Origin: Actinopolymorpha pittospori | GTDB lineage: Bacteria; Actinomycetota; Actinomycetes; Propionibacteriales; Actinopolymorphaceae | Length of the DNA stretch: 64,000 nt | Direction of reading: 5' to 3' | NCBI RefSeq assembly: GCF_014873875.1 | Contig: NZ_JADBEM010000001.1 | Location: forward strand, 1,674,001-1,738,000 | Shown: positions 1 through 64,000 of the stretch, piece by piece | Layout: each line of letters opens with the position of its first letter | How positions within the stretch are numbered: position 1 is the first letter of the stretch | Translations under genes and position numbers: made by a program | Notes under the pieces: model-generated | Told to the model about the DNA's origin: nothing | Seen by the model: only the letters and a program-made list of their open reading frames with translations | The model's database searches: none

Positions 1-696
1 GGTTCAGCGCTCGGCCTGATCGACCAGCGCATCCTGTCCGCGCCGTGGACCGTCCTCACCACCGCCGGCGACCTGATCGCCGACGGCCGGCTCCAGCAGA
101 ACCTCGCGATCTCCGCGCAGCGGGCGTTCCTCGGGCTCGGCATCGGCATCGTGCTCGGCACCGTCCTGGCCCTCGTCTCCGGGCTCAGCCGCTGGGGCGA
201 AGCCCTGCTGGACGGACCGATCCAGGTCAAGCGGGCGATCCCGTCGCTGGCGCTGTTGCCTTTGCTGATCCTGTGGGCCGGCATCGGCGAGACGATGAAG
301 GTCGTCACGATCACGCTGGGCGTGTTCGTGCCCATCTACATCCACACCCACAACGGTCTGCGCAGTATCGACAGCAGGTACGTCGAACTCGCCGAGACGG
401 TCGGCCTGCGGCACTGGGCGTTCATCCGCAAGGTCGTGTTGCCTGGTGCGTTGCCGGGATTCCTGCTCGGTCTGCGTTTCGCCGTGACCGGCGCGTGGCT
501 CTCCCTCGTCGTCGTGGAGCAGTTCAACTCCACAAGCGGTATCGGCTACATGATGGAACTCGCCCGCACCTACGGTCAGACGGAGATCATCATCGTCGGG
601 CTGGTCCTCTACGGACTGCTCGGCCTCCTCTCCGACGGTGCGATCCGACTCGTGCAGAGGAGGGCGTTGTCATGGCGACGCACCCTGGCGGACTGA
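1..696 (+). CDS. ABC transporter permease, sulfonate/nitrate/taurine type (5' end missing)
   Basis: Inner-membrane permease of an SsuC/TauC/NrtB-type ABC importer for sulfonates or a similar small anion. The frame is open from base 1 with no start codon, so the gene begins before the window; 231 residues are visible. Hydrophobic segments lie near residues 40-60, 75-95, 165-180 and 200-220. A BPD-type cytoplasmic EAA loop (ELAETVGL ... VVLPGALPGFLLGLR) spans about 124-155 and would dock on the ATPase. The stop lies 25 bp inside the next gene, so the two are coupled. The substrate cannot be told from this piece, but the linked flavin monooxygenase remnant fits organosulfur or chelate use. Confidence 0.85.
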   Translation, partial: GSALGLIDQRILSAPWTVLTTAGDLIADGRLQQNLAISAQRAFLGLGIGIVLGTVLALVSGLSRWGEALLDGPIQVKRAIPSLALLPLLILWAGIGETMKVVTITLGVFVPIYIHTHNGLRSIDSRYVELAETVGLRHWAFIRKVVLPGALPGFLLGLRFAVTGAWLSLVVVEQFNSTSGIGYMMELARTYGQTEIIIVGLVLYGLLGLLSDGAIRLVQRRALSWRRTLAD

Positions 697-1514
697 CCGA
701 ACCGACAGCCCGTACGGCAACCAGCACAGCGATCGCGGACACCGCGCCCGCGAGCAGACCGACGTCCCACACCGGCCCGGCGGTGCGGATGCGGAGCATC
801 GTGCGCAGCTTCGGCGACCGCAGAGTCCTCGACGCACTCGACCTCGACATCGGGCAGGGAGAGTTCGTGGCGCTGCTGGGCCGCAGCGGATCGGGCAAGA
901 GCACCTTGCTCCGGGCGCTGGCCGGCCTCGACTACGGCGTCGCCGGCTCCGGCACGATCGACGTACCTCCGACCGTCTCCGTCGTCTTCCAGGACTCGCG
1001 ACTCCTACCCTGGCAACGTGTCCTTGACAACGTGGTACTCGGCCTGGACGGGCAGTCGGCACGGGAGAGAGCACGGGAAAGCCTCGCCGAGGTAGGCCTG
1101 GCCGGCCGCGAACGAGCCTGGCCCACCCAGCTCTCCGGTGGGGAGCAACAACGGGTTGCGCTGGCCCGTTCTCTGGTCCGCGAACCCGAACTCCTCCTCG
1201 CCGACGAGCCGTTCGGCAGTCTCGACGCCCTGACCAGAATCCGGATGCACCGGCTGCTCCGCCAACTCTGCGACCGGCACCGCCCCGCGGTCCTACTCGT
1301 CACCCACGACGTCGACGAGGCGATCGTGCTCGCCGACCGGGTGGTGGTCCTCGACCAGGGGCGGATCGTCTCCGACCTCGCCATCGACCTCGGCCAACCA
1401 CGCAGCCCGGCCGACCCGGAGTTCGCCCGGCTCCGAACGCACCTGCTGACCACCCTCGGCACCGGCGGCGGGTCGGACCCGTCCGCCCGCGACCACGCGA
1501 CGGAGCCCCGATGA
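672..1514 (+). CDS. ABC transporter ATP-binding protein, SsuB/TauB type
   Basis: Cytoplasmic ATPase partner of the preceding permease, 280 aa. ATG at 672 was chosen because it overlaps the permease stop and leaves a normal-length protein; the open frame further upstream is only permease antiframe. After a 38-residue Ala/Thr-rich leader come Walker A GRSGSGKST (70-78), a Q-loop VVFQDSRLLPW, signature LSGGEQQR (about 157), Walker B LLLADEP and H-loop THDVDEA. All catalytic positions are intact. The stop overlaps the next start by 4 bp (ATGA), making permease, ATPase and monooxygenase one operon. Confidence 0.9.
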   Translation: MATHPGGLTEPTARTATSTAIADTAPASRPTSHTGPAVRMRSIVRSFGDRRVLDALDLDIGQGEFVALLGRSGSGKSTLLRALAGLDYGVAGSGTIDVPPTVSVVFQDSRLLPWQRVLDNVVLGLDGQSARERARESLAEVGLAGRERAWPTQLSGGEQQRVALARSLVREPELLLADEPFGSLDALTRIRMHRLLRQLCDRHRPAVLLVTHDVDEAIVLADRVVVLDQGRIVSDLAIDLGQPRSPADPEFARLRTHLLTTLGTGGGSDPSARDHATEPR

Positions 1515-2241
1515 GTACGAAACACCTGCACCTGAACGCGTTCCTCATGAGCACCGGACACCACGAGGCGTCCTGGCGGCTGCCGGAGAGCAACCCGATC
1601 GCCAACACCGACGTCGAGCACTACCGCGAGCTCGCCCGGATCGCCGAACGGGGAACGTTCGACTCGATCTTCTTCGCCGACAGTCCCGCGCTGTTCAACG
1701 AGGTCGGACGCCGGCCCTCCGGTGCGTTGGAGCTGACGGTGCTGCTGACCGCGATCGCCCCGGCGACCGAACGGATCGGACTGATCGCCACCGCCTCCAC
1801 GACCTACAACGACCCGTACAACCTCGCCCGCCGGTTCGCCTCCGTCGACCACGTGAGCGGCGGCCGCGCCGGCTGGAACGTCGTCATCACGGCGACACTC
1901 GAGGCGGCCCGCAACTTCGGAATGGAGGAGTTACCGAGCCACCGGGACCGCTACCAGGCGCGGCGGAGTTCATCGAGGTGTCGCACAAGCTGTGGGACAG
2001 CTGGCAGGACGACGCCACCCTCGCCGACAAGGAGCGCGGCGTGTAGGGCGACGGGGAGCGCGTCCACCGGATCAACCACGTCGGGCGGTACTTCAGGGTG
2101 CAGGGCCCGCTCAACCTGCCCCGCTCGCCGCAGGCGTACCCGCTGCTCGTGCAGGCCGGGTCGTCGGAGGATGGCAAGGAACTGGCCGCGAAGTACGCCG
2201 AAGCGGTGTTCACCGCACAGCAGACCGTTGCCTTCGGGTGA
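1511..2241 (+). pseudogene. NtaA/SnaA/DszA-family FMN-dependent monooxygenase, decayed
   Basis: N-terminal half of a bacterial-luciferase-like monooxygenase of the nitrilotriacetate/dibenzothiophene-sulfone group. The family start is recognisable (HLNAFLMSTGHHEASWR), followed by ITATLEAARNFG and then a frame break near 1957. In the +1 frame the family sequence continues (AAEFIEVSHKLWDSWQDD), meets an in-frame TAG at 2044-2046 and runs on to AEAVFTAQQT before family similarity stops at the IS end near 2233. Intact members are about 430-450 aa; here roughly 240 codons remain, with one frameshift, one nonsense codon and no C-terminus. Its ATG overlaps the ATPase stop, so it was the third gene of the transporter operon. 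Confidence 0.85.
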
Positions 2242-2244
2242 GCA

Positions 2245-2330
2245 AACGTGAGCATGCTCATCATCAGGCAGCCTCACCTTGCGGTGAGGCAGTCCCCGTC
2301 TGATCCAGTGGTTGCTGGTGCGGGGTTGAC
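2245..2330 (-). ncRNA. Putative omega RNA 3' end / right-end hairpins of the IS607 element
   Basis: Two structures flank the tnpB stop: a perfect 12-bp palindrome TGAGCATGCTCA at 2249-2260 and a hairpin GCCTCACC-TTGC-GGTGAGGC at 2271-2290 overlapping the last tnpB codons. In TnpB systems the guide (omega) RNA scaffold overlaps the tnpB 3' end and runs to the element boundary. Placing it here is inference from that architecture; no transcript or covariance evidence is available. Confidence 0.4.
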
Positions 2331-3070
2331 GTTTCGCGGCCTGCTGCGTTGACCACTGGCGTGGTCGCGGTCTCCTGCGTGGCTCCACGTCCGTCTCCCA
2401 CCCTGCCGTCGTTGGTCTGGTGGGCGGCCGGTCTACTCCCGGTACCGGTCCCCGTTCCACCCGTGTGCAGGGTGTCGCCGAGGCGGGCGAGGTTGATCGC
2501 GGCGTTGCGATCACGGTCGATCATGACTTCGCAGTGTTCACACGCATAGGTCCGGTCGGCCAGGGTCAGGTTTGGTTTTCGCCTGCCGCAGGCCGAACAG
2601 GTCTTGGATGAGGGGTAGAACCTGGGTACTTCCACCAGGGTGGAGCCGTACCAGCGGGTCTTGTAGGCGAGCATCCGCCGGATCTGCGCCAACGCCGCGT
2701 CAGCAAGTGCCCGGTTCAGGCCCCGCTTGTAGGCACCACCAGCCGAGCGCATGCCGGAGGCGTTCAACGTCTCCACCGTGATGACCTGGTGGCGTTGCGC
2801 GAGGAAGGTGGTGGCCTTGTGCAGCACGTCCCGACGCAGGGCCGCCGCACGGGCATGCGTTCGGCCGATGCGGGCCTGCGTGTGCTGCCACCCCTTCGAC
2901 GGAGCCCGCCTGGCCTTCGTGGCCGGATCGTAGGGACCGATCTGGCGCGCCGCGCGTCGTTGCAGCACCCGCAGCCGGGCCTGCGCCGCGGTCAGCGACT
3001 TCGGGGCACCAACCCTGCCCAGTTCACGACCATCCGGGGTCGCGACCACCAACAACGCGTCCGCCTTCAC
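2264..3070 (-). pseudogene. tnpB: TnpB, C-terminal part (RuvC II/III and zinc finger)
   Basis: Second half of a split IS607-type TnpB, 268 codons from a GTG that overlaps the stop of the first half (GTGA). It carries the RuvC-II glutamate (ITVETLN), the CxxC...CxxC zinc ribbon (CSACGRRKPN ... CEHC) and the RuvC-III aspartate (DRDRNAAINLAR), then a 65-residue low-complexity tail typical of actinobacterial IS607 TnpB. Removing 11 bp (GTGAAGGCGAG, duplicated at 3062-3081) fuses it in frame to the first half. Translational coupling could in principle yield a two-part protein, but a slippage-type mutation is the simpler reading. Confidence 0.8.
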
Positions 3071-3768
3071 CTCGCCTTCACCCCCACATCCACGCCCACC
3101 ACCGGTTCGCGACGCCCGACATGCCCGGGCACCCCTGCGGCGCGCTGAAGGACGGCCTGGAAAGACACATGCCAGCGTCCAGCAGAGTCATGGGCCAGGG
3201 TGGCGGACAGGATTCGGGCGGTACCCGCCTCGACGCGGCGGGCGAGTTTGCGGGTGGACTCATGCGTCTTGAGCCTGCCCAGTCGCGGGAGGGTGACGTG
3301 GTGCCGGTCGGGTTCGACCCGGATCGTTCCGGTGGTGAACCGCACCGACGCGTGGGACCGCTTCGACTTGAACCGGGGGAACCCAACCGCCCGCCCGGCG
3401 CGCTGGCCCCTCCGCGACTTGGACCAGGCATCCAAGCCGCGCGCTAGGGCATCCAGGCCGGTGCTGTAGGCCTCCTTGGAGTTCTCACCCCACCACGGCG
3501 CCACGCTGTCCTTGCGGGCATTCCACTCCCGCCGCAACGCGGGAAGGAACCAACCCAACGTCGGGGTGAGGCCCTCCTCCGGCACGGCGTAGCTGCGCTC
3601 GGCCACCCGCTGGTCCATCACCGCCCGCACCAGACCGAGCATCGTGTTGTGCGCCTTACGGGCACCACCCGCATGCGACCAAAACCTCCGCTCCTGGACG
3701 GGCGTGGGGTCAAGCGCGTACCGGTACGCCTGCACCACCCAGCCATCGGGGACCTCGAACCTGGCCAT
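3067..3768 (-). pseudogene. tnpB: TnpB, N-terminal part
   Basis: First half of the split TnpB, 233 codons from ATG 3768 (a GTG one codon earlier is also possible). It opens with the usual QAYRYALDPTPVQE segment, contains the GFPRFKSKR signature of the OrfB/TnpB family, and reaches the RuvC-I motif VVGVDVGVK (Asp about residue 227) just before the premature TGA at 3067-3069. Its start overlaps the tnpA stop (GTGATG), as in intact IS607 elements. Loss of frame directly after RuvC-I separates the nuclease acid residues onto two polypeptides. Confidence 0.8.
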
Positions 3769-4286
3769 CACACCACCCCCGCGTGCGACAACGCGTCCGG
3801 CACCGCCACTGGCTCCGGGGCGGTGGTCTTGGCGGCGGTGACCGCCCCCATCGCCCGGGCCCTAGTACCACGACGGCCGTACAACCTCACGCACATTCCG
3901 GTGAGCACCTCGATCATGTCGGCCACCAGATCATCGGTGGTCTCACCATCGTCGGTGGTCTCACCGGGGTCGGCGACAACGATCCGGCGGCCCTGGCCCG
4001 ACAGGGCCGCTTCCAGATGCTCCACGCCGAAGCGGGCGAGCCGGTCGCGGTGTTCCACAACCACCACCATGGCAGACGCCTCCGACAAGACGCGTGTCAA
4101 CTTCGGCCGCCTCCCGTTCAGCCCCGACCCAACCTCGGTGACAACCTCAGCAGCGCTATGGCCGTGAGTCATGGCCAGAGGACGTGCCCAACCAGAAAGC
4201 CGAGCGACCTGCCGATCCAAACCCGCGCGCCGGTCATGCGAAGACACCGGTTCATACACCACCGCCCGACCGCCCCTCAGCAACAT
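3768..4286 (-). pseudogene. tnpA: IS607 serine recombinase TnpA, N-terminally truncated
   Basis: Small serine recombinase of IS607 type: family segments GLDRQVARL, VVVEHRDRLARFGVEHL and MCVRLYGRR are present. The N-terminal helix-turn-helix that normally precedes the catalytic domain is absent: an in-frame TGA lies 30 bp upstream of ATG 4286, and only degenerate look-alike sequence (LRSGTVCFD) can be read in a neighbouring frame. The resolvase active-site segment reads VVYEPVSS where the family has Y-A-R-V-S-S. The serine is present, but the conserved arginine two residues before it is Pro. Likely inactive on both counts. Confidence 0.75.
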
Positions 4287-4393
4287 CGAAACAGACCGTG
4301 CCCGACCTCAACCGCCGAACTCGCGGCTGTCGCCGGGCATACATGCGCCGAGAACCTTCAAGATCGCGAGCGTCCGGCGGACCGCGACCGCGT

Positions 4394-5173
4394 TCACCAG
4401 GTCAGGTCGGCGACCAGGGGCAGGTGGTCGGAGGCGTCGACGTCGGTGCGGACCCTGACGGCTTCCACCGTGATGTCGGGCGAGACGAGTACGTAGTCGA
4501 TCCGGCGTTCCGGCTGGGCGGCGGAGAAGGTGTAGCCCGCGTCCTCCTCGGCTGCGTGAACGGCAGACCAGGCGTCGACCAGCACCTCGGTGAGCAGCTT
4601 GAGTTCTGGCGTACCGGGAAGGGCGTTCAGGTCGCCGGTCACGATGGTCCGGCGGGGCGTGGGGCCGAGGAGTTCGCGGATCCGCGCCGCCTCCTTCTCC
4701 CGGGCGCGCGGGCTGGCTTCGCTGAGGTGGGTGGTGGCGAAGCACAGCGGTTGCGGCGCTCCCTGTCCCGAAGCCAGGTCGACTTCGGCGGCGAGGAAAC
4801 CCCGTGGCTCCCCGCCCTGGACGCCTGGCAAGGAGGAGTTGACGAAGGAACGGATCGGGTAGCGGGACAGGATCGCGGTGCCGTACTGGCGGCGTTCCTG
4901 GCCCACGGCGACAGGGTGCAGGTCGAGGTTGGCGGCGTAGACGACCCGCATCTCCAACCGTTCGGCGAGCCAACCGGCCTGGTCGGCGAACGCGCTGCGC
5001 TCCGACCAGTGCCGGTCGACTTCCTGCAGGCCCACGAGTCCGGCCCCGGAGGCGGCGATCACCGCCGCGGTTCGGGCGAGGTCGAGCCGGTCGGCGACGT
5101 CTGCTCCGTGATGGATGTTGTACGTCGCGACCCGCAAACTCGTCAGCCCCTGCTCGTGGTGCCCATCGTTCAT
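4394..5173 (-). CDS. Endonuclease/exonuclease/phosphatase (EEP) family protein, cytoplasmic
   Basis: EEP-fold metal-dependent phosphoesterase of 259 aa without a signal peptide. Visible motifs: ATYNIHHG (about residues 16-23), LQEVDRHWSERSAF (catalytic Glu, about 50), TGDLNALPGT (Asp/Asn) and SDHLPLVADL (His) at the C-terminus. The next gene upstream is a secreted paralogue with the same motifs, so this is a local duplication with changed localisation. The substrate (phosphoinositide, nucleic acid or sphingomyelin-type phosphodiester) cannot be assigned from sequence. Confidence 0.85.
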   Translation of the reverse strand: MNDGHHEQGLTSLRVATYNIHHGADVADRLDLARTAAVIAASGAGLVGLQEVDRHWSERSAFADQAGWLAERLEMRVVYAANLDLHPVAVGQERRQYGTAILSRYPIRSFVNSSLPGVQGGEPRGFLAAEVDLASGQGAPQPLCFATTHLSEASPRAREKEAARIRELLGPTPRRTIVTGDLNALPGTPELKLLTEVLVDAWSAVHAAEEDAGYTFSAAQPERRIDYVLVSPDITVEAVRVRTDVDASDHLPLVADLTW

Positions 5174-5197
5174 CTCAGGGGCATCTCTAGCACATCG

Positions 5198-6046
5198 TCA
5201 CCGGCGGACGGCGAAGTCGGCCACCATCGGCAGGTGGTCGGAGCCGTCAGCGGTGGTGAGCACCTGGGTCTTGCGGGGCTGCAGGTCCGGCGAGCTCAGC
5301 ACGAAGTCGATGCGGGCGTGCGGGTCCTCCTGGGAGTAGGTGTAGCCGTCACCCACGCCGACCTCGGCCCAGGAGTCGGTGAAGACACTGGTCAGCGTCT
5401 TGATCTCGGTCGTGTCGGCGGTGGCGTTGAGGTCACCGGTGAGAACCGTCCGCTTGGGGTTGTCACCGAGGAGTTCGACGATCTTCTCCGCCTGCATGAT
5501 CCGCTCAGCGGAGTTGTCGTGCTGCAGGTGGGTGTTGGCGAAGCGCATCTCCACACCGCGCACCTTGATGTCGGCGACCAGCAGACCGCGCTGCTCGTGG
5601 TTGTCGATCTTCGGCAGGTAGGTGTTGCTCCAGGACCGGATCGGGAAGCGGGACAGGATCGCCGTGCCGTACTGGCGACGCTCCTGGCCGGGCGCTGCCG
5701 GGTCCATGTCGAGGTTCGCGCCGTACACGACGTGCATGTCCAGCGCGTCGGCGAGCCAGGCCGCCTCGTCGACGAAGGCGCTGCGCTCGCTCCAGTGCCG
5801 GTCGACCTCCTGCAGGCCGATCACGTCCGCGCGGAGTTGGCGGATCTCTCCGGCGACGTCGGCCAGGTCGAGCACGTCGTCGGGGCCGGCGGCGTGGTGG
5901 ATGTTGTACGTCGCCACCCGCAGCCGGACCGGCTGCCCCTCCGCGTTGGCGGGCACGGCGGCCGCACCGACCGAGGTGGCCAGCATCACCGCGGCGGCAC
6001 CCACGAGGGTGAGGACACGCGCGAGGCGCGGAATACGTCGAAGCAC
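5198..6046 (-). CDS. Secreted endonuclease/exonuclease/phosphatase family protein
   Basis: Exported EEP-fold hydrolase, 282 aa from GTG 6046. That start was chosen because AAGGGAGCT lies about 5 bases upstream and the N-terminus then becomes a clean signal peptide (LRRIPRLARVLTLVGAAAV ... GAAAVPANAEG, cleavage near residue 36). Catalytic motifs match its neighbour: ATYNIHHAAG, LQEVDRHWSERSAF, TGDLNATADT, SDHLPMVADF. The block around EVDRHWSERSAF is identical in both paralogues, indicating a fairly recent tandem duplication. It lies 24 bp upstream of the cytoplasmic copy on the same strand, so they are probably cotranscribed. Confidence 0.87.
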   Translation of the reverse strand: MLRRIPRLARVLTLVGAAAVMLATSVGAAAVPANAEGQPVRLRVATYNIHHAAGPDDVLDLADVAGEIRQLRADVIGLQEVDRHWSERSAFVDEAAWLADALDMHVVYGANLDMDPAAPGQERRQYGTAILSRFPIRSWSNTYLPKIDNHEQRGLLVADIKVRGVEMRFANTHLQHDNSAERIMQAEKIVELLGDNPKRTVLTGDLNATADTTEIKTLTSVFTDSWAEVGVGDGYTYSQEDPHARIDFVLSSPDLQPRKTQVLTTADGSDHLPMVADFAVRR

Positions 6047-6252
6047 GAACAGCTCCCTTCCCGGCAACTGAACTGGGTCGAGCACCCATCCCACAAGGCC
6101 CGCAGGGCCTGAGCGTGCACGGCGCATTAACACTCGGCGACGAGCCCGACCCCGGCGGTGCATGCCAAGCTAGCGCTTTCCGGTCCTGGGCGGATCTGCG
6201 CGCGCCCGGACCGGCCGATGCCGGTCAGGACACCACGGAGGGCAGCCCGGAC

Positions 6253-7233
6253 TCAGGCGAGCAGGCTCGAAGGGTCGACCGGCCGGCCGTTGCCCGCCGA
6301 CCGCGTCGCCGCCAGCGCGATGGTCAACGCCATCAGCCCGTCCTCGGCGGTGACCCGCGGCTGCCCCTTGCCGTCGAACGCGGCCACGAACTCACGCAGT
6401 TGCTCGGCGAACGGGTCCACCGAACCGTCCTCGGCGAAGACCACCGCACCCGAGCCGTCCGTGACCACGGGCTCGGGCAGCGAGGCGAACCTCAGCACGC
6501 CCTCGTCGCCGACGAGTTCGAACGTCGACCGCAGCGGCGTACCCGGAACGTCCCACACGGCGACGATCTGCGAGGTCAGCCCGCCGACGTGGGTGAGCGT
6601 CGCGCTCGCCCGGACGGGCGGCTCGGCCTGCAGGCTGAGCGTCGAGCGCCCCACGACCTCGGTGACCTCACCACCCACCCAGCGGGCGAAGTCGATGTCG
6701 TGGATGGCCAGGTCGACCAGGACGCCGCCGGACCGCTCGGTGTCGGCGAACCACGTCTCGGCTCCGGGGCTCTCGACCTGGCGAAAGAAGCGGAACTCCC
6801 GCGGCGTTCCGATCCGTCCGGCCGCGATGGCGTCGCAGGTGGCGAGGTAGGCGGGGAAGAACCGCAGCACCTGCGCGACGCACAGGCCCACCCCCGCGCG
6901 TTCGCACGCCTCGATCATCGCCCGCCCCTCGGCGGGGTCACGGGCGAGCGGCTTCTCACAGACGACGTGCAGCCCCGCCGCCGCGGCCCGGTGGGTGAGG
7001 TTGGCGTGGGTGTCGGTCGGCGTGCAGATGTCGATGATCTCGGCGGCCTGGAGGACCTGCGCCAGGTCGGAGACGGCGGTGACTGCGTGGGCGGCGGCGA
7101 ACGCCGTGCCGCGCTCGGGTGATCGGGAGTGGACGAGGACGTCGGCGCCCAGTGCCTGCCAGGCGACGGTGTGCGTCTTCGCCATCTGACCGGTGCCGAT
7201 GAGCGCGACCCTGCGCTGCTGCGTTCCGCTCAC
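6253..7233 (-). CDS. Gfo/Idh/MocA family NAD(P)-dependent oxidoreductase
   Basis: Sugar or inositol dehydrogenase-like protein, 326 aa. An N-terminal Rossmann motif VALIGTGQMAKTH (about 9-21) is followed by the family Lys motif CEKPLARDP (about 92-100) and the C-terminal alpha/beta domain with DLAIHDIDFARW, where His serves in catalysis. GTG 7233 was chosen because it overlaps the DegT stop by GTGA, a coupled junction. In such clusters the enzyme usually oxidises a sugar carbon that the partner aminotransferase then aminates. The substrate is unknown. Confidence 0.88.
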   Translation of the reverse strand: MSGTQQRRVALIGTGQMAKTHTVAWQALGADVLVHSRSPERGTAFAAAHAVTAVSDLAQVLQAAEIIDICTPTDTHANLTHRAAAAGLHVVCEKPLARDPAEGRAMIEACERAGVGLCVAQVLRFFPAYLATCDAIAAGRIGTPREFRFFRQVESPGAETWFADTERSGGVLVDLAIHDIDFARWVGGEVTEVVGRSTLSLQAEPPVRASATLTHVGGLTSQIVAVWDVPGTPLRSTFELVGDEGVLRFASLPEPVVTDGSGAVVFAEDGSVDPFAEQLREFVAAFDGKGQPRVTAEDGLMALTIALAATRSAGNGRPVDPSSLLA

Positions 7234-8477
7234 GTGGCCTCCACCAGGGTGTGTGCCGCCGCGGAGACCTTCTCCGCAGCCGCGACGATATCCGCCAGGT
7301 CGGCCCGCGAACCCAGCAGGACTTGCTGCGGGATCCACACCAACTCCTCGCAGAAGCGTTGGGTGACGGGCAGGTCGAGGCTGCCGTAGTCGGTCGCGGC
7401 GTAGGAGGGGTCGAAGCCGGTCGCCTTCAGGTCGAAACGTCGGTTGGCGAAGACACCCTGCCGGTCCAGGGGTAGGCCGTAGCCGACGCTGACCGGCACG
7501 CCCTCCGCGCGCAGTGCCGCCACGAAGCGTTCCCGAGGCAGCCCGCCGAACCCCGCCGGGTCGTAGCGGAACTGGTAGAGGTGGTAGCCGTGCATGGTGC
7601 AGCGGGGATCGCGGGCCAGCGGTGACAGGCCCTCGATCGGGGCGAGCCCGGCGTCCAGGACGGCGGCGCCGCGTTCCCGGCGCACCAGGTCGTCGTCGAG
7701 GGTGGCGAGTTGGGTCAGCAGGATCGCGCTCTGGAACTCCGTCAGCCGGTAGTTGCCGCCGAGGATCGCGTGGTCGTACCACTGTCCGTCCCGGGAACGG
7801 CCGCAGTGGTGGAAGCTCCAGGCCAGGTCGGCCAGAGCGTCGTCGCTGGTGACGAGCATGCCGCCCTCACCGGAGGTCATGTTCTTGCTGGCCTGGAACG
7901 ACCAACTGCCGAACGTTCCGAACGAACCCACCCGCTGACCGCGCCAACTGGCCCCGTGCGCGTGCGCGGCGTCCTCGATGACCGCCAGCCCGTGCCGGGC
8001 GGCGAGGTCGTTGAGGCGGTCCATGTCGGCCGGGTGCCCGGCCAGGTGAACCGGGATGATCGCCCTGGTGCGTGGCGTGATGGCCGCCTCGACCGCGTCG
8101 GGGTCCAGGCAGACGTAGTCGGGGTCGACGTCGGCGAAGATCGGCAGCGCGTCGACGCCAAGGACGGCGGTCGCGGTGGCGAGGAACGTGTAGCCGGGCA
8201 CGATCACCTCGTCCCCGCTGCCGATGCCGAGCGCCTTGAGCGGGATCTCCAGCGAGATGGTGCCGTTGCACACGCCGAGCCCGTGACGGGCGCCGTGGTA
8301 GGTGGCGAACTCCTGCTCGAACCTCGTCTTGACCGGTCCCTCGGCGTCGGACCAGACGCCGGCCTTCGCGACCTCGGCGACGGCCTGGACGGCCTCGTCG
8401 GTGGCGGGTGGCCAGGCGGGGAACGGCGCGGTGCGCACCGGCACTCCTCCGAGCAGGGCCAGTTGGTCAGCGCTCAT
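7230..8477 (-). CDS. DegT/DnrJ/EryC1/StrS family PLP-dependent aminotransferase
   Basis: Sugar aminotransferase-type protein of 415 aa. Visible are the cofactor-pocket segment NGTISLEIPLKALGI, the PLP-aspartate region VIEDAAHAHGA and the Schiff-base lysine in SFQASKNMTSGEGG (about residue 190). ATG 8477 overlaps the stop of the upstream gene (TGATG); the open frame upstream of it is antiframe of that gene. It is the middle gene of the overlapping operon hydrolase - DegT - Gfo/Idh, a gene order seen in amino-sugar and aminocyclitol pathways. The product is inferred to be a keto-sugar/cyclitol aminotransferase. Confidence 0.9.
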   Translation of the reverse strand: MSADQLALLGGVPVRTAPFPAWPPATDEAVQAVAEVAKAGVWSDAEGPVKTRFEQEFATYHGARHGLGVCNGTISLEIPLKALGIGSGDEVIVPGYTFLATATAVLGVDALPIFADVDPDYVCLDPDAVEAAITPRTRAIIPVHLAGHPADMDRLNDLAARHGLAVIEDAAHAHGASWRGQRVGSFGTFGSWSFQASKNMTSGEGGMLVTSDDALADLAWSFHHCGRSRDGQWYDHAILGGNYRLTEFQSAILLTQLATLDDDLVRRERGAAVLDAGLAPIEGLSPLARDPRCTMHGYHLYQFRYDPAGFGGLPRERFVAALRAEGVPVSVGYGLPLDRQGVFANRRFDLKATGFDPSYAATDYGSLDLPVTQRFCEELVWIPQQVLLGSRADLADIVAAAEKVSAAAHTLVEAT

Positions 8478-9838
8478 CACTGCCTCCTCGGTACGGAGCC
8501 CGTGTCGGTCCCAGCGTCGGTGTCGGTGTCGGGTCCGGGGTCGGTGTCGTGTTCGGCGGCGCGCGCCAGGATCTGGTCGATCGCGGCCGTCACGTGCTGC
8601 TCCACCGCGGTGCTGAAGCGGCCGGACCGGTAGACGTAGGGGTAGGAGTGGTCCGGTTCGTAGCCGCCGGCCCGGACCTGTTCGGCGGTGACGACGTACC
8701 CGATCATCCCGTTGGTGTAGGGGATCGGCAGCACGCCCGAGGCCGACTGCCGCCGTACGTGGTGGCCGTAGGCGACGCTCACCTCCGCGTCGAAGCCGAG
8801 CAGCGCGAGTCCGTCGGCGAGTTCGAGCAGCGTCAGCCGCAGCGGTACCTTCTCGACGAGCCGCGCCGGATCGGCCAGCAGCCAGCGGGACCAGTCGCCG
8901 TCGATCCCGGGCGCCTCCCGCGACCGGGCCAGCGCGTCCCGCGAGGGTGTCTGCAGGGGCAGGTCGACGGTGTGCGTCCTGGTCCGCGGTGGCCGGGCGG
9001 AGAGCGGGCGCATCGGTGCGTCGAGGACGCCCAGCACCGCACCGGCGAGTTCGTCCCCGAGGGCGGCGATCTCGTCGTCGCCGCCGCGGTACCAGTCGCC
9101 GTCGCGGACGACGTTCGGGTTGATGTCGCCGCAGCAGCCCTGTAGGAACCCGATCACCGCGCCCTGGCCGACGGTTCCGGACAGCCGGTCGCGCATGGCG
9201 CCGGGGTAGTCGGGTGAGACCTGTGGGTCGGCGCTGGTGACGGGGTGGCAGGTGTAGTGGACGAGCAGCGCCTTGGTCGTCCCGTCCGTCCGCCGCATCC
9301 GGACGACGCCGACCTCGGGGTCGTTCGGTCCGTTCGGGTCGGGGCCGCCGACCGTGCCGTCCGGATTGATGCGGCGCCGGTTCATCCCGAAGCCGCACGT
9401 GCCGCTGCCCCGTTCGAGGGTCACCGGCTCCAGCGAGGTGACCGCCCGGCCCACCGCCTCGAGCACGACCTCGGTGAGCCGGGCGAGGTAGCCGGGATCG
9501 CCGCGTCCGATGAACGGGGAGAACGTCAGCCCTGGCTGGGGCGCGCAGTGGGTGTGCGAGGCGTGCAGCACCACCGCGTCGGCGGGCACGCCGTACTCCG
9601 CCGCGATCCGGCCGGTCAGTTCGGCCACGAGGTCCGGCCCCCACCACAGCAGGTCCGCGCACACGAGCAGGGCGGCGCACCCCTCGGCGGGATCGGGACG
9701 GCCGAACGCGAACACCTGGGCGGCGAGCGGGGCCCGCACCTTCTCCCACGGTTCGAGCCGGACCGCGAAACCGGCCAGCGGCACGGGTTCGGTCGGAGTG
9801 ATGTCCGCCGTCGCGGTCCCGACGTAGAGATGTGTCAC
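8477..9838 (-). CDS. Neutral/alkaline ceramidase-like N-terminal domain hydrolase
   Basis: 453-aa protein with the neutral ceramidase fold signature but half the usual length (full ceramidases are about 650-750 aa and secreted). It starts VGTATADITPTEPVPLAG and has the zinc-ligand motif HASHTHCAPQPG (about residue 98). In place of the catalytic GDVSPN loop it reads CCGDINPNV, with Asn where ceramidases carry the nucleophilic Ser. No signal peptide is present. GTG 9838 was chosen for a GGGAGG sequence 10 bases upstream. The C-terminus is Asp/Thr-rich low complexity. It is probably not a true ceramidase: by context with DegT and Gfo/Idh enzymes it may cleave an amide or ester on a sugar-derived substrate. 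Confidence 0.75.
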   Translation of the reverse strand: MTHLYVGTATADITPTEPVPLAGFAVRLEPWEKVRAPLAAQVFAFGRPDPAEGCAALLVCADLLWWGPDLVAELTGRIAAEYGVPADAVVLHASHTHCAPQPGLTFSPFIGRGDPGYLARLTEVVLEAVGRAVTSLEPVTLERGSGTCGFGMNRRRINPDGTVGGPDPNGPNDPEVGVVRMRRTDGTTKALLVHYTCHPVTSADPQVSPDYPGAMRDRLSGTVGQGAVIGFLQGCCGDINPNVVRDGDWYRGGDDEIAALGDELAGAVLGVLDAPMRPLSARPPRTRTHTVDLPLQTPSRDALARSREAPGIDGDWSRWLLADPARLVEKVPLRLTLLELADGLALLGFDAEVSVAYGHHVRRQSASGVLPIPYTNGMIGYVVTAEQVRAGGYEPDHSYPYVYRSGRFSTAVEQHVTAAIDQILARAAEHDTDPGPDTDTDAGTDTGSVPRRQ

Positions 9839-9942
9839 GGTCGCGTCGCCTCCCGGCCGCTCTCGCCGACAACTCGCCTGACGAACTGCCCCCACGACAT
9901 GGTCGGACGGGCTGCTCCGACGGTCCGACCGAGTGGGCCCCA

Positions 9943-9964
9943 CATACTGGTATGGGCAAGTATG
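9943..9964 (-). promoter_or_regulatory. 22-bp operator-like imperfect palindrome upstream of the hydrolase-DegT-Gfo operon
   Basis: Plus-strand arms CATACTGG (9943-9950) and CAAGTATG (9957-9964) form an inverted repeat with one mismatch around a 6-bp spacer, about 105 bp upstream of the operon start. The core ACTGG-N6-CAAGT resembles HutC/GntR-type (DasR-like) operators. The regulator itself is not in the window. Confidence 0.5.
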
Positions 9965-10003
9965 ACGACGCTCGGTGTCGAGCGGAAGGCTCTGCGGCGC
10001 GCC

Positions 10004-11689
10004 CTACGACGCCCCGGACGTGGCCGGTTCCTGCCCCCGCGCCGAGGCGGCCGCCAACTCGTCGTCGACGTACCTCGCCCGCGCCGCCAGCAGACCCGTC
10101 GCCACCTGCGGCACCACCAGCAAAAGCAGCAGTCCGATCGGGATCGTCCACCCACCGGTGACGTCGAACAACGCACCCATCGCGAGCGGCCCGACTGCGG
10201 CGATGAGGTAGCCGACGCTCTGGATGAAGCCGGACAGCCGCGCCGTCACGTCGTGCGACCGGGAACGCAGGCTGATCATCGTGAGCGTCAGCGGGAACGC
10301 ACCGCCACCGAGGCCGAGCATGACCGACCACACGATCGCACCCGAGCGGGGCGCCAGGAGCAGCCCGACATAGCCGACGACGTACGCGGCGCCGCACGCC
10401 CACACGAGCGGCCGCTGGTCGGCCAATCGGGCCGCGAGCGTTGGGAAGAGCAGCGAGAGGGGGACGCCGACCAGCGGGACGAGCGAGAGCATCAGTCCCG
10501 CCTGCGCGGCGTTCAGCCCGGCGTCGCGGAAGATCTGCGCCAGCCACCCGAACGCGGCGTAGGCCTGCAGCGACTGCATCCCGAAGTAGACCGCCAGCGA
10601 CCACGCCAGCGGCGAGCGGCCCAGCGACCACAACGAGGAACGCTTCAGCGCGGAGTCACCTGATCGGACCACCCCGCCACGGTTGCGGGCCAGCACCAGC
10701 CACGGCAGCAACGCGACCGCCGCGGCGACCGCCCAGAAACCCAACCCCATCCGCCAACCGCCGAGCGCGTCCGCGATCGGGACGGTGAGCGCGGCCGGCA
10801 GGGTCGTCCCGATGGCCATCGAGGTGGTGTAGGCGGCGGTGGCCAGACCCACCCGGCGTGGGAAGTACGCCTTGACGAACGCCGGGACCAGCACGTTCCC
10901 GGCGGCCATGCCGGCGAGGGCGACCACCGTGGCGACCAGGAACAGCGGGATGGAGGAGACGAACGCGCGGGCCGCCTCGCCGACCGCGACCGCGGCGAGG
11001 GCGGTGGCGAGTACGCGCTGCGACCCGAACCTGCGCGCCCAGCCGGCGGCCAGCGCGCCGAATCCGGCGAAGCACAGCACCGGCAGGGTCGTGAGGACAC
11101 CCGCGACGAGCGGGGAGATCCGCAGGTCGGCCTGCACCTCGTCGAGAACGGCACCGAGGCCGGTGACGCCCGTGCGCAGGTTGAAGGCGAGCAGGACGAC
11201 GGCGCCCAGCAGCAGCCACGCTGGCCAGCTCTTGCGGGCCGGGAGCAGCGTCGGCACCTCGGCCGGCGGATCCGAGGGACCCTCGTCCGTCCCGTCACCC
11301 CCGTCGGGGTCCCCGGACACCGCCGGCTGGGAGGGGGAGGCGTCCAGAGCGCCGACCTGGGCGGTGCTCACCGTCCAGGTCTGCGAAACCGGGTACTCAG
11401 GTGGAGCCTGGGAGGTCTCGGCTCCCGGACCGGCGCTGGGGCCAGCGGAGCCGGCCTCGGGACCGGAGCCCACGTCGGGGCCGACACGGGGTGCGACAGA
11501 GCGCTCGCCCGTCAGCTCAGGGGACCATTCGCGGCCGAAGTCCTCGAGCCGAGCGGCCCGCGCGCCGACAGCGTCCGCGGTCGAGCCTGTCTGGAAGGTG
11601 GAGCCTGCCCCGTCGACCGCCGACGGATCGGGCGGTAATGACGAGGCTGGGGGACGAGCGGTGTTCGATGAGGGTGACACGTGGGCCAA
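10004..11689 (-). CDS. CynX/NimT-type MFS transporter with long N-terminal extension
   Basis: Twelve-helix major facilitator of the CynX/NimT (cyanate/nitroimidazole) group. The first helix begins near residue 155 (WPAWLLLGAVVLLAFNLRTGVTGLG), and the core is the usual 400 residues. The frame is open 150 residues further upstream through Pro/Ser/Gly-rich sequence. The start is unsure: TTG 11689 opens the frame and GTG 11680 follows a TACGAT box by 8 bases, but a later GTG could be used and the extension could be non-coding. It lies downstream of the WecG-type gene on the same strand. The substrate is unknown. Confidence 0.75.
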   Translation of the reverse strand: MAHVSPSSNTARPPASSLPPDPSAVDGAGSTFQTGSTADAVGARAARLEDFGREWSPELTGERSVAPRVGPDVGSGPEAGSAGPSAGPGAETSQAPPEYPVSQTWTVSTAQVGALDASPSQPAVSGDPDGGDGTDEGPSDPPAEVPTLLPARKSWPAWLLLGAVVLLAFNLRTGVTGLGAVLDEVQADLRISPLVAGVLTTLPVLCFAGFGALAAGWARRFGSQRVLATALAAVAVGEAARAFVSSIPLFLVATVVALAGMAAGNVLVPAFVKAYFPRRVGLATAAYTTSMAIGTTLPAALTVPIADALGGWRMGLGFWAVAAAVALLPWLVLARNRGGVVRSGDSALKRSSLWSLGRSPLAWSLAVYFGMQSLQAYAAFGWLAQIFRDAGLNAAQAGLMLSLVPLVGVPLSLLFPTLAARLADQRPLVWACGAAYVVGYVGLLLAPRSGAIVWSVMLGLGGGAFPLTLTMISLRSRSHDVTARLSGFIQSVGYLIAAVGPLAMGALFDVTGGWTIPIGLLLLLVVPQVATGLLAARARYVDDELAAASARGQEPATSGAS

Positions 11690-11727
11690 TCGTATGGTCT
11701 CGCCCCGGATCGGCCCACTTGTTATCT

Positions 11728-11766
11728 CACCTTGTCAACGGTCGGTCACCTCGCGGTGACAAGGTG
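11728..11766. repeat. Nested inverted repeats between wecG-like gene and MFS gene
   Basis: A 10-bp perfect inverted repeat CACCTTGTCA (11728-11737) / TGACAAGGTG (11757-11766) overlaps a second hairpin GTCACC-TCGC-GGTGAC (11745-11760). The two share bases 11757-11760 and cannot both form. There is no T-run, so this could be an operator or alternative RNA fold ahead of the transporter gene as well as a weak terminator. Confidence 0.5.
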
Positions 11767-11776
11767 TCCGTGCCCC

Positions 11777-12550
11777 TCAGGTTCGGGAGGCGCGCGGCTG
11801 GCGGGAACGGTTCAGCATGGCCCGCGCGACGATGGCGAGGAACTTCGTGTTGGTCACGGCGTACCTCGCGAAGAGCCGGCGAGGCTCCTGCGCCAGCCGG
11901 AACAACCACTCGAGCCCGAGTCGCTGCAGGTAGCCGGGCGCCCGGCGGAGTTCGCCGACGAGGACGTCGAAGCTGCCGCCGACCCCGATGCACACGGGGA
12001 CACCGGCGAGCGAGGCGCCGTCGACGATGAAGTGTTCCTTCGCGGGTGTCGGCATGCCGACGAAGACGACCTCAGCCTCGGCGTCCCGGATGTCGGCCCA
12101 GATCTGGGCCTCGTCCTCGGTGCCGAAGTAGCCGTTGCGGTAGCCGGCGATGCGGACGCCTTCGGCGCTGAGCTGGTCGGCCAGCTTGCTGACGATGTGT
12201 TCGCGGCCACCGAGCAGGTAGATGCGCCACCCGACCTCGCGGGAACGGGCGAGAACCTGCTCCATCAGATCGATCCCCGCGACCCGCTCGGGCAGCGGGT
12301 GTCCGAGGATGCGGGCAGCCCACACGAAGGGCTGCCCGTCCGACCCGATCAGGTCGCCTCGTTCGAGGACGGCGAGATACTCAGGATCGTCATGCGCACG
12401 TACGACGTTGGCGGCGTTGACACACAGGTGGGTACCTGACACGCGGGTCTTGACCCGCTGCTCGACCCACTCGAGTGTTCCCCGCATGTCGACAGCGTCG
12501 ACGGGTACACCGAGCACACGCATCCTGCGGCTCCCGTTCACCAACGCCAT
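11777..12550 (-). CDS. WecG/TagA/CpsF family glycosyltransferase
   Basis: Glycosyltransferase (GT26) that transfers N-acetylmannosamine-type or related sugars onto an undecaprenyl-linked acceptor during teichoic-acid or exopolysaccharide synthesis. The 257-aa protein shows LCVNAANVVRAHDDPEY, the catalytic/UDP-sugar motif GSDGQPFVWAA (usually GNDGxP), VFVGMPTPAKEHFI and CIGVGGSFDVLVGELRRAP near the C-terminus. ATG 12550 was preferred to GTG 12559 because GAGGGG lies 8 bases upstream of the ATG. No glycan gene cluster surrounds it. Confidence 0.88.
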   Translation of the reverse strand: MALVNGSRRMRVLGVPVDAVDMRGTLEWVEQRVKTRVSGTHLCVNAANVVRAHDDPEYLAVLERGDLIGSDGQPFVWAARILGHPLPERVAGIDLMEQVLARSREVGWRIYLLGGREHIVSKLADQLSAEGVRIAGYRNGYFGTEDEAQIWADIRDAEAEVVFVGMPTPAKEHFIVDGASLAGVPVCIGVGGSFDVLVGELRRAPGYLQRLGLEWLFRLAQEPRRLFARYAVTNTKFLAIVARAMLNRSRQPRASRT

Positions 12551-12667
12551 CAGCTGCACCCCTCACGGCGGTCCTGGGTTCGTCCGGCATGGCCAGGAGG
12601 CGAACCAGCCAGCGCCACGCCGAGCAGGGTCATCGTGGAACGAGACCCCCGCCACCCCCAGCGCGGC

Positions 12668-13486
12668 TCAGAATATGTCACGGATTGTTGGTTTTGCGAC
12701 AGCGAAGCGACGGTGCTTCAGAGTTGGGTTACGGGTTCGGACCTCCGCCACGCGTTCGGCGCTGATCTCCCCCACGGCCACTCCGACCTGTTCACCCAGG
12801 GACGTCACGACCACGCCCATGGGATCGACAAGCATGCTGCATCCAGAAGACGCACCACCACACTGGTCGGCTGCAGCGACGTAACAGGTGTTTTCGATCG
12901 CCCGGGCCCGAACCAGCGTCGTCCAGTGGTCCTCCTTCAGCGGCCCGCGCATCCAGGCCGCCGGAACCACGAGCACGTCGGCGCCCGCGCCGGCGAGGGC
13001 GCGCGCGAGTTCGGGGAACCGCAGGTCGTAACAGGTCAGCAACCCGAGCCGATGCCCGTCGACGTCGACCAGCACGGGGTCGTTGTCACCCGCCACCAGC
13101 TTGTCGGACTCGCGGTAGCCGAACGCGTCGTAGAGGTGGATCTTGCGGTAGGTGCTGAGGAGCTTGCCGTCTGGCCCCAGGACGACCAGCGTGTTGTAGG
13201 CCCGCTCGGCGTCGCCTTCGGCGGTCTCGAACATGCCCGCCACGATGACCGTCTCGAGCTCTCGGGCCAGGTCCGCGAGCGTCCGCACGAAAGGTCCGTC
13301 GAGCGGCTCGGCCACGTCCGCGAGCGAGTCCTCCGGCGAACCGAACGGGAACATGCTCGCCTCCGGGCAGACCAGGACAGCCGGTCGTTGCACGGCCACG
13401 TCGCGGGCCAACCGCTGGATCGCCTGAAGGTTGGCGTCCTTGTCTGGGGCCGCGGCGAACTGCAGCAGGGCGATGTGCACGCGCAC
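12668..13486 (-). CDS. Carbon-nitrogen hydrolase (nitrilase superfamily)
   Basis: Cytoplasmic amidase-type member of the nitrilase superfamily, 272 aa. The Glu-Lys-Cys triad is complete: CPEASMFPF (Glu about 44), STYRKIHLYDAFG (Lys about 111) and LGLLTCYDLRFPELAR (Cys about 146). Start codons GTG 13486, 13480 or 13495 are all possible; no ribosome-binding site is visible ahead of any. Members of this type include omega-amidase/Nit2-like and deaminated-glutathione amidases. It is divergent from the MobA-like gene, 33 bp away. Confidence 0.85.
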   Translation of the reverse strand: MRVHIALLQFAAAPDKDANLQAIQRLARDVAVQRPAVLVCPEASMFPFGSPEDSLADVAEPLDGPFVRTLADLARELETVIVAGMFETAEGDAERAYNTLVVLGPDGKLLSTYRKIHLYDAFGYRESDKLVAGDNDPVLVDVDGHRLGLLTCYDLRFPELARALAGAGADVLVVPAAWMRGPLKEDHWTTLVRARAIENTCYVAAADQCGGASSGCSMLVDPMGVVVTSLGEQVGVAVGEISAERVAEVRTRNPTLKHRRFAVAKPTIRDIF

Positions 13487-13519
13487 AGTCTGCACTGCCC
13501 GGGGTGCGAGACTCGACTC

Positions 13520-14293
13520 GTGGGTGGTCCAAAAGATGACCTTGGGTCTAACGACACGCGACCGACCAGTTCGTCCGACCCGGTGAACCCGGCATCCGAG
13601 CCTGGATCGGGCCCGGTTCCCGCGGCCTTCGACGCGGTCGTGCTCGCCGGCGGCGCGGCCCGCCGCTTCGGTGGCGCCGACAAGGTGCTGTTGCCGGTCG
13701 CGGGCCGGTCGATGCTCGACCGGGTGGTGGCGGCCTGCGTGCGGGCCGAGTCCGTGGTCGTCGTCGGTCCGGAGCGGGCGGTACGCGTACCGCCGGGCAT
13801 GCGGCTGGGCTGGACCCGGGAGACACCGCCGGGTTCGGGGCCGCTGGCGGCCGTCGCCGCGGGCCTGGGCGCGGGCAGCGCCGCCGTGGTCGTCGTCCTG
13901 GCCGCGGACATGCCGCTGCTGGACGCCGACGTGGTGCGCTCGCTGGTGGCCCAACTGTGCCGTCACCCCGCCGACGACGGTGACGACGACGTGCGCGACG
14001 AGCGCGACGAGCGCGACGAGCGCGACGAGCGCGACGAGCGCGGCGGCGACACTCCCGTGGACGCCGTACTCCTCCTCGACGCGGATGGCCGAAACCAGCC
14101 ACTGGCCGCGGCCTACCGCCGCTCCGCCCTGCGCCGGGTCCTCGCTCTCCTCGGCGACCCGCGGAACCAGCCGATGCGGCTGCTGACCCGGAACCTGCGC
14201 TTCGCGACGCTGCCCGCCGACCGGGCCGCCCGGGACTGCGACACCCCGCAGGAGTTGGCCGAGGCCGACGACCTGGCGCGCCGAGAACGCTGA
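13520..14293 (+). CDS. MobA-like NTP transferase domain protein
   Basis: Nucleotidyltransferase of the molybdenum-cofactor guanylyltransferase type, 257 aa from GTG 13520 (GTG 13583 is an alternative). The N-terminal signature VVLAGGAARRFGGADKVLLP is clear, and the metal-binding AADMPLLDADV motif follows. Between them and the C-terminal part (LLDADGRNQPLAAAYRR) lies an expanded Asp-Glu-Arg repeat (see repeat entry). The following DUF6457 protein is its usual neighbour in actinobacteria. It likely acts in Mo-cofactor nucleotide attachment or a related NTP transfer. Confidence 0.82.
   Translation: MGGPKDDLGSNDTRPTSSSDPVNPASEPGSGPVPAAFDAVVLAGGAARRFGGADKVLLPVAGRSMLDRVVAACVRAESVVVVGPERAVRVPPGMRLGWTRETPPGSGPLAAVAAGLGAGSAAVVVVLAADMPLLDADVVRSLVAQLCRHPADDGDDDVRDERDERDERDERDERGGDTPVDAVLLLDADGRNQPLAAAYRRSALRRVLALLGDPRNQPMRLLTRNLRFATLPADRAARDCDTPQELAEADDLARRER
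13994..14038 (+). repeat. Five 9-bp tandem repeats inside the MobA-like gene
   Basis: Unit CGCGACGAG repeated five times perfectly, encoding (D-E-R)n within an acidic loop. The unit is a multiple of three, so copy-number changes alter protein length without breaking the frame. Confidence 0.9.
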
Positions 14294-14418
14294 CAACCCG
14301 GACGCACGGTGAGCCGAACGACGGCCCTCGGGCACGATCGAGCCAGGCCGTCACCTCGACCCCGGATGCCTCCTGAGACGCACGGCCTCCGCCCGCCCGC
14401 CGTACGGAAGGCAGCCGC

Positions 14419-14718
14419 ATGCTCCTGGACTGGGCCCAGCAACTGTCCGCCGCCCTCGCCGCCGACCAGACACCGCACACCCCTCACGCGGCCGATCGGG
14501 CCGAACCCGGCCTGCCGGTCGACGAGGCGCTCCTCACCACCGTTCTCGACCTCGCCCGGGACGCGGCCCACGCGGTCGAACGCCCCGCGGCCCCGCTGAC
14601 GACGTTCCTGGTCGGCTACGCCGCGGCCCGACGCGGCGGCACCCCGGCCGACCTCGCCGCCTGCGCCGAGATCGCCCGCGAGCTGGCCAGTGCGTGGGAG
14701 CGCGGCACCGAGGCCTGA
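14419..14718 (+). CDS. DUF6457 domain protein
   Basis: Small 99-aa, mostly helical protein (MLLDWAQQLSAALA ... ARDAAHAVERPAAPLTTFLVGYAA). It matches the DUF6457 pattern, a domain found next to or fused with MobA-type nucleotidyltransferases in actinobacteria. GGAAGG lies about 8 bases upstream of the ATG. It probably works with the MobA-like protein encoded 125 bp upstream, but the function is not known. Confidence 0.75.
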   Translation: MLLDWAQQLSAALAADQTPHTPHAADRAEPGLPVDEALLTTVLDLARDAAHAVERPAAPLTTFLVGYAAARRGGTPADLAACAEIARELASAWERGTEA

Positions 14719-14742
14719 ACCTTCGCTAGGGTCATCCCCGCC

Positions 14743-15855
14743 ATGCCACTCAACCGCCCGCGCATGATCACCCAGGCCGTGTCCGACGTCCGGCTGCCCG
14801 AAAACTACGTGGCACCCCTGCGTCAGATCGGGTTTCGGGTCCTTGTCGCACTCGGGTTGCTCGCCCTGGTTGTCGTGGTTGTCTACGTTGGGCGGGACGG
14901 CTACCGCGACGCCGACGGCAGCACGCTGACCCTCCTCGATTCCTTCTACTACGCGACGGTCAGCCTCACCACCACGGGCTACGGCGACATCACGCCGATC
15001 ACCCAGGGTGCACGGCTGATCAATGTCGTACTCGTCACGCCGCTGCGTATCGCCTTCCTCATCGTGTTAGTTGGTACGACCCTGGAAGTCCTGGCCACGA
15101 GGAGCCGGGACCAGTGGCGCATCTCGCGATGGAGGAGCCAGTTGCGCGATCACACCGTTGTCGTCGGGTTCGGCACCAAGGGCCGCAGCGCCGTCGACAC
15201 TCTCATCAACGGCGGCATCCCCGCGGACCAGATCGTGGTCGTCGATCCGTCGCCCGCGGCGGTCGCCGAGGCGAACGCCGCCGGCCTGGGCGGCGTCGTG
15301 GGTGACGCCACCCGCGCCGACGTACTGCGGCGGACCGAACTCTCCCAGGCCAGCCGCGTCATCGTCACGACCCACCGCGACGACGCGGCGGTCCTGGTCA
15401 CCCTCACCGCGCGCCAGCTCAACCCGACCGCGACCGTCGTCGTCGCGGTCCGGGAGGCGGAGAACATCCCGCTCCTGCGGCAGAGCGGCGCCGACGTGAC
15501 GGTGACCTCCTCCGACGCCGTGGGTCGGATCATGGGTCTGTCCACGGTCAGCCCGGCGCTCGGTGCGGTGCTGGAGGACCTGCTCAGCTACGGCGAGGGC
15601 ATGGAGGTCGCCGAGCGCGCGGTCCTCCCCCGCGAGGAGGGCCGCTCACCACGCCACCTCGACGACGTGGCCGTGGCGGTCGTCCGTGGCGGGGAGGTCT
15701 ACCGCTACTTCGACCCGACGGTCTCCCAGCTGCTGCGCGGCGACCGGGTCATTGTCGTCCGCCCGGCGGAGGAACTCCCCTGGGCGCCACGACCAGGCAC
15801 CGACGAAGCACACCCGAACGGCGAGGAACCCCAACCCTCCGAAAGCGAGAGCTGA
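14743..15855 (+). CDS. Potassium channel protein with RCK (TrkA-N/TrkA-C) domains
   Basis: Two-helix K+ channel subunit of 370 aa. TM1 is about residues 31-49, the selectivity filter is LTTTGYGDITP (about 76-86), and TM2 is about 93-115. These are followed by an RCK/TrkA-N Rossmann domain (HTVVVGFGTKGRSAVDTLI) and a TrkA-C domain (about 270-350) that bind nucleotide or ions to gate the pore. The acidic C-terminal tail is unstructured. A TAGGGT -10 box lies at 14727-14732, so the mRNA leader is only a few bases long. The gene is 4 bp upstream of the quinone oxidoreductase start. Confidence 0.92.
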   Translation: MPLNRPRMITQAVSDVRLPENYVAPLRQIGFRVLVALGLLALVVVVVYVGRDGYRDADGSTLTLLDSFYYATVSLTTTGYGDITPITQGARLINVVLVTPLRIAFLIVLVGTTLEVLATRSRDQWRISRWRSQLRDHTVVVGFGTKGRSAVDTLINGGIPADQIVVVDPSPAAVAEANAAGLGGVVGDATRADVLRRTELSQASRVIVTTHRDDAAVLVTLTARQLNPTATVVVAVREAENIPLLRQSGADVTVTSSDAVGRIMGLSTVSPALGAVLEDLLSYGEGMEVAERAVLPREEGRSPRHLDDVAVAVVRGGEVYRYFDPTVSQLLRGDRVIVVRPAEELPWAPRPGTDEAHPNGEEPQPSESES

Positions 15856-15859
15856 CACG

Positions 15860-16846
15860 ATGCGCGCGGTGGTTGTCCGGGATGCGGGCGGACCGGAGAT
15901 GCTGGCGGTCTGGGATGTCATCGACCCCCAGCCCGGTCCCGGCGAGGTCCTGATCGACGTGGTTGCGGCCGGCGTCAACCGCGCCGACCTGCTCCAGCGG
16001 CAGGGCAACTACCCACCGCCGCCGGGTGCGTCGGAGCTGATCGGCCTGGAGTGTTCGGGCCGGATCTCCGGCCTGGGTCCCGGCGTCGAGGGCTTCGAGA
16101 TCGGCGACGAGGTGTGCGCGCTGCTCGCCGGTGGCGGCTACGCCGAACGCGTCGCGGTCCCCGCCGGGCAGGTTCTCCCCCGCCCCGAAGGGGTCACCCT
16201 CGTCGAGGCGGCGGCCCTGCCCGAGACCGTCTGCACGGTCTGGTCCAACATCTTCATGCTCGCCTCGCTGCGCCCCCAGGAGACCCTGCTGGTCCACGGC
16301 GGCGCGAGCGGCATCGGCACCACCGCGATCCAGCTCGGCAAGGCCGTCGACGCACGGGTCATCGCGACCGTGGGCGCCGACAGCAAGGTGGCGAAGTGCC
16401 TCGAGCTCGGCGCGGACACGGTGATCAACTACCGCAAGGACGACTTCGTCGAGGTCGTCAAGCAGGTCACCGAGGGACACGGCGCCGACGTGATCCTCGA
16501 CGTGGTCGGCGCGCCCTATCTCGACCGCAACATGCGGACCCTCGCCACCGCCGGGCGTCTGGTCGTGATCGGCATGCAGGGCGGCCGGACCGGCGAACTC
16601 GACCTGGGCCTCCTACTCGCCAAGCGGGCCGCGGTGCTCGCCACCGGCCTGCGTGCGCGGCCGGTGCAGGAGAAGGCGGCGATCGTCGCGAGCGTCCGCG
16701 ACAACGTCTGGCCACTCATCGCCGACGGCCACCTGCGACCCGTCGTCCACACGGTGCTGCCCCTCGAGGAAGCTGGCGAGGCGCACCGCATCCTGGAGGA
16801 CAGCGAGCAGATCGGCAAGGTCCTGCTGCTGGCCAGGGAACCCTGA
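15860..16846 (+). CDS. NAD(P)H-quinone oxidoreductase, PIG3/QOR family (MDR superfamily)
   Basis: Zinc-free medium-chain dehydrogenase, 328 aa. It has the N-terminal GroES-like domain (AAGVNRADLLQRQGNYPPPPG), the quinone oxidoreductase signature region LVHGGASGIGTTAIQLGKA for NADPH binding (about 140-160), and a C-terminus ending EQIGKVLLLAREP. The NYPPPPG segment is typical of the TP53I3/PIG3-like branch. It starts 4 bp after the K+ channel stop, so both are likely on one transcript; a functional link is not obvious. Confidence 0.9.
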   Translation: MRAVVVRDAGGPEMLAVWDVIDPQPGPGEVLIDVVAAGVNRADLLQRQGNYPPPPGASELIGLECSGRISGLGPGVEGFEIGDEVCALLAGGGYAERVAVPAGQVLPRPEGVTLVEAAALPETVCTVWSNIFMLASLRPQETLLVHGGASGIGTTAIQLGKAVDARVIATVGADSKVAKCLELGADTVINYRKDDFVEVVKQVTEGHGADVILDVVGAPYLDRNMRTLATAGRLVVIGMQGGRTGELDLGLLLAKRAAVLATGLRARPVQEKAAIVASVRDNVWPLIADGHLRPVVHTVLPLEEAGEAHRILEDSEQIGKVLLLAREP

Positions 16847-17046
16847 TCCGCCGCACCATCACCGCTCGCCACGCCTCCGCGAAGCTGGGCGAAAACGGAC
16901 AATTAGAAATTTTGTGCCGATCGAGGCAACCCGATCGACACCCAAACCGTCCCATCCAGTAACTCGGGGTGGACGGCCTGACGCCCACCGCGGTTCCGGT
17001 TCAGTCGCGCCAGAGTGGGCGCGGCCAGAAGGAGGCGGGTGAGCGG

Positions 17047-17214
17047 ATGAACATCGACTACACGCAGCGGGTGCAACGACTCGCGAGAATCCGCCTCCGA
17101 GCCGAGGTCGCGCGCCGTCGCGCCGAACGCCTGCGCAGCTCCGAGGAGCCCCCCGGCGGAAGGTCCACCGGCCCACGCCGGCGCGGGGCCGACGCCACCG
17201 AGCCGACGGAGTAG
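17047..17214 (+). CDS. Small basic hypothetical protein
   Basis: 55-residue, strongly Arg-rich helix (RVQRLARIRLRAEVARRRAERLRS) with a polar tail. GGAGG is 13 bases upstream of ATG 17047, somewhat far. No family recognised. The 200-bp gap before it includes an AT-rich patch (16900-16920) that could hold its promoter; 17215-17270 holds repeats of CAGTAGTTCGG. Moderate evidence only. Confidence 0.45.
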   Translation: MNIDYTQRVQRLARIRLRAEVARRRAERLRSSEEPPGGRSTGPRRRGADATEPTE

Positions 17215-17314
17215 TTCCACCGGCCGGGCCCCAGTAGTTCGGGCCCAGTAGTTCGGCCCCAGCGCCCACCCTCGCGCCCCGGCTTGCACACACGCATGGA
17301 GCATTCCGCGATCC

Positions 17315-17995
17315 TTACGGTCCGTGCCGTCCGACATGGACAGGCGCCGATTCGTCGGTGTTGTGCAGGTGGATCGCGAGGAGGGTCACCCACCCCCAGC
17401 CAACGGCGATGGTCAGTCGCTGCGACAGCCCGGCGATCTCGACCAGACCTTCGACCTGCGCGAAGCCCAGGCCGAACAGGAAGAAGCCGATCACGACCAG
17501 CGCGCCGGTGAGGGTCGAGTAGGCGGCCCACCCGCGTCTGCCCCAACCGGCGAAGCGCCGAGCGAAGACGAGGCACGCGGCGGCCAGCGCAGCGAAGACA
17601 AGCAGCGAGAAGGAGTCGTGGAGCGTGCCGTGCCAGGTGTGCACGCCCTGGCCCGGCGTACCGGGCGGGTAGCCACCAACAGGGTCGGTCACGAAGGCAC
17701 CAGCACCGACAAGTCCGACCGCGTACGTCCCGACCAGCAGCGGCCCCCAGGTCGAGAGTCGTCCAGTGGCGTGAAGGGCTCGGCGTAGACCGACGGCGAA
17801 AAGCATCATCAGCAGGCCGGTGACGAGGAAGTTGAGGACCTGGATCCACCCCGACGGGCCCAGAGCCAGTGAACTGACCGGATGACGGAGTGGGTCGTAG
17901 TCGGCGCGGGTGGCGCCCTGGACGAGGAACGCGATGACGAACAGGGGGCCGCCGATCGCACCGCAAAGGAGCAGCTTCTTCGTCGATGCGTTCAT
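17315..17995 (-). CDS. DUF998 family membrane protein
   Basis: 226-aa integral membrane protein with six hydrophobic segments and the DUF998 pattern: IGGPLFVIAFLVQGATRADYDPLRHPVSSLALGPSGWIQ at the start (catalogued only as a family signature), a central GVHTWHGTLHDSFSLL, and a final VGWGWVTLLAIHLH. The function of the family is unknown. The upstream region has a GTCAA-N6-TTGAC inverted repeat (18058-18073) whose right part supplies a TTGACA-like -35 in the direction of this gene. Confidence 0.85.
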   Translation of the reverse strand: MNASTKKLLLCGAIGGPLFVIAFLVQGATRADYDPLRHPVSSLALGPSGWIQVLNFLVTGLLMMLFAVGLRRALHATGRLSTWGPLLVGTYAVGLVGAGAFVTDPVGGYPPGTPGQGVHTWHGTLHDSFSLLVFAALAAACLVFARRFAGWGRRGWAAYSTLTGALVVIGFFLFGLGFAQVEGLVEIAGLSQRLTIAVGWGWVTLLAIHLHNTDESAPVHVGRHGP

Positions 17996-18241
17996 CCGAT
18001 CCGATCGGGACGAGATGTGCGCGGGCGGGGCCTGGAAGAAGGAAGATCACCCATGCCTGTCAATTTAGGTTGACGTAGAAGTGCTTGTCCACCCATGGTG
18101 AGGTCGAACGTCCACGGGTCCGCGTGACCCGCGTACCACCGCAACTCCACTGACCTGGCCAGACGCCGGGCGGCCTGATGAGGCGCAGAGTGGTCCGGGG
18201 GCGGCCTCGCATCACCGACCCGATGGGGTAAGGATGGGGCC

Positions 18242-18847
18242 ATGACCGATCCGTACCAGACCTATGGCGCCGACGCTGAGGGCGCCGACCACCCCCAGGG
18301 TGTCGAGGATTCACCGCGAGTTGTGATCGTGGGACCGGACGGTATGGCCGTGGAAGGGCCGCCGACCAAGGGCGGGCCCGACTCGGGTGCCGAGTCCGGT
18401 GAGGACGAGGAGCGGTCGGTGACCGACCTGGTCGAGCAGCCAGCCAAGGTCATGCGGATCGGCAGCATGATCAAGCAGCTGCTGGACGAGGTGAAGGCCG
18501 CACCCCTCGACGAGGCGAGTCGGCAGCGCCTCCGTCAGATCCACAAGTCGTCCATCGCCGAGCTGGAGAAGGGGCTCGCCCCCGAGCTCGTCGAGGAGCT
18601 GGAGCGGCTCTCCCTGCCCTTCGACGACGGTGTCGTTCCGAGTGAGGCCGAGCTGCGGGTCGCGCAGGCCCAGCTCGTCGGCTGGCTCGAAGGACTCTTC
18701 CACGGCATCCAGACGGCGCTGTTCGCCCAGCAGATGGCGGCACGCGCCCAGCTGGAGCAGATGCGCCGCTCGCTTCCGCCCGGCACCCAGCTCCCGCAGA
18801 TGCAGCCCGCGCCCGACGCGGAGCGCCCCGGAGGCATGTACCTCTGA
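18242..18847 (+). CDS. bpa: Bacterial proteasome activator (Bpa/PafE, DUF2587)
   Basis: ATP-independent ring-forming activator that docks on the 20S proteasome and opens its gate for unfolded substrates. 201 aa: a disordered acidic N-terminus (1-60), then the four-helix-bundle domain (VTDLVEQPAKVMRIGSMIKQLLDE ... WLEGLFHGIQTALFAQQMAARAQLEQMRR). It ends in GMYL, matching the C-terminal GQYL proteasome-docking motif of the mycobacterial protein. AAGGA lies 7 bases ahead of the ATG. Proteasome subunit genes are not in this window. Confidence 0.92.
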   Translation: MTDPYQTYGADAEGADHPQGVEDSPRVVIVGPDGMAVEGPPTKGGPDSGAESGEDEERSVTDLVEQPAKVMRIGSMIKQLLDEVKAAPLDEASRQRLRQIHKSSIAELEKGLAPELVEELERLSLPFDDGVVPSEAELRVAQAQLVGWLEGLFHGIQTALFAQQMAARAQLEQMRRSLPPGTQLPQMQPAPDAERPGGMYL

Positions 18848-18978
18848 CCTACCTGTGACGCGCGGGTGTCTTCGAGCGGACGACGCCGCCAGGCCGCCTC
18901 GAGGTACCCGCCTCCCTCACCCTCCCGTGCCCGGACCGAGTGGCGTCCGGGCATGCGGGGTCAGGGTGATGCCGTGGA

Positions 18979-19791
18979 TCAGCGGAACAGGCTCTCCAGC
19001 ACGCTCGCCACACCGTCGTCGTCATTGGACGGGCAGCGCCGTTCGACCGCGGCCAGAACGTCCGGATGACCACCGGTCACGGCGTAGGGGGTGCCGGCCC
19101 AGGCGAGCATCGCCAGGTCGTTGGGCATGTCGCCGAAGGCCACCACCTCCGAGGGGTCGATCCCGCGCTCGGCGCACAGCGTCGCGAGGGTCGACGCCTT
19201 GGAGATGCCCTGCGCGGAGACCTCCAGCAGCCCGATCTTGCTCGAGTGCGTCATGGTGACGAGGTCGCCGGCCACTTCGCGGGCCTTGGCCAGAAGCTGG
19301 TCGGGTTCGTAGCTCTCGTGCTTGACGAGCAACTTCAGCACGGGCTCGGCGACCAACAGCTCGGAGATCCGCCCGATGAACGTCTCGTTCAGTCTGTCCC
19401 CGGCCACGAGGTAGGTCTCCTCGTGGCCGAACCGGTCGCCGAACTCCACCCCGAACGACACCCCCGGGATCGACGTCCGGATCGCCTCCACGACGGCACG
19501 GCCGATCTCGGGAGCGAGGGGGAACCCCTCGATGATCTTCTCCTGGTGCAGGTCGTAGACCAACGCGCCGTTGGAGCAGACGGCGATACCTCGGTGTCCG
19601 GTCGCCTGGGCGACCTCCCGCATCCAGCGGGGCGGGCGACCCGTCGCGAACACCACGGTCGCACCCGCGTCCTCGGCCATGGCCAGAGCGCTCCTGGTCC
19701 GCGCGGAGACACTCCCGTCGGAGCGGAGCAGTGTTCCGTCGAGGTCGCTGACGATGAGTCGAGGCGGGCGAGGTGTGGGCCGATCAGTCAC
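18979..19791 (-). CDS. HAD-superfamily hydrolase, Cof/YidA type
   Basis: Phosphatase of the Cof subfamily, 270 aa. Motif I is LIVSDLDGTLLRSDG (nucleophile Asp about 15), motif II ATGRPPRWM, the cap begins at CSNGALVYD, motif III SSKIGLLEVSAQGISK, and motif IV VAFGDMPNDLAMLAWAG. GTG 19791 gives the family start; longer readings extend over a promoter-like region. It probably dephosphorylates sugar phosphates or flavin precursors. A second Cof-type gene lies at 26185-27072. Confidence 0.88.
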   Translation of the reverse strand: MTDRPTPRPPRLIVSDLDGTLLRSDGSVSARTRSALAMAEDAGATVVFATGRPPRWMREVAQATGHRGIAVCSNGALVYDLHQEKIIEGFPLAPEIGRAVVEAIRTSIPGVSFGVEFGDRFGHEETYLVAGDRLNETFIGRISELLVAEPVLKLLVKHESYEPDQLLAKAREVAGDLVTMTHSSKIGLLEVSAQGISKASTLATLCAERGIDPSEVVAFGDMPNDLAMLAWAGTPYAVTGGHPDVLAAVERRCPSNDDDGVASVLESLFR

Positions 19792-19954
19792 CGCCCCATC
19801 CAACCAGAGGCCCGGGACCCGCCCGCTGACCGTCGTCCCAACCCCTGGTGAACGCCCAGGGCGGCGCGAATCCGGCGGACGAGACATTTGCGGCTGGTGA
19901 GAGCACCGCTCGTACGGTGGGGGGAGGAAGAGACCCAACCATTGGGGATCGCAC

Positions 19955-20908
19955 ATGGAACTCGGTGTCAAACTTCCCGTTTCTGGCCCGCTGGCCTCCC
20001 CCGAGGCGATCGTTCGGATCGCCCAGGAAGCGGAGCGGCTGGGCTACACCACCGCATGGACCTACGAGCGGTTGCTGCGTCCGGTCGAGAAGGTCGTGAT
20101 GTGGACGGGGGGCGAGCCGCAGGAGGTACCGGAGGTCTACCGATCGACCTTCGAACCGCTGGAGACGCTGAGCTACGTCGCCGCCCTGACCGAGCGCATC
20201 CAACTCGGCACCAGCATCCTGGTGGCGCCGCTCCACGTGCCGGTCATGCTCGCCCGCCGGTTCGCCACGCTGGACCACTTCAGCCGCGGTCGGGTGATCG
20301 CCGGGCTGGGCCAGGGCTGGCAGCACCACGAGTTCGAGACGGCGAACGTGTCGAGGAGCCGGCGGGGCGCCCGCATCGAGGAGATCGTGGAGGCGATGCG
20401 CGCGGCCTGGGGTCCCGACCCGGTGAAGTACGAGGGCGAGTTCTACCGGATCGCGCCGTCCGAGGTGAACCCGAAGCCCGTCCAGGCACACCTTCCGGTT
20501 CTGGTGTCCGGTGGCGCTCCGCCCGCGATCAGACGTGCCGGCCGGATCGCTGACGGCCTGATCCTGATCGCCTCCTCTGCGGCAGACGTACGCGGCATGG
20601 TCGAGACCTTCCACGACTCCGTCCGGGAGGCTGGACGCGACCCCGAGGACCTGGCGGTCGTGGCCCAGGCGCCCGTACCGATCACGCACAAACCGATCGA
20701 CGCGGACCGGCCCTACCTCGGTGGCGCGCCGAGCCAGATCGCGGAGGATCTCGCGAACCTGCGCGGCAGCGGTGTCACCCAGGTCTACTTCGCGGGCATG
20801 GGCCTGGGCGCGGACGGTCTGGAGGACTGGGTGGAACTCCTCGGCGAGGTCCACCAGGCTGCCGCGGGCGCGGGTGCCCTGGCGGGCAGCACGTCATCGG
20901 CGGCGTAA
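19955..20908 (+). CDS. LLM-class F420-dependent oxidoreductase
   Basis: Luciferase-like TIM-barrel protein, 317 aa, of the type that uses F420 or FMN in actinobacteria. It begins MELGVKLPVSGPLASPEAIV and includes TERIQLGTSILVAPLHVPVMLARR, LDHFSRGRVIAGLGQGW (the LLM core motif, about 105-121) and PVLVSGGAPPAIRRAG. It is divergent from the HAD gene and followed 66 bp later by a Nudix gene. The substrate is unknown. Confidence 0.85.
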   Translation: MELGVKLPVSGPLASPEAIVRIAQEAERLGYTTAWTYERLLRPVEKVVMWTGGEPQEVPEVYRSTFEPLETLSYVAALTERIQLGTSILVAPLHVPVMLARRFATLDHFSRGRVIAGLGQGWQHHEFETANVSRSRRGARIEEIVEAMRAAWGPDPVKYEGEFYRIAPSEVNPKPVQAHLPVLVSGGAPPAIRRAGRIADGLILIASSAADVRGMVETFHDSVREAGRDPEDLAVVAQAPVPITHKPIDADRPYLGGAPSQIAEDLANLRGSGVTQVYFAGMGLGADGLEDWVELLGEVHQAAAGAGALAGSTSSAA

Positions 20909-20974
20909 GCCCACGAACCCGGACGAGCCGCACGGAGGACCGAGCAACCCAAGGACACCCCCTAGCCTGGGGAT

Positions 20975-21463
20975 GTGAGCTTCGAGGGGTCCTACCTATG
21001 GCGACTCCGGCAGAAGATCGGATCCGACCTGGTGCTGGTCCCCGCCGCACAGGTGCTCGCCTTCGACAGTGCCGGGCGGCTTCTTCTCATCAAACGCGGT
21101 GACACCAGACGCTGGGGACTGCCGGCGGGCGGCGCCGAACCGGGCGCGACGTTCGAACTGACCGCGATCCGGGAGCTGGAGGAGGAGACCGGGCTGCGCG
21201 CCGAGCCGGGCGACCTCGAAGCCTTCGCCTGCGTCTCCGATCCCGACATGTACGACGTGACCCTGCTCAACGGCGACCGGGTGCATTCGTTCGGGATGTG
21301 CTTCGCCGTCCACCGTTGGAGCGGTACGCCGCGACCCGACGGCGACGAGTCGCTCGAGGTGGAGTTCTTCGCGGACCTGCCCGAGCCGCGCCACGAGCAC
21401 ATCGACACCACGCTCGCGCTGTGGCGGGCCTACCGCGAGACCGGCCGGTTCCAGACCGGCTGA
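20975..21463 (+). CDS. Nudix hydrolase
   Basis: 162-aa pyrophosphohydrolase. The Nudix box around residues 50-72 is nearly standard: GGAEPGATFELTAI then RELEEETGL. The core metal-binding RE..EE..G is intact, but the earlier box glutamate (usually PGE) is Ala. GTG 20975 follows a TAGCCT -10 box by 6 bases, so the mRNA is probably leaderless. A strong terminator follows. The substrate is not predictable. Confidence 0.88.
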   Translation: MSFEGSYLWRLRQKIGSDLVLVPAAQVLAFDSAGRLLLIKRGDTRRWGLPAGGAEPGATFELTAIRELEEETGLRAEPGDLEAFACVSDPDMYDVTLLNGDRVHSFGMCFAVHRWSGTPRPDGDESLEVEFFADLPEPRHEHIDTTLALWRAYRETGRFQTG

Positions 21464-21471
21464 GAACGAAC

Positions 21472-21506
21472 AGCGCCCCCGGAGCGGTGTGCTCGGGGGG
21501 CGCTTT
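21472..21506 (+). terminator. Rho-independent terminator after the Nudix gene
   Basis: GC-rich stem AGCGCCCCC.GAGC / GCTC.GGGGGGCGCT with a 5-base loop, followed by TTTCGG. It lies 9 bp after the Nudix stop and also faces the converging lipoprotein gene. Confidence 0.8.
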
Positions 21507-21563
21507 CGGTGTCCGGTTCGCTGTGCTGGTCCTGCTCGCTGCTCGGCTTGAGTCGTGGGTCGG

Positions 21564-22283
21564 TCAGCCCACCGCGGCCTTGAGGCGGTCGGCGACCTTG
21601 GGCGCGAGGTCGGAGGCGACCTCCTGGGCCTCGTCACGGCTGTCGGCCCAGACGTAGACGACGCTGAGCAGGTCACCGTCGGTCTGGTAGACGACGAGGA
21701 TGGAGTAGTCCTTGCCCTTGCGGTCATCCACGCCGCGCCAGGCGAACGAATCCTTCAAAGCCCCGTCCGGCGCGTCGACGGTTGCGACGTCCTTGTACTC
21801 GCCCTGCGGGTGCTTCCAGCTGTCACAGTCGTCGAGGGCCTTCTCGATCTCGGCGAGCGCGGCCGCTCCCTTGCCGGGCTGGTAGGCGACAGCCTCGTTG
21901 CTGACCACGAGCTCCGCGGTCTTGGCCGACGACTTCCAGAAGAAGTCCTGGTTGCGGGCGATACGGGTCTTGTTGCTCGCCCAGTCCTTCGCGCAGATGT
22001 CGTTGGTGGGTGCCTGCAGGCTGTCGTCCTGGTCCTGGACCTCGACGTCCCGGCCGATCTCCCCGTCGTTGAGGATGATCTTGCCGATGGCGTTCTTGAG
22101 CTGCGCGGACGTCGGCGGCTCATCCTTGACGGCACCGGCGGCTTTTTGGTTGGCGACCTTCGCCGGGGTTTCCTGGGTCTGCTGCGGTTGCTGAGCCTCG
22201 TCGGAGGGCTTGTTGTTACTGCAACCGGCTAGGGCCACCAGTCCGGCGGCGACCACGGCGAGCACAAGTCGGAATCTGGGCAC
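21564..22283 (-). CDS. Lipoprotein, PknH-sensor-like
   Basis: Membrane-anchored extracellular lipoprotein, 239 aa from GTG 22283. The signal peptide FRLVLAVVAAGLVALAGCSNN has a lipobox L-A-G-C (Cys about residue 20). Then come a Gln/Pro/Ala linker and a globular domain with two further cysteines (DICAKDW, DDCDSW), resembling the PknH-type extracellular sensor domain; the domain call is tentative. A TAGAGT box 8 bases before the GTG suggests a leaderless message. Its stop is 101 bp from the Nudix stop, with the terminator between. Confidence 0.7.
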   Translation of the reverse strand: MPRFRLVLAVVAAGLVALAGCSNNKPSDEAQQPQQTQETPAKVANQKAAGAVKDEPPTSAQLKNAIGKIILNDGEIGRDVEVQDQDDSLQAPTNDICAKDWASNKTRIARNQDFFWKSSAKTAELVVSNEAVAYQPGKGAAALAEIEKALDDCDSWKHPQGEYKDVATVDAPDGALKDSFAWRGVDDRKGKDYSILVVYQTDGDLLSVVYVWADSRDEAQEVASDLAPKVADRLKAAVG

Positions 22284-22341
22284 GAGTCGGAACTCTAGCC
22301 AATATCGGGCACTTCGGCTCACCCTCCCCCTCCGGGCGATC

Positions 22342-23967
22342 TCAAGGCGTGACCAGATCCAGGGGCAGCTCCAGCCGCGGGAACACCGCCGCCGGTGGCG
22401 GCAGGATCCGCTCCGCCGTGCCCGACGCCGTGCCCGATTCCACCGTCGACTCCGCTGTCGATTCCGCTGTCAACCCACACTGGGCGGCGACGCGTGCGGC
22501 GAGGTCGGGGACGAACGGGCGCAGTTCCGTCGCCAGCGCCCGGACCGTCGCGGTCAGCGCGCCGAGGGCCACGTCGAGTCGCCGGCCCGCGTCCTCCTCA
22601 CCGTCGCGTTCGGCCCGGGCGAGGAGCCACGGCGCCACCTCCTCGACGTAGCGGTTGGCCTGCGCGATGATCGCGGTCACCGCGGCCGCCGCCGTACGTA
22701 GGTCGAAGTCGGCGAGCGCACGGTCGATCCGCCCGGGCAGTTCCCCGCACGCCGAGGTCAACGCGGCGCCGTTCGGGTCGTCTCGGCGTACGTCGGCCAG
22801 CACCGGGTCGTCGAGGTCGGGGACGACACCATCGCGGTAGCGGTGGACCATGCTCACGACCCGCTGGGTGAGGTTGCCGATGCCACCGGCGAGGTCGCGG
22901 TTGGCGGCGGCGACCAGCCGCTCCAGGGTGAAGTCGGTGTCGCCGAGCTTGGGCACCTTCGCGGCCAGCCACCAGCGCAGTGCGTCCACGCCGAACTCCT
23001 CGGTCAGCTTCACCGGATCGACCACGTTGCCGAGCGACTTGCTGAACTTGCGGCCGTTCGCGGTGAGGAAGTCGTGGACGAAGATCTCGGTCGGCAGCGA
23101 CAGCCCGGCCGACAGCAGCATCGCCGGCCAGTAGATCGCGTGGAAGCGCACGATGTCCTTGCCGATCACGTGCACCCGTCGGTCGCTGTCGTGCCACCAG
23201 GTACGAAACGCCTCGGCGTCCTCGCCCGTACCGAAGTCGAGTGAGGTGATGTAGTTGCCGAGCGCGTCCCACCACACGTACATCACCTGCGCCGGGTCGC
23301 CGGGCACCGGCACGCCCCAGCCGTGGGCCCGGTCGATCGACCGGGAGATGGAGAAGTCGTTCAGCCCGGCGTCGAGGAACGCGCGGACCTCGTTGGCGCG
23401 CGCCTGCGGCTCGATTCGGAGTGCCCCGCTGTCCAGCAGGTCGCGCAGGGCGTCCTGGTAGCGGGACAGCCGGAAAAACCAGTTCTCCTCGCTGACCAGT
23501 TGCGGGGGTACCTCGTGCTGGGGACACAGTCCGTCGAGGAGTTCGTCCTCGGTATAGAACTGCTCGCACCCCACGCAGTACAGGCCCTCGTAGTGGCGGC
23601 GGTAGAGGTCGCCGGCGTCGGCGCAGGCCTGCCAGAGCCGGTCCGCGCCGGGCCGGTGCCGCGGGTCGCGGCTGGTGCGAAGGAAGTCGTCGTAGGACAG
23701 GTTCAGGACCTCGCGCTGCTTCTCGAAGGCGAGGGCGTGGGCGTCGACGAACTCCTGCACCGGTACGCCGGCCCGTTCGGCGGCCTGCACGTTCTTCAGC
23801 GCGTTGTCGTCGGTGCCGGACTGGTACCGGACCTCATCGCCGCGCAACCGCCGGTGCCGGGCCAGCACGTCGGCCTGGACGAGCTCGAGCGCGAAGCCGA
23901 GGTGCGGGTCGGCGTTGACGTAGGGAATCGAGGTGGTGACGTAGAACCGCTGCGGAGCGGTGGACAT
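22342..23967 (-). CDS. metG: Methionyl-tRNA synthetase
   Basis: Class I aminoacyl-tRNA synthetase that charges tRNA-Met, 541 aa, cytoplasmic. The HIGH-like site is PYVNADPHLGFALEL (about 15-29) and the KMSKS-like loop is GRKFSKSLGN (about 300). A zinc knuckle CVGC...CPQH sits near 125-145, and the anticodon-binding helices follow. The C-terminus is a Thr/Glu/Ser repeat tail and lacks the dimerising Trbp domain, as usual in actinobacteria. ATG 23967 has GGAAAG upstream. The 150-bp leader contains a Met-rich leader peptide and terminator hairpin, described separately, suggesting attenuation control. Confidence 0.95.
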   Translation of the reverse strand: MSTAPQRFYVTTSIPYVNADPHLGFALELVQADVLARHRRLRGDEVRYQSGTDDNALKNVQAAERAGVPVQEFVDAHALAFEKQREVLNLSYDDFLRTSRDPRHRPGADRLWQACADAGDLYRRHYEGLYCVGCEQFYTEDELLDGLCPQHEVPPQLVSEENWFFRLSRYQDALRDLLDSGALRIEPQARANEVRAFLDAGLNDFSISRSIDRAHGWGVPVPGDPAQVMYVWWDALGNYITSLDFGTGEDAEAFRTWWHDSDRRVHVIGKDIVRFHAIYWPAMLLSAGLSLPTEIFVHDFLTANGRKFSKSLGNVVDPVKLTEEFGVDALRWWLAAKVPKLGDTDFTLERLVAAANRDLAGGIGNLTQRVVSMVHRYRDGVVPDLDDPVLADVRRDDPNGAALTSACGELPGRIDRALADFDLRTAAAAVTAIIAQANRYVEEVAPWLLARAERDGEEDAGRRLDVALGALTATVRALATELRPFVPDLAARVAAQCGLTAESTAESTVESGTASGTAERILPPPAAVFPRLELPLDLVTP

Positions 23968-24024
23968 CGGGCTTTCCTTCCACGTGTGCTCGCGGCAAGG
24001 GCCCGGAAGATCCGTAGACGCGAC

Positions 24025-24049
24025 GAAGGCCCCTCCGCGAGGGGCCTTC
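24025..24049 (-). terminator. Attenuator hairpin in the metG leader
   Basis: Perfect 11-bp stem GAAGGCCCCTC / GAGGGGCCTTC with a 3-base loop, 57 bp upstream of the metG start and 28 bp after the leader peptide stop. It is followed by GTCGCGTCT rather than a clean T-run. The 5' arm can alternatively pair with AGGGGTC at 24073-24079 (7 bp with one G-T), giving an antiterminator. Confidence 0.7.
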
Positions 24050-24077
24050 GGCAGTAAGAACGGCACGTAGGCGACCC

Positions 24078-24116
24078 CTAGCGGGGCCGCATCATCTCCT
24101 GGTGCCGGAACGTCAT
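24078..24116 (-). CDS. Leader peptide with tandem Met codons upstream of metG
   Basis: Twelve-codon ORF MTFRHQEMMRPR; 3 of its 12 codons are Met, two of them adjacent (24095-24090). The ATG lies 6 bases after a TAGGAT -10 box (24123-24128), so the transcript would begin at the ATG (leaderless). A 6-bp hairpin GGCCCC/GGGGTC (24073-24088) overlaps the codons just after MM and the stop. A ribosome paused at MM would mask GGCCCC and free AGGGGTC to pair with the terminator 5' arm; a ribosome at the stop would mask AGGGGTC and let the terminator form. The geometry matches a classical amino-acid attenuator. Confidence 0.7.
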   Translation of the reverse strand: MTFRHQEMMRPR

Positions 24117-24125
24117 GAGGCGATC

Positions 24126-25517
24126 CTAGCCGAGCCGTCCACGCGTTTGGTCAGGAATGGTCGCCGCTCCCACTCGCGAGGCAGGGGCGACCACCGGTCC
24201 GGCGCCCCGCGACACCCGCGCCCTCAGATCGGGCTCGGACAATCGGGACGGCTCGTCGAGCAGGTTGAAGACTCGCAGCAGCGCGGCGGCGAGCACGGCG
24301 TCGTCCACCGCCACCTCCCGGTACCGCTGGAGGTACTCCTCCATCTCGAGCATCTCCGGGCTCGGCTCACCCTCGACATGCGCGAACTGAAGATCGCCGG
24401 CGGTCGTCAGGTTCCACGGAGTGTCGACCAGGCTGGCCGCGGCCGGGAAGTAGCGGCCGCCGAGGTCGCCGTCGTGTTCCCGTAGCAGGCGTTCCAGAAG
24501 CAGGGCATCCAGCGCGGCGACGCTCATGCCCTGGCCGTAGAGGGGATTGAAGCTGCAGAGGGCATCGCCGACGACGAGGTAGCCCCCCCGGGAATCGATC
24601 AAGCTGTTCGTAGTGCCGCCGAATGCTCTCCGGGAAGCGCATGAGCACGGGCTCGCTCAGCGGCGTCGCCGTACGGATGATCTCGGCGATGTCGTGGCCT
24701 CCGACGCTCTCGGCGAACTCGGCCATCTCCTCGTTCCTGGTCGGCAGTTCCTCACCACCGCAGGTGCTGAGCAGAACCGTGAAGCGGTCAACGCCCACAG
24801 CCGCGGCGCCGGCACTGCGGGTCTGTTCGGGATGGGCCGGGTACACCGAGCAGACGTCGCCCGCGAGATGTTGGGGTTCACGGCGGTAGGAGCGTGACTG
24901 GTAGGCGAGCTTGATGCGGACCCGCTCCTCGGGTGCTCGCTGTAGCCCAGCGATTCCAGCCACGTCGCGCTGCGCGTGCCTCGCCCGCAGGCGTCGACCA
25001 CCAGGTCCGCGCCCAGCGTGATCTCCGCTTGTGTATCTGCTCGGCTTCGGGCGCGTACCCCGGTGACCCCGCGCCGATCAGGATCGGCCCGTAGACCTGT
25101 CACGTCGCAGCGCTCGATCACTGTCACCGTGGGCAGCCGCATGACCCGCGAACGAAGCGTGAACTCCAGGAGCGAGCGGGTCACCCCGATCCCGACCAGA
25201 TCCGACGGCGCCTTCCGCATCGGGTGACCGACGAAGTTCCAGTTGAAGTCGGCCTGCATGTCGGCAGCCACCGCGCCGGCCCTGATCAGGTCCTCACTCA
25301 CTCCGGGAAAGAGTTCGTCGAGCGCCTCGCGTCCCCGCACGAGTAGGAAGTGCAGTTGGCGACTCTGCGGAACGCCACGTCGTGCGACCGGTTCCGAGGG
25401 CAGTTCGTCACGATCGATCACCGTCACGTGATCGAAAATCTCACTCAGCGCGCGGGCCGCGCACAGGCCTGCGACCGAGGCACCGATGACAATGGCGTGT
25501 TGACGTGATGGAGTCAT
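24126..25517 (-). pseudogene. FAD-dependent monooxygenase, two frameshifts
   Basis: Flavoprotein hydroxylase-type gene (about 460 codons) with the start ATG 25517, dinucleotide motif VIGASVAGLCAARAL at residues 9-23 and the C-terminal FAD motif GDALCSFNPLYGQGMSVAALDA. The frame is lost near 24940 (after LESLGYSE, resumes PEERVRIKLAY) and again at a run of seven C (24583-24589). Deleting one base of that run restores RFPGGYLVVGDA. No single frame is complete, so the gene is inactive as written, or the assembly has errors. Its TAG stop is part of the -10 box of the metG leader. Confidence 0.8.
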
Positions 25518-25526
25518 TCACGATCC

Positions 25527-25625
25527 TTGGACACGTTTGGCGCCCTGAGCCTTTGGGGCTGGTGGCCCTTCGTCTCGACCCGCACCCCTTGTGTCAGCGT
25601 GCCTCGCTCGAACGCCCGTGTCCAA
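25527..25625. repeat. Widely spaced 9-bp inverted repeat
   Basis: TTGGACACG (25527-25535) and CGTGTCCAA (25617-25625), 81 bp apart, lie in the gap between the monooxygenase start and the Nudix stop. This could be paired regulator half-sites or chance. Confidence 0.35.
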
Positions 25626-25697
25626 AACCTTTGCGGCACCGATCCATAGCCGGGAGGCATGAAGCCGCGGCCTATTGAAGCCGCACCACGTCGAACG

Positions 25698-26171
25698 TCA
25701 GCGTTCGTGACGAAGCAGTCCGATCCCGTAGGCCGCGTGCGCGGACAGGTCGAGCCGATCGAGTTCGGTGGGGCCGAACCAGCCGAGATCGTCGGTGGTG
25801 TCGTCTCGTTCCCGACGCGGTGAGCCGCCGGTGATCTCCACGAGATAGAGCAACCGTACGCCGTGGATGGAGGTCCCGTCGGAGTCGTAGACGTTGCTGT
25901 GAACGCCGAGGACGCGGTGGACCTGGCCGCTCAGACCCGTCTCCTCCGCCATCTCCCGGAGCACAGCCTTGGCCGGGTCCTCCCCGTGTCGCACCCCGCC
26001 GCCGGGAAGGGTCCACCGGCCCGGCGTGCGGGTACGAGCCGACATCCGGCACAGCAGGAGGGGAGCAGATCCCGACGCTCCCCGACCCGGGCCCCGGGTG
26101 TCCTGGCACAGGGCGTAGGCGCCGACGCGCTGCTTGCGAGGCGTGGAGTCCGGTCCCCGGGTGCCGGTCAC
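25698..26171 (-). CDS. Nudix hydrolase
   Basis: 157-aa Nudix protein from GTG 26171. The box is complete: GGGVRHGEDPAKAV then LREMAEETGL (about residues 55-77). The WTLPGGG lead-in and the downstream HSNVY segment fit MutT/ADP-ribose-type members. Other codons further upstream are possible starts but would overlap the HAD gene. It lies 13 bp after the HAD stop on the same strand, forming the tail of a serS-HAD-Nudix operon. Confidence 0.85.
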   Translation of the reverse strand: MTGTRGPDSTPRKQRVGAYALCQDTRGPGRGASGSAPLLLCRMSARTRTPGRWTLPGGGVRHGEDPAKAVLREMAEETGLSGQVHRVLGVHSNVYDSDGTSIHGVRLLYLVEITGGSPRRERDDTTDDLGWFGPTELDRLDLSAHAAYGIGLLRHER

Positions 26172-26184
26172 GACCGGTCGGCGG

Positions 26185-27072
26185 TCACGGGAGTTCGACC
26201 TCGCTGAACCAGCGGCTGAGCTCGACCGCGACGCCGTCGTCATCGAGGGAAGCGGTCACGTCGTCGGCGACCTCCTTCACCTCCATGGCGGCGTTGCCCA
26301 TCGCGACACCGCGGCCGGCCCACGACAACATCTCCGCGTCGTTGTCGCCGTCACCGATCGCGAGGACGTCCTCCCGCTCGACGCCGAGCCGTTCGGCGAT
26401 CTTGGCCAGGCCGGTCGCCTTGCTCACCCCTTCGGGGGCGAGGTCGAGCCACGCGGTGTAGCCGATGTAGTAGGCGACGCCGTGCAGGCCGACCCGGTCG
26501 ACGACGTCGAGGAACTGCTCGGCCTCGATGGACGGCTCGCGCAGGATGACGCGGGTGGCGGGTTGGGCGACGAGCTGGCTGATCGACTGGACCTCGATCT
26601 CACCGGTCAGCTCACCGGCCGGAAAGTGCGCGTTGACGCGGTAGCCGACGCCGAGTTCCTCGACCGCGACGAGCACCTCGGGCAGCCGCGACAGCAGCAT
26701 CCGCACGACCGGCTCCGGGTCGAAGGTCACCACGTCGATCAGCTCCACGCCCCGCTCGTCGATGATCCCGGCGGGCGAGAGCGGCGGATCCGACTGGTTG
26801 TGCAGGCGTATGGTCACCGCGCCGTTGCTGCACACGAGGTAGGGCGTCGGCAGGTCGAAGTGCAGCGCCAGCGGCCGGGTCGCGGTCAGCCCGCGCCCGG
26901 TCGACAGGACGACGTGCGAACCGGTCCCGGCCACCGCGCGAACGGCGGCGTCCACCACCGGAGACAGCTGGTTCTTCGCGTCGACAAGGGTGCCGTCGAT
27001 GTCGAGCGCCACCAACTGCGGGCGCCACATCTCGGCGAGCTGGTCCGGTCCGGTCGTCGAACGGGCCGTCAC
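26185..27072 (-). CDS. HAD-superfamily hydrolase, Cof type
   Basis: Phosphatase of 295 aa. Motif I is [15 protein letters not shown] (about residue 24), motif [12 protein letters not shown], with [12 protein letters not shown], the [14 protein letters not shown] lysine motif and motif [18 protein letters not shown]. Its GTG start overlaps the serS stop (GTGA), so it is translationally coupled to serS. This serS-HAD pairing is common in actinobacteria. The substrate is unknown; a housekeeping phosphate-ester repair role is possible. Confidence 0.9.
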
Positions 27073-28343
27073 GTGAGCGGCTCCAGGAGGCTGCGGCCGG
27101 CGAGGTAGGGCTGGAGCGCCTTCGGGATCCGAACCGACCCGTCGGCCTGCTGGTGGTTTTCCAGCACCGCGACGATCGCCCGGGCCACCGCGACGAGGGT
27201 TCCGTTGAGGGTGGTCACGTGGCGTACGCCGTCCTCGTCGCGGAACCGCACCGAGAGTCGGCGGGACTGGAACTCCGTGCAGTTGGACGTCGAGGTCACC
27301 TCACGGTGCCGGCCCTGGGTGGGGATCCAGGCCTCGATGTCGAACTTGCGGGCGGCGCTCGCCCCGAGGTCACCGGCGGCCGTGTCGATGACGCGGTAGG
27401 GCACCTCGAGCTTGTCCCAGAACTCCCGCTCCCAGGCGAGGAACCGGCGGTGTTCGGCGGCCGCCTCGTCGGGATGGCAGTAGGAGAACATCTCCACCTT
27501 GTCGAACCAGTGCACCCGGAAGATGCCGCGGGTGTCCTTGCCGTAGGAACCGGCCTCGCGCCGGAACGCCGGGCTGGTCCCGGCGTAGCGCAGCGGCAAC
27601 TGGTCGGCGTCGAGGATCTCGTCTGAGTGGTAGGCCGCGAGTGGGACCTCGGCCGTACCGACGAGGTAGAGGTCGTCCTGCTCGAGCCGGTAGACATCGG
27701 CGGCGGCCTGGCCGAGGAAGCCGGTGCCCTCCATGGCCCGCGGCTTCACCAGGGACGGCGGGATCATCGGCGTGAACCCGTAGGACAGTGCCTGGTCGAC
27801 CGCCATGTTGATCAGCGCCATCTCCAGCAGGGCGCCCCAGCCGGTGAGGTAGTAGAACCGCGCGCCGGAGACCTTGGCTCCGCGCTCGACGTCGATCGCA
27901 CCGAGCAGCCGGCCGAGCTCGACGTGGTCGCGGGGCTCGAACCCTTCGGCGGCGAAGTCGCGGGGGGTGCCGACCTCCTCGAGAACGACGTAGTCGTCCT
28001 CCCCGCCCGCGGGTACGCCGTCCTCCACGATGTTGTCGAGCTCGAGCATGAGCCGCTGGAACGTCTGCTCGGCTTCGGCCTGCTCGGCCTCGGCCGCCTT
28101 CACCTGGGCGGACAGCTCCTTGGTGCGGGCCAGCAGGGCCTGCTTCTCCTCACCCTGCGCCCGAGGGATCTGCTTGCTGAGCGACTTCTGCTCCGACCGC
28201 AACTGCTCGAACGAGGCGATCGAGGACCGGCGGCGCTCGTCGGCCTCGAGCACCTGGTCGACAAGCTCGACCGAGGAGCCGCGGAGCCGTTGGCTGGCAC
28301 GCACGCGGTCAGGATCTTCACGGAGCAGTTTGGGGTCGATCAC
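27069..28343 (-). CDS. serS: Seryl-tRNA synthetase
   Basis: Class II synthetase charging tRNA-Ser, 424 aa. The N-terminal antiparallel coiled-coil arm (about 30-105) contacts the long variable arm of tRNA-Ser. Motif 2 is [19 protein letters not shown], and motif 3 lies in [20 protein letters not shown]. The ATP/serine pocket region [19 protein letters not shown] is complete. GTG 28343 follows a TACCCT -10 box by 7 bases, so the message is probably leaderless. It is first gene of serS-HAD-Nudix. Confidence 0.95.
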
Positions 28344-28475
28344 GGGACTGAGGGTACGCGGGTCAGAGGGTACGTCCGCCACCGGTTTCCTGCTCAGGCC
28401 GACTTCACGACCGGCCCTGGCCGGGAGGCGGTCTTGACCCCCGAGGTCGGACCCGCTTCCCGAGGCGGGGTAGAC

Positions 28476-30881
28476 ATGCGTTTCGTGAGGAAGAACACGG
28501 GGGCCGGAAGCCGCCGCCTGCGCGGTGGTGGTGCTGGGAACACGCCCACCGGCGCCCTCGAGGGTACGACGTCTCCTCCGGAGCGCGAGGACGGCACCCC
28601 CATTCGTCGTATCCGCCGCATTCCGCTCATCGGTTCGGACCGGGGTGGACACGACTCCCACAACGCCGACAACGCCGACAACAGGCACGACAGGGACAGC
28701 CGGGACGGCAGGGACAGCCCGCGCGGGTCCGAGCCCGAACACACCGCCGCGCGGCGGCCCGACCCGGGAACCGATCGCCGTTGGTCGGCTGCTCGACCCG
28801 ACCGCGAGCCTGACCACGACCGCCCCGGCGCCGAACCTGACCGCGGCGACGGCGGCGAGGAAGAAGTCGCCGCCTCCGACGGCACCGCACGCGCCGACTC
28901 CGATGACACAGCACGCGGCTCCGACGGCGAGCCGGAGCGGCGGGAGCGGCGTCCGCGCCGACGGCGGCGGCGCAGGCGGCGGCGGCGCAGGCGGCCCGAG
29001 CAGACCGAGGCCCGGCGGGAACCCGACGACGTCCAGGTCCTTCGGGACGTCCCGGACGAGCGCGCCGTCCAGCCGGCAGAGGAACTCCGGGCCGAGAGCG
29101 ACGTCCAGGCGGCCCGTGATCTTCGGGCCGAACGTGACCTCCGGTACGCCGGGAAGGTCACCCCGGACGACACGACAGACGGCACGACGGACGCCACAAC
29201 GGAGCGGCCGCGGGAGGTGGCGGAACGCGCCGTCGAGGCGGGTCGCCCTGCCCGTCGACGGACCGGGCACCGGCGAGCCGCCCGCAGGCAGGCCCGGCGC
29301 AACCGAGCCGTCGAACGCCGTGCGACCTTCGCCGCCCTCGCGGGCAGTGCGCTGTTCGCGCTGCTGCTCGTCCTTGTCGCCACCGAGTGGGTGCCGCTGC
29401 TCGACGTGGACCGCGCCGTGCTCACCGACATGCCCGCCCACGTCCCGCGCGGATCCGCGGCGGCGACCTTCTTCCTCGTCGTCCAGGCCATCTCCCAGCC
29501 GTGGGTGCTTCGCGGTGCGACGGTCGTGGCGGCGGCGCTGGTCATCCGCGCCGGATACCGCCGGCTCGGGATCTGGCTGGTGGGCACGGTCGCGGTCGGC
29601 GCCCTGCTGGAGACGTTCTTCAAGGCGCTGGTCGCGCGCCCCCGGCCGGCGCCCGCGGACGCGGTCACGCACCTGGGTGGGTACTCGTTCCCGTCCGGCC
29701 ACGCGTTCACCTCCGCGCTGGTCGTCTGCGCGCTGCTGATCGTGGCGGGCCGCCTCGGCGTACGGCGCCGCACCCAGGTCGTGCTCTCCTGCGTCGGGGC
29801 CGCGGTGATCCTTCTGGTCGGATTCGATCGCATCGCGCTGTCAGTCCACTACGTTTCAGACGTGATCTCCGGCTGGATGCTCGCACCCGCCCTGCTCGGC
29901 GCCACGGTCCTGGCCTTCGGGCTGGGTCGCCCCCGCACGCCCGCCGAGCGAGATGACGGTGAGCGGCCACGCCGGGTCGCCGTCATCCTCAACCCCTCCA
30001 AGGTCGACGACGAGGCCGACTTCCGCCGTCAACTCGAACGCCACGCCGCCCGGACGGGCTGGGATCCTCCCCGCTGGTTCGAGACGACCGTCGACGATCC
30101 GGGCCGTGCCCTGACCAGGGCCGCGCTGGGCGACGGGGTCGATCTGGTGATCGCGGCCGGTGGGGACGGCACCGTTCGGGTCGTGTGCGCCGAACTCGCC
30201 GGCACCGGCGTCCCGGTGGGGATCGTGCCGGCCGGCACCGGCAACCTGCTGGTCCGCAACCTCGGCCTGCCGCTGGACCTGCAGGAGGCGATCGAGGTCG
30301 CCTTCACCGGTGTGGACCGCCGGCTCGACCTGGTACGCGTCGAGGGCGACCACCTGGAACCCGACCGGTTCGCGGTGATGGCGGGGCTCGGCCTGGACGC
30401 GGCCGTGGTGGGCGAGGCGCCAGCGAAGCTGAAGGCGCGGATGGGCTGGGCGGCCTACGGCGTCTCGATGGTCCGCAACCTGTCCTTCCCGGCGGTCCGG
30501 GTCGACATCACCGTCGACGACCAGCCGCCGGTACGCCGGTGGGTGCGGACGGTCCTGGTCGGCAACGTCGGCACGCTGCACGGCGGGCTGTCGGTACTGC
30601 CCGACGCCGAACCCGACGACGGGATGATCGACGTCGTGGCGGTGGCGCCACGACGGCTGACCGACTGGCCGGAGCTCGCGTGGCGGGTGCTGCGCCGGTC
30701 GCCGGCCCAGGACGAGCGGCTGCGGACGTGGCGCGGCAAGCGGATCGTCGTCCGCGCGGGCGACGCGTGCCCGCGGCAGCTGGACGGCGACGTGATCGAG
30801 CTCGGCCAGGAACTCCGCTGCGAGGTGGAGCCGGGTGTCCTGCTGATCCGGATGCCGAAGAACAGCGCCGACCAGAGCTGA
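28476..30881 (+). CDS. PAP2 phosphatase / diacylglycerol-kinase fusion with Arg-rich N-terminus
   Basis: Membrane protein of 801 aa from ATG 28476. Residues 1-270 are charged and disordered, with Asp-Asn-Ala repeats near 65-80 and an arginine run near 160-175. A membrane domain (about 280-490) carries PAP2 motifs [19 protein letters not shown] and [12 protein letters not shown] lipid-kinase domain (about 497-800) follows with [11 protein letters not shown] and [18 protein letters not shown]2-DAGK fusions are known in actinobacteria and would process phosphatidate/diacylglycerol or polyprenyl lipids at the membrane; the very basic extension is unusual. The start could be internal, since the N-terminal part is low complexity. 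Confidence 0.85.
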
Positions 30882-30898
30882 TCCTGGTGGTGCGGCGC

Positions 30899-33800
30899 TC
30901 AGCCGGACGGGTCGAACGCCGCCTCCACCAGCAGAGTCGCGGCCTGGTCGGGTTCGGCGAGCACGGTGGCGAGGGCGTGCCGCAACTCCCACCGCCCGGT
31001 CGCCCAGGCCAGCGCGCGGGCCAGCCCGTCACCCGTCGCCGCGTGCGGCCGCCCGTCGGGTCCGACCCACCACTGCACCGGGTGGCCGTCGACGAGCAGG
31101 TCGTCGTGCTCCCACCAGGTCGTGGGAACCTCCGGGAGCAGTCGGAGTACGCCCTCGGGTACGTCACGCGGCTCACCGCCGTCACTGGTCTCACCGGCGG
31201 CGATCTCCGCGGCGATCGGGAGGTCCAGCAGCTCCGCCAGCGTCTCGGCCGTGGAACCGGAGGCGATGACGTGTCCGCCCAGGTCGGTTCGCTGCGCCCA
31301 CATCGGCGAGTCGACGATCACCGCGTCGTCGGCCTCCACCACCCGGGTCTCCCCCTCGACCAGGACGCGGATGCGTTCGGGGGCGAGACCCGAGGCCGCG
31401 AGCGCGGGGTCGAGTGAGCCGAGCTCGGCCCACAGCCGGACCATCGTCCCCGCGTCCACCACGATGGTCAGGTCGGCGAGCCCACGCAGGACCCGGCGTA
31501 CTCCCTCGGTGTCGAGGTCGGGGACCGAACGGACCAGGCCCAGCGCCCGCCGCGCCGTCGGATCGAACGCCGCGAGCCACTGCGGTGCGGCCCGCAGCAG
31601 CGCCGCGATCGTCGGGTCGGCGTCGGGGTCGGCGAACGCCGTGAGCGGCCGCCCCTCGACCTGGACGTGCCGGCGTACCCACCACGACGTGTACGACGGG
31701 ACGTCCACGGCGTGCAGGTCGGGCTCCTCGACGTCGAGGAGCCGGGCGGGTTCGACCAGGGCCCGACGCAGCGCCGGCTCACGGGTCAGCAGCGTGAGGG
31801 CACGCGGCCAGGCGTCGTCGCGGACGAAGTCGGCGTCGCGGACGGCCAGCAGCTCCCCGACCGTGCCGCCGAACGCCCTGCCACCCTCGGCGCCCTCGCC
31901 GGAGGCGGCGACCCGGTCCAGCGCCTCCGACGCCTCACTCGCCCAGGTCTCGATGTCGTCGAGTTCGGCGAGTTCGTCCGGGGGCGCGGCGAGGTCGACG
32001 TCGGACGCCGAGACCAGGCCGAGCGTCCGCACCACACCCACCGCTTCCAGGGCCTCCTCGCCCCAGCGGTCGAAGACCTCGACGTCGAGCGGGGCGAGGT
32101 CCTCCGGGTCGAAGATCGCCTCCGCCTGCGAGCCCGGCAGTACGAGCGCGCTGGCCGGGGCCAGCTCGCCGGTGTCGTCGGGCAGGGCCAGGTCGCCGAG
32201 CCAGGGCAGGTCACCGGGTTCGAGGTCGCCCGAGCGCACGGCCGCGGCGACGAGGGCGAGCACGGCGTCGGCGACCTGCGCCGGGTCGTCGGCCTCGGGT
32301 GAGTCGTTGACCGCTGCCCGGACGGCACCGTCCTCGAGCAGGCTGCGGGGGCTCGCCGGCACCGCACCGAGTCGTTCCAGCGTGTCGAAGGCGGGTTCGG
32401 CGCCGGCGAGTGGATGCACGAGGCGAAGGCCGTAGGCCGCGAGGACGCTGGACGCCTCGGCGGGTACCTGCGCGCCACCAGGAAGGAGCAGGCCCCGCGC
32501 GCCGCGGGCGATCCGCCCGTCGGCCAGCGGGACGGGCAGGGCGCCCAGGGCCTCCCGGCGTTCGGGGTCGGCGACGGTGGCGGCGAGCGCGACGTACAGG
32601 TCGTGCCACCACCGCGGCCCGTGGGCGTCGGCCACCGCGCCCAGCTCGTCCACCAGGTCGGCGAGCGGCAGCCGGCGCACCCCGAGCGCGTCGGAGGCGG
32701 CCCGGTCGCGCCGGTCGAGCGACACCAGCCCACCCACGACGGAGGCCAGCATCCGGACCAGGTCCTCGTCGGCGCCCTCGACGACCACGGCGTCGCGGGG
32801 CCGCAGCAGGGTGTGCGGATCCTCCACGGAGGGCAGTAGCGGTGTCGCCGGGAGCCGGCGGAGGATGCCGTCGCGCAGCGCGCCGTCGAGCCGGCCCACC
32901 GGCAGCCCGACCGGGACCAGGCCCAGCGCGTCGGCACCGGCTTCGGCCCGGCTGCGGGCGAGGTCGCCGTAGGCGGCCGCGGCCTCCTCCACCAACCGGT
33001 CGGTGAGCGGCCCTGGCGCGACGTGTCGGCGGGTCGGGTCGAGCGGGAACGATGCCAGCAGCAGCGCCGGCAGGGACAGCGGCTCGTCGGTGGGGGTCGG
33101 CGCGTGCACGACTCCCGGCAGACCCGGAACGCCACCGGCCTCGGGCGCGGCCATCCCACCAGTGCGCCCGCCCGTGGGCCCGGCGGCGATTCCCGCCAGC
33201 GGATCGGCCGGCGCACCGTCGCGTGGCACCGCCCACAGCACCGACCAGTACGGCCGGTCGCGCTCCTCGGTGGGCCGGTCGGCGAGCAGCGCGGCCCGCT
33301 CCGCCGGCGTCCACGTCCCGCCGGTGCGGGCGGAGTGCCAGCGGCTGCCGGCGTCGGCGAGCACCCGGAACGGTCCACCGCCACCGTCGAGGTCGATCTC
33401 GATCCGCTCCAGCTGCGGCAACGCGAGCAGCAGCGCGTCGTCGGCCTCGGTCAGCAGCCGGCGGACCAGGTCGGCCGCCGCCTCGTCGCGCAGCGGCAGG
33501 AGGACCGCGGTCTCGAAACCCGCGGGTGGTTCCCCTTCGGCGGCGAAGGGCAGCCGCAGGGTCGGGACGTGACCTCCGCGCCGGCGTACCTCCTCGGCCA
33601 GGGCGGGCGAGGTCTCCGCCGCCTCGCCGACCAGCGCGGCGGTGTCGTCGCGGGAGAAGCGCACGCCGCCGGTCCGGGACAGCACGGTGGGTTCGTCGGT
33701 GACGGCGAGCACGGCCGCGAAGCCCACACCGAAGCGGCCGACCACGTGCGGGGCGGCGGAGGGTTCGTCACGCTTGGCCGAGGCGCGCAGCGTCGCGAGC

Positions 33801-34099
33801 GCCTCCACACCTTCGGCGGTCAGCGGCGCACCGGTGTTCTCGGCGACCAGGACGGGTCCTCCGGACTCCTCCCAGGCCCGCGGGTCATCGCGCAGGGTGA
33901 ACCGCAACAGACCGGGCACACCGGCTCGCGCGGCGGCGTCCGCGGCGTTCTGCGCGAGTTCGACCACGAGGCGGTCGCGGTAGCCGCCGAGGGCGAGGTC
34001 CTCCTCGGCGTTGGCGTCCTCACGGAAGCGGGCCGGCGACGCGGACCACGAGGCGAGGACTCGGTCACGGATCTCCGCGGTCGCGAAAGGGTCGGTCAC
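30899..34099 (-). CDS. Sacsin-N-terminal-type GHKL ATPase domain protein
   Basis: Large cytoplasmic protein, 1066 aa, with an Hsp90-like ATPase domain at the N-terminus: N-box LVVELAQNAADAA (Glu47, Asn51), AENTGAPLT and the lid glycine motif VVGRFGVGFAA. The remaining 800 residues match no domain I recognise, as in other actinobacterial members. GTG 34099 lies 7 bases after a GATAAT box, consistent with a leaderless transcript. It is probably a chaperone-like ATPase; clients are unknown. It converges on the PAP2-DAGK gene with 17 bp between stops. Confidence 0.82.
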   Translation of the reverse strand: MTDPFATAEIRDRVLASWSASPARFREDANAEEDLALGGYRDRLVVELAQNAADAAARAGVPGLLRFTLRDDPRAWEESGGPVLVAENTGAPLTAEGVEALATLRASAKRDEPSAAPHVVGRFGVGFAAVLAVTDEPTVLSRTGGVRFSRDDTAALVGEAAETSPALAEEVRRRGGHVPTLRLPFAAEGEPPAGFETAVLLPLRDEAAADLVRRLLTEADDALLLALPQLERIEIDLDGGGGPFRVLADAGSRWHSARTGGTWTPAERAALLADRPTEERDRPYWSVLWAVPRDGAPADPLAGIAAGPTGGRTGGMAAPEAGGVPGLPGVVHAPTPTDEPLSLPALLLASFPLDPTRRHVAPGPLTDRLVEEAAAAYGDLARSRAEAGADALGLVPVGLPVGRLDGALRDGILRRLPATPLLPSVEDPHTLLRPRDAVVVEGADEDLVRMLASVVGGLVSLDRRDRAASDALGVRRLPLADLVDELGAVADAHGPRWWHDLYVALAATVADPERREALGALPVPLADGRIARGARGLLLPGGAQVPAEASSVLAAYGLRLVHPLAGAEPAFDTLERLGAVPASPRSLLEDGAVRAAVNDSPEADDPAQVADAVLALVAAAVRSGDLEPGDLPWLGDLALPDDTGELAPASALVLPGSQAEAIFDPEDLAPLDVEVFDRWGEEALEAVGVVRTLGLVSASDVDLAAPPDELAELDDIETWASEASEALDRVAASGEGAEGGRAFGGTVGELLAVRDADFVRDDAWPRALTLLTREPALRRALVEPARLLDVEEPDLHAVDVPSYTSWWVRRHVQVEGRPLTAFADPDADPTIAALLRAAPQWLAAFDPTARRALGLVRSVPDLDTEGVRRVLRGLADLTIVVDAGTMVRLWAELGSLDPALAASGLAPERIRVLVEGETRVVEADDAVIVDSPMWAQRTDLGGHVIASGSTAETLAELLDLPIAAEIAAGETSDGGEPRDVPEGVLRLLPEVPTTWWEHDDLLVDGHPVQWWVGPDGRPHAATGDGLARALAWATGRWELRHALATVLAEPDQAATLLVEAAFDPSG

Positions 34100-34198
34100 T
34101 GTTGTGATTATCGACCCTCCGCCACCGAATATCCGCCCAGGGCGCGCGCCTTCCGGATCATGGTCCGCCCGGGGGCACGTCTTCTGGGGGTGAGGTCG

Positions 34199-34276
34199 AC
34201 GTGCCGCGACTGGCGAGGATGGGTTCAACCATCGGGGAGCGGCACACCGTCCGACCGGCTTCGACCGCCTGGGGGC
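34199..34276 (+). promoter_or_regulatory. ZTP (pfl) riboswitch
   Basis: Matches the pfl motif that senses ZTP/ZMP, the AICAR-derived alarmone of folate shortage. P1 arms are GTGCCG (34201-34206) and CGGCAC (34240-34245). The conserved CGACTGGCG is at 34207-34215. Hairpin GATGG-GTTCAA-CCATC is at 34218-34233, then GGGGAGCG. The 3' conserved CCGCCTGGG (34265-34273) forms the pseudoknot half. It lies 35 bp upstream of an AICAR formyltransferase start, the expected type of target. Confidence 0.9.
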
Positions 34277-34305
34277 CTCGGTCAGCTCAGCTGCCACCGA
34301 GGAGG
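34276..34305 (+). promoter_or_regulatory. Shine-Dalgarno-sequestering expression platform of the ZTP riboswitch
   Basis: CCTCGGT (34276-34282) can pair with ACCGAGG (34296-34302), which overlaps the ribosome-binding site GGAGG (34301-34305) of the downstream gene. CCTCGGT directly follows the pseudoknot strand, so ligand binding could compete with this stem. This suggests translational control; there is no T-run for termination. Confidence 0.65.
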
Positions 34306-34310
34306 ATCCC

Positions 34311-35345
34311 GTGAAGCTGCGTTACGGCCTCAACCCACATCTGCGCCCGGCATCGGCCGAGCCGGTCACGCCAGGACGCTCGCCCGTAGGCGTCGTGCAC
34401 GGCGCGCCGTCCTACATCAACCTGCTGGACGCCCTCGCCGGGTGGCGACTGGTCCGTGAGGCCTCCGGCCTGTTCGGGCTCCCCGCCGCCGCGTCGTTCA
34501 AGCACGTCTCACCCGCCGGGGTGGCGCTGGCCGGGCCGGTCGACGAGGCGATGGTCGCGACGTTCCGGCTCGACCAGGCACCACTGGCGCCGGAGGACCT
34601 CAGCCCGGTCACGCGGGCCTACGTCCGGGCGCGGGACGCGGATCCGAAGTCGTCGTTCGGCGACTTCGTGGCGGTATCGGAGACCGTCGACGTGTCCCTC
34701 GCGCGGGTGCTGCGCCGCCAGGTGAGCGACGGCATCGTCGCCCCGGGCTACACACCCGAGGCGCTCGACATCCTGACCGCCAAGAAGAGCGGCGCTTACC
34801 TCGTCCCGCAGGCCGACCCCACCTTCGAGCCGCCGGAGCAGGAGGTACGCGAGGTGTTCGGTCTGCGCCTCGTCCAGCCAACTGACAAGACGCCCTTGAC
34901 ACGGGACCTCGTGCACGTCGACGTCGCCGGTCGACCCGTCCCGGACCACGCGGTCGAGGACCTGCTGCTCGCCCTCGTCGTGCTCCGGCACACCATGTCC
35001 AACTCCGTCGCCTACGTACGCGGTGGCATGACGCTCGGCATCGGCTCCGGGCAGCAGTCCCGGATCGACTGCACCACCCTCGCCGGAGCCAAGGTGGACA
35101 CCTGGTGGGACCGTCGGCGCCCGCCCAGCCTCGACCCCGACGACCACCGCGCCGCGCTGGCACAGGTCTGCGTCGGATCCGACGGCCTGGTGCCCTTCCG
35201 CGACAACATCGACGAGGCCGCCCGACACGGCGTGGAGTGGTTCGCCGAGCCGGGCGGCTCGGTCCGCACGGGTGAGGTCGAGGACGCCTGCCGCGAGCAC
35301 GGGATCGGCCTGGTGCGCACGGGCATCCGGCTCTTCCAGCACTGA
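34311..35345 (+). CDS. Standalone AICAR formyltransferase (PurH C-terminal domain alone)
   Basis: Transfers the formyl group of 10-formyl-THF to AICAR in purine synthesis. 344 aa equal to the formyltransferase half of PurH, without the IMP cyclohydrolase half. The active-site FKHVSPAG (Lys-His, about residues 63-70) and folate-site segment GIGSGQQSR (about 243-251) are intact, and SNSVAYVRGGMT precedes the latter. GTG start with GGAGG 5 bases upstream. Control by the ZTP riboswitch fits, because ZMP is its substrate. Whether a full PurH exists elsewhere cannot be seen here. Confidence 0.92.
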   Translation: MKLRYGLNPHLRPASAEPVTPGRSPVGVVHGAPSYINLLDALAGWRLVREASGLFGLPAAASFKHVSPAGVALAGPVDEAMVATFRLDQAPLAPEDLSPVTRAYVRARDADPKSSFGDFVAVSETVDVSLARVLRRQVSDGIVAPGYTPEALDILTAKKSGAYLVPQADPTFEPPEQEVREVFGLRLVQPTDKTPLTRDLVHVDVAGRPVPDHAVEDLLLALVVLRHTMSNSVAYVRGGMTLGIGSGQQSRIDCTTLAGAKVDTWWDRRRPPSLDPDDHRAALAQVCVGSDGLVPFRDNIDEAARHGVEWFAEPGGSVRTGEVEDACREHGIGLVRTGIRLFQH

Positions 35346-35402
35346 CCCCACCCGATCCAGGGCAGGCGCGGTTCAGCCGGCCGCGCCCGTCGGCAACGCC
35401 CG

Positions 35403-37094
35403 TCAGGCGCGGGCGAGGACGGCGCGCAGAACCCGGGACAGCTCGGCGCCCGGGTTCTCCGCCGCACCCGCGCACCGCCACGCGACCACGCCGTCAGGTC
35501 GGACGAGGAGCGCACCGTCGGGGTGCAGGCCGTGCCTCGCCCCGATGTCCACGCCCGCGTCCGCGCCGTCCGCGCCGTCCAGGCCAACCACGCCAGCCAC
35601 ACCGTCCGCCCCGGCCACACCGTCGTCGCCACCTCCGGCGGCGTCGTCCGGCGCGCCGAGGCGGTAGCAGCGCACCGGGACGCCCAGGTCGGCCGCGCTG
35701 GTCCGAGCCGCGTCCAGCCAGCCGTCCGCCTCCGCTCCGGCGAGCAGCACGAAGTCCTGGCCGTACAGGTCGATGGTGGAGATCTCCTTGCCCCGCGTAC
35801 GGATCGGCACGTGCGGGGCCCGGGTGCCGGGTTGTCCGGCGAGTTCGCTCTGCGGCAGCGGGCTGGCGTCCTCGGCCGCGCCGAGCACGGCGGTGGAGCG
35901 GTACTGGTAGCCCATCGACACCGCGGAGTACTCCAGCAGCGGCACCTGCGTGCCCGGACCCATCCGGGCGCCGAAGCGGGCGAAGGCCTGTCCCATGGTG
36001 AGGTGACCGGTCGCGTGGCGCTCGTCGTGGTAGCTGTCCAGCAGCGCCGGGCCGGCGTTCCCGCGCAGCACCGCCGCGAGCTTCCAGGCGAGATTCTGCG
36101 CGTCCTGGACGCCGGTGTTGCCGTTCAGCCCGCCGGTCGGCGGCATCAGGTGGGCGGCGTCACCGACCAGGAAGACCCGGCCGCGGCGGTACTCCCGGGC
36201 CACCTGCGCGCCAATGCTGAACCCGAAGATCTTCCGGTCCGTACCCGGGATCTGCGGCCGCAAGGTGACCTTGACGTCGGGCAGGCCGGCGGCCGCCCGC
36301 ACCATGTCGGCCACCCGCTCGTCGGTGAAGTCCTCCAGGGACTCCTGGTCGGGTGCGTAACCGGTGCTGAAGACCCAGCGCCGGCCGAGGTCGTCGTGGG
36401 CCATCAGGGTGGTGTAGGGCTGCGGACGTTGCAGGTAGGCGATGGCGACCTCGCGGCCCCGGGTCGCCGGGGTGAGGTCGGCGTCGACGAGTGCGGTGAC
36501 GAGGTGGAACAACGCACCCGGACCCTCGACCTCGATCCCCAGGTGCTCACGGACGGGACTGCTCCCGCCGTCCGCGGCGATCAGGTAGTCGGCCCGGACC
36601 TCGTACGCCTCCCCGCCCCTGCGGTCCCGGAGCAGGGCGCGGACGCCGTCGTCGTCCTGCTCGAACGACGTGAGCTCGGTCGAGAAACGCACGTCCGCGC
36701 CGAGTTCGCGGGCCCGTGCCCGCAGCAACAGCTCCACCTGGTCCTGGTCGATCGGGCCGAACGAGCAGGGAGTGGTGCCCGCCGGGTTGGGGTCACCCTC
36801 CTCCTCCGTCGGGCTGGCGTACTCCGCGTCGGCCAGGGTCTCGGCGCGGATCAGGACCCACTCGAAGGTCTCGCCGGGCGCGAAGCTCGCCTCCCGGATG
36901 GCCGGCTCCAGGCCCACCTGACGGAAGGCCTCGACGGTCCGTGGGCTCACGCCACGCAGCCGGGGGTGCATCAGGAGGTCGGGGTGGCGTTCGACGAGTG
37001 TGACCGGCACTCCGTGCCAGGCCAGGAAGACCGCGCTGGCCAGCCCGGTCAGCGAGCCACCCACCACCAGGACCGAGGTCTGCTCTGCCGCCAT
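35403..37094 (-). CDS. FAD-dependent aromatic monooxygenase, PHBH/PheA-TfdB type
   Basis: Single-component flavin hydroxylase, 563 aa, cytoplasmic. GXGXXG-like VLVVGGSLTGLASAVFLA (about 8-25), the DG motif YLIAADGGSSPVREHLG (about 177) and the FAD ribityl motif RVFLVGDAAHLMPPTGGLN (about 303) are present, with a thioredoxin-like C-terminal domain ending LRAVLARA. ATG 37094 has AGGAG 8 bases upstream. A Gly/Ala/Asp repeat stretch (about 497-520) interrupts the C-terminal domain. It is divergent from a TetR regulator across a three-operator region, so repression relieved by an aromatic substrate is likely. Confidence 0.9.
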   Translation of the reverse strand: MAAEQTSVLVVGGSLTGLASAVFLAWHGVPVTLVERHPDLLMHPRLRGVSPRTVEAFRQVGLEPAIREASFAPGETFEWVLIRAETLADAEYASPTEEEGDPNPAGTTPCSFGPIDQDQVELLLRARARELGADVRFSTELTSFEQDDDGVRALLRDRRGGEAYEVRADYLIAADGGSSPVREHLGIEVEGPGALFHLVTALVDADLTPATRGREVAIAYLQRPQPYTTLMAHDDLGRRWVFSTGYAPDQESLEDFTDERVADMVRAAAGLPDVKVTLRPQIPGTDRKIFGFSIGAQVAREYRRGRVFLVGDAAHLMPPTGGLNGNTGVQDAQNLAWKLAAVLRGNAGPALLDSYHDERHATGHLTMGQAFARFGARMGPGTQVPLLEYSAVSMGYQYRSTAVLGAAEDASPLPQSELAGQPGTRAPHVPIRTRGKEISTIDLYGQDFVLLAGAEADGWLDAARTSAADLGVPVRCYRLGAPDDAAGGGDDGVAGADGVAGVVGLDGADGADAGVDIGARHGLHPDGALLVRPDGVVAWRCAGAAENPGAELSRVLRAVLARA

Positions 37095-37219
37095 CGTCGT
37101 ACTCCTTCGTTCGGGGTTCTCGTCATGGGTTCTTGGGGACTCGGTCGGTCGCTTCGAGGCGGTCAGTTCGAGGAGGTGCCTCAGGTCCCGCGGTCTCGAG
37201 GCCCCGACCGGAGCCACAT

Positions 37220-37277
37220 TCAACCATCCGGATGATTCTGTCAACCAGTTGGATGAGACATTCATCCGTACGGTTGA
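37220..37277. promoter_or_regulatory. Three 16-bp TetR operators at exact 21-bp spacing
   Basis: Sites TCAACCATCCGGATGA (37220-37235), TCAACCAGTTGGATGA (37241-37256) and TCATCCGTACGGTTGA (37262-37277, reverse orientation of the imperfect palindrome). The consensus is TCAWCC-N4-GGWTGA. Starts are 21 bp apart, two helical turns. The last site overlaps the -35 region of the TetR promoter, whose TAGGGT -10 box is at 37285-37290. Confidence 0.8.
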
Positions 37278-37297
37278 CTCCTGGTAGGGTCGCGACC

Positions 37298-38035
37298 ATG
37301 GCGAGGAAGCAGGCTCCCGAGAAGGCCGAAGCGACGCGGCCCGAGGGCGGCGACCCGGGCTCTCGACGGCGTACGCCCGCGGCCGCCGATCGGCGCCGCG
37401 ATCCCGAGCGCACCCAGGAGCGGATCCTCGACGCGGGCCTGGCGGAGTTCTCCGCGAAGGGCTACGCCGGCGCCCGGGTCAACGAGATCGCCGAGCGAGC
37501 AGGCGTCAACAAGCAGCTCATCTCCTACTACTTCGGCGGCAAGGCCGGCCTGCACCGTGCGTTGCTGGCACGGTGGCGACAGGGCGAGGACGAGGTGGTC
37601 GCGGGCCAGCGGGAGCGGACGCTGCCCGACCTCGTCACCGGCTACGTCGCCCGGCTCCCACGCGACCGCGACCTCGCCCGGCTCCTCGCGTGGGAGGGCC
37701 TCACCACGCCCGACGGCACCGGGACCAGTCGAAGCGCCGAGGAGCCCGAAGGTGCCGCCGAGGACGCCGACGACCCCAGTGGACAGGTGCGCACCTCACG
37801 CATGCAGGAGGCGCTGGCGGACCTCGACCGCCGCCAACGCGACGGTGAGATAGCCGACGACCTCGACCCGCGGGCGTTCCTGCTGGCGATCATGGCCGCG
37901 ACGACGGCGCCGGTGACCCTGCCGCACCTCGCACGCAGCATCTACGGCACCGACCCCGACTCCGACGATTTCGCCGCGGCCTACGCCGAGCAGTTGGCCC
38001 GGATGGTCCGCCATCTCGCCGGACCGAAGAACTGA
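37298..38035 (+). CDS. TetR/AcrR family transcriptional regulator
   Basis: 245-aa repressor. The HTH is TQERILDAGLAEFSAKGYAGARVNEIAERAGVNKQLISYYFGGK in family layout (about residues 38-82; recognition helix near KQLISYYF), followed by a ligand-binding domain. A 37-residue basic tail precedes the HTH. ATG 37298 lies 7 bases after the TAGGGT box, so the message is leaderless. It is divergent from the flavin monooxygenase, with three operators between them, so it likely represses both genes. Confidence 0.9.
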   Translation: MARKQAPEKAEATRPEGGDPGSRRRTPAAADRRRDPERTQERILDAGLAEFSAKGYAGARVNEIAERAGVNKQLISYYFGGKAGLHRALLARWRQGEDEVVAGQRERTLPDLVTGYVARLPRDRDLARLLAWEGLTTPDGTGTSRSAEEPEGAAEDADDPSGQVRTSRMQEALADLDRRQRDGEIADDLDPRAFLLAIMAATTAPVTLPHLARSIYGTDPDSDDFAAAYAEQLARMVRHLAGPKN

Positions 38036-38053
38036 CCCGCCGCGGCCCGGAAG

Positions 38054-39060
38054 CTAGGCAAGGATCGACGCGTCGTAGGCGAGGAGGTCGAGGACGCACA
38101 CCAGCGCGGCGTGCCTGCTCCGGACCGAGTCCACCGCCAGGGGCGTCCCGAACTCCTCCGCGGCCGCGAGCACCGTGGCGAGCCGCCGCAACGCCTCCCG
38201 CAGCAGCATCGGCCCGACCAGGGGGCGTTCGGCCGCGCTCCATGGACGGTCGGCGGCATAGGCGGCGAGACCCGAACGCAACCGGCCCATGAGGTCGGCG
38301 ACCGTGCCCCGGTCAGATCCGCCGGGCGCGTTCACGTAGGGATGCACGTGGAACCAGTACAGCGCGCACGCGACGCCGAACAGCACCGGTTCGTGTGTGG
38401 TGAGAAGTCGAGGACGACGACCGCCCGGCCATGCCGCTCCGTGCCGGCTTCACCGCTCCCGTCGTCGAGCACGTTGTCCGGACCGTGGTCGCCGTGCACG
38501 ACCTGGCGGCGCGACGCCTCGAACGCCGGCGCCCAGCCCGCCACCGTCTCCAGGGCCTTCGCGACCGGGTCGGGGGCGAGCCAGCCCGGTCCGCGTTCGA
38601 CCAGGCGGGGCAGGTGCGCGGCCAGCCAGCCGGGCGAGACGACCCGGGTCCAGAGGTGGTCGCGGGTGCGGAGTTCGGCGGGGACGTCGACGCCCGCGAG
38701 CGCCCGGTCGTACGCCGCGAGATGGCCCAGCACAGCATCGGCCTGTGCACGGGTCGGCCAGGCGGGCAGCACCGAGCCGGGGAGGAACTCCTGCACCCAG
38801 TACCCGGAGCTGGTCACCTCACCGCCGGTCGTGCGGAACAGGCGCGCCTGGCGGACGCCCACGGCGTTCAGATGTTCCTCGACGGTCGCGTACAACTCGA
38901 CGTCCGCGCGACGGTAGACCGGCTTGAGGAGGAAGACACCGCGGGAGGTGGTGAGCTTGGTGACCACCTCCGAGCCACCGGTCACCGGCTCGACGGACAG
39001 CGGCGTACCCAGGTCGAACTCCCCGGCGAGCCGGCGCCCAACGTCGTCCGTCACGGGCAT
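38054..39060 (-). pseudogene. Aminoglycoside phosphotransferase (APH)-family kinase, frameshifted
   Basis: APH/choline-kinase-fold protein, about 335 codons, from ATG 39060 with GAGGAG upstream. The first part includes LLKPVYRRADVELYATVEEHL, YWVQEFLPGS and the catalytic Brenner-type motif VVHGDHGPDNVLDDG, then VVLDFSPHT. The frame then breaks in an AC/GT repeat (38393-38399) and continues as EPVLFGVACALYWFHVHPYV in the next frame to the stop at 38054. Removing one AC unit restores the full gene. It is either a recent slippage mutation or a sequencing/assembly error. The substrate is unknown. Confidence 0.82.
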
Positions 39061-39257
39061 CCGATGCTCCTCACTCGGTCTCCGGTACGACACGCCGGGG
39101 CGATTCACACCCTCACCGGCCGGCTTGTCGGTGGTCCCTGGCAAGGTATGTCTCGCCCTGGCACCGCGGTGACCCACGCCCACCGCGGTTCCGGGGCAAA
39201 CAGGGGCCAAGCAACGGGCAAGCACGCGTCCGGCAAGTCACGGTTGACGGCGAGCGC

Positions 39258-39689
39258 TCAGCTCCGAACGATCGCGCCCATCGCGTAGCCGACGGCCTCG
39301 AACTCCTCCGGAGACAGGTGCACGTCCCCGTTGCCCCGTCGGACGTTCTTGGCGTAGGAACGGCCACCCTCGGTGTCGTTGATGGTCGTCAACACCACAC
39401 CGTCTCCGGCGTCGTCCAGCAGCGCGACCGACCACGACGTCGGGGCCTCACGCGAGCCGAGACCGGCGTACCGCACGACCGCGACGTGCCTGAGTGCCTG
39501 CGACAGGCCGGCCCGGAGATCACCGAGTTCGGCGCGCAGGCGCGCGGAGTTGCGACCGTCGTAGGCCGCGATCACCGCCTGTTGCCGGCGCGCGGCCAGG
39601 AAGAGAGCGACCCCGCCGAGGACGACGGCGAACGCGCCGAGCACCACCGCGACGATGGCGAGGTTGCGGGCGAGGGTGGGATCACTCAT
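39258..39689 (-). CDS. DUF4446 family protein
   Basis: 143-aa single-pass membrane protein: an N-terminal helix (about 9-32, IVAVVLGAFAVVLGGVALFLA), then a small cytoplasmic domain with HVAVVRYAGLGSREAPTSWSVALLDDAGDG and SYAKNVRRGN, the DUF4446 pattern. It lies 16 bp after pheA on the same strand. The pheA-DUF4446 order is common in actinobacteria. Function unknown. Confidence 0.85.
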   Translation of the reverse strand: MSDPTLARNLAIVAVVLGAFAVVLGGVALFLAARRQQAVIAAYDGRNSARLRAELGDLRAGLSQALRHVAVVRYAGLGSREAPTSWSVALLDDAGDGVVLTTINDTEGGRSYAKNVRRGNGDVHLSPEEFEAVGYAMGAIVRS

Positions 39690-39705
39690 TCGCCGGCAAG
39701 GCCCA

Positions 39706-40644
39706 TCAGGTACGCCCTTCCTTCAGGCTGGCGAGCCAGCTGGCAGCGTCACGGAAGTCCACGTCGCTCGTGCCGGGTCGCGTACTGATCCGGGCACCGT
39801 CGGCGCGGGGGTAGGAGCCGAGGAACCGTACCTCTCCACAGACACGACGTAAACCCATCAGCGCCTCACCGACCCGGGCCTCCTCGACATGGCCCTCGCA
39901 GTCGATGGAGAAGCAGTAGCGCCCGATCCCGTCACCGGTCGGGCGGGACTCGATCCGGGTGAGGTTGACCCCTCGGACGGCGAACTCGTCGAGGATCTCC
40001 AGCAGCGCACCGGGGTGGTCGTCCCGGATGAACGCGACCAGCGAGGTCTTGTCGGCCCCGGTCAGCGGAGGCGGCGGGACCGGCCTGGTCGCCAGTACGA
40101 ACCTCGTGACCGCGTCGCGGTTGTCCTCGATCTGGTCGGCGAGGACGTTCAGGTGGTACTGCTCGGCGGCGATCCGCGGCGCGATCGCGGCGTCGAACTC
40201 CGAACCCGGTTCGGCCACAGCCGCGGCAGCGGCGGCGGTCGAGGAGGCGAGCATGACCTCGGCCCGCGGCAGGTGATCGGCCACCCAGTGCCTGGTCTGC
40301 GCGGCGGCGTGCGGGTGGGTGGTGATCCGCTTGCAGTCCTCGAGGTGGGTGCCCGGCCGGGCCATCAGGGCGAACGACACCCGCAGCAGGATCTCGCGGG
40401 TGATCACCAGCCGGCCGTCGGCGAGCTCGTCGAGGGTGACGGGCACACCGCCCTCGACGGAGTTCTCGATCGGAACGACGGCGCCGTCTGCCTCGCCGGA
40501 GCGGACGGCCTCCAGGGCCGCGGGCACGCTGGCGCACGGCAGGAGTTCGGCGTGCTCGACGTCGGGGACTGTGCGCAGGGCCGCCTCGGTGAACGTCCCG
40601 GACGGGCCAAGATACGCATATCGGACTCGTACTGCATCAGTCAC
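39706..40644 (-). CDS. pheA: Prephenate dehydratase
   Basis: Converts prephenate to phenylpyruvate in phenylalanine synthesis, 312 aa. The catalytic domain runs YAYLGPSGTFTEAAL ... VPIENSVEGGVPVTLDEL ... FDAAIAPRIAAEQYHL ... NRDAVTRFVLA (Thr-Arg-Phe motif). The C-terminal ACT domain (about 205-285) has the ESRPTG signature for phenylalanine feedback. GTG 40644 follows a TACTCT -10 box by 6 bases, indicating a leaderless mRNA. It is monofunctional, without a chorismate mutase domain. Confidence 0.94.
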   Translation of the reverse strand: MTDAVRVRYAYLGPSGTFTEAALRTVPDVEHAELLPCASVPAALEAVRSGEADGAVVPIENSVEGGVPVTLDELADGRLVITREILLRVSFALMARPGTHLEDCKRITTHPHAAAQTRHWVADHLPRAEVMLASSTAAAAAAVAEPGSEFDAAIAPRIAAEQYHLNVLADQIEDNRDAVTRFVLATRPVPPPPLTGADKTSLVAFIRDDHPGALLEILDEFAVRGVNLTRIESRPTGDGIGRYCFSIDCEGHVEEARVGEALMGLRRVCGEVRFLGSYPRADGARISTRPGTSDVDFRDAASWLASLKEGRT

Positions 40645-40784
40645 GCTCCGAGAGTAGACCGGCCGATCTCCCCTTCCCGCGCGAGGGGACCCCGCTACCC
40701 GCGGACTGGCCTGCGGATTGGCTCGGGAACGCACGCCCTGGGCGGCCCGGCCAACCGAACCACATCAGCCCTACCGTGAAGCCC

Positions 40785-41780
40785 ATGCAGACTCACGACA
40801 ATGCGAGCACGACCCGTCGACTGGGCCGGAGCGACCTGGAGGCGAGCGCGCTCGGCCTCGGTTGCTGGGCCATCGGTGGACCGTTCACCATGTTCGGCGT
40901 CCCCGACGGCTGGGGCGAGATCGACGACGCCGAGTCGATCCGCGCGGTCCAGCGCGCCGTCGACCTCGGTGTGACGTTCTTCGACACCGCTGACGCCTAC
41001 GGCACCGGGCACAGCGAGCGCGTCCTCGGCCAGGCCCTCGCCGCCCACCGGGACCGCGTGGTGATCGCCACGAAGTTCGGCTACACCTACGACGAGGACA
41101 AGCGCGACCTGACCGGAAGTGACACCTCGCCCGCCTACGTCCGCCGCGCGTGTGAGGCCTCGCTGCGCCGCCTCGGCACCGACTACATCGACCTCTACCA
41201 GCTCCACGTCGGCGACCTGCCCGCGGCCGAGGCGGCCCCGGTCCGGGACACCCTGGAGGAGCTCGTGGAGGCCGGACTGATCCGGGCCTACGGCTGGAGC
41301 ACGGACGACGCCAGCAAGGTCACGGTGTTCGCCGAGGGGCCACACTGCGTGTCGATCCAGCACGACCTGAACCTCTTCACCCCCGCCTCGGACCTGCTGG
41401 CCGCCTGCGAACGCCACAGCCTGACCAGCATCAACCGCACCCCGCTCGGGATGGGACTGCTGACCGGGAAGTTCCGCGCCGACTCCACGCTGCCTGCCGA
41501 CGACGTACGCGCGAACGCGCCGTGGCAGCGGTGGTTCAAGGACGGCCGGCCCTCTGCGGAGCTGCTCGGCAAGCTCGAGTCGGTCCGCGAGATCCTGCGC
41601 AGCGACGGCCGCAGCCTCGCCCAGGGCGCGCTGGCCTGGATCTGGGGTACCAGCGACCGGACGATCCCGATCCCCGGGTTCCGCACCGTCGCCCAGGTCG
41701 AGGACAACGCGGGCGCGCTCGCCCTCGGACCGCTGAAGCCGGCCCAGGTGGCGGAGGTCAACGCTCTGCTCGGGACCTAG
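40785..41780 (+). CDS. Aldo/keto reductase
   Basis: NADPH-dependent TIM-barrel reductase, 331 aa. It has DLGVTFFDTADAYGTGHSE (Asp and Tyr), VIATKFGY (Lys) and DLYQLHVGD (His) of the catalytic tetrad, and IPIPGFRTVAQVEDNAG for cofactor binding. ATG 40785 was chosen over GTG 40776 because a TACCGT -10 box ends 7 bases ahead, giving a leaderless start. It is divergent from pheA. The stop codon abuts the inverted-repeat element at 41780. Confidence 0.9.
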   Translation: MQTHDNASTTRRLGRSDLEASALGLGCWAIGGPFTMFGVPDGWGEIDDAESIRAVQRAVDLGVTFFDTADAYGTGHSERVLGQALAAHRDRVVIATKFGYTYDEDKRDLTGSDTSPAYVRRACEASLRRLGTDYIDLYQLHVGDLPAAEAAPVRDTLEELVEAGLIRAYGWSTDDASKVTVFAEGPHCVSIQHDLNLFTPASDLLAACERHSLTSINRTPLGMGLLTGKFRADSTLPADDVRANAPWQRWFKDGRPSAELLGKLESVREILRSDGRSLAQGALAWIWGTSDRTIPIPGFRTVAQVEDNAGALALGPLKPAQVAEVNALLGT

Positions 41781-41941
41781 GGTGCGTCTCCCACATCCCG
41801 CCTGACTCGCGATACCCCGCATCCACGCTGGCCACGTTGTCCTCGTCGCGCGTAGAACACCGCTACGCGCTCCTCCTCCGCCTCGCCACCGCGGCGCGGA
41901 TGCACCGCTCGCTTCACCGGCTCGATGTGGGAGACGCACCC
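41780..41941. repeat. 162-bp element with 18-bp perfect terminal inverted repeats
   Basis: Left arm GGGTGCGTCTCCCACATC (41780-41797) is the exact complement of the right arm ending at 41941. Inside are a second pair GCATCC/GGATGC and an apical hairpin GCGCGTAG-N7-CTACGCGC (41849-41871). The whole can fold into one long hairpin with internal loops. TAG occurs at both outer edges, a possible 3-bp target duplication. Candidate MITE or structured RNA/terminator region after the aldo/keto reductase. Confidence 0.75.
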
Positions 41942-41980
41942 CAGTAGGGCGGCAGTCCGGTCGCGCTCGTCGCGCGGCGG

Positions 41981-42014
41981 AAAGCCCCGGGCGTGTCGGG
42001 CCCGGGGGTTTTGT
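41981..42014 (+). terminator. Rho-independent terminator
   Basis: Stem CCCCGGGC / GCCCGGGG with a short loop, followed by GTTTTGTGG, about 200 bp after the aldo/keto reductase stop and beyond the inverted-repeat element. Confidence 0.8.
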
Positions 42015-42094
42015 GGGGGGACTGACCGGTCGGGGTGGGTCCGCTCCGATGCCGGTGCCAGAAAGCACCTCGTCGATGGTCGGTCCCGGGCAGG

Positions 42095-42616
42095 ATGACG
42101 AACATGGGGGCCTCAGTCGTCCGGATGAACCTCGCGTTTTCCCGCACGCTGGCTCGGATCGCCCTGGCGATCGAGGCGGTGGTGGCGATCTCCGTGGTGG
42201 CCTGGCTGGACGGGATCAACCCCCTGTCGTTCCTCATCCTGCTGGCCCTCGCGCTGCTGGCCGCGTGGCTGGTCTCGGTGGCGGTCGAAAGTATCGAGCT
42301 GCGCGCGGACGACACCGGCCTGACGTTCGTGCGGCGGGGCACCGAGGTTCTCTTCCCCTGGTCCGACATCGGCGCGCTGGGGACAACCTCGTTCAACGGG
42401 ATGCTGTGGATCGCTCTGTGGCCCGCTGCGGATGCGACCCGGCCGGGCCAGAGCTTCATGCGCCGGGCCTGGTCGGACCAGGTGGGCGGCTACCTGCTCG
42501 GCCGTTTGAACCAGTGGGAACGCGAACCCGACGCCGTGTGCGACCTGCTCCGGGAACACGCGGGTGACAAGTGGACCGACGACCCGACGGCCACGCCTCA
42601 GGAGCCGGCCGGTTAG
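42095..42616 (+). CDS. Small membrane protein with PH-like domain
   Basis: About 173 aa (ATG 42095; ATG 42104 is the better-spaced alternative). Two hydrophobic helices (about 20-38 and 43-60, SFLILLALALLAAWLVSVAV) are followed by a PH-like segment, VESIELRADDTGLTFVRRGTEVLFPWSDIGALG, as in YcxB/YdbT-type bacterial PH proteins. No partner genes are adjacent. The product is a guess from layout. Confidence 0.6.
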   Translation: MTNMGASVVRMNLAFSRTLARIALAIEAVVAISVVAWLDGINPLSFLILLALALLAAWLVSVAVESIELRADDTGLTFVRRGTEVLFPWSDIGALGTTSFNGMLWIALWPAADATRPGQSFMRRAWSDQVGGYLLGRLNQWEREPDAVCDLLREHAGDKWTDDPTATPQEPAG

Positions 42617-42668
42617 AGGTTCGCGGACCCCGCCGCGGGCACGGCCGAGGACCCGGCCCGCGCGATCC

Positions 42669-43124
42669 TCACCGGGCGGAGGGCTGCGCGGCGATACCGT
42701 CGACGTGGGCGACGTTGGCCCGGTCGTCGGGCTCCTCACTCGCCGCGCCGGCGAACCACGCGTCCAGGATCTCCCCCAGCAGCGGCTCTGAGACGACACG
42801 GAGGCTGAGGGCCAGCGCGTTCGCGTCGTTCCAGCGCCGCGCGCCCTGTGCGGTGTAGGCGTCCGCGCACAACGCGGCCCGGACGCCCGGAACCTTGTTG
42901 GCGGCGATCGACGCGCCGGTGCCCGTCCAGCAGCACACGACGGCCTGGTCGGCGCGACCGTCGGCCACGTCGCGCGCCGCGGCCTCCGACGCCCACGCCC
43001 AGTCGTCGCGTTCCTCCGGGCTGAGCGCGCCGTGCGTGAGGACCTCGTGGCCGCGGCTCTCCAGCTCGGCGACGAGCTTCCCGGCGACGCCGGAGGTCAT
43101 GTCGGAGGACACCGAGATGCGCAT
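42669..43124 (-). CDS. RpiB/LacA/LacB-family sugar-phosphate isomerase
   Basis: 151-aa isomerase resembling ribose-5-phosphate isomerase B. It has the phosphate-loop/catalytic-region signature CCWTGTGASIAANKVPGVRAAL (about 68-89; the Cys base is present) and RRWNDANALALSLRVV. A TAGCGT -10 box ends 6 bases before ATG 43124, consistent with a leaderless mRNA. It lies just downstream of gnd, which produces ribulose-5-phosphate, so a pentose phosphate role is plausible. Confidence 0.88.
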   Translation of the reverse strand: MRISVSSDMTSGVAGKLVAELESRGHEVLTHGALSPEERDDWAWASEAAARDVADGRADQAVVCCWTGTGASIAANKVPGVRAALCADAYTAQGARRWNDANALALSLRVVSEPLLGEILDAWFAGAASEEPDDRANVAHVDGIAAQPSAR

Positions 43125-43201
43125 GCGGTGACGCTACCGCCACCGAGCCAGTCCGCGGACGGTGCGGCGTGGCCGAGCTCGTCCGCGGACCGGAAAGGCG
43201 C

Positions 43202-44680
43202 TCAGGCCTCCTGCTCGGACTTGTCTCCGGACCAGTCGAGGTGGAAGGACCCCTCGGCGTCGGTCCGGCGGTAGGTGTGCGCCCCGAACAGGTCGCGCAG
43301 ACCCTGCAGCAGCGCGGCCGGCAGCCGGTCGCGGCGCAGCGCGTCGTAGTAGGACAGCGCGGCACCGAACCCGGGCACCGGAACTCCGGCGGCGGCGGCC
43401 GTCGCGACCACCCGGCGCCAGGACTCCTGACCCTCGTTGACCGTGCGCGCGAAGTACGGGTCGACCAGCAGCGAGGGCAGGTCGGGGGTCTTCTCGTACG
43501 CCTCGCGGATCCGGTCCAGGAACCGGGCCCGGATGATGCAGCCGCCGCGCCAGATGGTGGCCATGGCGCCCAGGTCGATGTCCCAGTCGTAGGCCTCCGC
43601 GCCGTCGCGGATCATGTCGAAGCCCTGCGCGTAGGCCACGACCTTCGACGCGTACAGCGCCCGGCGGACGTCCTCGACGAACTCCTCCGGCTTGTCGATC
43701 GTGATCTTCGTCGACGGCCCCTCGAGCACACCGTTGGCCGCCTGGCGCTGCTCGGCGTGGCCGGAGACGGACCGCGCGAAGACCGCCTCGGCGATCCCGG
43801 ACACCGGCGTACCGAGGTCCAGCGCGATCTGCACCGTCCAGCGTCCGGTGCCCTTCTGCTCCGTCTGGTCGAGCACGACGTCGACGAAGGCGCCCTCACC
43901 GCGCGGGTCCTTCGCGGCGAGGACCTCTGCGGTGATCTCGATCAGGAACGACTCGAGGTCGCCGGAGTTCCAGGTCCGGAAGATCTCGGCGAGCTCCTCG
44001 GTCGACTTGCCGAGCACGGTCCGGAGCAGGTCGTACGCCTCGCCGATGAGCTGCATGTCGGCGTACTCGATGCCGTTGTGGACCATCTTCACGAAGTGCC
44101 CGGCACCGTCGGCGCCGACGTGCGTGCAGCACGGCGTGTCGTCGACCTGCGCGGCGATCGACTCGAGGATGGGGCCGAGCGTCTGGTAGGCCTCGGCGGT
44201 GCCGCCGGGCATGATGCTCGGACCCAGGAGCGCGCCCTCCTCGCCGCCGGAGATCCCGGTGCCGACGAAGTGCAGGCCGCGTTCGCGGAGCGCCGACTCA
44301 CGGCGACGCGTGTCGATGAAGTGCGCGTTGCCCCCGTCGACAACGATGTCGCCGGGTTCGAGCGCGTCCGCCAACTGCTCGATCACCTCGTCGGTACCCG
44401 CACCCGCCTGGACCATGATGATCACCTTGCGCGGCCGCTTCAGCGAACGCACCAGGTCCTCGATCGAGTCACACACGATGAAGGTGCCCTCATCGCCATA
44501 GGTGGCGACGAGCGCGTCGGTCCGCGCCTTCGTACGGTTGTGAACGGCGACGCTGTGGCCGTGACGGGCGAGGTTGCGGGCAAGGTTGCGGCCCATGGTG
44601 GCGAGTCCGGTGACCGCGATGTCAGCCTGCGCCGGCTGCTTGGCGGAGCTGCCGTTGGGCTCGGTCGTCGTTTCCGTCAT
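43202..44680 (-). CDS. gnd: 6-phosphogluconate dehydrogenase, decarboxylating
   Basis: NADP-dependent oxidative decarboxylation of 6-phosphogluconate in the pentose phosphate pathway, 492 aa (the long, classical dimeric form). Rossmann start IAVTGLATMGRNLARNLARHG, GGNAHFIDTRRRE, GTGISGGEEGALLGPSIMPGG and the catalytic Lys in GHFVKMVHNGIEY (about 200) are present. GAGAGGA lies 7 bases ahead of ATG 44680. Its first 59 bp overlap the 3' end of anmK, which reads through in another frame. It is followed by the RpiB-like isomerase. Confidence 0.95.
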   Translation of the reverse strand: MTETTTEPNGSSAKQPAQADIAVTGLATMGRNLARNLARHGHSVAVHNRTKARTDALVATYGDEGTFIVCDSIEDLVRSLKRPRKVIIMVQAGAGTDEVIEQLADALEPGDIVVDGGNAHFIDTRRRESALRERGLHFVGTGISGGEEGALLGPSIMPGGTAEAYQTLGPILESIAAQVDDTPCCTHVGADGAGHFVKMVHNGIEYADMQLIGEAYDLLRTVLGKSTEELAEIFRTWNSGDLESFLIEITAEVLAAKDPRGEGAFVDVVLDQTEQKGTGRWTVQIALDLGTPVSGIAEAVFARSVSGHAEQRQAANGVLEGPSTKITIDKPEEFVEDVRRALYASKVVAYAQGFDMIRDGAEAYDWDIDLGAMATIWRGGCIIRARFLDRIREAYEKTPDLPSLLVDPYFARTVNEGQESWRRVVATAAAAGVPVPGFGAALSYYDALRRDRLPAALLQGLRDLFGAHTYRRTDAEGSFHLDWSGDKSEQEA

Positions 44681-46076
44681 GCTTCGATCCTCTCGCTTGC
44701 GCGGGCTCGATCCTCAGTCGGGTCGGAACGGCGCCCGATGGTTCGGGGAGCCGAAGCGGGCCGTCACCGGGCGTGAGACTTCCCAGGACGGAGGCTGTGT
44801 CCGCACCTGTGCAGGCCGGCACCGTCCCCGGTACCCCGTGGAACGTGAGAAAACCCAACAAACCGAACGCGTACGCCTCCTTGCTGTCGGCCGGGAGCCC
44901 GAGATCGTCGACCGGTCGGATGACGAGGGTCCCCGCAGAGGTGGCCGCGGTCTGGCCACTGGGCGGCGCGGGCTCGGGACTACCGGCCACGGGTCCGGTC
45001 GGGTTCTCGGTGTGTGCTCGCTCGGTGTGTGCTTGCTCGGTGTGTGCTTGCTCGGTGGAGTCGCCGACGGCTGCACTGACACCGGCGAGTTCGCTGATCC
45101 GACGCATCAACCACGCATTTCGGACCCCTCCACCTGACACGATCAGCTCACCCACGGCGTGGGTCCGGCAGTCGCGGACAACGACGCGGGCGGTCAGCTC
45201 GGTCACGGTCGCGATCACGTCGACCGGTGCCAGGCCGGGGAAACGCTCGAGGCGGGCGTCGAGGTATCCGGAGTGGAAGAGTTCCTTGCCGGTCGACTTG
45301 GGCGCCGGCCGGTCGAAGTACGGGTCGTCCAGCAGCGCGTCGAGCAGCCCTTCGTGCACGGTGCCGGAGGCGGCGAGGGCGCCGTCGACGTCGTAGGGCC
45401 GGTCGAAGTAGTGGCGGCAGGCGAGGTCGATCAGGGCGTTCGCCGGGCCCAGGTCGTAGGCGAGGACGGTGCCGTCGGGTCGGACGAGGGTGAGGTTGGC
45501 GATGCCGCCGAGGTTCAGCGCCGCCCGCGCGACCGGCCCGGGCGGCAGCAGCAGGACGTCCAGGATGCTGACCAGCGGCGCTCCCTGTCCGCCCCGGGTG
45601 ATGTCGCGGCTGCGGAGATCGGAGACGACCGGCGTATCGGTGCGCTGCGCGATCCACGCCGGTTGGCCCAACTGGAGGGTGCCGCGCGCCTGCCCGGACT
45701 CGATCCAGTGGAAGACGGTCTGGCCGTGGGAGACGACGAGGTCGGCCCGGCCGTCTGCGAGCTCCGCGATTCCGCGGGCCGCCGCCTCGGCGAACGCCTG
45801 CCCGAGCAGCGTGTCGAGCCGGCAGACGTCCTCCAGCGACACCCGCGCGGGCGGCAGCACCTGTCCGATGAGGTCGCGCACGGCCGGGTCGTGGGGGTGT
45901 TCGAGGTCGCCGAGGGGCTGGAGCACGATCTCCGCGCCGTCGAAGTGGAAGTCGGCGGCGGCCACGTCGATCCCGTCGTACGACGTGCCGGACATCAGCC
46001 CGATCACCCGCGTCGTCGTACCCGGCCCGACCCCTGACCTGTCACCTGACCTGTCACTCGTCGTGTCGCGCCCCAT
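44622..46076 (-). CDS. anmK: Anhydro-N-acetylmuramic acid kinase, C-terminally extended
   Basis: Phosphorylates anhydroMurNAc (with ring opening) in cell-wall recycling. 484 aa against the usual 370-400. The family start TRVIGLMSGTSYDGIDVA, SHGQTVFHW, LNLGGIANLTLV, AYDLGPANALIDL and SGGGVRNAWLMRRI are all present. Two additions explain the length: a Gln-Ala-His-Thr-Glu repeat with a Pro/Ala linker near residues 350-390, and a C-terminal extension of about 35 residues past the normal end (LGSLTPGDGPLRLPEP) that runs into gnd. ATG 46076 was chosen; upstream ATGs overlap the divergent methyltransferase gene. Confidence 0.88.
   Translation of the reverse strand: MGRDTTSDRSGDRSGVGPGTTTRVIGLMSGTSYDGIDVAAADFHFDGAEIVLQPLGDLEHPHDPAVRDLIGQVLPPARVSLEDVCRLDTLLGQAFAEAAARGIAELADGRADLVVSHGQTVFHWIESGQARGTLQLGQPAWIAQRTDTPVVSDLRSRDITRGGQGAPLVSILDVLLLPPGPVARAALNLGGIANLTLVRPDGTVLAYDLGPANALIDLACRHYFDRPYDVDGALAASGTVHEGLLDALLDDPYFDRPAPKSTGKELFHSGYLDARLERFPGLAPVDVIATVTELTARVVVRDCRTHAVGELIVSGGGVRNAWLMRRISELAGVSAAVGDSTEQAHTEQAHTERAHTENPTGPVAGSPEPAPPSGQTAATSAGTLVIRPVDDLGLPADSKEAYAFGLLGFLTFHGVPGTVPACTGADTASVLGSLTPGDGPLRLPEPSGAVPTRLRIEPAQARGSKHDGNDDRAQRQLRQAAGAG
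45006..45050 (-). repeat. Three 15-bp tandem repeats in anmK
   Basis: Unit CTCGGTGTGTGCTYG (plus strand) three times plus a partial fourth, encoding repeats of Glu-(Gln/Arg)-Ala-His-Thr. In-frame length polymorphism is expected. Confidence 0.85.
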
Positions 46077-46101
46077 GCCCTGGGACGCGATCCCTGGCAC
46101 G

Positions 46102-46816
46102 ATGCTGCCCATGTCCGCCGCCTCCACTCCAGACCCGACCCTTCGCCCCGACATCGACTGGTTCGACTGGCACGCACCCTACGGTGACCCCGGAAGCGAG
46201 CTGTCCCGAAGACTGCAGGTGGTCCAAGGCCACATCCGGCGCGCGCTCTCCGAACGGGCACCGGGTCCGATCCGCGTGGTGAGCCTGTGCGCGGGCCAGG
46301 GACTCGACCTGATCGGCGTCCTGGCCGACCACCCGCGCCGGTCCGACGTCTCCGCCCGGTTGGTCGAACTCGATCCGCGCAACGTCGCCATCGCGCGGGA
46401 GGGGGTCGCCGCGACCGGGCTGAGCTCCGTCGAGGTGGTGGCCGGGGACGCCGCGGTCACCGACGCCTACGCCGGCGCCGTCCCGGCCGACCTCGTCCTG
46501 TGCTGTGGTGTCTTCGGCAACGTCAGCGACGAGGACATCGCTCACACGCAGCCGACCCCGAACGACTCACCGTCCACCCCCGGTGTCCCCGAGTCGAACC
46601 CGCGCTCCTCGAACCCCGCGTCCGCGAACCACGCCCGGATCTGGGGAGTCGCGTCGGGCGCGGCCCGGTGCCGGGTCCAGACGACGACCGCGTCCGGCGC
46701 GCACAGCTGCGGCAGGGTGGCCACGTTATGTCCTACGGGCGACGCCGTCACCGCTTCGGACCGGCGTACGGATGTTCCGCTTCGTACGGCCGGGGCAGGC
46801 ACGCCACCTGACCTGA
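46102..46816 (+). pseudogene. Class I SAM-dependent methyltransferase with inverted C-terminal segment
   Basis: Starts at ATG 46102 or 46111, divergent from anmK. The plus-strand N-terminus is a normal SAM-binding domain (IRVVSLCAGQGLDLIGVLADHPRR, VELDPRNVAIARE, VLCCGVFGNVSDEDI). Plus-strand family sequence stops at 46539. The next family block, ATLPQLCAPDAVVVWTRHR then IRAWFADAGFEERGFDSGT, is on the minus strand between 46734 and 46542. The C-terminal end (LRTGVRMFRFVRPGQA) is again on the plus strand, to the stop at 46816. So the middle of the C-terminal region is inverted in place and the gene as written is broken. Confidence 0.85.
46532..46734. other. Intragenic inversion bounded by 7-bp inverted repeats
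   Basis: The inverted block is flanked by AGGACAT (46532-46538) and ATGTCCT (46728-46734). Re-inverting between these restores the block order and orientation but leaves frame offsets of about 1 nt at the left joint and 2 nt (plus a TGA) at the right. This points to an imprecise event at microhomology, or an assembly artefact, and less to a clean switch. Confidence 0.75.
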
Positions 46817-46833
46817 GAGCCCAGTATTTCACC

Positions 46834-46850
46834 ATTGACTTATATAAGTC
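46834..46850. promoter_or_regulatory. ArsR-type operator upstream of the SRPBCC gene
   Basis: Perfect 14-bp palindrome GACTTATATAAGTC (46837-46850) inside ATTGACTTATATAAGTC. TTGACT at 46835-46840 can act as -35, with AATGAT 17 bp later as -10. The first 12 bases recur upstream of the ArsR gene at 47968-47979. Confidence 0.75.
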
Positions 46851-46918
46851 TGCGGTGAATGATCGGCGCAGCGCCGCGGCCTCACGAGCACGCGGCCCGA
46901 CCCGAGGACGGCTCCGCG

Positions 46919-47941
46919 ATGGCAGATCCGAGCAGCATGGTCACCGGTACCGAACGACGTGTCTTCCGGTTCGGGCGGAGTCGGGGCGTCGCCGCCCTCC
47001 GCCACTACGACGCCGCACCGGAGGAGGTGTGGAACGCCTGGACCGACCCGGCTCGACTCGCTCGCTGGCTCGGCGAGGTCACCGGCGACCGGCGTGAGGG
47101 CGGGACCGTCCGGGTTCACCTCGGGAACCCCGGCGAGCCCGACGCGGTGGCGACGTGCCAGGTCCTGCGCTGCGACCCGCCCCGCCGCCTGACCGCCACC
47201 TGGTCCTTCCCCGGCGAACGCGACTCCGCCGTCGACCTTCGGCTCCACCCCGACGGATCGGGCTCGACGCTTCGACTCGAGCACGTGGGCCTGGCGCAGG
47301 CCCGCCTCGCACTCGGATCCGGATGGGAGACCGTCCTGCTGCGGCTCGGGGAGTTCCTGCACGGCGCGGACCCGGCGCGACTCCCCTGGTCGGAGACCGA
47401 GCCGACGCTCGCACCCCTGTGGTCGGCCCGCGCGGAGGTCGCCGAGACCGACGACCGTTGGCCCTCAGCGGTCTCGACCGCCGAGACCTCGACGCTCGAG
47501 TGCGGCCGCGACGTCGCCGCACCCGCCGACCAGGTCTGGGCGGCGGTCACCGACCCGAACCGGCTCGCCCGGTGGTTCGCCTCCGTCGAGGGCGAGCAGC
47601 AGATCGGTGGAGCCTGGACCGCGACCTTCTCCAACGGGAAGGCCCACGGCGTGGTCGAGGAGTGCGTGCCCGGCGAGCGCCTGGTCACCTCGTGGCGCTG
47701 GGACCACGAACCCGACGGCGCGACACCCGCCCGGGTGACGCTCAGCCTCCACCCGAGCGAGTCGGGCACCTCCGTGACGCTCACCCAACGCGGTCCGGCC
47801 ACGCCGGCCGCGACCGGTCTCGCCGCGGGCTGGTACGCCCACCTGGCCGGCCTCGCGTCGTACCTGGGAGGCAGCGAACCGGCCGAGACCGACTGGAACG
47901 CCGACTTCGCGCTGGCCCGGGTGGTGCTCCGCGACCAATGA
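46919..47941 (+). CDS. Two-domain SRPBCC (AHSA1/START-like) protein
   Basis: 340 aa with two tandem AHSA1-type SRPBCC domains. The first starts VAALRHYDAAPEEVWNAWTDPARLARWLGEV (about 24-54), the second ECGRDVAAPADQVWAAVTDPNRLARWF (about 195-222) with GERLVTSWRW. ATG 46919 has GAGGA about 10 bases upstream; an open frame back to ATG 46859 is possible. Such genes are usually paired with an ArsR repressor, as here; the ligand is unknown. A hydrophobic-ligand-binding or stress role is inferred only. Confidence 0.85.
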   Translation: MADPSSMVTGTERRVFRFGRSRGVAALRHYDAAPEEVWNAWTDPARLARWLGEVTGDRREGGTVRVHLGNPGEPDAVATCQVLRCDPPRRLTATWSFPGERDSAVDLRLHPDGSGSTLRLEHVGLAQARLALGSGWETVLLRLGEFLHGADPARLPWSETEPTLAPLWSARAEVAETDDRWPSAVSTAETSTLECGRDVAAPADQVWAAVTDPNRLARWFASVEGEQQIGGAWTATFSNGKAHGVVEECVPGERLVTSWRWDHEPDGATPARVTLSLHPSESGTSVTLTQRGPATPAATGLAAGWYAHLAGLASYLGGSEPAETDWNADFALARVVLRDQ

Positions 47942-47967
47942 CCGGAGACGGGCGTCCACCTATCAGA

Positions 47968-47982
47968 ATTGACTTATATTCA
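47968..47982. promoter_or_regulatory. Second ArsR operator, upstream of arsR
   Basis: ATTGACTTATATTCA repeats the first 12 bases of the site at 46834; the right half-site is imperfect (TTCAA for TAAGTC). It overlaps a TTGACT -35 and lies 25 bp before the ArsR start, as expected for autoregulation. Confidence 0.65.
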
Positions 47983-48004
47983 AACGCTCCGAACAATCGA
48001 GGAC

Positions 48005-48370
48005 ATGCACGCCTTCGACGTTCTCGGTGACCCCGTACGCCGGCGCATCCTCGACCTGCTCGCCGACGGCGAACAGACCGCGGGATCGATCGTGGAGACC
48101 GTGCGAGAAGAGTTCGGGATCAGCCAGCCGGCGGTCTCCCAGCACCTCCGGGTGCTCCGCGAGAACGGCTTCGCGACGGTGCGCGCCGAAGGCACCAGAC
48201 GGCTGTACTCCGTGGACGCCACCCCGCTGCAGGAGGTGGACGCGTGGCTCGACCGCTACCGCGGCTTCTGGAGCCAGCGCCTCGACGCCCTCGGCACCGA
48301 ACTCCGCCGCGGCGCGCGGAACCGAACGGGGCAGACGGGACGGACGAACCGCAAAGCCCAGCAGGGCTGA
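48005..48370 (+). CDS. ArsR/SmtB-family transcriptional regulator
   Basis: 121-aa winged-helix repressor: FDVLGDPVRRRILDLLADGEQTAG (about 4-27) then FGISQPAVSQHLRVLRENGF (recognition helix, about 36-55) and RRLYSVDATPLQEVDAWLDRY. There are no CxC metal-binding motifs, so it is not a classical metal sensor. It belongs to the group paired with SRPBCC proteins. ATG 48005 was chosen; the frame is open to TTG 47969, but that would lie within the operator. Confidence 0.88.
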   Translation: MHAFDVLGDPVRRRILDLLADGEQTAGSIVETVREEFGISQPAVSQHLRVLRENGFATVRAEGTRRLYSVDATPLQEVDAWLDRYRGFWSQRLDALGTELRRGARNRTGQTGRTNRKAQQG

Positions 48371-48401
48371 GCCCTCCCGCCGACCTGCGGCGGGCGGGGG
48401 G

Positions 48402-49337
48402 TCAGCCGCTCGAGGCGGTGAGTTCGGACGGTACGGCGACGACGTCGACCATCGCGCCGTTGCGGAGCACCGTCAGCTCCACCGAGCGGCCGATGGCGTC
48501 GGCGAACATCAGCCGCTGCAGGTCCTGCGCCCCCCGCGTCGGATGCCCGCCGGCCGCCAGCAGTAAGTCACCCGGACGCAGGCCGGCCATCGCGGCGGGG
48601 CTGCCCGGGACCACCTCGACCACGCGGAGCGCCCGTGGGTGGCCGAGCCGTTCGGCCAACTGGGTGGGTACGGGGGCGGGCGTACTGACCAGGCCGAGAT
48701 AGGCGCGGCGTACCCGGCCCTGCTGCAGGAGTTCGCCGACGATCCGCCGGGTGGTGGAGTTCAGCGGCACGGCGAGCCCGACGCCGACCCCGGCGACCGC
48801 GGTGTTGATCCCGACGACCTCGCCGTCGGCGGTCGCGAGGGCGCCACCGGAGTTGCCCGGGTTGAGGGCCGCGTCGGTCTGGATGACGTCCTCGATCAGC
48901 CGGACGGTACGGCCGTCCCGCGCGGGCATCGACCGGCCGAGGGCGCTCACCACACCGGCGGTGATCGAGCCGGCCAGGCCGAGCGGATTGCCGACCGCGA
49001 CCACGAGCTGGCCGACCCGCAGCGCGTCGGCGTCACCGAGCCGGGCGGGTCCGGGCACGCCGCGCCGTACGCGCAGCACGGCGAGGTCGGACAGCGGGTC
49101 GGTCCCGATCACGTCGAACGGAGCCTCCGTCCCGTCGGCGAACGCCGCCGTCCCGCTGCTCGCCGGGCCGACCACGTGGCCGTTGGTGAGGAGGTAGCCG
49201 TCGTCGGTGAAGACGACGGCCGAACCGGCGCTCTCGCCGCGGCCACCCCAGGAGGTCTGGTGCGGCACGGTCAGGCTCGCCACCCGTGGGATCAGCTCGT
49301 CGGCGACCCGGGTCACGATCTCCGAATAGGGATCCAT
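48402..49337 (-). CDS. Trypsin-like serine protease with PDZ domain (HtrA/DegP type), no export signal
   Basis: 311 aa. The trypsin domain has its triad at LLTNGHVVGP (His), DPLSDLAVLRV (Asp) and DAALNPGNSGGAL (Ser, about 155), followed by one PDZ domain (about 215-305, LRPGDLLLAAGGHPT). Unlike typical HtrA it has no signal peptide or membrane anchor from ATG 49337 (GGAGG 7 bases upstream), so it should be cytoplasmic. It may act in intracellular protein quality control or regulation. Confidence 0.9.
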   Translation of the reverse strand: MDPYSEIVTRVADELIPRVASLTVPHQTSWGGRGESAGSAVVFTDDGYLLTNGHVVGPASSGTAAFADGTEAPFDVIGTDPLSDLAVLRVRRGVPGPARLGDADALRVGQLVVAVGNPLGLAGSITAGVVSALGRSMPARDGRTVRLIEDVIQTDAALNPGNSGGALATADGEVVGINTAVAGVGVGLAVPLNSTTRRIVGELLQQGRVRRAYLGLVSTPAPVPTQLAERLGHPRALRVVEVVPGSPAAMAGLRPGDLLLAAGGHPTRGAQDLQRLMFADAIGRSVELTVLRNGAMVDVVAVPSELTASSG

Positions 49338-49364
49338 CGGGCGCCCTCCAGGCTCAGGCCGCAC

Positions 49365-49406
49365 AGCATCGACTTGCTGCGATTACACGCTTACAGCGTC
49401 GATGCT
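49365..49406. promoter_or_regulatory. 9-bp inverted repeat upstream of the protease gene
   Basis: AGCATCGAC (49365-49373) and GTCGATGCT (49398-49406) around a 24-bp AT-richer centre containing GTGTAAT on the minus strand. The position fits a promoter with a flanking operator for the protease gene. Confidence 0.5.
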
Positions 49407-49476
49407 ACGTGCGGGCGTCAACCGGCGACTCGCCTTCCGCGCCCCACTCGTAGGCCCCCTTGCCCGCGATCACGGG

Positions 49477-49725
49477 TCAGTCCGGGGCGCCAGCCCGCGT
49501 GGGAGCCGGTTCGATGGGCGTAGTCGGCGTGGCGGTCGGATCCGGCGCGGGAGGGTCGTAACAGACCCAGCCACCGACGCGTTCCCACAACGGCCTGTCG
49601 CACTGGTCCGCCGGCGACGAGTCCGCGGCCAGATCCGGTGGCACGAAGGCGACGACGGCGCCGGCCCCGCCACCGACAAGCCCGATGAGGACGGCCGCCC
49701 CCGCCAGCACGCGTGGTCCGTGCAT
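49477..49725 (-). CDS. Small secreted or membrane-anchored hypothetical protein
   Basis: 82 aa from ATG 49725 (GGGGGTGG about 5 bases upstream). One hydrophobic N-terminal segment (about 5-27, VLAGAAVLIGLVGGGAGAVV), a short exposed domain with two cysteines (CDRPLWERVGGWVCYDPPAP) that could form a disulfide, and a Pro/Thr tail. No family recognised. Confidence 0.6.
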   Translation of the reverse strand: MHGPRVLAGAAVLIGLVGGGAGAVVAFVPPDLAADSSPADQCDRPLWERVGGWVCYDPPAPDPTATPTTPIEPAPTRAGAPD

Positions 49726-50043
49726 GAGTCCACCCCCGTGAACCGTCGAGATCCCGGCGAACCATCGAAGCCTCCGCGAGCCGTCGAGATCCCCGTGAGC
49801 CGGTTCGACCGCTCGAGTGGGCCCGGGCACTCCTCCGCGGCGCCCGGGCCCACTCGCGGAGCAGATCGCTCCAGCAGCGCGAATCGGCGCTTACAGGTGC
49901 GACATACCCATATCGGCGTCGAATAGTGCGCCGGACTCCCGCCCGTCTTGGGAGCGGATGACCCGGCCGACGTCGTTGGCGGCCGGGACATCCGGGCAGG
50001 ACCGCCCGGCTGCGCGGGCGGCCCGTTCGTGGTGAGAAACGGT
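49726..50043. other. Intergenic stretch with repeats and a terminator hairpin
   Basis: No convincing gene. It holds two copies of CCGTCGAGATCCC (about 49743 and 49781), the 14-bp hairpin at 49815-49855 and G+C-rich filler. Confidence 0.6.
49815..49855 (-). terminator. Strong hairpin downstream of the small-protein operon
   Basis: Perfect 14-bp arms GAGTGGGCCCGGGC (49815-49828) and GCCCGGGCCCACTC (49842-49855) with a 13-base loop; no T-run. It lies about 190 bp after the minus-strand operon 50671-50044 and is probably its terminator. Confidence 0.6.
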
Positions 50044-50271
50044 CTACGGGGCCTGGGGCGGTGGCTGCGCCTCGATGAACTCGCGGGCGTGCCGATGCTC
50101 GGCGAGCCAGACGTCGGCCTCGCGGCGGGGCAGGCGTTCGAGGTTCTGCAGGATGCGCTCGCGGAGTTCCCAGTCCTTTCGTGGGTGAAGTCCACCCTCG
50201 ACGACAGCGTTCTCCAGATACGCGAGACGACCGTAGATGCGCTGCTTGCGCACCACCCAGGCACTGCTCAA
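50044..50271 (-). CDS. Small hypothetical protein, third gene of mini-operon
   Basis: 75 aa from TTG 50271, which overlaps the preceding stop (TTGA); GTG 50256 is the alternative start. Helical, charged sequence (RKQRIYGRLAYLENAV ... ELRERILQNLERLPRREAD). No family recognised. Codon use is like real genes (GC-rich third positions). It follows the 28-residue membrane peptide. Confidence 0.6.
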   Translation of the reverse strand: MSSAWVVRKQRIYGRLAYLENAVVEGGLHPRKDWELRERILQNLERLPRREADVWLAEHRHAREFIEAQPPPQAP

Positions 50272-50354
50272 CGGCCAAACACCGCCGCGGCGTAGACGAG
50301 GCCAAAGGCCGCGGCCACCAGGAACTCCAGCGCTTTCCACGCGCGGGCCCGCAT
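50268..50354 (-). CDS. 28-residue single-helix membrane peptide, second gene of mini-operon
   Basis: MRARAWKALEFLVAAAFGLV then YAAAVFGR: a basic N-terminus, one hydrophobic helix of about 17 residues and a terminal Arg. Its ATG overlaps the upstream stop (TGATG) and its TGA overlaps the next TTG, so it is coupled on both sides. That layout is the main evidence that this very short ORF is translated. It resembles small regulatory or toxin-like membrane peptides only in form. Confidence 0.55.
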   Translation of the reverse strand: MRARAWKALEFLVAAAFGLVYAAAVFGR

Positions 50355-50671
50355 CAGGTGAGTTGTCCGGCGAACAGCCTGCGCAGGTAGACGACGACCG
50401 CCTCGAGGTCGTCCCCGTCCGCGATCGAACGCAGCCAGCGGGACCATTCCCAGTGCGGTTTGTCGTCGTACATGACACACCTGATCGTGAGCCAGGTCGT
50501 ACGGTCCTGCGGATAGCGGACCTGCACGGCCCAGGTGTCCCCGAGTTCGTAGACCTTCGTCTCGTACAAGCCGTCGAGGCGGTCTTTGAGCTTGCGGGCG
50601 TACGTCTCACTCGTGTCTCGCCGCGCGGCTAGCCGCGCCTCCACAGCCCCTAGTGCGTCGTTGATGGTCAC
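50354..50671 (-). CDS. Hypothetical protein, first gene of mini-operon
   Basis: 105 aa from GTG 50671 with GGGAGG 8-9 bases upstream. An N-terminal helix (INDALGAVEARLAARRDTSE) is followed by a compact alpha/beta-looking domain (YELGDTWAVQVRYPQ, WLTIRCVMYDDKPHWEW, DDLEAVVVYLRRLF). No family recognised. It is divergent from the XRE regulator across a 237-bp gap of lower GC content. Confidence 0.65.
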   Translation of the reverse strand: MTINDALGAVEARLAARRDTSETYARKLKDRLDGLYETKVYELGDTWAVQVRYPQDRTTWLTIRCVMYDDKPHWEWSRWLRSIADGDDLEAVVVYLRRLFAGQLT

Positions 50672-50897
50672 GGCCGAGCCTCCCCGTTGAGGTGGTGAAC
50701 CCTTCAACTAAACGGGTGATGATCTCTTTCGGACCATCCCGTTATGAATGATGCAGCTACATCGTGAATGTCACACTGGCATCCTTAAGGGAGCGACGCA
50801 AGCATTTGCGTGACATGGGGGGAAAGAGTTGGTTACGGTTAGTGAGCGATTCGCTTGTAATGCTCATCCAGTTCCGAATCATGCGGTTACTGAAGGG

Positions 50898-50910
50898 ACG
50901 TTCCGAACGT
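50898..50910. promoter_or_regulatory. Palindrome overlapping the XRE regulator start
   Basis: ACGTTC-C-GAACGT is a perfect 13-bp palindrome; its right arm includes the first two bases of the GTG start at 50909. An autoregulatory operator is plausible. A second small hairpin, ACGCAA-GCA-TTTGCGT, lies at about 50793-50808. Confidence 0.5.
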
Positions 50911-51760
50911 GATCAGTCCGTATGTCCGGCGTCTCCGCCTAGCCCGCGAACTCATCGCACTGAGGGAGTCGGCCAAGTTCACGCACGCACGACTCGCCAA
51001 GGCGACCGGTGAGTCGGCAGCAAAGATCAGTCGTCTCGAGAACGGGCACATCCGCCCTCGTCTCGACGACGTCCTCAAGATCCTTGATGCTCTGGGCGTT
51101 ACGGATGGGGAGCAGTGGACGAGGCTCGTCACTATTGCGCGTGAGGCCGCCGAACGGGGCTGGTGGGACGGAAGTGACATCGACAACCGGCAGGCGTTGT
51201 ACGCCGATCTCGAGGCGGGTGCGGCCACGATCCGTGAGTACCAGCAGACGATCGTGCCCGGCCTCCTGCAGACCGAGGAGTTCACCCGAACCATCGCGGT
51301 GACCGATGACCTGACGTTGGGGACGGCCCCCGCGACCCCCGACTCGGTCAGCCGAGCACGTGCTGGCCGGCAGCGAATGCTGCGCCGGCCGGGTGGTCCC
51401 AGCTATGAGGTCATCCTCGACGAGGTTGTGGTTCGGCGACCAACCGCTCCGGCGCAGGTGCGGGCCGCCCAACTACGTCGTCTCACCGAGTTGGGAGCGT
51501 CGACGACACTCCAAGTGCTACCCGTGGACGCCGAGATCGAGGCGCACACCGTGCCGCGCTCACCATTTTCGCTGTACACGTACCGCGATGCGAACGATCC
51601 TGTCATCGCCGCGGTGGATACTGTGACGTCCGATTTGGTACTCACTGCGGAGAATCAGATCGACCCGTATGAAACCCTGTGGGCACGCCTTCGCGAAGCC
51701 GCACTGTCCCCGACAGACAGCGCGGCTTTCATCGCGAAGGTGGCTGACGAGATTAACTAG
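50909..51760 (+). CDS. XRE-family regulator with DUF5753 (Scr1-like)
   Basis: 283 aa. The N-terminal Cro/CI-type HTH (about 10-65, THARLAKATGESAAKISRLENGHIRPR) is followed by a DUF5753 effector domain (about 90-275: REYQQTIVPGLLQTEEFTR, VILDEVVVRRP, LQVLPVDAEIEAH, SPFSLYTY). This is the standard partner of DUF397 proteins; the Streptomyces Scr1/Scr2 pair was described as toxin-antitoxin-like. A DUF397 gene follows 9 bp later. GTG start. Confidence 0.9.
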   Translation: MISPYVRRLRLARELIALRESAKFTHARLAKATGESAAKISRLENGHIRPRLDDVLKILDALGVTDGEQWTRLVTIAREAAERGWWDGSDIDNRQALYADLEAGAATIREYQQTIVPGLLQTEEFTRTIAVTDDLTLGTAPATPDSVSRARAGRQRMLRRPGGPSYEVILDEVVVRRPTAPAQVRAAQLRRLTELGASTTLQVLPVDAEIEAHTVPRSPFSLYTYRDANDPVIAAVDTVTSDLVLTAENQIDPYETLWARLREAALSPTDSAAFIAKVADEIN

Positions 51761-51769
51761 GAGGATCTC

Positions 51770-51967
51770 GTGATCGTTCAGTTTAGCGGCTGGAAGAAGT
51801 CCAGCTACAGCAATGGAGGCGGGAACTGCGTCGAGGTCGGCCAGGTGCCAGGCCTCGTCGGTGTCCGCGACACCAAGGACCGTGAGGGCGGGACGCTCGC
51901 CGTCCCGAACGCTGCGTGGTCCGCGTTCCTGACTGGTGTGAAGGCAGGCGAGTTCGACCTGTCGTAA
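51770..51967 (+). CDS. DUF397 protein (Scr2-like), copy 1
   Basis: 65-aa DUF397 protein (FSGWKKSSYSNGGGNCVEVG ... VRDTKDREGGTLAVP ... WSAFLTGVKAGEF). GTG 51770 has AGGAGG 5 bases ahead and lies 9 bp after the XRE stop, so it is coupled to it. A second, near-identical copy follows. By analogy with Scr2 it interacts with the XRE partner. Confidence 0.88.
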   Translation: MIVQFSGWKKSSYSNGGGNCVEVGQVPGLVGVRDTKDREGGTLAVPNAAWSAFLTGVKAGEFDLS

Positions 51968-51983
51968 CCTCCAGCACCTGCGG

Positions 51984-52010
51984 AACGGGCTCGTCTTCGA
52001 CGGGCCCGTT
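51984..52010 (+). terminator. Terminator after DUF397 copy 1
   Basis: AACGGGC-T-CGTC / GACG-G-GCCCGTT hairpin (one mismatch) followed by CTTGTCGTT. A near-identical hairpin follows copy 2. Confidence 0.75.
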
Positions 52011-52126
52011 CTTGTCGTTCGCTGTACTCGGAAACAATCCGCGTGCACCCTGCGGTGGCAGCCGACGAGCCGTCTTCACCGACGCCACGTCGAGCCCATG
52101 GCGAGCCAGGCCACTGGAGGGAGCCC

Positions 52127-52324
52127 ATGTCCATGCAGGTCAGCGAATGGAAGAAGTCCAGACACAGCGGTAACGGCGGGAACTGCGTCGAGGTCGGCCT
52201 CACACCAGGCCTCGTCAGAGTCCGCGACACCAAGGACCGCGAAGGCGGGACGCTCACCGTCCCGACAGCCGCATGGTCGGCGTTCCTGACGGGTGTGAAG
52301 GCAGGCGAGTTCGACCTGCCCTGA
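52127..52324 (+). CDS. DUF397 protein (Scr2-like), copy 2
   Basis: 65 aa from ATG 52127, GGAGG 5 bases upstream. It differs from copy 1 at only about a dozen positions and shares the whole C-terminal half, so the two come from a tandem duplication. It is separated from copy 1 by a terminator and is probably transcribed on its own. Confidence 0.85.
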   Translation: MSMQVSEWKKSRHSGNGGNCVEVGLTPGLVRVRDTKDREGGTLTVPTAAWSAFLTGVKAGEFDLP

Positions 52325-52352
52325 GCGCAGGATCGCACCATCGCACCACCTG

Positions 52353-52381
52353 AACGGGCTCGTCTCCTTGGCGGGCCCGTT
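52353..52381 (+). terminator. Terminator after DUF397 copy 2
   Basis: AACGGGC (52353-52359) / GCCCGTT (52375-52381) with loop TCGTCTCCTTGGCGG. Same arms as the terminator at 51984-52010. Confidence 0.75.
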
Positions 52382-52426
52382 CGTGGTCGCGAGGGCAGCC
52401 TCGGACTCGCGGGCGCTGTTCCGTGC

Positions 52427-53413
52427 TCATGGGGACGGATGGGCCATGGCGTCGGCGTGGAGGGCGTCGGCGAGTGAGCGGACGTGCTCGCGCAGCTCCT
52501 CGGGCCGGCGGATCTCGAACCGCCAGCCCAGGCCCGCGAGCATCAGCGCGACCCCGTCGAGTCGCTCGGCGCGAAGCGTCACGAGGACGCCGCCATCCAC
52601 CTCGGTGAGCGTCGCCATCGTGGCCGGGATCCGCCGGCGTACGTCGGCAAGCGGCGCCCGCAGCACGAACTCCACCTCGTGCGCCCACGGCACCTGGGCC
52701 AGGGACCGGCTCACCGAGGCCACCGCGTCGAAGTCGCCGGGTGGTTCGAAGGTCTCCGGCAGCGACTCCAGAGTGGAGATCCGGTCCACGCGGAACGTCC
52801 GCACCTCGGCGCGCCGGTGGTCGTGGCCCGTGACGTACCAGCGGCCACGGTCGACGACGAGCCCGTAGGGGTCGAGGTCCCGTTCGGTCCGCTCGCCCTG
52901 CCTGGACTCGTAGCCGATCCGCACCCGCCGACCCCGCTGCGCGGCCGAGGCGAGCCCGAGGACCACAGCCGTCCGCGGCGCCCGGGCGTCGCGGGCCGAA
53001 CCGGTGAGGCCCAGCGTCTCCTGCACCGCGTCCACGCGTTCTCGTACCGCCACCGGCAACACCCGGGCGATCTTCGCCAGCGCGCTCTCGGTCGCACTCG
53101 CCGTCGTGGACGTCACCAGGCCGACCCCACGACTGGCGACCAGGCCGAGCACCACGGCGGTCGCCTCGTCGTCGGTGAACATCAGCGGCGGCAGCTTGTA
53201 TCCCGGCCGCAGCCGATAACCGCCGTAGCGTCCGCGTTCCGCCTCCACGGGCACGCCGAACTCCGCGAGCCGAGTGGCGTAGCGGCGGACCGTCCGCGGA
53301 TCGACGCCGAGGCGGTTGGCGAGTTCGGCACCACTCATCCGGTGGTGGGCCTGGAGGAGCTCGAGCAGCGCCAGGATGCGGGTGGTCGGGTGCTGGCTGT
53401 CGTCGTCGGGCAC
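52427..53413 (-). CDS. WYL-domain transcriptional regulator (HTH_11-WYL)
   Basis: 328 aa from GTG 53413 (the frame is open to TTG 53434). Winged HTH at about 12-60 (ALLELLQAHHRMSGAELANRLGVDPRTVRRY), then a WYL domain (about 135-205: RIGYESRQGERTERDLDPYGLVVDRGRWYVTGHD, where the conserved triad appears as R-W-Y) and a WCX C-terminal extension. WYL regulators sense nucleic-acid or nucleotide signals. It is divergent from an alpha/beta hydrolase 134 bp away, a probable target. Confidence 0.9.
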   Translation of the reverse strand: MPDDDSQHPTTRILALLELLQAHHRMSGAELANRLGVDPRTVRRYATRLAEFGVPVEAERGRYGGYRLRPGYKLPPLMFTDDEATAVVLGLVASRGVGLVTSTTASATESALAKIARVLPVAVRERVDAVQETLGLTGSARDARAPRTAVVLGLASAAQRGRRVRIGYESRQGERTERDLDPYGLVVDRGRWYVTGHDHRRAEVRTFRVDRISTLESLPETFEPPGDFDAVASVSRSLAQVPWAHEVEFVLRAPLADVRRRIPATMATLTEVDGGVLVTLRAERLDGVALMLAGLGWRFEIRRPEELREHVRSLADALHADAMAHPSP

Positions 53414-53546
53414 GAGTTCAAGAATGCCGTTCAATGCGGGCGGAAACGGTCCGGATTAGCTTCTAGTGTCGTCCACGAGCGGGCCGGCACCGGACTCGGG
53501 GCCGAGCAGAGAAGGACCCGCCCACCCCAGCGGAAGGACTCCTCGC

Positions 53547-54293
53547 ATGGCCACCTACGTACTCGTCGCGGGCAACTGGCTCGGCGCCTGGGCCTGGACC
53601 GACGTCACGAACCGGCTGCGCGCGGCCGGCCACGACGTACACCCGGTCACCCTCACCGGACTCGGCGACCGGGTGCATCTCGCGTCCCGCGAGGTCGACC
53701 TCGACACCCACATCACCGACATCGTGCACACGATCGAGTACGCCGACCTGCGGGACGTCATCCTCGTCGGGCACAGCTACGGCGGCTTCCCGGTCACCGG
53801 CGTGGCCGACCGGATCCCCGACCGGCTCGCCCGCGTGGTCTACGTCGAGAGTGGCCCGCTTCCCGACGCGTCCCAACTCGACATGCTCGGCCCGGAGGGG
53901 CGCGACGCCACGCTCCAGCGGATGAAGGAGCAGGAGGACGGCTGGCTCGAACCCGCGCCGACCGCGGCGGACCTCGCCTCCGACGATCCGACGTACGCCG
54001 GTCTCGACGAGACGGCGCGGGCGCTGTTCACGGCGCACGCGGTGCCGCAACCGCTCGGCGCGAACGCCCAACCGCTGCGCCTGTCCGGGGACCCGCGTCG
54101 CGACGCACTGCCGCACACGCTGGTCACCTGCATGTTCCCGCTGGAGCAGGTGCGGGCGATGGTCGCGCAGGGACATCCGTTCTTCAGTGGCTTCGCGGGC
54201 AAGGAGTGGACCTACGCCGAACTGCCGACCGGTCACTGGCCGATGCTGTCCGAACCGGCCCGGCTCGCGGAGGTTCTCGCCGACCTCGGCTGA
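53547..54293 (+). CDS. Alpha/beta hydrolase, esterase/salicylate-esterase-like
   Basis: 248 aa. Nucleophile elbow VGHSYGGFPVTG (Ser about 79), oxyanion region VLVAGNWLGAWAW at the N-terminus, and catalytic His in LPTGHWPMLSEP (about 232). The compact cap-less layout resembles plant methylesterase/SABP2-like and actinobacterial homologues. GGAAGGA lies about 9 bases upstream of ATG 53547. It is divergent from the WYL regulator. Confidence 0.88.
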   Translation: MATYVLVAGNWLGAWAWTDVTNRLRAAGHDVHPVTLTGLGDRVHLASREVDLDTHITDIVHTIEYADLRDVILVGHSYGGFPVTGVADRIPDRLARVVYVESGPLPDASQLDMLGPEGRDATLQRMKEQEDGWLEPAPTAADLASDDPTYAGLDETARALFTAHAVPQPLGANAQPLRLSGDPRRDALPHTLVTCMFPLEQVRAMVAQGHPFFSGFAGKEWTYAELPTGHWPMLSEPARLAEVLADLG

Positions 54294-54393
54294 CGTTGCC
54301 TTCCCAGAAAGCCTTCCCAGGTAGGACGCGTAGTCTCCATGGCGATACTCATCTGATGAACCCAGTGTCGTCGCCGTACGGGGAGGGCGAGAG

Positions 54394-55410
54394 ATGCGGG
54401 AAGTCTTCGACAGTGCGCAGCTACCACCATCGGACCGGTTGGACGCCTACCACGCCTTGATGTTGGCGTCCCGCATGCGCGCGCCGACCATGTTCGCCAC
54501 CGACCAGGCCACGGACGCGCGGGATGGTGAGTTCCGGGCGGTGCTGCGAGCGATGGAGTTGGGCGCGCAGCAGGTCTCCACCATGAGGTGTACGCCGATG
54601 CGGGCGAGGCGGACGCCCCGGCTGATCCGGCAGTCCGATCCGGAGTCGTACGCGGTCACACTCGTCCAGCGCGGGCACCAGGGCGTCGAACAGGTGGGGC
54701 GCCAGGCACTGGTGGGCGAGCGTGACCTGGTCGTCTACTCCACGTCCCTGCCCTTCGACGCGCAGGCGTTCGCCGACGGTCCGGAGCCGGCCTGCTCTGT
54801 TCTGGCGCTGGTGCCCCAGTCCCTGGTGCCGCTCCCTCCGGAGCGGGTGGAAGGACTGTTGGCGGTGCCGTTGTCCGGACGCGAGGGGGTCGGCGCGCTG
54901 CTGGCCGGCTTCCTCGACCAGGTGACCGCCTCTTCCGCGGGTCACCTGCCCGGCGACGGGCCGCGGCTGGGTACGGTCCTGGTCGACCTGGTCACCGCGC
55001 TGCTGGCCCATCACCTCGAGGCGGAGGAGTCGGTGCCGGCGCCGAGCCAGCAGAACGCGTTGTTCCTGGAGATCCAGGCCTTCGTCCAGGAACACCTGGG
55101 TGACCCGGGACTCTCCCCCGGCATGGTCGCCGCCGCGCACCACATCTCCGTGCGGGGCCTGCACCGGCTGTTCCGGCGGCACGGGCGCACGGTGAGCGCG
55201 TGGATCCGGCAACAACGCCTTGACAGATGCCGGAGCGACCTGGCGGAGCCGGCGCTCCATCTGACGCCGGTGCACGAACTCGCCGCCCGGTGGGGTTTCA
55301 CCGACGCGGCGAGCTTCAGCCGGACGTTCCGCGCGACCTACGGCGTTCCGCCGGGCGAGTATCGCCACCAGGTCCTGTTGGGATCGTGGCACCCAACGTC
55401 AACGAGGTAG
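54394..55410 (+). CDS. AraC-family transcriptional regulator
   Basis: 338 aa with an N-terminal sensor domain of the AraC-binding-like (NphR/FeaR) type and a C-terminal double HTH (about 230-330: LSPGMVAAAHHISVRGLHRLFRRHGRTVSAWIRQQRLDRC and ELAARWGFTDAASFSRTFRATYGVPPGEY, in family layout). GGGAGGGCGAGAG precedes the ATG. Targets are not evident; it follows the hydrolase gene on the same strand, 100 bp away. Confidence 0.9.
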   Translation: MREVFDSAQLPPSDRLDAYHALMLASRMRAPTMFATDQATDARDGEFRAVLRAMELGAQQVSTMRCTPMRARRTPRLIRQSDPESYAVTLVQRGHQGVEQVGRQALVGERDLVVYSTSLPFDAQAFADGPEPACSVLALVPQSLVPLPPERVEGLLAVPLSGREGVGALLAGFLDQVTASSAGHLPGDGPRLGTVLVDLVTALLAHHLEAEESVPAPSQQNALFLEIQAFVQEHLGDPGLSPGMVAAAHHISVRGLHRLFRRHGRTVSAWIRQQRLDRCRSDLAEPALHLTPVHELAARWGFTDAASFSRTFRATYGVPPGEYRHQVLLGSWHPTSTR

Positions 55411-55554
55411 GCGCTTCAGGCCAACGACAGCACGAAGCCGACCCACTTGGATGAGAGCGACATACCACCCGGGAATCCACGTGCACCGTCGACGAGCCGA
55501 CGTCACCAGGTTCGGCTCCCGGCTCGACGTGGTTCCCCTCATCCGGGAGGAACA

Positions 55555-55950
55555 ATGCCCAACAGACCAAGGGCGATCGCGCAGCGACTCACCCGCGGCG
55601 TCATCGCACTGATGCTGGCGATCCTGGCCACCGCCGGAATCGGCGCGGCGACCATGGCACCCGCCCAGGCCGCCATCATCCCAGGGCGCTGCACGTACAC
55701 GGGCTCCCAGCCCACGTTGTCGTATGCCCCCAGCACGTACAAGGTCGCCGTGAAGCAGCTGCAGTGCGAGTTGAACGCTTCGCTCTACTACACCAAGGTC
55801 ACGGTGGACGGCTACTTTGGCCCAGCGACCCGGAGCGCGGTCAGGACGCTCCAGTCCTGCACCGGCATCGGGGTGGACGGGATCGTCGGAGGGCAGACCT
55901 GGGGCGAACTCAACTACTGGGCCGGATCCAACTACTGGGTCTACTGCTGA
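55555..55950 (+). CDS. Secreted peptidoglycan-binding-like protein
   Basis: 131 aa with a Sec signal peptide (about 1-40: LTRGVIALMLAILATAGIG ... MAPAQA-A) and one PG_binding_1 domain (YKVAVKQLQCELNASL, VTVDGYFGPATRSAVRTLQ, VDGIVGGQTWGEL). Four cysteines in the mature part suggest disulfides. ATG 55555 has GGGAGG 4 bases upstream; upstream codons are not part of the gene. There is no catalytic domain, so it may be a wall-binding effector or inhibitor. Confidence 0.88.
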   Translation: MPNRPRAIAQRLTRGVIALMLAILATAGIGAATMAPAQAAIIPGRCTYTGSQPTLSYAPSTYKVAVKQLQCELNASLYYTKVTVDGYFGPATRSAVRTLQSCTGIGVDGIVGGQTWGELNYWAGSNYWVYC

Positions 55951-56078
55951 CCCGTCCGTTCCAACGACCTTTACGACGTACATCGAGGCCTGGCGGGGGG
56001 CATCGATGTCATCCATCCACGCAAGTTCACCTTGACACCCCGGCACGACCTCATCGCCCGTTGGTGAGGAGCTCGAAA

Positions 56079-56117
56079 GCGGCGTTCCGCGTCAGGATCC
56101 CTGGCGCGGAACGCCGC
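56079..56117 (+). terminator. Strong bidirectional terminator
   Basis: Perfect 13-bp arms GCGGCGTTCCGCG (56079-56091) and CGCGGAACGCCGC (56105-56117), then TGTTCTGTTCTCT. It lies between the converging peptidoglycan-binding and aldo/keto reductase genes. Confidence 0.85.
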
Positions 56118-56209
56118 TGTTCTGTTCTCTCTCCTGGGCAGCGCTCCTTCGGCAACGCTCCCAGGGCACCGTTGCTCCCAGGGCAACGCTCTTACGCAGG
56201 CGCGGCGCG

Positions 56210-57193
56210 TCAGCGGGGTCCGGCGGCCGCGGCACCCATCGCCGCGCCGTACCGGTCACCGACCGGCGCGGGCATGGCGTCCAGCTCCGCCAGGGCGTCG
56301 GCTGGGAGCACCAGGTCACCGGCGGCGGAGTTCTCCTCGAGATAGGCGAGCCGCTTGGTGCCCGGGATGGGTACGACGTACTCGCCCTGGGACACCGTCC
56401 AGGCCAGCGCGACCTGTCCGGGCGTGGCACCGACGCGTTCGGCCACCTCGCGGACCTTCGCCACGATCGCCTGGTTGGCGTCGAATGCCTCACCCTGGAA
56501 CCTCGGCATCTTGGTGCGCATGTCGTCGCCGCTCAGCTGGCTCGCCTGGAGCCGGCCGGTGAGGAAGCCGCGGCCCAGCGGTGCGAACGGCAGGAAGGCG
56601 ATGCCGCGTTCCTCGGTGTAGGGGATGACCTCGGCGAGCTGTTCCCGGGTCCACAGCGAGAGCTCGGACTGCACGCTCGCCACGGGGTGGATCGCGTCCG
56701 CCTCCTTGATCTCCTCCAGGGTCGCTTCGGACAGGCCGATCGCGCGAACCTTGCCGGCGGTGACGAGTTCGGCGAGGGCACCCCAGCTCTCGGCCAGTGG
56801 CACGGCCGGGTCGACGCGGTGCAGCTGGTAGAGGTCGACGTGGTCGACGCCGAGCCGGGCGAGGCTGCCCTCGATGGCGCCTCGGATGTATTCGGGTCGG
56901 GCGTTGCGGTGCAGTTGCCGGGCGCCGTCGGGGACCAGCCCCACCTTGGTGGCGAGGACGGCCTGCTCCCGCCGGCCGCGCAGCGCGCGTCCGACGAGCT
57001 GCTCGTTGGAGTACGGGCCGTAGGCGTCGGCGGTGTCGATCAGCGTCGCGCCCAGGTCGAGGGCGCGCTGGATCACCTCGATCGAGGTGGCGTCGTCACG
57101 TCCGGCCTCGTCGTACCCCCAGGACATTCCCATGCAGCCCAGGCCGATCCGGCCCACCTGCGGGCCGTTCTTGCCGAGCGTCGTCGTCCGCAT
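56210..57193 (-). CDS. Aldo/keto reductase, AKR13/YakC-like
   Basis: 327 aa. It has IGLGCMGMSWGYDE, DLGATLIDTADAYGPYSNEQLVGRAL (Asp, Tyr), LATKVGL (Lys), HVDLYQLHRVDP (His) and IPGTKRLAYLEEN at the cofactor site. The GLGCMGMS and YGPYSNE segments are typical of the AKR13 (YakC/Tas-like) branch. ATG 57193 was preferred over GTG 57196 for spacing from AAGGA. Single gene. Confidence 0.9.
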   Translation of the reverse strand: MRTTTLGKNGPQVGRIGLGCMGMSWGYDEAGRDDATSIEVIQRALDLGATLIDTADAYGPYSNEQLVGRALRGRREQAVLATKVGLVPDGARQLHRNARPEYIRGAIEGSLARLGVDHVDLYQLHRVDPAVPLAESWGALAELVTAGKVRAIGLSEATLEEIKEADAIHPVASVQSELSLWTREQLAEVIPYTEERGIAFLPFAPLGRGFLTGRLQASQLSGDDMRTKMPRFQGEAFDANQAIVAKVREVAERVGATPGQVALAWTVSQGEYVVPIPGTKRLAYLEENSAAGDLVLPADALAELDAMPAPVGDRYGAAMGAAAAGPR

Positions 57194-57344
57194 CACGCGC
57201 GTCCTTCCTGCCGGTCGAAGCCTGCTGGTCAGCCCTGCGAGGTCGACCCTGGCGGTCGACTCTGCCAGTCAACTCAGTCGATATTTCCAGATTGTGCAGC
57301 GCAGACGGTGCCCGCGCATTCCACTACCGAGCGCTTTCGTGGCA

Positions 57345-58655
57345 CTACCCGGACAGGGAGCGGTGGGCGAGCACCTCGACCGCGCGTTCGTAGGCCATCC
57401 GTGGCGCACCGGTCGCGACGATCACGGCGACCACGAGCAGGACGGGCCGCAACTCCGGGACGGACGCGGCGAGTCCGGGTAGCCACCACGGGAGCGCCAG
57501 CGCGACCACGGCCACGGCCACCGCGACCAGCGTCCGGGCGGCGAACCGCTGCGCCAGCCGCCGCAGCGCGGACGGCGCCTCGGCGACCGCGAGCGTCTCC
57601 CACCGACCCCAGGCGGCAGACCGCAGCCCGTCCGCGAGCGCCTCGGACAGCCGGTCGTCGCTGTCCAGGCCGCCCAGCGCGACCTGATGCCCGTGCACGC
57701 GCAGCGTGGTGGCGATCCGGGCCGCGGTCGCCGTCAACCGCTGCCGCGCGAGGCGTTGCGAACGTGGCACGAGCCGGGGCAGGCCACGCTCGACCCGGCC
57801 GGCGGCCGCACCGAACATGACGGCGTACGTGCGCCTCGACTTCCGGTCGCGCCGCCAGTAGACGTGGGATCCGAGCTGGATGGCGATGGCGTCCTCGAGG
57901 TCGGAGAGCTCCCTCCCGTCGTAGGCCGCGATGCCCAACAACCGGGTCAGGTCGGCGACGAGCTGGGCCCGCGGGTCCCGCGTACCCAGCCAGGAAGGCC
58001 CGGCCACCACGACCAGCAGCCAGGCCGCGAGCCCTCCGACAACCGCGGCCACGGTGTCGACGAACGCGCACAGGAGGACGTCGACGAAGCCGCCGTAGAG
58101 CACCTGGTCGGCCAGCAGGACGAGTACCGCCGTGATCCCGGCCGCGGCGAGGGCCCGCAGCAGCCAGGTCGCGACCCGCCGGAGGTTGCCGTGCACCTCC
58201 GGGATCTCCAGGCTGTCCGTCCACGCCGAGGCCGGTGAGTCCAGGAAGGACGGCCGGGCGAGGACGGCGACGACGACCGCGGCGGCCACCACGGCGAGCA
58301 GCTCCAGCAACGGACCGACGAAGGTCCGCCAGCTCAGGCCGAGTTCCCACCGGAACAGGTCCAGCCGCCACTGTGCGAACGCCGCCGCCAGGCACACACC
58401 CAGCGGAGTGAGCACCGCCGCGCTGAGGACGAGCGAGCGTTCGGCGCGCTCCCAGAACCGGCTTTCCTCACCGAGCGCCGCCGCGACGGCGGCGGTAACC
58501 TGCTCCCGGTCATCCGTTGACATCCGGCGTACCCACGCGCTGCTCGACACCCACAGGGTGAGTCGGCGGTCCGCGTCGACACCCGCTGGCGGCACCTCCG
58601 TGTCACTGTCTTCGTCGACCGGGAAAGGCAGTTGACGGGCTCCGGAGTCGATCAC
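57345..58655 (-). CDS. Polytopic membrane protein of unknown function
   Basis: 436 aa from GTG 58655. Four to six hydrophobic helices: about 78-98 (SLVLSAAVLTPLGVCLAAAF), 118-140, 172-190, 200-222 and a C-terminal pair (390-430). Between them is a soluble loop of about 160 residues. No family recognised. A CTATTG sequence lies 8 bases before the start. It is divergent from the two-domain metallo-beta-lactamase gene, 54 bp away, hinting at shared control. Confidence 0.7.
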   Translation of the reverse strand: MIDSGARQLPFPVDEDSDTEVPPAGVDADRRLTLWVSSSAWVRRMSTDDREQVTAAVAAALGEESRFWERAERSLVLSAAVLTPLGVCLAAAFAQWRLDLFRWELGLSWRTFVGPLLELLAVVAAAVVVAVLARPSFLDSPASAWTDSLEIPEVHGNLRRVATWLLRALAAAGITAVLVLLADQVLYGGFVDVLLCAFVDTVAAVVGGLAAWLLVVVAGPSWLGTRDPRAQLVADLTRLLGIAAYDGRELSDLEDAIAIQLGSHVYWRRDRKSRRTYAVMFGAAAGRVERGLPRLVPRSQRLARQRLTATAARIATTLRVHGHQVALGGLDSDDRLSEALADGLRSAAWGRWETLAVAEAPSALRRLAQRFAARTLVAVAVAVVALALPWWLPGLAASVPELRPVLLVVAVIVATGAPRMAYERAVEVLAHRSLSG

Positions 58656-58709
58656 GCAGGCAATAGTCGGGGGAGCGCGCCAGCGAGCGCAAGACGGAGG
58701 GGAGATCGG

Positions 58710-60551
58710 ATGCGCCAGATCAGCGAGAACGTCTTCTGCTTCAGCGATACGTGCAACGTCTACGTCATCCGCAACGGCGACCGGGCCGTCCTGATCGACT
58801 ACGGCAGCGGGGCGGTCGTGCCCCACCTGAAGGACATCGGGGTGAGCCGGGTCAGCGGCATCCTGGTCACCCACCACCACCGCGACCAGGTGCAGGGAGT
58901 CGGTGCGGCCCCGCAGCGGCTCGGTGTCGGCCTCTCGGTGCCGCCGGTCGAGGTCGACCTGATCGCCGGCGTCGACCAGCACTGGCGTGGCAGGCAGATC
59001 GACAACGACTACAACCTGCGCGAGGACCGCTTCTCCCTGCTCGAACCCGTCAGCAGCGTCGGCACGGTGGCGGAGTACCAGACCCGCGAGTACGCAGGCA
59101 TCGAGGTCTTCACCCTGCCGACGCCCGGACACACGGTCGGCTCGGTCAGCTACCTGGTCACCGTCGACGACCGCAGGTACGCCTTCACCGGCGACCTCGT
59201 CTACGGCGCGGGCAAGGTCTGGTCCCTCGCCGCGACGCAGTGGACCTACACCGGGGTGGAGGGAATCAGCGCCACCGTCCACTCCTGTCAATCACTGCTT
59301 GACGAGGAGCCGGACGTCGTCCTGCCCTCCCACGGTGACCCGATCACCGACCCACCCGCCGCTCTCGGCCTGCTCACCGAACGCCTCACCAGCCTCGCCA
59401 CGATGCGGCTCGGCACGCCCTGGGACCCCGACGCACACCGGGGCGACGTGTGGGAGGTCATCACACCGCACCTGCTGCGCAGCCGGATCAGCTTCGCCCA
59501 GACCTACGCCCTGCTGTCCGAGAACGGCACCGCGCTGTTCTTCGACTTCGGCTACGACGGCACGACGCTCGCGTGGACGAGCAGTGACCGGGGCGCACGG
59601 CGGCCGCTGCTCGCCTCCCTGCGCTCACTTCGCCGCGACCACGGAGTGGACAAGGTCGAGGTTGCGATCCCCACGCACTACCACGACGATCACGTGGCCG
59701 GCCTCAACCTGCTCCGCGACGCCGAGGGGACACAGGTGTGGTCCGCGGCCAACGTCACCCCGGTGCTCGAGAGCCCACGCTCCCACGACCTGCCCTGCCT
59801 GTGGTACGACCCGATCCCCGTCGACCGGATACTCCCGCCGGGCCGGGCGGTGCGCTGGCGGGAGTACGAGTTGACGACGTACGACCTGCCCGGACACACG
59901 TTGTACGCCACGGCGATCGAGGTGGTGGTCGATGGCCGGCGGGTCGTGGTCACCGGCGACCAACAGGACGGCGGCTGGGTCGAGGGTGAACGCCGCGAGG
60001 TCCTCAACTTCCAGTACCGCAACGGCTTCCACCCCGACGACTACGTCCGCAGCGCACAGCTCTACCGCAAGCTCGCCCCGGACCTGATGATCAGTGGGCA
60101 CTGGGCGCCCCGCTGGGTCGACAGCGCCTACCTCGACATGTTGCTGGCCGAGGGACACCGTCTCGCCGAGCTGCACCGCGAACTTCTTCCGCTGGACCAG
60201 GTGGAGCTGGGCCGGTTCGGGCTCGGCATCCGCATCACGCCGTACCGGTCGCGGATCAGACCCCGCAGATCCACCGTCTACTCCGTCCTCGTCCGCAATC
60301 CACTCCCGCGCGCGGAGCAGGTGACGCTGGAGCTCGTCGTTCCCTACCAGTGGAGCGTCGAGGAGCCGCGTCGAACCCTCCACCTCGGCCCCGGGCAGGA
60401 GGCGACCGTGACCTTCGCCGTCCAACCACCCGACGATGCCGGCCAAACCGGCCCGAACGGCAGGGTCGTCCGGGCCCGGATCGGCGTGGACCTCACGGCG
60501 GGGGAGGTCCGGTTCGGCCAGGTCGCGGAGGCCCTCGTCGACGTCTGGTGA
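58710..60551 (+). CDS. Tandem double metallo-beta-lactamase-fold protein
   Basis: 613 aa with two MBL domains. The first has VTHHHRDQVQG (54-63; THHHRDQ variant), LPTPGHTVGSVSYLV, FTGDLVYG and PSHGDPI. The second has the canonical IPTHYHDDHVAG (about 320-330), TYDLPGHTLYATAIEV, VTGDQQDGG and SGHWAP. A C-terminal beta-type domain (about 525-613) follows. GGAGGGGAGATCGG precedes ATG 58710. Both sites look metal-competent, which is unusual; the substrate is unknown. Confidence 0.85.
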   Translation: MRQISENVFCFSDTCNVYVIRNGDRAVLIDYGSGAVVPHLKDIGVSRVSGILVTHHHRDQVQGVGAAPQRLGVGLSVPPVEVDLIAGVDQHWRGRQIDNDYNLREDRFSLLEPVSSVGTVAEYQTREYAGIEVFTLPTPGHTVGSVSYLVTVDDRRYAFTGDLVYGAGKVWSLAATQWTYTGVEGISATVHSCQSLLDEEPDVVLPSHGDPITDPPAALGLLTERLTSLATMRLGTPWDPDAHRGDVWEVITPHLLRSRISFAQTYALLSENGTALFFDFGYDGTTLAWTSSDRGARRPLLASLRSLRRDHGVDKVEVAIPTHYHDDHVAGLNLLRDAEGTQVWSAANVTPVLESPRSHDLPCLWYDPIPVDRILPPGRAVRWREYELTTYDLPGHTLYATAIEVVVDGRRVVVTGDQQDGGWVEGERREVLNFQYRNGFHPDDYVRSAQLYRKLAPDLMISGHWAPRWVDSAYLDMLLAEGHRLAELHRELLPLDQVELGRFGLGIRITPYRSRIRPRRSTVYSVLVRNPLPRAEQVTLELVVPYQWSVEEPRRTLHLGPGQEATVTFAVQPPDDAGQTGPNGRVVRARIGVDLTAGEVRFGQVAEALVDVW

Positions 60552-60587
60552 CGGCGTTCGACACCGGCGTTCGATGACGGCGTTCGG

Positions 60588-62336
60588 TCAGACCGCCCGG
60601 GCGAGGAGCACCGCCATGTCCAACGGGAGCGGATGCTCCGCGTCCAACTCGAAGCCGGCCGCGTGGAGCAGGGCGCGATACTCCGCGACGGTGCGCTCCC
60701 GCCCACCCAGGTTGTTCACCATCATGTGCACGTCGTAGGAGAACGCGAGGGAGTCGGAGTCGGTGGCGGGCACCGGCCGCTCCACCACGGCGAGTCTCGT
60801 GCCGGGGGTGATCCCGGCCCGGATGTTCGCAAGGATCACCGCACACCTGTCGTCGTCCCAGTCGTGCAGGATCCGCGACAACAGGTAGAGGTCCGCACCG
60901 GAGGGAACCGGGTCGGCGAAGAAGTCGCCGGCTACGAGGTCGCAGCGGTCGGCGCAGCCGAGCCCGGCCAGGACCTCCGGCGCGGCCTCGATGACGTGGG
61001 GCCGGTCGAACAGCACCCCCCGCGCGCCGGGCGCGGCCCGCAGGATCTCGCTGAGCAGCCGCCCGTTGGCGCCGGCCACGTCGACGACGACGCGCACCGT
61101 GGTGAGGTCCAGGGCGGCGGGAACGGCGGTGAGGAAGCTGCTGCCCGCGGCCATCCCGCGCTCGAAGAGCCGGGCGTGGTCGGGATGGTGGGCGAAGTAG
61201 TCGAACGGCGCCTCACCGAACATCTTCAGGAAGGCACTCTCACCGGTACGGATCGTGTGTGCCAGCGCCTCGAAGGAGTGGTAGAACGCCCCGCCGTACA
61301 GGAGAGCAAGGTCGCGCAAGGAACCGTTGACACCCCCGGCCAGCAGCTCACCCACCTCGGTCAGGGCGTAGGAACCGTCCTGGTCCTGGGTGAGGACACC
61401 TTCGCTCGCGAGGTAACGCATCAACCGGCTCAGGTTGTCCGCTTCGGTCCCGGTCGCGGCGGCCAGCTCGGTGGTCGAGGTGAGCCCGTCGAGAAGGTGG
61501 TCGGCCACGCCGAGTTCGGCGAACGCGGCGACGGCCTGGGTCCGCCACGCCCCGGTCATGAGCCGCAGCAGGTCGCGGGCGGGTCGGTCGGGCACCAGCT
61601 CCGGGCGGCCGAGGTGGGCCGCCAGGATCGCGCCGTGCTCACCGGGGACGGTCAGCTCGAGCCTGCGCGGCCAGCCCTGCGACGTCCGCCCCTCCGCGGC
61701 GAAGTAGAGGACGGTGACGTTCAGGTGCTGGTTGTAGCCCCCGCCGTCGGGGCTCATCCCGCCCGTGCCGACGAGGGTGTCGTAGACACCGCGCAACACC
61801 ACCTCGTCGCAGGCCCACAGCTCGAACGCCAGGTGAGTCTCGTGCCAGTGCAGGCGTTCGGAGGCGACGAGCTGGTCGAGGCCGCTCACGCCCCGCATGG
61901 CCTGCCGTTCGAGAACGAACAGCTCCAGCTCCCGCTGGCGCCCGTCGGCGCAGGTCGTGGCGCAGTGCAGGATCCCGACCTCGAGTTCACCGGCCGGCAT
62001 GTGCAGTCGTCGCGCGAGCCGGTCGCGGACGACGACGCTGGACTTGCGGCCGTCCGCGGTGACGTCCAGCGTCCCCAGGAAGGACAGCACAGCGTCGTGG
62101 TCTTCGGGGAAGACCAGCAGGGCGCCGTGGGCGAAGCGACAGTGCCGGGCCAGTGCCTGCACGACGTCCGCGCCCGACGGCGGCAACACCACGGCGAAGG
62201 CATGCGCCGCCGTGCTCGCCCGCACGAGGTCGAGCATCGCCAGGACTCGCTCGGCGTCCTCCGGGTGCATTCCGGCGTTCGCGACCACACCGGTCTCCTG
62301 CGATCCGGTGGATGCCGGCATGCGCGACGGTTTCAT
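60588..62336 (-). CDS. SAM-dependent O-methyltransferase with extra N-terminal domain
   Basis: 582 aa from ATG 62336 (AAGGGGGA upstream). Residues about 245-582 are a plant-type O-methyltransferase: dimerisation HTH (AVAAFAELGVADHLLDGLTSTTELA), the SAM motif VRVVVDVAGANGRLLSEIL, and LSRILHDWDDDRCAVIL with the catalytic His. Residues 1-245 match no family I recognise (LARHCRFAHGALLVFPEDHDA; SPDGGGYNQHLNVTVLYF). OMTs of this type usually modify polyketides or aromatics, but no biosynthetic cluster is visible. Confidence 0.82.
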   Translation of the reverse strand: MKPSRMPASTGSQETGVVANAGMHPEDAERVLAMLDLVRASTAAHAFAVVLPPSGADVVQALARHCRFAHGALLVFPEDHDAVLSFLGTLDVTADGRKSSVVVRDRLARRLHMPAGELEVGILHCATTCADGRQRELELFVLERQAMRGVSGLDQLVASERLHWHETHLAFELWACDEVVLRGVYDTLVGTGGMSPDGGGYNQHLNVTVLYFAAEGRTSQGWPRRLELTVPGEHGAILAAHLGRPELVPDRPARDLLRLMTGAWRTQAVAAFAELGVADHLLDGLTSTTELAAATGTEADNLSRLMRYLASEGVLTQDQDGSYALTEVGELLAGGVNGSLRDLALLYGGAFYHSFEALAHTIRTGESAFLKMFGEAPFDYFAHHPDHARLFERGMAAGSSFLTAVPAALDLTTVRVVVDVAGANGRLLSEILRAAPGARGVLFDRPHVIEAAPEVLAGLGCADRCDLVAGDFFADPVPSGADLYLLSRILHDWDDDRCAVILANIRAGITPGTRLAVVERPVPATDSDSLAFSYDVHMMVNNLGGRERTVAEYRALLHAAGFELDAEHPLPLDMAVLLARAV

Positions 62337-62657
62337 CAGTCCCCCTTGGTCTGAACGTCTCCACGCAGGATCGAGTGCCTGGTGAGGTAGCCCGGATGTG
62401 GTGACACGCGAAACGGGTGTCAGGTGCTGGCGGCCCGAACCACGTCGTGTGGTTGCCGTCATGGGGTGGACCTGGACCACCCCGGTGTGAGTCCAACTCC
62501 ACGGCGGTGTGCGCGGCCGTGAAGATCATCTGCCCCGCGAGTAGTGATCGTATGGGCGCGTTCGGTCATACGGAGATGACCGAGCATGAAATTGAGGTGA
62601 CCTTAACGTGGCCAGCGACAGCGGGATTCGCGTTGGACGACAGGGCCCTTCGAGCTT
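62337..62657. other. Divergent intergenic region with three small hairpins
   Basis: No gene seen. Inverted repeats: TGACAC/GTGTCA (about 62402-62422), AACCAC-N5-GTGGTT (62438-62454) and GGGGTGG-N7-CCACCCC (62463-62483). They lie on the methyltransferase promoter side and could be operators or 5'-leader structures. Confidence 0.5.
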
Positions 62658-62697
62658 CTTGACATGAGACGTCAAGTACTTGACGATAGGCGTCAAG
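62658..62697. promoter_or_regulatory. Two 19-bp operators at 21-bp spacing
   Basis: CTTGACATGAGACGTCAAG (62658-62676) and CTTGACGATAGGCGTCAAG (62679-62697), each an inverted repeat with CTTGAC/GTCAAG arms, separated by TA. The TTGAC of each can serve as a -35 element. They lie 25 bp upstream of the small HTH gene. Confidence 0.8.
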
Positions 62698-62722
62698 TAG
62701 ACGGGAGGTCGGGCGATGGTGA

Positions 62723-63214
62723 GTGAGCGCTGACATGACAACCACTGACGCCGAACGCGAGCAGTTGGCCGCACACCTCCGCCAGCTCCTCGACAACCGG
62801 CTGCTCGACCCGATCGACATCCTGCTCGCCCCGGGCCCGGTGCTCGACCAGCTCCGCGACCGGGCGAACGACCAGGCACGAGCCTGGGCCGATCAGCTCC
62901 TCGACGGCACCGAACAACAGGCGATGTACGTCGTCGTGCGCCTGGTCAGCGCGTTGTACCCGGCCGACGAGGTGTTCGACCCGCCCGCACAGTGGTGGCG
63001 GACACCGCTCGGCCAGGTCACCGCGCGCCGGCTCGGCCACCCGACCGTCCCGGCCGTGACCAACGCCGTGGCCGCGGCGATGCTCGGCGTCACCCGGCAG
63101 GGTGTCCACGACCTGCTCAGCCGCGGCAAGCTCACCCAGCACCCCGACGGCGGCGTGGACGTCACCTCCGTCCGCGACCGGCTCCGTCGACGCCATGACG
63201 CCATGACGCCATGA
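62723..63214 (+). CDS. Small HTH (excisionase-type) DNA-binding protein
   Basis: 163 aa from GTG 62723 (ATG 62735 is possible; GGGAGG at 62703-62708 is better spaced for a 5-codon ORF at 62716, so the start is unsure). The C-terminal part is a helix-turn-helix of the MerR/excisionase class (AVAAAMLGVTRQGVHDLLSRGKLTQHPDGGVDV, about 118-150). The N-terminal region is helical with no known domain. Position behind twin operators suggests autoregulation, and perhaps control of the divergent methyltransferase. Confidence 0.7.
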   Translation: MSADMTTTDAEREQLAAHLRQLLDNRLLDPIDILLAPGPVLDQLRDRANDQARAWADQLLDGTEQQAMYVVVRLVSALYPADEVFDPPAQWWRTPLGQVTARRLGHPTVPAVTNAVAAAMLGVTRQGVHDLLSRGKLTQHPDGGVDVTSVRDRLRRRHDAMTP

Positions 63215-63365
63215 CCTGAACCTGAGCGTTCCACGGTTCGGGCGTCACCCCACCAGCCCGACAACCCGCCACCACACATCGCCTCGACGCCCCGCCACCA
63301 CCCGTGCCCACGCCGGCCGGGCGGCCGGCGGTCACTGCCCCATGCCCTCATCCGGGAGGATCACC

Positions 63366-64000
63366 ATGCCCATGGCACCTGAACCGAACATCCCCACGTC
63401 CCCACCTGAGTCCACCGCCACGTCTGCCGCCACGTCCACCGCTACGTCCACGGCCAGTTCCGCGGCTGAGTCCACCGGCACCTCGACGGCCGTGAGCGCG
63501 CCCTCGACGCCGATCGACCTGATGGTCGAGTCCGGCCCGGTCCCCATCGCCGTCCGCGACTTCGGTGGCACCGGCCTTCCGCTGATCCTGGTGCACGGCG
63601 CGGGTGGCAACCTGCTCGCCTGGACGACGACCGCCGAGCGGCTCACCCCCCACCACCGCGTCGTCGCACTGGACCTGCGCTGCCACGGACGTTCCGGCGA
63701 CGGTCCGTGGAGCTGGGCGGACGCACTGACCGACATCGCGGCCGTGGCCGACCACTTCGGCTTCGACAACCCGGCGGTGGCCGGCCACTCACTCGGCGGC
63801 AGCATCGCGACCTGGTGGGGCCGCGAGCACCCGAACTGTCCGGGGATCGTCAACTTCGACGGGCATCGCGGCGCGGAGACCCACCCGGACAACTACGTCG
63901 GCATGGACCCCGCCCAGCTCGCCGCCGACCTCGCGAGGCTCTCGGAGCTGTTCACCGGGCAGGCACACGCGATGGGCCAGCCGCTCGCACCGGAGCAGGT
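63366..64000 (+). CDS. Alpha/beta hydrolase, truncated by window end
   Basis: The open frame from ATG 63366 (GGGAGG 6 bases upstream) runs off the window; 211 residues visible. The first 45 are a Ser/Thr/Ala low-complexity stretch (repeated Ala-Thr-Ser-Thr), then an alpha/beta hydrolase fold: LILVHGAGGNLLAW (oxyanion), LDLRCHGRSGDG and the nucleophile elbow VAGHSLGGSIA (Ser about 144). The catalytic His lies beyond the end. A hydrolase or epoxide-hydrolase-type role cannot be separated. Confidence 0.85.
   Translation, partial: MPMAPEPNIPTSPPESTATSAATSTATSTASSAAESTGTSTAVSAPSTPIDLMVESGPVPIAVRDFGGTGLPLILVHGAGGNLLAWTTTAERLTPHHRVVALDLRCHGRSGDGPWSWADALTDIAAVADHFGFDNPAVAGHSLGGSIATWWGREHPNCPGIVNFDGHRGAETHPDNYVGMDPAQLAADLARLSELFTGQAHAMGQPLAPEQ

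Follow-up and report, generated by a model that had tools for sequence, protein, structure and literature searches.

IS607-family elements need only tnpA for transposition, and the DNA-binding domain of the TnpA protein is N-terminal, according to the excerpted text of PMC6188088. In the TnpB of ISDra2, the D191A replacement in the RuvC site blocks cleavage, as stated in the available part of PMC8612924. A gene named tnpB has also been described in two parts: that of Tn6260, on a Proteus mirabilis plasmid, is split by the insertion of an IS (PMC6737455, excerpt). A search of the open-access literature for a split TnpB led to this gene and to the tripartite RuvC of Cas12 proteins, and none of the matches listed describes a working two-chain TnpB.

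Here we consider a stretch of 64,000 nucleotides from the genome of Actinopolymorpha pittospori (hereafter, the window), in which a tnpB gene is divided into two open reading frames. We put at about 0.9 the probability that the locus represents an IS607-family element in decay, truncated and immobile, the nuclease of which is most likely dead. The initial annotation had already ranked decay above a working two-chain TnpB, and this ranking agrees with the lost left end, the lost TnpA domain, the breakpoint and the broken host gene that came to light upon comparison with related loci.

The lesion in tnpB is small. On the plus strand, the sequence at window positions 3062-3071 (CGCCTTCACC) recurs at 3073-3082, i.e. 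10 consecutive bases match at a lag of 11; because the last base differs between the two 11-mers, this is a 10-of-11 duplication covering 3062-3082, one base more than the 3062-3081 originally reported. By itself, the repeat proves little because 0.38 period-11 repeats of this length are expected by chance per 64 kb (50 second-order Markov simulations). That there was an insertion is established by comparison: the duplication is missing from all 20 other TnpB copies examined (9 from the same genome and 11 from other records, with L024, L033 and L034, which also gave TnpB matches, left outside the set), in every one of which a single copy is read through the [GA]-[VI]-D-x-G motif. The search for the same split in related IS607 copies, proposed along with the original claim, thus found it in none of the 20. 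The frame shift puts a TGA at 3069-3067 and a GTG at 3070, and the GTGA overlap at 3067-3070 is just as first described. The cut falls after VGVDVGVK, immediately past the RuvC-I aspartate, so that the upstream reading frame (3067-3771, minus strand) ends with VDVGVKAR and the stop, and the downstream one (2264-3070, minus strand) starts with GTG and reads VKADALLVV.

The two frames match adjoining parts of NF038280, the NCBIfam model IS607_TnpB: the N-terminal half, which also matches PF12323, covers positions 1-212 of 431 (279.9 bits) and the C-terminal half, with matches to PF07282 and PF01385, covers positions 213-420 (177.1 bits). Hence, tnpB is one gene in two pieces, and these adjacent matches, together with the repeat and the 20 copies that lack the insertion, bear out the proposal that a tandem duplication split the gene. 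Neither half reaches the curated cut-off of the model, which is 350 bits for one protein; the uninterrupted TnpB of Trebonia kvetii (L028) scores 464.9 bits. In place of the one continuous frame of an IS607-family TnpB there are two, and, judged by its profile matches, the tnpB of the window belongs to this family but is broken. In alignments with relatives, the RuvC triad D, E, D, which we take to be the catalytic residues, and the four zinc-ribbon cysteines are all present: VGVDVG, with the RuvC-I aspartate, lies in the N-terminal half, and TVETL, IDRDRN and CSACG...CEHC lie in the C-terminal half, which comprises RuvC-II, the zinc ribbon and RuvC-III.

The rest of the tnpB sequence looks well preserved. 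The window copy has private changes in 6 of 183 otherwise invariant columns, compared to 3-16 of 180-193 columns in six other copies, one of which, L038, has itself a broken frame. Pairwise dN/dS values are 0.12-0.26 between the window and its relatives and 0.14-0.34 among the relatives, i.e. about within the same range, and, by these measures, TnpB shows no apparent sign of relaxed constraint. Because TnpB lacks an excess of unusual substitutions, and because the right end of the element and an omega-RNA-like motif are intact, the split is probably recent, and TnpB was probably functional until recently.

In 16 of the 20 other copies, the frame is open through the split site over 466 codons or more, and the remaining four are broken elsewhere: about 80 codons past the motif in L050, from the same genus; a few codons past the same motif, by an apparent 1-bp deletion, in L031 from Rhodococcus sp. 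JCM 9791; and upstream of the motif in L042, from the same genome as the window, and in L038, from the genome G018. These four resemble the window copy in having a broken tnpB frame and, in the case of L031, L050 and L042, a damaged tnpA as well; they differ from it in that each carries its own lesion and that the tnpA of L038 is open. A glycine riboswitch motif is found at positions 60-155 of L038, just upstream of its IS607-type tnpA, the frame of which is open. Within the genome that contains the window, eight of the nine other tnpB copies are open at the split site over at least 466 codons, and at most four of the nine (L043, L045, L046 and L047) have a full-length tnpA in one frame with no stop. 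This genome measures 10.56 Mb with an estimated contamination of 8.3%; five genomes of the same genus measure 6.4-8.0 Mb. Close relatives of the C-terminal half are scarce: at E 1e-60 they occur in two of the eight genomes from the family, and at E 1e-75 in three of the 394 from the class, in both cases with the genome of the window counted. At E 1e-50, nine records of the plasmid collection match this half (three of these were inspected and each carries the annotation of a single tnpB), and no match was found in the phage collection at the same threshold, nor in viral contigs.

What, then, is left of the element around the split gene? Its right end, at 2225-2266 (minus strand), ends with ...GGCAACGG, and the similarity to seven relatives stops at 2223-2225; six of these seven have the same terminus and one, L021, has GACAACAG instead (an eighth relative, L032, stops at its contig end and falls outside this comparison). 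GG at the element ends fits IS607 elements as described in the excerpted text of PMC6188088. Next to the right end, over the 3' end of tnpB, lies the RNA motif RF03015 ('Transposase-2') at 2267-2335 on the minus strand, which matches its model over the full length (positions 1-69 of 69) with 65.8 bits against a gathering threshold of 42.7; the motif was found in all eight relatives searched, with 55.7-68.7 bits. This is the arrangement of an omega-RNA locus, with a conserved RNA motif at the 3' end of tnpB beside the right end, and, from its position, we infer that the motif corresponds to the guide scaffold (omega-RNA/reRNA). For the expected guide, i.e. the 16 bases past the right end, no second target with at most one mismatch was found in the same genome.

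On the side of tnpA, the similarity to related elements stops at 4272, and when the left end of four relatives was searched together with their DNA-binding-domain stretch, the window gave no match. The element thus has a right end and no left end, in contrast to the two ends of an IS607 element. We considered whether the left part survives elsewhere in the genome. The sole match to the left-end stretch of L028, at 7.11 Mb and with 71% identity, belongs to a separate copy because its tnpA (L039) also covers the part that is retained in the window, and this candidate was rejected. The locus L039 (positions 2162-2611) is a lone tnpA with no tnpB match.

The flanking DNA tells how the left end could have been lost. 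Beside the right end, positions 1511-2230 (plus strand) hold the 5' part of a luciferase-like monooxygenase pseudogene, recognized by Pfam PF00296, synteny and alignment to an uninterrupted copy (L058), into which the element inserted. Compared to L058, this remnant lacks 1 bp near 1954, and at 2044-2046 the TGG of L058 is replaced by TAG. A search of the same genome for the 3' half gave nothing except, at another place, a match of 214 bases with 69% identity. When the initial 20 kb of the window were compared with 19-kb stretches of the related genomes G002-G006, the latter aligned up to 2225-2232 and not beyond, and host synteny resumes in related genomes at 4406 or 4418. The two flanks of the window are not neighbours in relatives: in G004, the left flank is located at 194 kb and the right flank at 1,074 kb. 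Because the DNA that follows the element aligns far from the monooxygenase gene, a rearrangement must have taken away the left end, with its endpoint inside or ahead of tnpA. The junction can be confined to 4273-4405: the left end is gone along with positions 1-54 of the TnpA model, and the sequence continues as host DNA from a different part of the chromosome. The genes up- and downstream of the broken stretch are open frames. The monooxygenase pseudogene is adjoined by open genes that, by inspection, look like an ABC-transporter permease and ATPase, and two neighbouring genes of the endonuclease/exonuclease/phosphatase family (4394-5173 and 5198-6163) lie beside the breakpoint. Further along, from 13993 onward, the window contains a short tandem array with a 9-base period, in which 41 bases match at lag 9. 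Elsewhere in the genome, three loci (L063, L064 and L065) match a relative in what we presume to be its Ku gene region; two of the three have the same score and are separated by some 57 kb, on opposite strands.

The remnant of tnpA (3768-4286, minus strand) encodes the catalytic domain of an IS607 serine transposase and nothing else, as judged from the profile and from alignment with four relatives. Its match to NF033518 scores 135.6 bits, above the cut-off of 110, but covers positions 55-186 of 187 only; as the match starts at position 55, the N-terminal DNA-binding domain is missing, so that of the two domains of an IS607 TnpA (DNA-binding and serine recombinase catalytic) one remains. The missing domain is absent from the window, where the only other hit is at chance level (E 0.065). 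The remnant itself is altered. It carries extra residues relative to its relatives, six of which come from an 18-bp in-frame tandem duplication (3930-3965), and it reads YEPVS where the four aligned relatives and two more read YARVS, a change by which a catalytic arginine of serine recombinases is lost. In a set of seven copies, the window has private changes in 12 of 82 otherwise invariant columns of tnpA and in 6 of 183 of tnpB (Fisher p = 0.002); a set of five copies gives 16 of 104 and 9 of 199 (p = 0.002), and a set of four gives 21 of 112 and 21 of 260 (p = 0.004). Five of the six other copies lack such an imbalance, and L085, on the Mycobacterium celatum plasmid pCLP, has it (15 of 85 and 3 of 180); L032 shows the opposite imbalance in the five- and four-copy sets (p = 0.02-0.04). 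The controls are not all healthy genes, since the N-terminal half of L032 has an in-frame gap and the tnpB of L038 is broken. The test by itself is no proof of lost function because L085 also shows the imbalance: the tnpA of this plasmid copy (L085, 1228-1821), for all its private changes, has an open frame. Furthermore, the pairwise dN/dS of tnpA is not raised (0.13-0.21 for the window and its relatives, 0.10-0.22 among the relatives), so that acceleration of TnpA is weakened as an argument for decay.

Taken together, these observations can be arranged into a scenario of stepwise decay. Comparison with related loci shows that the element inserted into the monooxygenase gene, with its right end at 2225, and that a rearrangement took away its left end, the part of TnpA that binds DNA and what remained of the host gene; the order of these events is the one that we propose. 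The stranded tnpB would then have gained the 11-bp tandem duplication, probably by replication slippage, which shifts the frame just after the RuvC-I aspartate. The N-terminal fragment thus has 234 residues, and translation from the overlapping GTG, should it occur, would give a C-terminal fragment of 268. A whole RuvC site is found in neither, and most likely the omega-RNA-like motif and the right end are all that is still intact. Under this scenario, tnpA was lost first and tnpB appears to have been constrained until shortly before the split, the order suggested by the element being that tnpA decays first and tnpB later. Seen as decay, the case is ordinary: a stranded element loses its last gene.

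The most substantial of the alternatives, although a very unlikely one, is that translation stops at the TGA and restarts at the GTG, and that both halves, together with the omega RNA, form a working nuclease or DNA-binding complex. The GTGA overlap seems to invite this reading, and the initial annotation noted that the GTG could let the C-terminal half be translated. In its favor, a Shine-Dalgarno-like GGGGGU (3080-3085, minus strand) is positioned nine bases before the GTG at 3070, with a duplex energy of -9.7 kcal/mol that exceeds the -9.2 kcal/mol at the natural start of tnpB and is equalled by 5.6% of 89 internal ATG/GTG codons; moreover, the catalytic residues, the zinc ribbon and the RNA motif are kept, and tnpB is not accelerated. 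However, when 8352 duplications of 11 bp were simulated in six uninterrupted tnpB genes, 4291 (51%) created a coupled NTGA. As half of the simulated duplications yield one, the coupling is no sign of design, and we reject the overlap as an indication of function. An overlap combined with an energy of -9 kcal/mol or lower is rarer (73 of 8352, 0.9%), for which reason the C-terminal half may be translated, and production of this fragment is plausible. The cut lies within RuvC-I and, in the AlphaFold model of an uninterrupted relative, falls in a loop between the strands 223-226 and 234-238, where confidence is poor (mean pLDDT 52.6); to our knowledge, there is no known case of a RuvC site reassembling after being cut between its first two strands. 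In addition, none of the 20 other copies shares the split, the rest of the element is a remnant, and the expected 16-base guide matches its own site alone in the genome. There is a similarly slim chance that, through the duplication, a one-chain TnpB has only now become two translationally coupled chains that still bind the omega RNA, perhaps as a nuclease-weak binder at its own locus. If the halves did work together, this would show a multi-chain RuvC nuclease arising by a single mutation. In any case, GTGA stop/start overlaps should not be taken as evidence of an evolved operon.

We consider it still less likely that the duplication is an assembly or sequencing error: the adjoining host gene also has a 1-bp deletion, but an entire 11-bp tandem copy would be an unusual error, the neighbouring genes are open, and the same element carries unrelated lesions. 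The least credible proposals invoke slippage. Ribosomes could slip by -1 at the GGGGG run that directly precedes the duplication and lies within the overlap of the two frames (ahead of the GTG at 3070, the C-terminal frame stays open over 117 nt), and so make some full-length TnpB with four extra residues, but by inspection the codons GGG GTG form no tandem-slip heptamer, and the added residues would lie in the turn after the catalytic aspartate. As for a reversible switch, in which replication drops one copy of the repeat and a subpopulation regains tnpB, the 10-bp identity at lag 11 would allow it, but the repeat has two copies only and switching would therefore be rare.

We return to the most probable reading, a decaying element, and to its place among known systems. 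The order tnpA-tnpB is common to the window, the element of Trebonia kvetii (L028) and that of the Mycobacterium celatum plasmid pCLP. The resemblance to Trebonia kvetii extends to NF038280, NF033518, the right end ...GGCAACGG and RF03015 at the 3' end of tnpB. Unlike these two elements, that of the window has lost its left end as well as the domain by which TnpA binds DNA, and its tnpB is split in RuvC-I. Solved structures (8bf8, 8ex9, 8exa and 8h1j) exist for a TnpB that we take to be of the ISDra2 type: the N-terminal half matches the sequence of the chain 8bf8_A at 20-146 and the C-terminal half at 231-371, so that one chain in the ISDra2-type protein corresponds to two reading frames in the window. 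The gene of Tn6260 that bears the same name, by which we liken it to the tnpB of the window, is likewise in two parts, there through the insertion of another element, according to the excerpted text of PMC6737455, and here through a tandem duplication of 11 bp.

Follow-up and report, generated by a model that had tools for sequence, protein, structure and literature searches.

Genes are more usually inactivated by a frameshift, a stop codon or an insertion sequence than by a micro-inversion. Close comparisons for the locus described here include pseudogenes left by short internal inversions and the intragenic invertons of Chanin et al. (Nature 2024, as cited in PMC11868660), in which, as that article cites them, a segment is likewise inverted inside a single coding sequence. 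Our locus lies in Actinopolymorpha pittospori (assembly GCF_014873875.1, contig NZ_JADBEM010000001.1, positions 1,674,001 to 1,738,000), and this 64,000-nucleotide stretch, analysed as a whole, is referred to as the window. Within it a predicted class I SAM-dependent methyltransferase gene changes strand twice along its length. We consider the gene most likely a pseudogene that arose by a one-off micro-inversion of a once-intact copy.

In the alignment SAM-binding motif I and a downstream acidic residue are conserved; the Pfam matches to Methyltransf_20, _25 and _12 are weak, with methyltransferase-domain scores below the curated cut-offs. The best homologues, at up to about 67-68% identity, come from Kribbella, Nocardia, Phytohabitans, Micromonospora and other Actinomycetota. 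The initial annotation had described a plus/minus/plus switch within this gene, and the arrangement is indeed present: the gene reads on the plus strand through DEDIAHT, continues for about 58 codons on the minus strand and returns to the plus strand for its C-terminus (Table 1). A profile HMM built from 79 homologues and searched against six frames of the window and of eleven relative loci fitted all three pieces in gene order (model positions 2-132, about 133-178 and about 178-210). The first matches at plus 46156-46548 (model 2-132, E 1e-64, 216-220 bits) and the second at minus 46748-46590 (model 125-177, E 1e-15; model 129-178 and 57.8 bits for the minus-strand block itself). The C-terminal piece, at plus 46697-46798 (model 179-210), is short and weak on its own, with E 0.23 in the six-frame search versus 1.8e-5 when only the three pieces are searched, and it lies exactly at the expected place. 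The homologues examined, including those from genomes of the same family, are collinear and without a strand-switched arrangement. Because the three pieces occur in order and the homologues are collinear, the strand switch is real in the sequence as given, where the arrangement is far beyond chance.

Table 1. Coordinates of the methyltransferase pieces, the 7-mers and the neighbouring genes (window positions).
Feature	Position	Strand	Basis or remark
anmK, anhydro-N-acetylmuramic acid kinase; divergent neighbour, synteny anchor	44622..46154	-	Pfam AnmK, E 2.8e-108
N-terminal 146 codons, original orientation	46111..46548	+	HMM and codon-position GC
AGGACAT, in the conserved D-E-D-I codons, outside the block	46532..46538	+	Chance-level as inverted repeat
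Inverted block, 176 bp: original codons VATLPQLCAPDAVVVWTRHRAAPDATPQIRAWFADAGFEERGFDSGTPGVDGESFGVG plus 2 nt	46549..46724	-	HMM, alignment column, GC
C-terminal remnant, original orientation: YVLRATPSPLRTGVRMFRFVRPGQARHLT, then stop	46725..46816	+	HMM up to model 210
ATGTCCT, outside the right breakpoint	46728..46734	+	Sequence reading
Two-domain SRPBCC/AHSA1 protein; downstream neighbour	46919..47941	+	Pfam AHSA1, E 3.4e-43
ArsR-family regulator	47969..48370	+	Close to anmK in 4 of 5 other genus members

Both main coding pieces are otherwise intact, being free of stops and typical in codon-position GC (0.75/0.52/0.88 for the N-terminal piece; 0.76/0.59/0.95 for the block in its minus frame). 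The N-terminal piece carries the motifs VVSLCAGQG, VELD, GDAA and DLVLCCGVFGN in order and terminates in SDEDIAHT. After residue 146 the plus frame departs from the family and continues into the downstream gene region, and no single frame of this gene copy holds the complete methyltransferase core.

The breakpoints can be placed by the alignment. When the pieces are added to the 79 homologues, T146, whose codon ends at 46548, and V147, the first minus-strand residue (codon 46724-46722), fall in adjacent columns; threonine occupies the former in 64 of the 79 homologues, and valine or isoleucine the latter in 71. The inverted block therefore comprises 176 bp, 46549-46724, rather than the 203 bp originally proposed. 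That larger figure took the 7-mers AGGACAT and ATGTCCT as the breakpoints. Both lie at the positions assigned to them, but plus-strand family sequence continues as I-A-H-T to 46548, leaving the first 10 nt to the left of the block and the second 3 nt to its right. As crossover sites they are rejected, given that the family sequence spans the first 7-mer and 10 nt more, and given the chance statistics. Among 4,000 random 176-bp segments drawn from the window, 15.5% carried, no more than 20 nt from each end, an exact inverted repeat 7 bp long or longer, and 6-bp inverted pairs are likewise common by chance. The 7-mer pair, whose 7 bp is the longest exact inverted repeat near the block ends, is thus at chance level and no evidence for a mechanism. 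A search for inverted repeats bounding the block, as in an intragenic inverton, returned none beyond this pair, and of the longer imperfect repeats nearby, the best pairs fail to bracket the block. At the true ends a very short inverted microhomology may have been present: the family's H-R codons, which are not intact here, read CACCGN in 65 of 73 homologues and would face the T-V codons ACGGTG. Such a match is too short to serve as a recombinase site.

The two original joints differ. The initial annotation had reported frame offsets at both after re-inversion, whereas at T146|V147 collinearity is exact and the frame is kept; the offset holds for the other, from ...FGVG to the C-terminal piece YVLRATPSPLRTGVRMF, which is displaced by 2 nt modulo 3. 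Simple re-inversion of the block consequently leaves the reading frame unrestored. The conserved H-R pair expected at this second joint is incomplete and, taken with the 2-nt offset, points to the probable loss of a few bases there, a number that can be inferred only modulo 3 because the collections hold no close intact relative.

The order at the locus is gnd and anmK, both on the minus strand, followed on the plus strand by the methyltransferase, the SRPBCC/AHSA1 protein and the ArsR regulator. The adjacency of anmK and gnd is conserved in relatives. In a congeneric genome, G001, the position beside anmK holds an N-terminal methyltransferase stub of about 31 residues and then other sequence (G001:C106, about 5,960-6,200), and no methyltransferase was detected beside anmK in G002-G005. 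Members of this methyltransferase family occur elsewhere in the genomes of G001, G002 and G003, and none was found in those of G004 and G005. Because of the stub and of the lack of a copy at this site in G002-G005, the methyltransferase at the anmK site looks dispensable in the genus. The gene there may be either ancestral in the genus or a gain of the lineage leading to A. pittospori and G001. The anmK gene itself contains a 15-bp tandem repeat of 3.5 copies (window 45006-45057) encoding repeated HTEQA units, which lie within an insertion (query residues about 365-403) unmatched in relatives. Elsewhere in the window, at 3067-4286 on the minus strand, a serine recombinase with a Resolvase domain precedes a short TnpB-like ORF that carries an OrfB_IS605 helix-turn-helix. 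The pair is probably an element of the IS607 type, in which TnpB may be truncated. This recombinase, at 3768-4286, is the sole match of its family in the window.

In our proposed model, a single 176-bp inversion of the central part would have inactivated an intact methyltransferase gene, a few bases being lost at one joint in the process. The inversion may have arisen from two nearby breaks rejoined in the wrong orientation by non-homologous end joining, a form of illegitimate repair, or from a replication template switch; both are compatible with the data, which do not distinguish between them. Non-homologous end joining would be at hand because the source genome has four Ku genes (G000:C1 329034, 386762, 4086042 and 4817823). 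Such a number of Ku genes also suggests an expanded end-joining repertoire. The product of the inverted gene would be without the C-terminal third of the methyltransferase fold, which makes the gene most likely a pseudogene, and judged from its reading frame, an active enzyme from this copy is unlikely because, beyond residue 146, the plus frame no longer follows the family and reads on downstream. Decay would be little advanced, since both main pieces are otherwise undamaged. A recent event would fit such preservation, and so would an assembly error or a switch that is being maintained.

A local assembly error, with an intact collinear gene in the organism itself, is the alternative that we regard as unlikely rather than negligible. 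The arrangement comes from a single genome and the homologues examined are collinear, as such an error would predict. However, an assembler would have had neither a repeat at the block ends nor a further copy in the genome to be misled by: a search of the 10.56-Mb single-contig genome found no second, intact copy of this gene, so that the copy is single. A repeat-free 176-bp inversion that also drops a few bases is not known as a common product of assemblers. Nor does the window contain any further strand switch relative to its relatives in a tblastx survey at a strict threshold, which would let weak cases escape and may miss the present one as well; at a low threshold the whole-window survey gave uninformative noise, and the low-threshold blocks on methyltransferase loci included 46547-46723. 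It is scarcely credible that the arrangement is functional, with the minus-strand 97-codon ORF (46542-46835) or the plus-strand read-through product constituting a new gene. The block is open in frames on both strands, but at a G+C content such as this one antisense frames are expected to be open, and the minus-strand ORF has no Pfam match, its conserved part being the middle of the methyltransferase. The read-through leaves the family and enters the next gene, and the arrangement is not common to the homologues examined.

That the block is a reversible inverton within the gene, captured while in its OFF orientation, with a recombinase flip restoring the enzyme in some cells, is very improbable. 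The short inverted block within one gene, its otherwise undamaged pieces and the 17 serine-recombinase domain matches in the genome would suit such a switch, and inversions within genes have been described (cited in PMC11868660). Against this, the inverted repeat is no longer than the chance 7-mer outside the true ends, one joint is still out of frame after re-inversion, and a search confined to the serine recombinase family found no invertase near the block, where invertons usually, though not obligatorily, have one; the nearest match, the sole serine recombinase of the window, is 42 kb off beside the TnpB-like gene and probably borne by an insertion sequence. A reversible switch working on a repeat of about 6-7 bp, in which the opposite orientation tolerates the small frame shift or compensates for it, is more doubtful still. 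The initial annotation had offered a switch, a microhomology scar or an assembly error while doubting a clean switch. A scar is best supported, and a switch is disfavoured because there is no true end repeat, one joint is out of frame, no invertase of the serine family is near and a congeneric copy is truncated.

As a probable micro-inversion pseudogene, the methyltransferase represents a clear example of gene loss through a short inversion, and the truncated congeneric copy suggests that the gene has been lost more than once at this site. The inversion would probably escape automatic gene callers because ORFs cross the block on both strands. A literature search found no description of short-inversion pseudogenes in actinobacteria. 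In its N-terminal two thirds the gene resembles, at up to about 67% identity, the actinobacterial homologues of the class I SAM-dependent methyltransferases (Methyltransf_20/_25/_12 region); unlike them it is broken, the C-terminal third being inverted or out of frame. It differs from the intragenic invertons of Chanin et al., as cited in PMC11868660, in having no end repeat, no adjacent invertase of the serine family and a frame that re-inversion leaves unrestored, and the single assembly examined gives no sign of both orientations. The methyltransferase micro-inversion reveals no new system. Its likeness is to micro-inversion pseudogenes, from which it shows no essential difference: a short inverted internal segment with minimal or no end repeats and one out-of-frame joint, in a sole copy of a gene that a congeneric species is also losing.
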